Shown here in pieces: positions 1 to 22,760 of a DNA stretch of 22,760 nt. The stretch spans positions 1 to 22,760 of the IMG/VR virus record IMGVR_UViG_3300032322_000656; one strand, given 5' to 3'. The notes under the pieces are model-generated. The model worked only from the letters and a program-made list of their open reading frames with translations, was not told the DNA's origin and did no database searches. The position numbers and the translations under genes are program-made. The DNA is from a virus. How positions within the stretch are numbered: position 1 is the stretch's first letter; each line of letters opens with the position of its first letter.

Positions 1-104
1 AGCCCGTACAAAAACCATCGAAATCCCCGGGTTTTTTTGAGTTTTAGCCGGCAGTTTCGCGTTCTTAAAACGGTACGTAACTTGCGTGGGGCGAAACGCT
101 AACA
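1..104. other. Non-coding leader upstream of the terminase genes
   Basis: No gene is visible here. AAAAACC (10-16) can pair with GGTTTTT (30-36), and CCCG (3-6) with CGGG (28-31). Both lie just before or within a run of seven T (32-38), so this may be a weak terminator for a gene upstream of the window. GTTTCGC (54-60) and GCGAAAC (91-97) form an inverted repeat with a 30-nt spacer just ahead of the small terminase start. It could be an operator or part of a cos region, but nothing in the sequence decides this. No convincing promoter or strong Shine-Dalgarno was seen. Confidence 0.4.
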
Positions 105-572
105 ATGGCCAAGGCTGGGCGACGACCAAAGCCGACTGCACTTCGCATTCTTGAAGGGACCGCGAAAGCGAAACCGACGCGAGAACCATCCGCTCCCGTG
201 GGCGTCCCTCCGATGCCCGAGCGTCTCAAGGTTGAGCCCGTCGCTGTTGACAAGTGGAACGAGCTCGCCGGCATCCTCTCGCGGATGGGCGTGCTGACAA
301 CCGGCGACGGCGAGGCGCTTGCGACGCTGTGCGAGGTTCACGCAGCAGAGCAGGCGTGCCTCTTGCAGCTGCGGGCGAGCGGTGCGGTGTCGCATACCGC
401 AGCCGGCGGCATGAAGCCGAACCCGGCAGGCCCGATGTACCGCTCGCTGGTTGCCATGAAGGCTAGTCTGTTGAGTGAGTTCGGGCTCACTCCAAGTTCA
501 AGGACGAAGCTTGCCACGCAAGTCGAAGTCAAAAAAGACGAGCTCGAAGAGTTCTTCACCGCGCACGGTTAG
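105..572 (+). CDS. terS: Phage terminase small subunit, P27 family
   Basis: The 155-residue product is predicted to recognise phage DNA and load it onto the large terminase at the start of packaging. The N-terminus (MAKAGRRPKPTALRILEGT) is the hallmark opening of P27-family small terminases: a basic stretch followed by 'P..L..L.G..'. The middle, around residues 40-120, has the helical 'W..L...L...G.LT..D...L..LC' pattern, including DKWNELAGILSRMGVLTTGD, and the length is normal for the family. The ATG at 105 has only a weak upstream ribosome site. The large terminase frame opens inside the 3' end of this gene, which is the usual order in HK97-like phages. The family call rests on pattern recognition from the sequence alone. 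Confidence 0.88.
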   Translation: MAKAGRRPKPTALRILEGTAKAKPTREPSAPVGVPPMPERLKVEPVAVDKWNELAGILSRMGVLTTGDGEALATLCEVHAAEQACLLQLRASGAVSHTAAGGMKPNPAGPMYRSLVAMKASLLSEFGLTPSSRTKLATQVEVKKDELEEFFTAHG

Positions 573-2118
573 CCGGCCGGGCATCGACCAGGCCAAGGCC
601 GAGCGTGTGTTCTCGTTTTTCGAGAAGGTGCTCAAGCACTCCAAGGGGCAAACGGCGGGCCAGCCGTTCCTCTTACTGCCGTGGCAGAAGTACGTCCTTG
701 GCGAAATCTTTGGACGGCTCAAGCCAGATGGCACGCGGCAATATCGCCAGGCGTACATTGAGGTGCCGAAGAAGAACGGCAAGAGCACGCTGCTGGCCGG
801 CATTGCTCTCTACATGCTGGTAGCTGACGGCGAGATGGGCGGCGAGTGCTACGGGGCGGCTAGCGACCGCGAGCAGGCCGGCATCATCTACCGCGAAGCG
901 GCGTCGATGGTCCGCTCGTCGCCTGCACTGTCCAAGGTGCTGGAGGTGCTCGACTCCCGGAAGACCATCGTTCACCGTGCGAGCAACTCGTTCTACCGTG
1001 TGCTCTCGGCCGATGCGTTCCGCGCCGAGGGGCTGAACGTATCGTGTCTGCTGTTTGACGAATTGCATGCCCAGCGTGGCGACAGGCGTTTATGGGATGC
1101 ACTCCGCTACGGTGGCGCTGCGCGTAGATCGCCAATCTGTCCCATCTCAATCACAACTGCAGGCGAGGCCAACAAAACGCACATCTGGTACGAGCAGCAC
1201 GACTACGCCGAGCGGTGCCTGGCCGATCCGGCGTTTGACCCGTCGTTCTTTGGGTGCATCTACGCGGCAGACCGCGAGGACGACTGGAAGAGCCCGGAAA
1301 TCTGGAAGAAGGCCAACCCGTCTATCGGCCACACCATCACCGAGGAGTCATTTGCCGCGGACTGCAAAGAGGCTGAGAACTCCGCAACTAAGCTCAACGC
1401 CTTCCTGCGGTATCGGCTCAACATCCCCACCACGTCGGACGTGCGGTGGTTGCGGCCCGATCAGGTGGCTGAGTGCATGGGGCCGCTGTCCGAGCCGCTT
1501 GAAGGACGAGACGTGTGGTGTGGCCTGGACTTGGCCAGCAACTACGACACCACCTGCTTTTCTGCAGTCTCGCCCAACGATGCCGGCGGCTACGACGTGC
1601 ATGTGATGGCGTGGGTTCCCGAGCACAACGCCGCGGAGCGGGAACGAAACGACCGGGTGCAGTATTCCGCGTGGCATCGCGACGGGTGGTTGCACTACAC
1701 CGAAGGCAAAAGCACCGACTACAAGCGAGTGCGGGCCGACATTCTTGAGTTCTGCCAGAAGCATCGCGTGCGTCGGTTGGCAGTGGACCGCTGGAACGCG
1801 ACGCAGTTGGCCACCGAGCTGGCCGATGACGGGCTTCCGGTGACGCTCTTCGGCCAGGGCTTCGCGTCCATGACAGCACCGACTCGCAAACTCGAAGCGT
1901 TGATCGTGGACCGAAAGGTCCGTTTTGGCGGGAATCCGTTGGTAAGTTGGCAGTTAGGTAACGCTGCCGTCCAAACGGACCCCGCGGGCAACGTCAAGGT
2001 GTCGAAGGCGAAGTCCACCGAGCGCGTGGATAGCGTGGTGGCCACGATCATGGCTGTCGGCGTCCACATGGGCGAGAGCATGAAACAAGCCGAGATGCCT
2101 GAAATCTCCTTCTGGTGA
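475..2118 (+). CDS. terL: Phage terminase large subunit (ATPase and nuclease)
   Basis: This is the packaging motor, which pumps DNA into the prohead and cuts concatemers. With the GTG at 475 the protein is 547 residues. Walker A is PKKNGKST (98-105) and Walker B is CLLFDE (191-196), both in the form typical of Terminase_1 (HK97/P27-associated) enzymes. The RNase H-like nuclease acidic residues are plausibly D352 (GLDLAS), D438 (LAVDRW) and D519 (ERVDSV). The conserved N-terminal region (KAERVFSFFEKVLKHSKG) starts near residue 41. The only in-frame starts upstream of it are GTG 475 and TTG 511, so the gene must overlap the small subunit by about 60-98 nt, or start unusually. The first ~35 residues are Ser/Lys-rich and may not be translated. 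Confidence 0.95.
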   Translation: MSSGSLQVQGRSLPRKSKSKKTSSKSSSPRTVSRPGIDQAKAERVFSFFEKVLKHSKGQTAGQPFLLLPWQKYVLGEIFGRLKPDGTRQYRQAYIEVPKKNGKSTLLAGIALYMLVADGEMGGECYGAASDREQAGIIYREAASMVRSSPALSKVLEVLDSRKTIVHRASNSFYRVLSADAFRAEGLNVSCLLFDELHAQRGDRRLWDALRYGGAARRSPICPISITTAGEANKTHIWYEQHDYAERCLADPAFDPSFFGCIYAADREDDWKSPEIWKKANPSIGHTITEESFAADCKEAENSATKLNAFLRYRLNIPTTSDVRWLRPDQVAECMGPLSEPLEGRDVWCGLDLASNYDTTCFSAVSPNDAGGYDVHVMAWVPEHNAAERERNDRVQYSAWHRDGWLHYTEGKSTDYKRVRADILEFCQKHRVRRLAVDRWNATQLATELADDGLPVTLFGQGFASMTAPTRKLEALIVDRKVRFGGNPLVSWQLGNAAVQTDPAGNVKVSKAKSTERVDSVVATIMAVGVHMGESMKQAEMPEISFW

Positions 2119-2119
2119 G

Positions 2120-3394
2120 GTGCCCGTGATTTCGCAAGCCGAGAGTGCCGTGCCCGAGATCAAGTGGCTGGAATCCCGCATGAGCCGGTGGGATGACCTC
2201 GTTGCCATGGCCGCCGAGACTGGCGTGCGGATCACGCCCGAGACGGCGATGAAGACGGCGGCGTACTTCGCGTGTGCTCGCGTGATTGCCGAGACTGTCG
2301 CCAGCCTGCCTCTTCATCTCTACCGCCGGCTGGACGACCACAACAGCGAGCGGGCCAAGGATCTGCCGCTCTACAACGTGCTGGCTAAGCGTCCTAACGG
2401 CTGGCAGACGCGGTATGAGTGGGTGGAGCAGATGTGTCTCCACTTGGGCTTCTACGGCAACTCGTACCAACTGAAGGTGCCGGGCGACCGCGGGAGCGTG
2501 GATCAGATTTACGCTCTGCACCCTGCCGGCATGAAAGTTGTGCAGGAGAGCGATAAGGCTCTGGCCTACCTCTACACCGACCCGAGCACCGGAAGGCAGC
2601 AGGCGTACCGCGATGACCAGATCATGCACGTTCGCTGGCTGTCGTTTGACGGCATCAACGGCGAAGTTCCTGTTGAGCTTGGCCGCGACGCGATTGCGTT
2701 GGCTCGCTCGCTCGAGCAGTACGCCGCGAGCTTCTATCGCAACAACGCTCAGCCCGGCATCATCCTGCACACCGACCAGGCGTTGCCGCGTGAAGTCCGC
2801 GAGCAGCTGCGTGACCAGTGGGAGTCGGCGCACCGCGGCCCGGCCAAGGCTGGCAAGACGGCGATCCTGAGCAACGGGCTCAAGGCCGATACAGTCTCGG
2901 CCACGAACCAAGAGAGCCAACTGGCCGAGCTCTGGATGCAATCGCTGCTCGCCATCTGCCGTATCTGGCGGATGCCTCCGCACATGATTCAAGAGTTGGG
3001 TCGGGCGACGTGGGGCAACCTACAAAGCGAAATGGTTTCGTTTGAGAAGTTCACTATCGGCCCATGGCTGCGGCGGATTGAAGGGGCCATTGAGCGGGAC
3101 GTGCTGCCCGAGGACGGCGACCTGTACGCCGAGTTTCTGGTGGAAGGGCTGCTGCGTGGCGACATCACGACTCGCTACCAGGCGTATGAGGTGGCGATCC
3201 GCAACGGCTGGATGACGCCGGAAGAGGTGCGGATGAAGGAGAACCTAGGGCCGCTGCCCGAGACGGAAGACGACTCGCCTGGCGAGGTTGAGGACACGCC
3301 GGGCGACGCCGTCGAGGACGTGGCCGAAGAGGACGACACCGAGGACATGCCGCCGGAAGGCGACGCAAGCACGGAGGCTGGCGATGGAACTTGA
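2120..3394 (+). CDS. Phage portal protein, HK97 family
   Basis: This 424-residue protein forms the dodecameric ring at the unique vertex through which DNA enters and leaves and on which the prohead assembles. Family features include the N-terminal segment AAYFACARVIAETVASLPLH (near residues 46-65), the 'LYNVLAKRPNGWQTRYEW' region, and the 'GNSYQLK' and 'IMHVRWLSFDGINGE' strands, all standard for HK97-type portals. The C-terminal ~50 residues are very acidic and Pro/Thr-rich (repeated ED, GE and GD pairs), a common disordered tail. The start is a GTG one base after the terminase stop, and the next gene begins 11 nt before this one ends, so the three genes are probably translationally coupled. 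Confidence 0.95.
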   Translation: MPVISQAESAVPEIKWLESRMSRWDDLVAMAAETGVRITPETAMKTAAYFACARVIAETVASLPLHLYRRLDDHNSERAKDLPLYNVLAKRPNGWQTRYEWVEQMCLHLGFYGNSYQLKVPGDRGSVDQIYALHPAGMKVVQESDKALAYLYTDPSTGRQQAYRDDQIMHVRWLSFDGINGEVPVELGRDAIALARSLEQYAASFYRNNAQPGIILHTDQALPREVREQLRDQWESAHRGPAKAGKTAILSNGLKADTVSATNQESQLAELWMQSLLAICRIWRMPPHMIQELGRATWGNLQSEMVSFEKFTIGPWLRRIEGAIERDVLPEDGDLYAEFLVEGLLRGDITTRYQAYEVAIRNGWMTPEEVRMKENLGPLPETEDDSPGEVEDTPGDAVEDVAEEDDTEDMPPEGDASTEAGDGT

Positions 3395-4037
3395 ACGACG
3401 CGATTGGGAGTTCTCTGGCGACGATGACGGCCTCGTGGTCGAGACTCGCGCCGATGGCCGAGCCGTAATCAAAGGCTATGCCATCGTCTACAACCGCCTG
3501 AGCGTTGACCTGGGCGGGTTTCGCGAGCGAATCCTGCCGGGTGCTTTCGACGCCGTGCTGAACCGCCAGCGTGGCCGGGCTGACCTCGTCTCGTACTACA
3601 ACCACAACCCCGACATTCTGCTGGGCCGCGAGTCGTCCGGGACGCTCACGGTCGGCACGTCCGACAAGGGCGTGTGGTTTGAGGTGATGCCGCCGGCCAG
3701 CCGGGCCGACATCATGGAACTCGTGGCCCGTCGCGACGTTCGTGGTGCGTCTTTCACGTTCACCGTGGACAAGGGCGGCGAGGGGTTCACGACTGACGAA
3801 AACGGCCGGGCGATTCGCGAGATTCGCGCCGCCACCCTGTACGAGCTTGGGCCGGTTGTGCAGCCGGCTTACCCGGCAACCAGTGTCGCTGTGGCCATGC
3901 GTGCGGTTCAGGCTTGGCTGGCAAGCCAAGTTATTCCTGAGGCGACGCCGCAGATTGTTGTTGCCGACATGCTGCCGGCGTCCATGCGGCTTCGTTCCGC
4001 AAATCTCAGGAGTCACATGCGTGACACAAGCCGGTAG
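3384..4037 (+). CDS. Prohead maturation protease, HK97 type (peptidase S78)
   Basis: This 217-residue protein should cleave the scaffold (delta) domain from the capsid protein and then itself inside the prohead. The ATG at 3384 is chosen because GGAGG lies just upstream and because recognisable family sequence begins there; an open frame extends further upstream but is portal-coding shadow. Visible motifs are IKGYAIVYNRLS (29-40), the catalytic His in YYNHNPDILLGR (H74), the nucleophile in RDVRGASFTF (S123), and the conserved LYELGPVVQPAYP (152-164). It sits directly between portal and capsid, the canonical position. It overlaps the portal by 11 nt and the following zinc-ribbon gene by 17 nt. 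Confidence 0.93.
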   Translation: MELERRDWEFSGDDDGLVVETRADGRAVIKGYAIVYNRLSVDLGGFRERILPGAFDAVLNRQRGRADLVSYYNHNPDILLGRESSGTLTVGTSDKGVWFEVMPPASRADIMELVARRDVRGASFTFTVDKGGEGFTTDENGRAIREIRAATLYELGPVVQPAYPATSVAVAMRAVQAWLASQVIPEATPQIVVADMLPASMRLRSANLRSHMRDTSR

Positions 4038-4209
4038 CGTCTGCCCTAAGTGCAAGGCGAATCGTCTTCGCACGCGGTCCAGCCATCAGCACGGCGAGCA
4101 CCACCAAGTGAGGTACTTGGAGTGCTGCGGCTGCGACTACAGAACCAAGGCAGTGGTTCCGGCCGACACCGTCTGGCGTCGCTGCGTTGTACCGTACAAA
4201 CAAGCCTGA
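4021..4209 (+). CDS. Small zinc-ribbon protein of unknown function
   Basis: This 62-residue product starts at a GTG that overlaps the protease stop by 17 nt. A good GGAG (4009-4012) lies 8 nt upstream, which sets the start. Two metal-binding clusters are visible: CPKC (8-11) and CCGC (35-38), separated by a His-rich stretch (HQHGEHH, 22-28). This is the layout of a small zinc ribbon resembling the transcription-factor/transposase type. The sequence between clusters (KANRLRTRS) is basic. The function is unknown; nucleic-acid binding or a role in head assembly are both possible. A separate gene between protease and capsid is unusual in HK97-like modules. Confidence that it is a real gene rests on the ribosome site, the overlap and the cysteine pattern. 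Confidence 0.72.
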   Translation: MTQAGSVCPKCKANRLRTRSSHQHGEHHQVRYLECCGCDYRTKAVVPADTVWRRCVVPYKQA

Positions 4210-4282
4210 GTGAGAAGCGGCCGTTTTGCCTTAGTGTGAACGGGAGACACGGAACGTCACCGCACACTACGGAGCGCCACGG

Positions 4283-5593
4283 ATGGCCACTCAACTCTCG
4301 AAGCTTCAGGACCGGGCCGCTGCTGTGGCCGCCATGCTGGACGAACTCTCCAAGGTTGAGGAGCGTTCCGCGGAGCAGGCCGCCGAGTACGAGCGGCTTG
4401 CTGGCGAAGCCGAAGGGCTGGAGAAGGAGCTGTCCCGCGAGCACGCGATTGCGGAGAAAATCACCGCTTTGCGTGGCAAGGTGGCCGCGACTGCGAAGCC
4501 CGTCGAGGTTGCCGCGGTGAATGCGGCCCCGGCCGTTGGCCCGTCGTACTCGAGCCGTGCCGCGAAGCACTTCCGCTCTTCGAGCGACGCGGAGGCGTGT
4601 GGCCGCTGGATTCGCGGCTTCGTTCTTGGCCGTGCCGAGGATCGGGCGTGGTACACGAAGAACGTCGAAGAGCGTGCCCTGTCGCCAAACGACAACAACA
4701 AGGGGGCAGTGTTCATCCCGGACACGTTTGCCAGCACCGTGATTCGTTTGGTTGAGTCGTTCGGTTCGTTTCCGGCTCAGGCGAACAACCTGACGATGGC
4801 GAGCGACACGCTCTACATCCCGCGTCGGACGGGCGGAAACACCGCGTACCACACCGCGGCCAACGCCGAGACGACGCAGACCGACATGGCGACCGACAAC
4901 GTGATGCTGTCGGCCAAGGAGGTGAGGGTTGGCACTCGCGTCCCGAACCAGCTGATTGACGATTCCGCCATCGACCTGGCCTCTCTCGTGGCCGAAGAGT
5001 TCGCCCTGGCCATCGCCCAGCGGATTGACCTCGACGGCTTCACTGGCTCGGGCGTTTCCGCCAACGGTGGTATCCGCGGCATCCAGTGGCTCTTCGAGAA
5101 CCAGAGCAATATCGCCACGGCGGCCAACATCAGCAACTCGGGCCAGACGAGCGTTGCCAACCTGACGATTGACGATTTTGCGGCGGCCGTCGCGAAGGCT
5201 CCCACCTACGCGATTCAGTCGCCGACCGCTGGCTGGTACTGCACCCCGCAGATGCACGCCTTGGCCATGCAGTCGCTGGCCCTTGGTGGCAACGGTGCAC
5301 TGGCGAATGAGGTTGTGGATGGCGTGCGTCGGCCGTCGTTCATGGGCTACCCGGTCTACTACAACAACGTCATGCGTCAGACCGCCAGCACCGACCAGGT
5401 GGTGGCCCTCTTCGGCGACCTGAAGAAGTCCAGCCACTTCGCCCTGCGTCGCCAGGTTGCGGTACGGGCGTCTACCGACCGCTACATTGAATTTGACCAG
5501 ACCTATCTGCAGGCCACGTGCTCGTATGACGCGGTCACGAGCGACATTGGCGACGCGACGACTGCCGGCCCGGTTGTGGCTCTCATCCTCTGA
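4283..5593 (+). CDS. Major capsid protein, HK97 fold, with N-terminal scaffold domain
   Basis: The 436-residue protein is the icosahedral shell subunit. Residues 1-80 are strongly alpha-helical and coiled-coil-like (LSKLQDRAAAVAAMLDELSK..EERSAEQAAEYERLAGEAEG), as expected for the delta scaffold domain that the upstream protease removes. Cleavage is likely somewhere between residues ~90 and 140. The mature part shows HK97-family features: 'GAVFIPDTFASTVIRLVESFG', 'YIPRRTGG', 'VPNQLIDDSAIDLASLVAEEFA', 'DGFTGSG', and a late strand pattern 'YPVYYNNVM ... ALFGDLKKSSHFALRRQVAVR'. The ATG at 4283 follows a GGAG-containing leader. A 73-nt gap separates it from the zinc-ribbon gene. A long open frame on the opposite strand here (4046-5437) is a composition artefact. 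Confidence 0.95.
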   Translation: MATQLSKLQDRAAAVAAMLDELSKVEERSAEQAAEYERLAGEAEGLEKELSREHAIAEKITALRGKVAATAKPVEVAAVNAAPAVGPSYSSRAAKHFRSSSDAEACGRWIRGFVLGRAEDRAWYTKNVEERALSPNDNNKGAVFIPDTFASTVIRLVESFGSFPAQANNLTMASDTLYIPRRTGGNTAYHTAANAETTQTDMATDNVMLSAKEVRVGTRVPNQLIDDSAIDLASLVAEEFALAIAQRIDLDGFTGSGVSANGGIRGIQWLFENQSNIATAANISNSGQTSVANLTIDDFAAAVAKAPTYAIQSPTAGWYCTPQMHALAMQSLALGGNGALANEVVDGVRRPSFMGYPVYYNNVMRQTASTDQVVALFGDLKKSSHFALRRQVAVRASTDRYIEFDQTYLQATCSYDAVTSDIGDATTAGPVVALIL

Positions 5594-5622
5594 TACCTCT
5601 TACGCACCAGGAAACCAGAACC

Positions 5623-6096
5623 ATGAACCACTGCCAGAACACCAAGTCGGTCCTCAACATCTCGCCCGGCGTTGCCGGCGTAAACAGTGCCGCCACGCAC
5701 ACCGTGGCCATCGACTGCCTGGGCTTCGATGCCCTGTCGATCGACGTGGCGTACCGCTCGCTGGCCAACACCTCGGCTCCGAGCGTCCTTGGCCTCCGGT
5801 TTGCGGATGCCGATGCCGCCACGTCCTACGCGACGGTAAGCGGTCTGGTGCAGGGCACGGACTACACGGTTGCGGGCGTCACCAATACCGCGGTTGTGAA
5901 CATCACGCGGTTCGAGCTTGGCTCGACCAAGGCTCTCCCGCGGTTCGTTCAGGTTCGCGTGACTCCCTCGGCCGATGCGACGGCGAACGGCACCAACAAC
6001 GACGTTGTGGTTGCTGCTCGTCTTCACAAGGGCGAGGTGGGCATCGACAACGCGACCGACGCGAACGTGACCACGCGAGTGGTGTACGGCGGCTGA
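5623..6096 (+). CDS. Beta-rich putative capsid decoration protein
   Basis: This 157-residue protein follows the capsid gene by 29 nt, the common position for decoration or head-stabilising proteins. It is rich in Ala, Thr, Val, Asn and Asp, with alternating hydrophobic strands (HTVAIDCLGFDALSIDVAYRS; FVQVRVTPSADA; NDVVVAARLHK) and no transmembrane segment, cysteine cluster or catalytic motif. The C-terminus (TTRVVYGG) fits a beta-strand end. I do not recognise a named family. Decoration is inferred from position, size and beta-rich composition; a minor head or spike protein is equally possible. The ATG at 5623 is preceded by an ACCAGGAAACC-type leader with only a short purine stretch. Confidence 0.6.
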   Translation: MNHCQNTKSVLNISPGVAGVNSAATHTVAIDCLGFDALSIDVAYRSLANTSAPSVLGLRFADADAATSYATVSGLVQGTDYTVAGVTNTAVVNITRFELGSTKALPRFVQVRVTPSADATANGTNNDVVVAARLHKGEVGIDNATDANVTTRVVYGG

Positions 6097-6133
6097 TAGG
6101 TTTCTGACGACAACTCCAACCTGAGGAGGAGCC

Positions 6134-6904
6134 GTGGGCGCGGCGAATCCAGCGGTGGCGGGCGTGCAGCCTGCCATCCTGCAGACCCCTAGCGGGCCAG
6201 TGCGCTTGCACTGCGCCATGTCTGTCCCTCGTCTGGGCTGGCAGGACCACATGTTCTGCTGGGCCCGCGGGCTGATCCCCTACGGCATCTCTCCGATCCG
6301 CATGGAGGGTGCATTCTGGGGCCAGTGCCTAGAGCGTGTGCTTACGGACATCGTCGAGCACGATGAGCCAGAAGGCAAGCCGCCGCTCTGGATCCTCACG
6401 CTCGACTACGACAGCATCTTCGCCCAGGACGCCGTGCCGAAGCTGCTGACGTATGCCGTGGCCAGTGGCTACGACTTCGTGGCCGCCATCCAGATGAAGC
6501 GTCGTACGGACGAGCCGCTCTTCACCATGGTGAGCGACGGCGGTGAGCGGATGGCTGAGGTTGGCCGCGACACGTTCATCTATCACAACGTCGTGCAAGC
6601 CAACACGGCCCACTTCGGCTTGACGATGCTGAAGGCAGAGTCGCTCAAGAAGATGGAGCACCCGTGGTTCATCGGCAAGCCCAACGAGGATGGCCGATGG
6701 GAAGACGGGCGGGTGGATGATGACATCGCTTTCTGGCTCGGTGCTCAGAAGGCCGGCTTGAAGATTGGCGTTTGTCCTCGTGTCTCGCTGGGGCATGCGG
6801 AGGTTTGGATCAAGTGGCCCGATCAGCAGATGAAGGCCAGCCTGCAACACCCTGGCGACTTCTGGGAGCGTGGCGGCAAGCCGCCTGACAACGTATGGCA
6901 GTGA
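6134..6904 (+). CDS. GT-A-like glycosyltransferase candidate in the head operon
   Basis: The 256-residue product begins at GTG 6134 behind a strong GAGGAG. It has the shape of a family-2-like nucleotide-sugar transferase: ILTLDYDSIF (88-96) contains a DxD motif (D91, D93) after hydrophobic strands, then NTAHFGLTMLKAESLKKM (157-174), the acidic cluster VDDDIAFWLGAQKAG (194-208) and a late His in VSLGHAEVW (H221). These match the metal/sugar-nucleotide site, acceptor region and final metal-ligand His seen in GT-A folds. There is no signal peptide or membrane segment, so a cytoplasmic role is expected. The substrate is unknown. Location between the decoration-like gene and the connectors suggests a virion protein as target, but host-surface sugar modification cannot be excluded. 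Confidence 0.68.
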   Translation: MGAANPAVAGVQPAILQTPSGPVRLHCAMSVPRLGWQDHMFCWARGLIPYGISPIRMEGAFWGQCLERVLTDIVEHDEPEGKPPLWILTLDYDSIFAQDAVPKLLTYAVASGYDFVAAIQMKRRTDEPLFTMVSDGGERMAEVGRDTFIYHNVVQANTAHFGLTMLKAESLKKMEHPWFIGKPNEDGRWEDGRVDDDIAFWLGAQKAGLKIGVCPRVSLGHAEVWIKWPDQQMKASLQHPGDFWERGGKPPDNVWQ

Positions 6905-7134
6905 GCCTTGGCGAGCCGGTGAACGTGCGAATGCTCCGCTCCTACGGTCGCTACCGTGCCGGGCAGATTGTGCCTGTGACGGGTGGCCTGGCGAGGACGC
7001 TGGAACTCCAGCGGTACGCGGTGCGTGTCGCCGCAGAGCCGGCGTTTGAGTTTGCCGTGGCCCCCGAGCCCGAGACGGAGCGAGCCGTGGCCCCGATTGC
7101 CAAGGCCAAGCGTGGGAGGCCCAAGCGTGCGTAA
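6895..7134 (+). CDS. Small basic protein with AT-hook-like C-terminus
   Basis: This 79-residue protein begins 10 nt inside the preceding gene and overlaps the next by 8 nt, a pattern that supports a real coupled gene. The N-terminal half (VNVRMLRSYGRYRAGQIVPVTGGLARTL) looks like a short beta-barrel or SH3-like segment of the type found in many phage head operons. The middle is Pro/Glu-rich, and the last ten residues (KAKRGRPKRA) contain the AT-hook core RGRP, so the tail could bind DNA. I recognise no named family. Function is unknown; position suggests a head or head-completion accessory protein. Confidence 0.6.
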   Translation: MAVSLGEPVNVRMLRSYGRYRAGQIVPVTGGLARTLELQRYAVRVAAEPAFEFAVAPEPETERAVAPIAKAKRGRPKRA

Positions 7135-7780
7135 CTGGGAACTCCCGGCCACCAGCGGACGGTATCGCAGCCTCACCGTTTCGACGGCGAGCGGCAGCGG
7201 GGATCGTCCCGTAACGGTTTCCGAAGCGAAGGAGCACCTTCGCATTGTCGATTTCACGGGCGACGATACCTACATCGGCGCTCTCATCGACTCGGCTACG
7301 ACGTGGTGCGAGGACTATTGCGACCGCACCTTTGCCGACAAGACGTACACCGTGGCGTTCGATGACTTTCCGGCTCTCCGCACTGAGCTACCGCGCCCGC
7401 CAGTGCGGCTGAACGGGACTGCCGCGAGCGCCACGGTGACTATCTCCTATGTCGATACGTCTGGCTCGACACAAACTCTGACGTGGGCGCAGTCTGGAAC
7501 GCAACAGTTCCGCGTAGACCGCGACCACGTCCCTTGCCTTATCTATCCGCTGTACCTGCAGGATTGGCCGTCCGTGCGTCTGGACGACAAGTCCGTGCAG
7601 ATCACCTACCTGGCTGGCTACGGCGGTGCGGCCAACGTGCCGACGCCGGCCAAACACGCCATCAAGATGCTGGTGGGCCACTGGTACGCGAGCCGCGAGG
7701 CGGTTGGCTCGGTTGGCCAGGACGTGCCGCTAGGTGTGGCGGCGTTGCTCGAACCGCTCAAGTGGAAGCAGTACGCATGA
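7127..7780 (+). CDS. Head-tail connector protein (gp6-like adaptor)
   Basis: This protein has 217 residues from GTG 7127. That start is chosen over an upstream in-frame start at 6983 because GGGAGG (7114-7119) sits 7 nt ahead and because the upstream stretch is shadow of the preceding gene. The region PVTVSEAKEHLRIVDFTGDDTYIGALIDSATTWCEDYCDRTF (about residues 27-68) is the standard N-terminal helical signature of the gp6/phiE125 gp8-like connector family. The later part ('ITYLAGYG', 'PTPAKHAIKMLVGHWYASREA') also matches this family. It should form the ring below the portal onto which the stopper and tail join. It is followed directly by an ATGA-coupled gene. Confidence 0.88.
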   Translation: MRNWELPATSGRYRSLTVSTASGSGDRPVTVSEAKEHLRIVDFTGDDTYIGALIDSATTWCEDYCDRTFADKTYTVAFDDFPALRTELPRPPVRLNGTAASATVTISYVDTSGSTQTLTWAQSGTQQFRVDRDHVPCLIYPLYLQDWPSVRLDDKSVQITYLAGYGGAANVPTPAKHAIKMLVGHWYASREAVGSVGQDVPLGVAALLEPLKWKQYA

Positions 7781-8199
7781 CCATCGAAGGCCGGATCGCC
7801 ATCGACGTTGGGTTTACCGACACGCACACCACGGAAGGCGTGAGTGCCGTGCAGCGGATCACGTTGACGGAGACGGACTCGTATACCAGCGGCAAGGTGG
7901 CTGTGCTCACCGGGACCATCACGACTGCAGGGACAACGTTTGGCTCGGCCACTGGCTACAGGGACGCATCTGGCGATACCGTCACGTTTACTGAAATCGA
8001 CCGCGTGGCCTTTAAGGCCAGCCAAGATTCAACATTAAGCGACGACGCTGGCTTTTCAAAGATTCGTTGCCGCACTGGGCGAGTCGCAGTAGGAGAACTT
8101 CGCGTTGGCGGCGGGGAGGTTCTGACTCTTGCGCGAACGTCGGCACTCACTTGGACGGCCGGCACCGCCTCATACACGCTCGTCATCTACGGCACTTAG
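7777..8199 (+). CDS. Small beta-rich virion protein of unknown function
   Basis: This protein has 140 residues from ATG 7777, which overlaps the connector stop as ATGA; a longer open frame from 7483 is connector shadow. The product is Thr/Ser/Gly-rich with regular beta strands (RIAIDVGFTDTHTT; VSAVQRITLTETDSY) and ends with VLTLARTSALTWTAGTASYTLV. No enzyme motif, membrane segment or coiled coil is visible. Its position between connector and head-tail joining protein suggests a virion component. The final third resembles in layout the end of the 13297-13692 product (basic residue, Leu-rich strand, small residues, 'Y.LV' finish), so the two may share a fold. That resemblance is by eye only. 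Confidence 0.6.
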   Translation: MTIEGRIAIDVGFTDTHTTEGVSAVQRITLTETDSYTSGKVAVLTGTITTAGTTFGSATGYRDASGDTVTFTEIDRVAFKASQDSTLSDDAGFSKIRCRTGRVAVGELRVGGGEVLTLARTSALTWTAGTASYTLVIYGT

Positions 8200-8202
8200 C
8201 CC

Positions 8203-8523
8203 ATGCTTCGCTCTGGCACCATGGACCGCCTTGCCGTGTTCCAGACTCCAGCCGAGTCTGCCAACGCTATCGGCGAGCCGATTCTGACGTGGAGCGACTT
8301 CGCTACGCGGTGGGTGGCCATCCTGCCGCTGAGCGGCAACGAGCAGATCACAGCTCTGGCGGCCGAAGGCAGCATCACGCACCGCATCCGGCTTCGGTAC
8401 ACGTCGGGTCTCAAGCCGAAGATGCGTTTTACCTGCGAAGGCCGCACGTTCGAGATCATGTCTGTGGTTGAGCGTGGACGCCGCGAAGAGCATGAACTGA
8501 TGGCGTCGGAGGTTGTCGACTGA
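8203..8523 (+). CDS. Head-tail joining protein (head closure, SPP1 gp16-like)
   Basis: This 106-residue protein matches the Phage_H_T_join family: a short N-terminus (SGTMDRLAVFQ), a central 'TRWVAILPLSGNEQITA' segment, 'ITHRIRLRYTSGLKPKMRF' and a terminal 'FEIMSVVERGRREEHELMASE'. The pattern 'W..i.p.sG.E ... h.i.iRy..gi....r......r.f.I..v.....r...l...' is characteristic. It likely acts as the stopper that closes the head channel and receives the tail. ATG 8203 is 3 nt after the previous stop; ATG 8221 (MDRLAVF) is an alternative start. It shares its stop with the next ATG (TGATG). Confidence 0.88.
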   Translation: MLRSGTMDRLAVFQTPAESANAIGEPILTWSDFATRWVAILPLSGNEQITALAAEGSITHRIRLRYTSGLKPKMRFTCEGRTFEIMSVVERGRREEHELMASEVVD

Positions 8524-9119
8524 TGGCGAAGTTTGCAACCAGCGTCGATGGCGTCGAAGAGATCCTGCGTGGATTCACGCGGCTCTCTAAGGGCGTGCAG
8601 CGGAAGTACCTAGGCAGCAGCGTCCGCGAGGTGGTGAAGGCCGCGGTGCCGGAAGTGAAGGCGTTGACGCCAAAGGGGCCGACCGGGAATCTTCGCCGCT
8701 CGGTGGGGCTCAAGCTGGAGAAAAAGAAGACCACCACGGCGGTGGGAATCGTGGGCTATCGCAGCAACAGCAAGGCCAACCGCAAGAATACGGAGCTCGG
8801 CTTTCACGCCTTCTGGACAGAGCAGGGCACGAAGGACCGCTACCCCAAGAGCGGCACGGCCCTCAAGATTCCGATGAAATACGCCCGGAAGTACGACTAC
8901 CTCAAGGGCAAGGCGTCGCTGATTGGCGGCGACGACAGCGGGGCGGTCCTGTTTCGCAGCGTCCGCGGCTACACCGGCAGCGGCAAGTTCCAGCGGTGGG
9001 CCGAGCAGAATCTGCCCCGCATGAAAGAGCAGTTGGTTGGCAAGCTCGAAGCCAACCTCTCCAAGGCGATTGCCGAGGAAGAGCGTCGAATCATCCGCCG
9101 GAAGTACGGGAAGAAGTGA
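8523..9119 (+). CDS. HK97 gp10-like tail completion protein
   Basis: This 198-residue protein has the features of HK97 gp10-family neck/tail completion proteins. These are an N-terminal 'VDGVEEILRGFTRLSKGVQRK' helix, then VVKAAVPEVKALTPKGPTGNLRRSVG (about residues 38-63, with the family 'tp.kTG.Lr.si' motif), then 'GFHAFWTEQGTK' (the family 'a..vEfGt' turn). The C-terminal half is basic and helical (QNLPRMKEQLVGKLEANLSKAIAEEERRI). Neighbours on both sides are head closure and tail terminator proteins, in the canonical order. The start is coupled to the previous stop by TGATG. Confidence 0.85.
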   Translation: MAKFATSVDGVEEILRGFTRLSKGVQRKYLGSSVREVVKAAVPEVKALTPKGPTGNLRRSVGLKLEKKKTTTAVGIVGYRSNSKANRKNTELGFHAFWTEQGTKDRYPKSGTALKIPMKYARKYDYLKGKASLIGGDDSGAVLFRSVRGYTGSGKFQRWAEQNLPRMKEQLVGKLEANLSKAIAEEERRIIRRKYGKK

Positions 9120-9532
9120 TGCCAGCCGTCACCTACATCGACGAGACGGTGCGGCAGGTCATCGCGGCCGATGCCGAGATTGCGTCCATCGTGGGCTTGC
9201 GAATCTTCTCGACGCAGGCACCGCAGGGCACGGATCTGCCGTGCATTGTCTACGCCCAGGACAACGCCAGCCGCGGACCGTTTATGCACATGACGGGCAT
9301 GACGGGAATCACCCGCGTGACGTACCAGATTTCGTGCCTCGGCATCTCGCTCATGGACGTGCGAAACCTCTCTAGGGCGGTGCGACGAGTCCTACAATAC
9401 AAGAGAACTGCGGCCATCCGGCTGGCTGTCGTGAAGAGCGACGACGACACCACGGAACCGCAGGGCGGCGGCGAGCAGCTGCCGATATACCGCACTGATT
9501 TGTCTGTAGAGATCACGTACCAGGAGCCGTAA
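9119..9532 (+). CDS. Tail terminator protein (DUF3168-like)
   Basis: This protein has 137 residues from ATG 9119, which overlaps the previous stop (TGATG); an upstream in-frame open stretch from 8996 is shadow. The sequence fits tail terminators of the DUF3168/gpU-like group: an N-terminal helix 'ETVRQVIAADAEIASIVGLRIF', then 'QAPQGTDLPCIVYAQDN', the strand 'TRVTYQISCLGISLMDVRNLSRAVRRVL' and a final 'LPIYRTDLSVEITYQEP'. It should cap the growing tail tube and join it to the head. It lies one gene before the tail tube gene, as expected. Confidence 0.84.
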   Translation: MPAVTYIDETVRQVIAADAEIASIVGLRIFSTQAPQGTDLPCIVYAQDNASRGPFMHMTGMTGITRVTYQISCLGISLMDVRNLSRAVRRVLQYKRTAAIRLAVVKSDDDTTEPQGGGEQLPIYRTDLSVEITYQEP

Positions 9533-9535
9533 CAG

Positions 9536-9931
9536 ATGGCCAATGATATTGGGCAGGGAACGTTCGTTGGTTTCGGCACCGCGCTTCACACCGCGACGGG
9601 CTACAAGATCACTGGCGTCAACCACAGCGGCGTGAGCCGGGCCGTGGCAGACGCCACCCACATGCTCAGTTCCGCGAAGGAGTTCGTGGCTTCGGCCATC
9701 TACGACCCTGGCGAGCTCTCGGTGGAGGTGCTCTTCGATCCTGCCGTCAAGCCGACTGCCGACCTGGCGAACGTCGCCACCAATCAGGTGGTGAGCGTGT
9801 ATTGGGCCAGCGGTGGCACCACGACAACCCTGTGGAGTGCCTTCGGCTACGCCACGGGCTTTGAGGCTTCGGCCGCAATGGAAGACATGAACAGCGGCAC
9901 GCTCACGATCAAGCTGAGCGGCACGCTGTAA
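9536..9931 (+). CDS. Major tail tube protein
   Basis: The 131-residue protein polymerises into the tail tube. It starts with GQGTFVGFGTALHTATGYKITGVNHSGVSR, then 'VADATHM', 'DPGELSVEVLFDPA', and ends 'EASAAMEDMNSGTLTIKLSGTL'. The 'D.T.m......e....i.dpGe.s.ev.fdp' pattern and the C-terminal 'tlk.sG' strand are typical of short siphophage tube proteins. An AGGAG lies 10-14 nt ahead of the ATG. It comes directly after the terminator and before the assembly chaperones and tape measure, which fixes the assignment by context as well. Confidence 0.9.
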   Translation: MANDIGQGTFVGFGTALHTATGYKITGVNHSGVSRAVADATHMLSSAKEFVASAIYDPGELSVEVLFDPAVKPTADLANVATNQVVSVYWASGGTTTTLWSAFGYATGFEASAAMEDMNSGTLTIKLSGTL

Positions 9932-9949
9932 TAGAGACAGGAGGCGCGG

Positions 9950-10303
9950 ATGGCTCTGACTCGTGACCAGATCAAGGCCAAGCGTGGCGTACGCCAGCGT
10001 GTAGCCGTCGAGGTGGCAGAACTCGGCACCGTCTACGTGGCCAAGTTCTCTGCCAAGGATCGCGACCGCTTCGAGCAGATCGTGACCGGCGGCAAGGTTG
10101 GCGGCAACGTCAACTTGGAAAACGTCCGAGCGCGGTTTGTCACGCTCGTCTGCGTCAACGAAGACGGCACGCGGATGTTCGAGGACGCCGATTCCGAGTG
10201 GATTGGCGAGCTCGATACGGACATCGTGCAGGCCATCGTTGATGCCGGGTTCAAGCTCAACGGCATCGGCTCAAACGCAGTGGAGGAGGCGGCGGGAAAA
10301 TAG
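9950..10303 (+). CDS. Tail assembly chaperone, short form (gpG-like)
   Basis: This 117-residue protein starts at ATG 9950 behind AGGAGG. It is the helical chaperone that coats the tape measure protein before tube assembly. The body (LTRDQIKAKRGVRQRVAVEV, then 'YVAKFSAKDRDRFEQIV', then 'RARFVTLVCVNEDGTRMFEDAD', then 'IVQAIVDAGFKLNGIG') is typical of this class in short-tailed-operon siphophages. Its stop codon TAG (10301-10303) follows immediately after a canonical -1 slippery heptamer, so a fraction of ribosomes should read through into the downstream frame to make a longer protein. It lies between tail tube and tape measure. Confidence 0.88.
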   Translation: MALTRDQIKAKRGVRQRVAVEVAELGTVYVAKFSAKDRDRFEQIVTGGKVGGNVNLENVRARFVTLVCVNEDGTRMFEDADSEWIGELDTDIVQAIVDAGFKLNGIGSNAVEEAAGK

Positions 10304-10611
10304 AACGCTCGCCGGTTCTCGCGTTCCTCTATCGGCTGGGCCTCAAAATCGGTGAGTGGAACGTCGAGGGGCCTGGCGGGCTGGCCGAGGTGATGCCGGT
10401 CGATCAACTCTACGGCTGGATGGGCTACTACCTGCTTGAGCCGTGGGGCGACGAGTGGCTGAGGGATGCGGTGCAGATCGCCAACCAATACAACGCCAAC
10501 CGCAAGAAGAACTCGCCGGCCAAGAAGGCCGAAGACATCATGCCGGTGCCTAAGAGGGCACAAACGCCAGAACAAATCTTGAACGTGCTGCACGCGATAC
10601 CGCGGAAGTGA
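9950..10611 (+). CDS. Tail assembly chaperone, frameshifted long form (gpGT-like)
   Basis: A -1 frameshift at 10294-10300 would join the 117 residues of the short form to 103 more encoded by 10300-10611, giving about 220 residues. The downstream frame is open from the shift point and has no good independent start near its beginning: conserved sequence (LAFLYRLGLKIGEW, PVDQLYGWMGYYLLEPWGDEW) starts before the first possible GTG at 10390. The 'W...E.W...' motif and the Lys/Pro-rich C-terminus are typical of the T extension, which contacts the tail tube. This gene pair with a frameshift is a nearly universal feature of siphophages, so confidence is high although slippage was not measured. Confidence 0.87.
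10294..10326 (+). promoter_or_regulatory. Programmed -1 ribosomal frameshift signal
   Basis: GGGAAAA (10294-10300) sits in the frame G GGA AAA, exactly the X XXY YYZ form, directly before the TAG of the short chaperone. GAACGC (10303-10308) can pair with GCGTTC (10321-10326), a 6-bp stem with a 12-nt loop, as a possible stimulator. The 2-nt distance to the heptamer is shorter than usual, so the stem may not be the true stimulator. A purine-rich GGAGGAGG (10282-10289) just upstream resembles an internal Shine-Dalgarno, which is known to promote -1 shifting in bacteria. Confidence 0.88.
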
Positions 10612-10612
10612 C

Positions 10613-12364
10613 ATGGCCAACAACTTCGGCAGGGTTAACGTCAGCGTTACGGCCAGCACGGGCGGACTTACCGCGGGGCTCGCGTCTGCCGGAAAGCAGC
10701 TGAAGGGCTTTCAGCAGGCTGCGTCTTCGTCTGGCGACACGTTCGCGTCTTTGACTCAGGCCGGCGATGACGCGGGCGTTGTCTTTAGCGACGTGTCCGG
10801 TCTGTTCGGCACGTTCGGCTCGTCCATGCTTGCCATGGCGAAGAACGCCGGCATTGCCACGTTCGGCGTTCAAGTGCTGACGGCCGCGGTCAAGACGCTG
10901 CTGATTCCGCTGGCTGTGATTGGTGCCGTCACTGCACCGTTCCGGGCAATCGCGGACGCTGCCGGCAGGCTGGATGATGCGGGCAAATCTGCCGAGCGGC
11001 TTGGGCTGTCTATTGGCATCTTCCAGACGCTGTCGGCAGTGGCCGACGAGGTTGGCGTAAGCGTGTCGTCTGTATCGTCAATGCTGACGAAAATGCAGAT
11101 GGCCCTAGTGAATGCCGCCGACGGCGCCAAGCCTGCACTTAAAGCTTTCGAGACGCTTGGGCTCAATCTCAAGGCATTGCAGGGCATGTCGCCCGCCCAG
11201 CAGTTCCAGGCGATTGCCACCGCCATTATGGCGATTGACGATCCGGCCCAGCGGACGGCGTCGGCTATTGCCGTGTTCGGCAAGAATGCCGCGCAGGCCA
11301 TGGCGTTTATCAAGGCCGGTGCTGGCGGTGCAGTCGTCGAAATGGAAGAACTGCACCGTGTCTTCGGCGTGGACATCAGCGAAGAGCAGAGGCAGAGCAT
11401 CAATCAGATGAATGATGCTTTGAAGCGGCTTGCCATTCCGGTTACTGGGTTCATCAATCAACTGACTGCTGGCATTTCAAACGCAATCGCCACTGCGTCA
11501 ACCATTGTGCTTCGGTTCTTAAAGAAGAACGCCGACGGGTGGAGCCTTGCTGACACGATGGCCAAGGGCTTTACGGCCACTCTTCGGTTTATGTCTGCCG
11601 GTGTTACCACAATCTACGGCGGGTTCCAGATTCTTTGGGGGACTCTTGCGACCGGCGAGGCCATGCTGCAGAAGCACCTTGTTGGGCCGATGTTCCGTTT
11701 TCTTGCTGATTGGTCTGACGCGATTGGGACTTTCGTTGAGACGCTTGAGAACGGCTTCCGCCAGATGTTTCAGGTGCTCACCACGCCGCATCAGCACATG
11801 ATGAGGCTATTGGCCGACGCGATGAACGCCATCGGGCAAGGTGCTATGGCCGAAAGGCTGCGTGGCACCGCCGACAAACTGGCCAATCTTGCGCAGGGTG
11901 ATTCTGGGGCCGGCAACGCAATAAGGAATCGAGAGGGCTGGGCTCGCGGGATGGCTCTGCAGGCAGAGCTTGGTGCCGTGAAGCTTTTCCAGGAGGCCGC
12001 CAAGGCGCTGGACAACGGCCTTGAAAACATCGGCAACCCGTTTAAGGCGTGGGATGAAACGATGTTGGAGTTGATGAACAAGGCAAAGGACGAGGCGGCG
12101 AAGATCAAGAAGGCGCTGGAAGACGGCGGCGAAAAGGTCAAGGCGTCTGTTGCCGCTTCAAGCAAGGAACTCAAGGCCATCGTTGTTGGAACGTCCGAAG
12201 GCGAGGCGTTCCGCAACGCTCTTGCTCGCGGCGCAGATCCGCGGCTTGACGGCAAGGAAGACGCGAAGCGGGCCGCTGACGCTGGCGAGCGCACGGCCGA
12301 CGAGATTGAAGGGCTTCGGGAAGACCTTGCCATGAACTTCGGTCTTGCGGCCATCCAGGTGTAG
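10613..12364 (+). CDS. Tail tape measure protein
   Basis: The 583-residue protein sets tail length and is ejected with the DNA. It starts with a Ser/Gly/Ala-rich coil (ASTGGLTAGLASAGKQLKGFQQAASSSG), typical of tape measures. It has a hydrophobic stretch around residues 65-110 (NAGIATFGVQVLTAAVKTLLIPLAVIGAVTAP) and another near 285-300 (SNAIATASTIVLRFL). The C-terminal third is helical and rich in Ala, Lys and Glu. By the usual ~0.15 nm per residue it would specify a tail of about 85-90 nm, which is short for siphophages. It follows the chaperone by one base and is the largest gene of the tail module. Confidence 0.9.
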   Translation: MANNFGRVNVSVTASTGGLTAGLASAGKQLKGFQQAASSSGDTFASLTQAGDDAGVVFSDVSGLFGTFGSSMLAMAKNAGIATFGVQVLTAAVKTLLIPLAVIGAVTAPFRAIADAAGRLDDAGKSAERLGLSIGIFQTLSAVADEVGVSVSSVSSMLTKMQMALVNAADGAKPALKAFETLGLNLKALQGMSPAQQFQAIATAIMAIDDPAQRTASAIAVFGKNAAQAMAFIKAGAGGAVVEMEELHRVFGVDISEEQRQSINQMNDALKRLAIPVTGFINQLTAGISNAIATASTIVLRFLKKNADGWSLADTMAKGFTATLRFMSAGVTTIYGGFQILWGTLATGEAMLQKHLVGPMFRFLADWSDAIGTFVETLENGFRQMFQVLTTPHQHMMRLLADAMNAIGQGAMAERLRGTADKLANLAQGDSGAGNAIRNREGWARGMALQAELGAVKLFQEAAKALDNGLENIGNPFKAWDETMLELMNKAKDEAAKIKKALEDGGEKVKASVAASSKELKAIVVGTSEGEAFRNALARGADPRLDGKEDAKRAADAGERTADEIEGLREDLAMNFGLAAIQV

Positions 12365-12366
12365 CC

Positions 12367-13287
12367 ATGGGAATCCTTGACGTTCGGCGCATCCGCAAAG
12401 TTGCTCTCACGGAGACGCGATCCGCAACTGGCGTGCGTTCGTACGCCGGCAGCGAAGAATTGCTCGTCATCTTGGATGACCCACTGACGACGTTTGAGGA
12501 GATTGCCAACTCGACGGCCGCCTGGCCCAACATAGGCGGCGTCATTCCGCAACTGGGGTCGGCGATTCTCTATTCCGGCACGCTGCTCAACGTCACGTCA
12601 CGGAAGTTCTCGTACCCAGACGAGGACAACGACCGCATCATCGGGCTGACGGTCAACTACGAAAGCCGCGAGCAGGAAGACGAGGACAACGAAGAGCCCA
12701 AGCCACCAGACTCATTCTTGAATATGTCGGTGAGCTCGGTTGTCTCTACGATTCCGGCCCGAGGGTGGTTTGCCAGGGACGAGGTGCCGCAGTTCAGTAG
12801 CAGCGAGGAAGGCAAGCCGGCACTGAACTCCGCGGACGATCCCGTTGACGGGCTTACGGAAGAAGTGTCGATGGTGAAGTTCTCCTACACCAACACCATC
12901 TGCTCTGACCCAAACTTTTCGGCACTCATTGCCTACGCCAACACCGTCAACGACGGCTCATTTCTTGGCGGCGAAGACTACACGGTGAAGTGCAATGGCT
13001 ACTCCGCTGAGTACGACCAGAAGAACGGCATCTGGAGCGTCAGCGTTGAGTTTCTCTACAACCCAAAGGGCTGGCACATCTTGTACTACGACGTTGGATT
13101 CAACGAACTTCCTAACGTGTTTGAGCGTGCCGCAATCGTTGACAAGGCCGGGAATCCAGTCTCCAAGCCGGTTGCGCTCAATCTGGACGGCACCGCCAAG
13201 GACGTAGGCGAAGAGCCCGGCACGCGAAAGCTCTTCCCGTACAAGGTTGCCGACTTCCGGGACTTGTTCTCCAACTGCCGCATCTAG
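12367..13287 (+). CDS. Putative distal tail or baseplate protein
   Basis: This 306-residue protein follows the tape measure by 2 nt, the place normally held by a distal tail (Dit) or hub protein. It has two beta-rich halves (for example 'SYAGSEELLVILDDP', 'IGLTVNYESRE', then 'GGEDYTVKCNGYSAEYDQ', 'WSVSVEFLYNPKGWHILYYDVGF') joined by an acidic linker (EQEDEDNEEPKPPDS, about residues 100-115). The end (TRKLFPYKVADFRDLFSNCRI) is not repetitive. No lytic or receptor-binding motif is visible, and I do not recognise a named family. The assignment rests on position and beta content. It may instead combine Dit and hub roles, since no separate large tail-tip protein follows. Confidence 0.6.
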   Translation: MGILDVRRIRKVALTETRSATGVRSYAGSEELLVILDDPLTTFEEIANSTAAWPNIGGVIPQLGSAILYSGTLLNVTSRKFSYPDEDNDRIIGLTVNYESREQEDEDNEEPKPPDSFLNMSVSSVVSTIPARGWFARDEVPQFSSSEEGKPALNSADDPVDGLTEEVSMVKFSYTNTICSDPNFSALIAYANTVNDGSFLGGEDYTVKCNGYSAEYDQKNGIWSVSVEFLYNPKGWHILYYDVGFNELPNVFERAAIVDKAGNPVSKPVALNLDGTAKDVGEEPGTRKLFPYKVADFRDLFSNCRI

Positions 13288-13296
13288 GAGCCGACG

Positions 13297-13692
13297 ATGG
13301 CCAATGAGATTTCCGCTTCGCTGAGCCTGTCCGTGTCCAACGGGGCGTATGACGACCGCTTCTCTGCCAACAACGTCAAGGCCGACCAATCCGCCCAGTT
13401 GGGTGCCGCCGGCGTTGTCACTGTCGGCACCGCCGTGCAGACGCTGTCCATCGCCCCGGTTACTTCCGCCGGCTACGCCGCGTTTCGCAACCTCAACACG
13501 CAAACGAGCGGCACGCACTTCATCTCCGTGGGTGCCTACGTCGGCACGAACCTCCACGAGTTCTGCCGTCTCGAGCGTAACGCCGCGGCAGTGGTGCCGC
13601 TTGCCCCGTCGATCACAATCGGGCTCTCTGCCACGACGAGCACTGCCTACACCCAGGCGGCTCGGCTCCAGTACCTCGTTCTCTCCCGCTAA
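13297..13692 (+). CDS. Small beta-rich tail-region protein
   Basis: This 131-residue protein starts with a clear AGGAG ahead of ATG 13297. The product is Ser/Thr/Ala-rich with regular strands (SASLSLSVSNGAYDD; GYAAFRNLNTQTSGTHFISV; AYVGTNLHEFCRLERN) and ends with 'ARLQYLVLSR'. The pattern 'GyA.FRNL ... is.G..vg..f.rL......v.pL ... A...QY.vL' is one I associate with small phage virion proteins of unknown role. There is a single Cys and no membrane segment. It is coupled to the next gene by TAATG. A tail-tip or fibre-associated role is inferred from position. Confidence 0.6.
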   Translation: MANEISASLSLSVSNGAYDDRFSANNVKADQSAQLGAAGVVTVGTAVQTLSIAPVTSAGYAAFRNLNTQTSGTHFISVGAYVGTNLHEFCRLERNAAAVVPLAPSITIGLSATTSTAYTQAARLQYLVLSR

Positions 13693-14207
13693 TGGCCAAC
13701 GCCTACGGCTTCTCAGCAGACGATGCGAAGCGAATCGGCCGCGCCGTCCGCGTAGTCGAGCGGCTACCGCCACAACTGCAGAACACCGGGCCGGCGACGC
13801 CGGAAGTCTCGCGTGGCGTGCGGCTGCTCCTGGCGAAGCACGAGAGCTCCAACGGCTGGGCCGTCAATGCGTCGGCCGTGGTGACGATCCACAACGGGAC
13901 GCCTGGCACGCTGGCGAGTGCGTCCACCATCGTGGCGTACAACCAGTTTCTGACAATACCGAGCGGCACGGCGTGTACGACGAGGTGGGTGGCGTTGGGG
14001 CATAACGGGTTCGGGTGGTACGCCGTGGCACGGGAGCCGGCGTGTACCAGCACATGCTCAATGAGCGTGGCTGGCATCGACTTCTCTGCTGTCACAAGTT
14101 TTGACGCAACGAAGGTTCAGATTCTTGGGCACGACGGCGGAACGTCAACCACCGTCTGCGCGTCTCTTCGCTGGTACGACATCACCACCTGTTCGACAGC
14201 AGCATGA
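13692..14207 (+). CDS. Putative minor tail protein
   Basis: This 171-residue protein begins at a TAATG junction and ends with an ATGA junction. The N-terminal ~45 residues (SADDAKRIGRAVRVVERLPPQL) are helical, and the rest is beta-rich (WAVNASAVVTIHNGTPGTL; TTRWVALGHNGFGWYAVARE). Five cysteines fall in the second half, clustered as C.STC and near the C-terminus, suggesting disulphides or metal binding in a virion-exposed protein. The helical N-terminus plus beta C-terminus is a frequent layout in tail-tip adhesin or fibre-anchor proteins, but no family is recognised. Neighbours are other small tail candidates. Confidence 0.58.
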   Translation: MANAYGFSADDAKRIGRAVRVVERLPPQLQNTGPATPEVSRGVRLLLAKHESSNGWAVNASAVVTIHNGTPGTLASASTIVAYNQFLTIPSGTACTTRWVALGHNGFGWYAVAREPACTSTCSMSVAGIDFSAVTSFDATKVQILGHDGGTSTTVCASLRWYDITTCSTAA

Positions 14208-14602
14208 CGCTCATTGCATGGCTCTCGGGGCCGGTGTTCAGAAACGGGGCCGTTGGCGTCGAGTCGTCCTGCTGCTGCTCGCAGAATGGCGCGTGCTGCG
14301 CACCGGACGGTTCCTGCACAATCACCACGGCAGTTGGCTGCCAGTGCTCAATCGGGCGGTGCTGCGGCCCGGACACCGTGACGATCCGAAACGGAACGGA
14401 AACGTACCGCAGGTATAGGGCGGAGAGCCGCCAAGCGTGTATTGACCGCGGCGGAACATGGCGGTGCGGGTCGTTTGGCCCGCTGTCAGTCGAAGGTTAT
14501 TCAGGCGATCCGCTCTGCGAAAACAACGCTGGCACGTCTGAGTCAGTGTTTCAAGGCGATGGCACCGTTTGCAGTCCCAACCCCTGCAACCCGTTCCCAT
14601 GA
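14204..14602 (+). CDS. Cysteine-rich tail-region protein
   Basis: This 132-residue protein carries 15 cysteines, by far the highest density in the window. They cluster in the first half: SSCCCSQ, GACCAPDGSC, GCQC, GRCCG. A second part has ACIDRGGTWRCGSF (around residues 78-92) and three single cysteines to the end. The 'GACC..DGSC..TT...C' and 'C...GGTW.' units resemble short cysteine motifs that I associate with Planctomycetota proteins; this is from memory and not checked. There is no clear signal peptide, although the N-terminus (MTLIAWLSGPVF) is hydrophobic. ATGA overlaps on both sides argue that it is a genuine operon member. Likely a disulphide-stabilised or metal-binding virion surface protein. 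Confidence 0.7.
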   Translation: MTLIAWLSGPVFRNGAVGVESSCCCSQNGACCAPDGSCTITTAVGCQCSIGRCCGPDTVTIRNGTETYRRYRAESRQACIDRGGTWRCGSFGPLSVEGYSGDPLCENNAGTSESVFQGDGTVCSPNPCNPFP

Positions 14603-14889
14603 TTACCGGCCCGCGTGTCATGTTTGAGGCTCGCTGCAATGAGCGTGGCTACACGCTCAATCAAGTTCGTGCGTGCATCGTCAGCGAAGACGGCGACACG
14701 ATCACCGTGGACGAGACGCACAAGGCGTACCCTTGGCCCAAGCCCGGCCTAGGCGACATGGTGGCCGCCGGGCTCTCCGCCATCGGCATCACCAAGGAGC
14801 GAGTCTCTGCCGCTGTGGGCGGTGACTGCGGGTGTGCCAAGCGACAGGAAGCCTTGAACGCCCTGGGCCGCAAGGTCGGCATTGGTTGA
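14599..14889 (+). CDS. Small tail-region protein with CxC and basic C-terminus
   Basis: This protein has 96 residues from ATG 14599, which overlaps the previous stop (ATGA); the longer frame from 14569 adds ten residues inside the cysteine-rich gene and is less likely. The N-terminal half (MFEARCNERGYTLNQVRACIVSEDGDTITVD) may be a small folded domain, followed by 'HKAYPWPKPGLGDMVAAGLSAIGI'. The end 'GDCGCAKRQEALNALGRK' has a CxCxxRQ..LN motif that I have seen at the C-terminus of small phage proteins located between tail and lysis genes. The function is unknown. Four cysteines are present in total. Confidence 0.62.
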   Translation: MITGPRVMFEARCNERGYTLNQVRACIVSEDGDTITVDETHKAYPWPKPGLGDMVAAGLSAIGITKERVSAAVGGDCGCAKRQEALNALGRKVGIG

Positions 14890-14909
14890 CTCGCCCGCTA
14901 CGGTGAGCA

Positions 14910-15212
14910 GTGAAAGGGCGAGCCGTGGCAGACGATCACCACGTCACGATTGACGGCAAGCGTTGGCTGTTGCGTTTCACCAAGCTGAAGGGTGACGCCG
15001 CTGGCTGGACGTTCTTTGACAACGCGAGCAAGCCCCGCATCCTGATTGACGAAAAGCTCCGTGGCGGGGCGCGGCTCGAGACGATCCTGCACGAGCTGCT
15101 CCACGCGAGTCTCGGGCCAAACATCAGCGAAGAGGCGATTACCGAGGCCGCGAAGGTGCAGCGGCGGGTGTTGACGATGCTCGGCTACAAGGAGGTGCCA
15201 GATGGCGGGTGA
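14910..15212 (+). CDS. Small zincin-like protein (HExxH)
   Basis: This 100-residue protein has the metalloprotease signature HELLH (61-65, in ETILHELLHASLG), followed by a Glu-rich helix (NISEEAITEAAKVQRRV) that could supply the third zinc ligand (E75, E76 or E79). The N-terminal part (VTIDGKRWLLRFTKLKGDAAGWTFFD) is a small beta sheet, and 'KPRILIDEKLRGGARLET' leads into the helix, the compact layout of a minigluzincin. It may cleave a phage or host protein; an inactive structural role cannot be excluded. The start is either GTG 14910 or GTG 14925, with no decisive ribosome site. The next gene starts 11 nt before its end. Confidence 0.72.
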   Translation: MKGRAVADDHHVTIDGKRWLLRFTKLKGDAAGWTFFDNASKPRILIDEKLRGGARLETILHELLHASLGPNISEEAITEAAKVQRRVLTMLGYKEVPDGG

Positions 15213-16203
15213 CGTTATCACCGATATGGCCCGGCGGCTCTGTAAGCGTCACCCAGACGCCCCGGCGAGGACGCTGGCCCGCCGCCTAGTGAAAGACTCC
15301 AAGGGGGCCATCACCATTGACCAGGCACGCAAGCGGATCGCTCGCCAGTTCGGCGTCCACGGCGTGAAGGCACGCAAAGAAGTGAAGCCCGCTGCACCTC
15401 GCCAGCCACGCCAAGCCGGCGAGCAACGCGCGATGCCAAAGAGTATGGCCGAAGCATGGACGCCGCATGTCATGGACGTGCTCGGGCCTGTCGGCATCAT
15501 CAGTGACGTGCATGTGCCGTATCACTCCGAGATTGCCGTGGCCGCTGCCATTGGCTACCTCAAAGAACAGGATCTGTCTGGCCTGCTGCTGAACGGCGAT
15601 ATCGCGGACTTCTACGCCATCTCGCGATACATGAAAGACCCAGCACAGCGGGACTTTAAGGGCGAGCTCGACGCCGTGCGGACGTTCATTGAATGGGTTC
15701 GCCACGAGTTCCCAGAGATCCCCATCGTGATGAAGGCCGGGAATCACGAGGAGCGGTGGACGCACTGGCTCTGGCAACACGCCGCAGAAATCAGCGACGA
15801 CCCGCGAATGAGCCTGGGGGCGTGGCTAGACTTGGACAAGCACAACGTGACGCTTGTGGAAGACCAGCGGCCCGTGATGCTCGGCAAGCTGCCCGTGCTG
15901 CATGGTCACGAACTTCCTCGAGGAATGGCCGCTCCGGTGAACGTCGCTCGAGGCGTGTTCTTGCGGACGGGTTCCAGTGGGCTAGTGGGCCATTCCCACC
16001 GCACCAGCAACCACGCCGAATCCGACATGTGGCACCACGAGACGGCATGTTGGAGCACCGGGTGCCTGTGCGATCTGCGGCCCGACTACGCCCGTATCAA
16101 TCGCTGGAACTGGGGCTTCGCAATGGCCACCGTCCACAAGGGTGGAGCATTCGACGTGCAGAACTATCGCGTGATGTCTGACGGCACGGTGCGGACTGCT
16201 TGA
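15202..16203 (+). CDS. Calcineurin-like metallophosphoesterase with N-terminal helical domain
   Basis: This 333-residue protein starts behind a textbook AAGGAGG (15189-15195). All calcineurin-type motifs are present in order: SDVH (D102, H104), NGDIAD (D133, D136), GNHE (N181, H182, E183), LHGH (H234) and VGHSH (263-266). It should therefore be an active two-metal phosphoesterase acting on a phosphodiester or phosphomonoester (nucleotide, nucleic acid or protein). Residues 1-55 form a separate helical unit (ARTLARRLVKDSKGAITIDQARKRIARQFG) that looks like a helix-turn-helix, then a basic linker (60-80), so the enzyme may be targeted to DNA. It overlaps the zincin gene by 11 nt. The substrate is unknown. 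Confidence 0.88.
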   Translation: MAGDVITDMARRLCKRHPDAPARTLARRLVKDSKGAITIDQARKRIARQFGVHGVKARKEVKPAAPRQPRQAGEQRAMPKSMAEAWTPHVMDVLGPVGIISDVHVPYHSEIAVAAAIGYLKEQDLSGLLLNGDIADFYAISRYMKDPAQRDFKGELDAVRTFIEWVRHEFPEIPIVMKAGNHEERWTHWLWQHAAEISDDPRMSLGAWLDLDKHNVTLVEDQRPVMLGKLPVLHGHELPRGMAAPVNVARGVFLRTGSSGLVGHSHRTSNHAESDMWHHETACWSTGCLCDLRPDYARINRWNWGFAMATVHKGGAFDVQNYRVMSDGTVRTA

Positions 16204-16260
16204 CGCTTTCCTGAAACTGCATGTTTGCCGGTTCCAGAAATACGCCCAAAGGTGGACAAT

Positions 16261-16752
16261 ATGACGACTGACATGCTCGACGCCAACGAACTTCTCCGCG
16301 CCGCCGTGGCCGCTCGAAGCGAGGCCCAGGCCGCGGGCAAGCCGCATGAGGAGTGGTATGGCGTGTCGCAGGCCGCGACGGAACCTAGGTACATGGATGA
16401 AAGTACCGAGGAAATGCAACGCCTCCGTGGCGACGGGCTCACGCGAGAACAGCCGAGCACCTCGCAGCGGTTCCTTGACTTGCTGGACGAGATGCGGCGG
16501 CTCCACGAATCCAAATCAAAAGACTATGGCAGTGAGACTGACCCGCTGGCCAACATCCGGCAGGGGGCCGAGTTCGTCGGCATTGAGCCGTGGCGTGGCT
16601 GCATGGTTCGCATTGCCGACAAGGTGCAGCGGCTCAAGACGTACTGCCGCACCGGGCGACTCGTTCACGAGGGCGTGCGGGACACGCTACTGGACCTTTC
16701 GGCGTACTCGCTGCTGGCCATCGTGCTCTTTGATGAGGGCAACGATGTCTGA
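16261..16752 (+). CDS. DUF1599/NMAD1-like protein
   Basis: This protein has 163 residues from ATG 16261; an upstream GTG at 16225 lacks a ribosome site, whereas AGGTGG lies close to the ATG. The C-terminal half fits DUF1599, also described as nucleotide modification associated domain 1. Visible elements are the KSKDYG turn (85-90), DPLANIRQGAEFVGIEPWRG (94-113), RIADKVQRLKTY (117-128) and the terminal helix DTLLDLSAYSLLAIVLFDEG (141-160). The domain is all-alpha and MazG-like, and is linked by comparative genomics to modified nucleotide metabolism in phages. The N-terminal ~60 residues are less conserved in appearance. The role here is inferred, possibly nucleotide pool control. It overlaps the next gene by 8 nt. 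Confidence 0.8.
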   Translation: MTTDMLDANELLRAAVAARSEAQAAGKPHEEWYGVSQAATEPRYMDESTEEMQRLRGDGLTREQPSTSQRFLDLLDEMRRLHESKSKDYGSETDPLANIRQGAEFVGIEPWRGCMVRIADKVQRLKTYCRTGRLVHEGVRDTLLDLSAYSLLAIVLFDEGNDV

Positions 16753-16915
16753 GCCGCTGACCGCCGACGACATCGCACGAATGACGCACCGAGCCCGCCG
16801 GTTCCAAGGTGCGTGGACCGGCACCAGCGGCACGCTCGCGGCCGACGTGATGCGGCTCCTGGAGGAGCGTAGGCGGCTCCTCGCGGAGTTGGCGTTGGCG
16901 AAGCAGACGACCTAG
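16745..16915 (+). CDS. Small helical protein of unknown function
   Basis: This protein has 56 residues from ATG 16745, which overlaps the preceding gene by 8 nt. The sequence is mostly helical, with a Leu/Arg/Glu-rich C-terminal helix (ADVMRLLEERRRLLAELALAK) that could form a coiled coil. No motif is recognised. It is the last rightward gene before the convergent integrase gene. The longer open frame in the same phase, beginning at 16346, is shadow of the DUF1599 gene. Confidence 0.55.
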   Translation: MSEPLTADDIARMTHRARRFQGAWTGTSGTLAADVMRLLEERRRLLAELALAKQTT

Positions 16916-17063
16916 GCCAGGGCTTGAGCGGCGCGGGTTTTCACCCTTTCCCCGCGTCGCTCGCCCTGTGCTGGGTACGGCATTTCACGCTGATTGCCTG
17001 ACAGGCAATAACGGCGAAATGCCATGCCCGGCCCGTGTCACGTTTTGCGGCACAAAAACTTGG
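16916..17063. terminator. Convergent intergenic region with two strong dyads
   Basis: This region separates the rightward operon from the leftward integrase gene. Stem 1: GAGCGGCGCGGG (16926-16937) pairs with CCCGCGTCGCTC (16951-16962), 12 bp with one G-U pair and a 13-nt loop; GGC (16921-16923) and GCC (16963-16965) can extend it. No clear T-run follows on either strand. Stem 2: GGCATTTC (16979-16986) pairs with GAAATGCC (17016-17023) and encloses an inner palindrome of ATTGCCTG (16993-17000) and CAGGCAAT (17002-17009) with a single central A. The region probably ends transcription from one or both sides; the inner palindrome could alternatively be a protein-binding site. Confidence 0.6.
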
Positions 17064-17966
17064 CTACCGCGGCAATCCGGGCCCGCCGTCTAGGGGCGGC
17101 AGCAGTTCGTGCGGCTTCGGCCCGCGTTCCGACATGCGGGGATCTAGGTACCACCGCTTCGTGACGGCAGGGCTGGCGTGGCCGGCGAATGCCACGGGAT
17201 CACCCCCTGCCCCAGCAATCTGGGAAATCGCGGTTCGGCGGATCTGATGCCAGGCCAGCCGCTTTCCGCTGAGCCCCGCCACCGCCATGATGGTCTTTAG
17301 CCTGTGGTAGACGTGTGTTGGTGCCTGCGGCCACGGCAGCAGTTCTGGGTGTCCTTGGGCCACCACTCGGTCCAGCCTGTCACAGAGGCTTTCTGAAAGC
17401 CCGTAGACGCGGCCTCGACGGCCGCCCTTCCTGGCGGCTGGTTGCACCGTCAGCGTTGGCCGGCGGTAGTCGGTGGCCGGCGTGGCCAATAGAGCCCCGA
17501 TTCGCTCGCCTGTCTCGTACGCCAGTTGGATGGCCGCAGAAAACCACTGAGACGCCGGGATCGTGCCTACGGCGCCCGCCGCCTGGCCGGCGGCTGCGAA
17601 TAGCCTCTGCATCTCCTCGACCGTCCAGGCGGTCGGTACGCGGTCTGGCAGCACGCTAGGCGGGCACGTCGGCATCCGTTCCAGCCCCGGCACCCGACGT
17701 TCCCACGCGAGTCGAGCCAAGGCGAGAAGCTGCGTCCGCTCCTTTTCCGCGGTGTATGGCGACCGGCTGGCGGCTCGATGCTCCAGATACCGGGCCAAAA
17801 GCAACTCGTCTAGGTGCTCGATGCCGGCGGCGTCCGCGATCCCCTCGGCCTCGAGCCAACGCGAGAACTGAATGAAGAGGTTGTCATAGAGCCGCACCGT
17901 CTGCTGGCTGCGGCCCCGCAGCTTGAGTGGACGGTAGGTGGTTTTGAAGAACTCGGAGAGCGTCAT
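17064..17966 (-). CDS. int: Tyrosine recombinase / phage integrase
   Basis: This 300-residue enzyme should integrate and, with an excisionase, excise the phage genome. Catalytic residues are all visible: R155 (ETGERIGALL), K180 (QPAARK, beta-hairpin), H240 and R243 (WHQIRRT), H263 (AGHAS) and Y273 (KRWYLDP). The N-terminal ~100 residues form the helical core-binding domain (SQQTVRLYDNLFIQFSRWL ... LLLARYLEHRAA). No separate arm-binding domain is obvious, so it may be a compact type of integrase. It is the only minus-strand gene in the window. Its 5' end faces the tRNA-like att candidate at 18021-18038 and the excisionase-like gene, the normal arrangement for a lysogeny module. Confidence 0.95.
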   Translation of the reverse strand: MTLSEFFKTTYRPLKLRGRSQQTVRLYDNLFIQFSRWLEAEGIADAAGIEHLDELLLARYLEHRAASRSPYTAEKERTQLLALARLAWERRVPGLERMPTCPPSVLPDRVPTAWTVEEMQRLFAAAGQAAGAVGTIPASQWFSAAIQLAYETGERIGALLATPATDYRRPTLTVQPAARKGGRRGRVYGLSESLCDRLDRVVAQGHPELLPWPQAPTHVYHRLKTIMAVAGLSGKRLAWHQIRRTAISQIAGAGGDPVAFAGHASPAVTKRWYLDPRMSERGPKPHELLPPLDGGPGLPR

Positions 17967-18020
17967 GGCGTCGGCCTTTGCGTGAACAGATTTCCACTAC
18001 TCGCGATAGTGTACAAACCC

Positions 18021-18038
18021 CGAATCCTGCCCCCGCCA
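18021..18038 (+). other. attP: Candidate attP core: tRNA 3'-end identity segment
   Basis: CGAATCCTGCCCCCGCCA reads as the last 18 nt of a tRNA gene without encoded CCA. CGAAT is T-loop positions 56-60, CCTGC the 3' T-stem strand, CCCCGCC the 3' acceptor strand and A the discriminator. The bases to the left do not provide a matching T-stem (GCAGG) or the TT of the T-loop, so no complete tRNA is encoded. This is what is expected of a phage att core that restores the 3' end of a host tRNA gene on integration. It lies about 55 nt from the integrase start. The acceptor partner would be GGCGGGG, seen for example in some tRNA-Tyr genes; the identity of the tRNA is a guess. Confidence 0.66.
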
Positions 18039-18144
18039 TTCTGATTTGGTCGTTTCGTCAGGTGTCTGCACCCTACTGCCGCGGCTAACGCCGGGGCAAC
18101 GAATGGGTTGAATGGGGTTCTGGACGCCGGTGCGTACTGTTGCT

Positions 18145-18173
18145 TTGACGCAACTTCAAAAGTCGCGTAGCAT
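18145..18173 (+). promoter_or_regulatory. Sigma70-like promoter for the HTH gene
   Basis: TTGACG (18145-18150), a 17-nt spacer, then TAGCAT (18168-18173). The -10 ends 7 nt before ATG 18181, so the transcript would begin at or next to the start codon, giving a leaderless mRNA if that ATG is used. Confidence 0.55.
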
Positions 18174-18180
18174 TTGGGTC

Positions 18181-18453
18181 ATGGTGGCAATGGCTGTCGA
18201 TTACGATTGGATCTCGGTGCAGCGGGCCGCAGAGCTGGCTGGATGCTCCGAGCAATACATCCGCCGTCTCGTGCTGGACAACATCAGCCCCGGCGACAGC
18301 CGCACGTCCAGCGGGCCGCTTGAAGGGTGGCGAGCCAACGGCAAGGCGTGGATGGTCAGCCACAAGTCGGTGCTCGAGTTCTCCAAGACCCTGACAACCA
18401 GGGCAAAGAAGAACGCCAGCAAGCGAACTGCGAAGAAGTCCCGGAAAAAATAG
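18181..18453 (+). CDS. Excisionase-like helix-turn-helix DNA-binding protein
   Basis: This protein has 90 residues from ATG 18181 (ATG 18190 is an alternative start). Residues 10-30 (WISVQRAAELAGCSEQYIRRL) form a MerR/excisionase-type helix-turn-helix, followed by a wing-like 'GWRANGKAWMVSHKSVLEF' (49-67), the standard layout of phage excisionase-family domains. The last 18 residues are strongly basic (TRAKKNASKRTAKKSRKK), probably for non-specific DNA contact. Being first in the rightward early operon and next to the att region and integrase, it is a good candidate for the recombination directionality factor or an early regulator. There is no Shine-Dalgarno upstream of the ATG. The longer frame from 18112 would begin before the promoter. 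Confidence 0.78.
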   Translation: MVAMAVDYDWISVQRAAELAGCSEQYIRRLVLDNISPGDSRTSSGPLEGWRANGKAWMVSHKSVLEFSKTLTTRAKKNASKRTAKKSRKK

Positions 18454-18491
18454 GGCTTTCCGCAGCTAGGAAAAAATCTTTTCAAGTCCCC

Positions 18492-18519
18492 TTGACCGTA
18501 GTTGCGATAACGCTATCTT
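18492..18519 (+). promoter_or_regulatory. Sigma70-like early promoter 1
   Basis: TTGACC (18492-18497), a 16-nt spacer, then TATCTT (18514-18519). GATA and TATC around the end of the spacer form a small dyad (GATA-acgc-TATC). It lies about 50 nt upstream of the 25-codon reading frame. The hexamers are identical to those of the promoter at 18674-18703. Confidence 0.55.
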
Positions 18520-18568
18520 AGTCGCCGTGGCATGGATGCTGCGGCTGAAACGTCACGGAGGAAACGAG

Positions 18569-18646
18569 ATGAACGTCGAGCTCTGGGTCGAACTGGTTTT
18601 GGTCATCGTCCGCATCATTTCCGCGGGTTCTTTTGATGCCCTGTAG
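18569..18646 (+). CDS. 25-residue hydrophobic peptide
   Basis: A short frame from ATG 18569 to TAG 18646 with a near-perfect ribosome site: GGAGG (18557-18561) 7 nt before the ATG. The peptide has a short acidic N-terminus (MNVELWVE), a hydrophobic segment (LVLVIVRIISAG) and a short polar end (SFDAL). It could form a single membrane helix, although it contains one Arg. It has its own upstream promoter and is separated from the next gene by a second promoter. The function is unknown. Size and hydrophobicity recall small membrane peptides such as type I toxins or small phage membrane regulators, but no homology is claimed. Confidence 0.5.
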   Translation: MNVELWVELVLVIVRIISAGSFDAL

Positions 18647-18673
18647 TGGCAATAACGCAACCTGGAAAGATGC

Positions 18674-18703
18674 TTGACCAGATAGTGAACATCCGTATAT
18701 CTT
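18674..18703 (+). promoter_or_regulatory. Sigma70-like early promoter 2
   Basis: TTGACC (18674-18679), an 18-nt spacer, then TATCTT (18698-18703); TATAT overlaps as 18696-18700. It lies about 25 nt upstream of ATG 18729 and repeats the hexamers of the promoter at 18492-18519. It would drive the gene at 18729 and possibly the RecT operon. Confidence 0.55.
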
Positions 18704-18728
18704 GCCCCATCACAAGAAGGAGACAGCC

Positions 18729-18959
18729 ATGACCATGACAAACAGCACCAGCCCTGCGGAAAAGGAGTACCTAGCCGCAGTAGCCGGCCTGCACGAGCAG
18801 ACCGTCAGCCGTCGCGTCTACGCCGTCGGAGACTTCGTGAGCGGCGTATCCGCCGGCAAGCGATGGAGCGGCCGGATCTGGAACGTGGAGGGCAACCGGC
18901 TCTCAATCGAGATCGACGGCGGCTGGCTCGCGGTGAGTGCCAACGATGTCACGCATTGA
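18729..18959 (+). CDS. Small SH3-like protein of unknown function
   Basis: This protein has 76 residues from ATG 18729, preceded by AAGGAG (18717-18722) at a 6-nt spacing; the frame is open slightly further upstream but without a ribosome site. After a short helical N-terminus (SPAEKEYLAAVAGLHEQ), residues 31-76 (YAVGDFVSGVSAGKRWSGRIWNVEGNRLSIEIDGGWLAVSANDVTH) look like a small five-strand barrel of the KOW/SH3 type often used to bind nucleic acid or proteins. Two possible starts (MTM) are three codons apart. No named family is recognised. It is an early gene by position. Confidence 0.65.
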   Translation: MTMTNSTSPAEKEYLAAVAGLHEQTVSRRVYAVGDFVSGVSAGKRWSGRIWNVEGNRLSIEIDGGWLAVSANDVTH

Positions 18960-19138
18960 CGGGTATGCCACGGTTAAGTGACAGGACCGGCGTCCAGCGG
19001 AGCTAGTCGCCGGAAGGAGTGGGGCGGAGCCCCAGCAGCAAGGACGCACGAACCCGCCCGCCAGCATGATGCGAAACGGGCTATTCATACCAGGAAAACG
19101 ACACGAATCGTCGTTTTTGAAATACGAAAGGACGCGAC
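18960..19138 (+). promoter_or_regulatory. Structured leader region upstream of recT
   Basis: No gene is credible here. Several stems are visible: CCGGCG (18987-18992) with CGCCGG (19008-19013); alternatively GGAC (18984-18987) with GTCC (18992-18995); TGGGGC (19020-19025) with GCCCCA (19029-19034), a tight 3-nt loop; GGGCGG (19022-19027) with CCGCCC (19054-19059) as a competing pairing; and AAAACGAC (19095-19102) with GTCGTTTT (19110-19117), a terminator-like A/T-edged hairpin just before the recT ribosome site. Competing pairings could act as an attenuator or a small structured RNA. No known riboswitch class is recognised. Confidence 0.4.
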
Positions 19139-20002
19139 ATGACGACGGAAATCAGCACACAACGAGCCAACGGGCTGGCTCTTCAATCATTCGACGACGC
19201 CTTCCGGTTCTCCAAGATGGTGGCGGCCAGCGAGTTTGCCCCCAAGGACTTCAAGGGCAAGCCCGAGTCGTGCCTGCTGGCTATCCAGCACGGTAGCGAA
19301 GTAGGCCTGAGCCCGATGCAGTCTCTCCAGAGCATCGCGGTCATCAACGGCAGGCCGACGATCTGGGGCGACGCCGCCCTGGCCCTGGTGCAGAGCAGTG
19401 CGGTCTGCGAGTACGTCCGCGAGTTCACCGAGGGCGACGGCGACAACATGGCCGCCGTCTGCGAGGCCAAGCGTCGAGGCTACCCGGCGCCCACGACGGT
19501 GCGGTTCTCGGTGGCCGACGCCAAGAAGGCCGGCTTGTGGGGCAAGTCCGGCCCGTGGACTCAGTACCCGGCTCGGATGCTGACGCTGCGGGCTCGCGGC
19601 TTCGCTCTGCGGAATGCGTTCGCTGACGCCCTGCGTGGGCTCATCACGGCCGAGGAAGCCCAGGACTACCCGGCGAGCGAACCGGCGAAGGAGCCTGTCG
19701 TGGTGCGGCCCAAGTTCACCGAGCCGGCTACGCCGAAGGTGGAGGCCACCGCAGTGGCAACGGCCACGTTCACGGACATGGAGCGGAGCCGCACGGCCAT
19801 CAACAAGGCTTCTGCGGTGCCAGCCCTGGAGCGCATGCAGGCCATCATCGACGAGCGGCTGAAAAGCGGCTTTTACTCGCCGGCCCAGGCCGACGAACTG
19901 TTGAACTTGATTCACGGCAAGCTCGATTGGCTCACCACCCAGCCCGAGGACCGCGGGCAGGAGTTCCCGCACGAGGCCTCACAGCACGAGGTGCAGGCAT
20001 GA
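19139..20002 (+). CDS. recT: RecT-family single-strand annealing protein
   Basis: The 287-residue protein promotes annealing of single-stranded DNA during phage recombination and replication repair. The core matches RecT: a central 'GKPESCLLAIQHGSEVGLSPMQ' region, 'SIAVINGRPTIWGDAALALVQ' (about residues 65-87), then 'TVRFSVADAKKAGLWGKSGPWTQYPARMLTLRARGFALRNAFADALRGLITAEEA'. The 'GL.p.qal..i.vI.Gkp.iwgd..lalv' and 'W..yP..Ml..Ra...a.r..f.d...G' patterns are decisive. The C-terminal ~100 residues (Pro/Ala-rich linker, then a helical Asp/Glu segment) are variable and may bind partners. Start ATG 19139 follows an AAAGGA. No adjacent RecE- or YqaJ-type exonuclease is seen; the nuclease candidate at 21986 may fill that role. 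Confidence 0.9.
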   Translation: MTTEISTQRANGLALQSFDDAFRFSKMVAASEFAPKDFKGKPESCLLAIQHGSEVGLSPMQSLQSIAVINGRPTIWGDAALALVQSSAVCEYVREFTEGDGDNMAAVCEAKRRGYPAPTTVRFSVADAKKAGLWGKSGPWTQYPARMLTLRARGFALRNAFADALRGLITAEEAQDYPASEPAKEPVVVRPKFTEPATPKVEATAVATATFTDMERSRTAINKASAVPALERMQAIIDERLKSGFYSPAQADELLNLIHGKLDWLTTQPEDRGQEFPHEASQHEVQA

Positions 20003-20208
20003 CACGCTACCCCACCATCACCGACGTGATCGTGTACTTGCGAGCCAGCGGTCAGTTGGCCATGGCGCTGGCCGTCGAGCGGCTCCAGGGCAACTACGGC
20101 CGGCTCAAGGAAGCGAGCGAGGCCAACGTGGAGGCGTACCGACGGCTCCAAGCGAAGTACGAACCGCGACCGCAGCAGCCGCCTGGACCAACCTGGACCG
20201 GAGATTGA
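19999..20208 (+). CDS. Small helical protein downstream of recT
   Basis: This protein has 69 residues from ATG 19999, which overlaps the recT stop (ATGA), so it is probably translated by coupling. The sequence is helical (YPTITDVIVYLRASGQLAMALAVERLQGNYGRLKEASEANVEAYRRLQAKYE) with a Pro/Gln-rich end, and could form a coiled coil. No family or motif is recognised. The tight coupling suggests a role with RecT, but this is inference. Confidence 0.6.
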   Translation: MTRYPTITDVIVYLRASGQLAMALAVERLQGNYGRLKEASEANVEAYRRLQAKYEPRPQQPPGPTWTGD

Positions 20209-20367
20209 CTCAACGCCGGGCTCGCGGCGTCAACCGGTGCTAAGCCGGCGAGCAGCCATCGCACTTTAGAGGCGTCATATCAGTGCAGCCGCGGCCGACG
20301 CACTTCACGTTGGTGACGCGACCGGATGCCGCACGTTACGCGGCCAAAACACGCGAAAGGATTTGTG
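20209..20367. other. Intergenic region with a short hairpin
   Basis: No gene is visible. ACGCCG (20213-20218) pairs with CGGCGT (20225-20230) around a 6-nt loop, immediately after the stop of the recT-coupled gene. There is no T-run, so termination is uncertain. I see no convincing promoter in the rest. GAAAGGA ahead of 20368 is the ribosome site of the next gene. Confidence 0.4.
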
Positions 20368-20556
20368 ATGAGCGACGAGACGTACTTTGTCACCGCAGAC
20401 GGCCGCGCGATGTGCCGGTGCTACGACTGCCGCTGCCTCGTTGAGTTGATGCATGGCCGCAAGCTCAACGTCGAGGTTGGCGAAGGCGGCAAGGTTGTTG
20501 GCGTGTTGTGCGACAAGTGCCACGCCACTCTTGAAAAGGCCAAGAACGTCTCTTGA
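20368..20556 (+). CDS. Small zinc-binding protein of unknown function
   Basis: This protein has 62 residues from ATG 20368 behind GAAAGGA (GTG 20365 would add one residue). Cysteines are C16, C18, C21 and C23 (CRCYDCRC) and CDKC (48-51), followed by His52, the layout of a two-cluster zinc finger or ribbon. Between them lies a beta hairpin (RKLNVEVGEGGKVVGVL). No named family is recognised; DNA or protein binding is likely. It is followed by a 7-bp hairpin without a T-run and then by the ParB-methyltransferase gene, so it may be part of the same early unit. Confidence 0.66.
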   Translation: MSDETYFVTADGRAMCRCYDCRCLVELMHGRKLNVEVGEGGKVVGVLCDKCHATLEKAKNVS

Positions 20557-20559
20557 CGG

Positions 20560-20579
20560 CTGTGCCATGGTGGGCACGG
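20560..20579 (+). other. Hairpin between zinc-binding gene and methyltransferase gene
   Basis: CTGTGCC (20560-20566) pairs with GGCACGG (20573-20579), 7 bp including one U-G pair, loop of 6 nt. It starts 3 nt after the stop of the upstream gene and has no T-run. It could slow or reduce transcription into the methyltransferase gene or protect the upstream message. Confidence 0.35.
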
Positions 20580-20610
20580 GTTCCAAAACGCAACGCACGG
20601 AGGCAGTGAC

Positions 20611-22005
20611 ATGCCGCAGGTTTACGAAGACATCATCGTTGACGCCGAGTTTGCCGCACTCATTCCGCCGCTGTCTGCCGAAGAGCGACAGCAGCTGGAA
20701 GACAACATCGTCGAGCACGGCGGTGCTCGAGATCCGCTTGTGGTGTGGGTTCCGAACGAATGGACACCGGACGGGTGCAAGAACCCGCTTGTGCATGACA
20801 GTCCTGATGGCATTGACGATGGTTCGGCTGACGAGACGCTCAAAGGCGTAGCGGTATGGGACGGAGATGACGGAGATACCTATTTTTCAGAAGACTGGCC
20901 CAGAACGCTGCTTGACGGCCACAACCGCTACGAAATCTGTACGCGGCTTGGGCTGCCGTTTGATATCGAAGAAATGCGGTTCAGTGACCGCAGCCACGCC
21001 GAAGAGTGGATCATCCGCAATCAGTTCGGCAGGCGGAATCTGTCGGCCTACGTGCGAACGCAACTGGCGTTGCGGCTTGAGGAGACGGTCGCGGCCAGGG
21101 CAAAGGCAAATCAAGTTCGCAAGCCTGCGGATTCTGTTTGTCAGAAATCTGACAAACAAACGATCGACACGAAAAAGGAAATCGCCAAGGTTGCGAACGT
21201 CTCGCATGACACGGTGGCGAAGGTCAAGAAGATCGACGCTGCCGAAAAGGCTGGCAAGGTTGACTCGGAGACTGTCGCAAAACTGCGAACTGGTGAGGTC
21301 TCGATTAACCGCGTCGTCCGCGACTTGAAGGATCAAGAGGCAGCAGCCAAACGGCAAGAACAGAAGGCCGCAGCGGTGGCAAAGCGGCAATCGGTTGACG
21401 GTCTGTACCTCGGCGACTTCCGCAAGATCGGAGACAAGATCCCGGACGCATCGGTAGACCTGATATTCACCGACCCGCCATACGACCGAAAGGCGATTGA
21501 ACTGTACGACGGACTTGGCGAGTTTGCGGCCAGGGTTCTTCGACCAGGCGGCAGCCTCATCGCATACGTCGGCCATATCCAACTTCCCGACGTGCTGACT
21601 GACCTTTCGCGTCATCTGCGCTACTGGTGGACGTGCGGGTGCTTCCACAGCGAGGCAAAGGCACGCATGACTGAATACGGCATCGTCGCAGGCTGGAAGC
21701 CGATCGTCTGGTTCGTGAAAGAAACTCGTGGCGACAAGCAGACGTTTATCACTGACGTTGTGACCGGCGCTCGAGAGAAGTCGCACCACGATTGGCAGCA
21801 GGCCGTTTCGGAGGCCCGGTACTTCATCGACCTTCTGACTCAGCAAGACGATTTCGTCGTCGATCCGTTCTGCGGAGGAGGGACGACGCCGGTTGCCTGC
21901 ATCGAGTCTGGCAGGAAGTGGGCGTCGTTTGAGATCGACGACGCCAACTTCGCCAACGCTTCGTCTCGAATCAAGGAGGTCATGGATGACCAGACCATTC
22001 AGTAA
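20611..22005 (+). CDS. ParB-HTH-DNA adenine methyltransferase fusion protein
   Basis: The 464-residue protein starts behind GGAGG (20599-20603). Residues 1-125 are a ParB/sulfiredoxin-like domain (LSAEERQQLEDNIVEHGGARDPLVVW; LLDGHNRYEIC at 100-110), with an acidic insertion at ~60-95. Residues 185-240 contain a helix-turn-helix (KKEIAKVANVSHDTVAKVKK). Residues 260-460 are a beta-class methyltransferase: motif IV DPPY (288-291), then 'KSHHDWQQAV', then the cofactor motif DPFCGGGTT (418-426). DPPY predicts N6-adenine methylation. Such fusions occur in phages and may modify their own DNA against restriction or mark replication. The gene contains a perfect palindrome at 21135-21158. Confidence 0.9.
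   Translation: MPQVYEDIIVDAEFAALIPPLSAEERQQLEDNIVEHGGARDPLVVWVPNEWTPDGCKNPLVHDSPDGIDDGSADETLKGVAVWDGDDGDTYFSEDWPRTLLDGHNRYEICTRLGLPFDIEEMRFSDRSHAEEWIIRNQFGRRNLSAYVRTQLALRLEETVAARAKANQVRKPADSVCQKSDKQTIDTKKEIAKVANVSHDTVAKVKKIDAAEKAGKVDSETVAKLRTGEVSINRVVRDLKDQEAAAKRQEQKAAAVAKRQSVDGLYLGDFRKIGDKIPDASVDLIFTDPPYDRKAIELYDGLGEFAARVLRPGGSLIAYVGHIQLPDVLTDLSRHLRYWWTCGCFHSEAKARMTEYGIVAGWKPIVWFVKETRGDKQTFITDVVTGAREKSHHDWQQAVSEARYFIDLLTQQDDFVVDPFCGGGTTPVACIESGRKWASFEIDDANFANASSRIKEVMDDQTIQ
21135..21158. repeat. Perfect palindrome inside the methyltransferase gene
   Basis: Arm TGTTTGTCAGA (21135-21145) and its exact reverse complement (21148-21158) are separated by AA. The site falls in the linker between the ParB and HTH parts of the protein (codons for VCQKSDKQ), where coding constraint is probably weak. 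It could be an operator, a recognition site for the encoded protein, or an mRNA hairpin. Confidence 0.7.
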
Positions 22006-22573
22006 TCGGGCGCACTGCCCGAACTGTAAGTGCGAGATGACACTTGAAACTTCGCTTGGCCGCTGGCTTCGTGGCAGATCTGACCTTCGCTCTGAAGATG
22101 GCATCAATATCTACGACGAAGACCACTTCTGCGACCGCCGGGTTGTTCACAAGTTCAAGGAAAACGGCGACCGTAGCGCGCAGTGCTACATGACCATTGA
22201 GGTAAAGGAATATGGGTCTTACCCATCGGATGCACAACGATCAACGTTTGCCATCCTCAGCGGATACCTCAAGAACTTTTTCGGAAACAGGCACACGCGG
22301 CGCGGCGCTACGAGTGACATCGCCGGAAAGCGAAAGCGGGTGTGGGATCCGGTTTTCGAGAGGTGGGTTCGTGTTCGTCACTACGGATACCACTTGCTGC
22401 AGTTTGAGAAGACGAGCCCCGACGACTCTGCGTGGATCAAGTGGGACGGAAAGCAGATCACGGCTGACCAGCTGGTGGCTCTGCTGCGGTTTGACATTCA
22501 CCCGCTGACTCTTAAGCCGATGGATGCACGGGACCACCATCGCCAAAAGACGTTCCCTCTCTTGTCGGAGTAG
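21986..22573 (+). CDS. PD-(D/E)XK-like nuclease candidate with N-terminal zinc cluster
   Basis: This protein has 195 residues from ATG 21986, preceded by AAGGAGG (21973-21979) inside the end of the methyltransferase gene; the longer open frame from 21893 is shadow. CPNCKC (11-16) may bind zinc. Then 'SEDGINIYDEDHF' (acidic residues D44, D46) and 'MTIEVKEYG' (E72, K74) fit the D...ExK spacing of a restriction-type nuclease core, followed by QRSTFAILSGYL. The second half has YGYHLLQFEKTSPDDSAWIKWDG and a His-rich end (MDARDHHRQK). The nuclease call is motif-based and not certain. It might be the cutting partner of the methyltransferase or an accessory nuclease for RecT. Confidence 0.62.
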   Translation: MTRPFSNRAHCPNCKCEMTLETSLGRWLRGRSDLRSEDGINIYDEDHFCDRRVVHKFKENGDRSAQCYMTIEVKEYGSYPSDAQRSTFAILSGYLKNFFGNRHTRRGATSDIAGKRKRVWDPVFERWVRVRHYGYHLLQFEKTSPDDSAWIKWDGKQITADQLVALLRFDIHPLTLKPMDARDHHRQKTFPLLSE

Positions 22574-22580
22574 CAGCGAG

Positions 22581-22760
22581 ATGGCCGGTGAATGGATACC
22601 CATCGACTGCAACCTGGGCACGAAGCCCGAGGTGCTTGAGCTGGTGGACGAGACTGGCGTACCTGTTGAGGTTGCCGTCTATCGTCTCATCCAGTTGTGG
22701 TCGTGGGCCGCCATGAACACGGCAGACGGCACGATCCGGGCCACCCCGGCCCGCGTCGCT
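22581..22760 (+). CDS. Replication-type protein, N-terminal fragment (cut by window end)
   Basis: An open frame from ATG 22581 runs to the last base of the window without a stop (60 codons). The visible N-terminus (MAGEWIPIDCNLGTKPEVLE, then LVDETGVPVEVAVYRLIQLWSWAAMNTADG) resembles the opening domain of phage replication initiator or replisome organiser proteins ('W.pvd..l..kpEVl.la...g.....v...L...W.wa'). Its position downstream of recT and the methyltransferase fits an early replication module. It starts 7 nt after the previous stop; CAGCGAG is a weak ribosome site. The rest of the gene is outside the window, so the call is tentative. Confidence 0.62.
   Translation, partial: MAGEWIPIDCNLGTKPEVLELVDETGVPVEVAVYRLIQLWSWAAMNTADGTIRATPARVA

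What the first reader, a model, noticed from the sequence alone, without database searches (positions are those of the whole stretch)
18021..18038. tRNA 3'-end segment beside the integrase: likely attP core
The 18 nt read exactly as T-loop position 56 to discriminator base 73 of a tRNA gene, with plausible T-stem and acceptor strands, yet the bases to the left cannot complete a tRNA. Phages that use tyrosine integrases commonly carry such a 3' fragment so that integration rebuilds the host tRNA. This gives a testable host tRNA: T-arm GCAGG/CCTGC and acceptor GGCGGGG/CCCCGCC, possibly tRNA-Tyr, with CCA not encoded.
Basis: partly seen in the sequence, partly recalled or inferred. Interest (0 to 1): 0.6.

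Follow-up and report, generated by a model that had tools for sequence, protein, structure and literature searches.

The report
Phage attachment site copying initiator tRNA
Next to its integrase gene this uncultivated phage carries the last 18 letters of a bacterial start tRNA (tRNA-fMet), the landing sequence that would let it insert into that essential gene and leave it intact; the mechanism is well known, but it points to the likely host phylum (Planctomycetota) and insertion site for this phage and about 90 related contigs.

Summary
The 18-mer CGAATCCTGCCCCCGCCA is at 18021-18038, once only, about 55 bp from the 5' end of a tyrosine integrase gene (17064-17966, minus strand). It is an attP core. 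All 41 IMG/VR loci whose integrase is at least 40% identical carry [CT]CCCCGCCA[CT]T within 500 bp upstream of int, in the same orientation, and nowhere else in 853 kb (both strands counted). A 17-mer scan of IMG/VR that did not use the integrase retrieved 48 contigs; 47 have this integrase family beside the motif.

In Planctomycetota the sequence ends the initiator tRNA-Met(CAT), with C1xC72 and A11-T24. The three T-stem variants of the phage cores (CCTGT, CCTGC, CCTAC) are the three found in host fMet genes; CCTAT is absent from both. Joining a host fMet to the window in silico rebuilds an intact tRNA-Met at one junction only. Host fMet genes carry real islands flanked by displaced 3' fragments, mostly from other integrase families.

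Not shown: an integrated prophage of this clade, the crossover position, or the window's own host. A new member of a known kind.

The parts
18021..18038 (+). attP core: 3' end of tRNA-fMet, positions 56-73
   Evidence: Exact match to fMet 3' ends of planctomycete genomes such as G416 and G405; family-wide position upstream of int
18030..18040 (+). constant 11-nt block [CT]CCCCGCCA[CT]T of the family core (positions 65-73 plus two bases of the tRNA gene's 3' trailer)
   Evidence: 42 copies in 41 loci, all upstream of int, none elsewhere
18022..18041 (+). imperfect dyad GAAT-N12-ATTC, proposed core-type integrase sites around the overlap region
   Evidence: Column counts over 54 distinct cores; role inferred
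17064..17966 (-). tyrosine integrase, 300 aa
18181..18453 (+). small HTH protein, probable excisionase; reading frame is open from 18112
   Evidence: Weak HTH_17 match, E 0.0011; homologue just past the core in 23 of 41 relatives

Best explanation
The 18 nt are the attP core of a temperate phage that integrates into the 3' end of the host initiator tRNA gene (tRNA-fMet, CAT). The phage tyrosine integrase pairs the core with the same sequence in the host gene and recombines them. The phage copy replaces the displaced 3' end, so the essential tRNA stays whole at one junction (next to the xis-like gene), and the old 3' fragment is left at the other, next to int. Shown: the sequence, its fixed position in an int-attP-xis-like module across the family, its identity with the fMet 3' end in Planctomycetota, matching sequence variants, and in-silico restoration of the tRNA. 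Inferred: that this integrase acts on it, that the host is a planctomycete, and that strand exchange lies at the T-stem/acceptor junction (about tRNA positions 63-69), between inverted GAAT and ATTC arms.
For: Core upstream of int in 41/41 loci at 40-81% integrase identity, 42 copies, none elsewhere in 853 kb. A 17-mer scan of IMG/VR not using the integrase: 47 of 48 contigs carry this int family beside the core. More distant integrases (28-31% identity) lack it, so the core follows the clade. Host genes: 30/30 loci in relatives of G002 are tRNA-Met(CAT), and 40 of 43 further loci, some from the same genomes (the other 3 are contig-edge or displaced fragments). T-stem variants match: phages GT 39, AC 7, GC 4, never AT among 50 integrases, with at least 9 changes on the tree; hosts CCTGT most, about 23 CCTGC, 5 CCTAC with compensating GTAGG, no CCTAT. 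Joining host G416 fMet to the window gives tRNA-Met in attB and attL and none in attP and attR. Int family in 76/397 genomes of the planctomycete order against 5/392 phylum-wide and 1/232 Solirubrobacterales. fMet carries real islands with displaced 3' fragments.
Against: No integrated prophage of this exact integrase clade with both junctions was found in the genomes searched. The closest genomic relative, G398:C36, has a core altered to CCCCGCTA and was not linked to its fMet. The islands mapped at fMet (G529, G649, G089, G229, G514) have integrases that do not match this family's profile, and the one that does match (G517) has int in the other orientation relative to the core. A few family members share little more than the 11-nt block with the tRNA.
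Confidence: 0.9

Rival explanations
1. attP core, but for tRNA-Tyr of another phylum (Actinomycetota, e.g. Solirubrobacterales).
For: tRNA-Tyr genes there end in exactly TTCGAATCCTGCCCCCGCCATTC.
Against: The integrase family is nearly absent from Solirubrobacterales (1/232, weak hit) and common in the planctomycete order (76/397). Most phage cores are CCTGT or CCTAC, which follow the planctomycete fMet alleles; the Actinomycetota tRNA-Tyr loci found are all CCTGC, although that search pattern could not have shown CCTAC.
Confidence: 0.05
2. A tRNA-derived remnant that is no longer used: a past integration left the fragment and the phage now integrates elsewhere or not at all.
For: No integrated copy of this clade was found.
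Against: Invariance of the block in integrases only 40% identical, constant geometry, and repeated switching only among host alleles point to selection on a working site.
Confidence: 0.04
3. Chance match or an unrelated regulatory element of the int promoter.
For: It lies in the int upstream region, and 18 nt is short.
Against: A regulatory site would not track host tRNA T-stem alleles, and distance to int varies from 64 to about 490 bp.
Confidence: 0.01

Closest known systems
tDNA-targeting tyrosine integrase systems (Islander genomic islands; PMC4383910)
   Same: attP holds a tDNA 3' fragment; integration restores the tDNA and leaves a displaced fragment. Their subsite at the T-stem/acceptor junction (J) fits the dyad centre here.
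   Different: Integrase clade and hosts are uncultivated; the target is the initiator tRNA; integrated junctions of this clade are not yet seen.
Mycobacteriophage Ms6 (PMC1762012)
   Same: attP core of 26 nt at the 3' end of a tRNA gene; identity of the core with attB governs which tRNA is used.
   Different: Ms6 targets tRNA-Ala and exchange is placed in the T-loop; here the constant block is the acceptor 3' strand and the T-loop is not always kept.
Bifidobacterium prophages in a tRNA-Met gene (PMC6109161)
   Same: Integration at the 3' end of a tRNA-Met gene.
   Different: 39-bp core in a different sequence context; I did not compare their integrases with this one, nor check whether that tRNA is the initiator.

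Membership tests
attP core of a tRNA-targeting temperate phage | Contains the 3' end of a host tRNA gene without the 5' part | tested here: met
attP core of a tRNA-targeting temperate phage | Lies beside an integrase gene, with phage genes on both sides | tested here: met
   int on one side, xis-like and RecT genes on the other; int-core-xis layout repeated in relatives
attP core of a tRNA-targeting temperate phage | Recombination with the host tRNA restores an intact tRNA at one junction | tested here: met
   in silico only: attL gives tRNA-Met, attR none
attP core of a tRNA-targeting temperate phage | Integrated prophage of this clade flanked by direct repeats of the core | tested here: inconclusive
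   none found for this clade; elements with other integrases do so at fMet
Tyrosine recombinase (phage integrase) | Catalytic R, K, H-x-x-R, H/W, Y | tested here: met
   R154, K179, R242, H262, Y272 invariant and H239 nearly so in 24 homologues; PHROG integrase E 6.9e-18; Pfam score slightly below gathering
Initiator tRNA (tRNA-fMet) as target | CAT anticodon, 1x72 mismatch, A11-T24 pair | tested here: met
   planctomycete genes read CGCGGGG...GAGC...GCTC...CCCCGCC with anticodon CAT and C1xC72
J-subsite integrase (exchange at the T-stem/acceptor junction) | Mapped crossover at that junction | not testable with these tools
   only inferred from the GAAT-N12-ATTC dyad and allele matching

The most novel reading that the evidence does not exclude
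A large clade of uncultivated Planctomycetota phages uses the essential initiator tRNA gene as its site, and each phage's crossover bases are repeatedly rewritten to match the T-stem allele of the local host, so that attP alone reports the host clade. One relative (L032) even carries two tandem cores with different alleles, which would let it use two host types.
Probability: 0.4. Interest if true: 0.55.

Novelty: new member of a known kind. Interest (0 to 1): 0.38.

Why it matters
It gives a concrete, testable host gene for a phage whose integrase has no match among about 50,000 GenBank phage records and for about 90 related IMG/VR contigs, in a phylum for which I found no described phage integration site in the papers searched. 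The short core is a usable host marker: it predicts which fMet allele the host carries. A planctomycete attP/int pair at a conserved tRNA could also serve as a site-specific integration tool.

Tried and rejected
tRNA-Tyr as target: the end exists in Actinomycetota but the integrase family does not follow it. Finding the prophage in named genomes: the integrase pattern scan of 84,980 species gave nothing; phylum, order and family searches gave only relatives. G517:C39 was examined as a possible junction: it is a displaced fMet 3' half beside a related integrase, but with int in the other orientation, so not this configuration. The fMet islands in G529, G649, G089, G229 and G514 were checked for this integrase: none match its profile. 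The integrase has no match among GenBank phage records. No convincing set of arm-type repeats was found in 17900-18200. Williams 2002 on tRNA sublocations is not in the library.

Full report
Observation. The 18-mer CGAATCCTGCCCCCGCCA is at 18021-18038 on the + strand and occurs once. ARAGORN finds no tRNA in the window. The window is an entire 22,760-base IMG/VR virus record with terminase, portal, major head, tape-measure, RecT and methyltransferase genes. The nearest gene is a tyrosine integrase on the minus strand, 17064-17966, whose start codon lies about 55 bp from the 18-mer.

It is a conserved part of an integration module. Integrase relatives in IMG/VR were examined upstream of int. 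In all 41 loci with at least 40% integrase identity, [CT]CCCCGCCA[CT]T occurs within 500 bp upstream of int in the same orientation: 42 copies, none elsewhere in 853 kb counted over both strands. The flanks are variable except for an extension AATCCT to the left (complete in 19 of 31 distinct sites, five of six bases in 5 more). Searching IMG/VR with ATCCTGTCCCCGCCATT alone, without the integrase, gave 48 contigs, 47 of which have this integrase family close by in the same geometry; in the last the motif lies near the end of the stored stretch. Over both sets the core starts 64-487 bp from int. Integrases at 28-31% identity lack the core. Just beyond the core, 23 of 41 loci encode a homologue of the window's small HTH protein, probably an excisionase. 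Phage genes therefore lie on both sides: this is attP, not a prophage end.

Which tRNA. A scan of 84,980 species for TTCRAATCCTGYCCCCGCCATTC gave eight loci: tRNA-Tyr in four Actinomycetota, tRNA-Met in a Lachnospiraceae genome and in two genomes labelled Planctomycetota, and a Myxococcus locus in which no tRNA was called. Around the planctomycete genome G002 (L080), 33 of 59 relatives have GGTTCRAATCCTGYCCCCGCCA, usually once, with no hit for the reversed control. All 30 loci examined are tRNA-Met(CAT), and 40 of 43 further loci, some from the same genomes, are too; the other three are contig-edge or displaced fragments. The genes have C1xC72 and A11-T24, features of initiator tRNAs (general knowledge), so this is tRNA-fMet. 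In hosts of the main order A73 is mostly followed by CTT or TTT, so CCA is not encoded, and the two bases after A73 in the phage cores ([CT]T) also match; some genomes elsewhere in the phylum show CCA (L270, L276).

Matching variants. tRNA positions 64-65 are GT, AC or GC in the phage cores and never AT: 39, 7 and 4 of 50 distinct integrases. Among fMet genes of the order, CCTGT dominates, about 23 copies are CCTGC and five are CCTAC, with none CCTAT; the CCTAC genes have the compensating 5' strand GTAGG. On the integrase tree the state changes at least nine times, so it is not simply inherited with the integrase. The simplest reading is that these bases lie in the overlap region and must match the host. 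The shuffle test shows only weak clustering of the states on the tree.

Mechanism. The consensus core is an inverted repeat GAAT-N12-ATTC centred between tRNA positions 66 and 67, next to the T-stem/acceptor junction. Islander describes three crossover subsites in tRNA genes, one being this junction (PMC4383910). I propose core-type arms at 18022-18025 and 18038-18041 and exchange near 18028-18034. This is inferred, not shown. In silico, joining the G416 fMet gene (which has the exact 18-mer) to the window gives tRNA-Met in attB and attL, and none in attP and attR.

Is fMet really used. Yes, by elements in Planctomycetota. In G529 an intact fMet and a displaced 3' fragment are 38 kb apart in direct orientation; G649 has two tandem islands; G089, G229 and G514 have single ones with fragments beginning in the T-arm. 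Their tRNA-proximal integrases are tyrosine recombinases but do not match this family's profile. G517:C39 carries a displaced fMet 3' half beside a related integrase (E 6.6e-67), with int oriented the other way, and another contig of that genome has the intact gene.

Host. The integrase profile hits 76 of 397 genomes in the planctomycete order, 5 of 392 phylum-wide and 1 of 232 Solirubrobacterales, the order whose tRNA-Tyr shares the 18-mer. The best cellular hit, G398:C36 (E 1.6e-103), is a phage-like contig with the same int, core and HTH-gene order, its core changed to TTGTCCCCGCTATTC. Planctomycetota is therefore the likely host phylum, but the window's own host is not identified.

Limits. 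No integrated copy of this clade with both junctions was found. Counts from the 17-mer scan are selected for that motif; the 41/41 figure comes from the integrase search and is not, though its 11-nt consensus was read off the same loci.

Novelty. tRNA-embedded attP cores are textbook, and prophages in tRNA-Met genes are known in Bifidobacterium (PMC6109161). What is new is this clade, its fMet target in Planctomycetota, and the allele matching.

Noticed in passing
L032:5863-5910 (same contig as L063): Two tandem attP cores 30 bp apart, one CCTGT and one CCTGC, matching two host fMet alleles; the only contig of the family with two. Could be real or an assembly artefact.
   Followed up: partly
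L278-L284, L161, L171 (G529:C12, G649:C52, G089:C43, G514:C49, G229:C57, G517): tRNA-fMet in Planctomycetota is an integration hot spot for several tyrosine integrase families, with displaced fragments starting in either the anticodon arm or the T-arm.
   Followed up: partly
L015:5716-5793, L019:1837-1911: Some relatives carry their own tRNA-Met(CAT) genes with a different acceptor stem, 0.13-2.6 kb past int.
   Followed up: no
window 20611-22005: One ORF combines a ParB-like region with an N6/N4 DNA methyltransferase domain.
   Followed up: no
window 15202-16203: Metallophosphoesterase of 333 aa, 78-82% identical in several relatives, far more conserved than the tail genes.
   Followed up: no
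L002-L042, between int start and core: A motif like TAGGTCACGC-TCCGTGC recurs near int in most relatives but is not clear in the window; possibly an int promoter or arm-type site.
   Followed up: no
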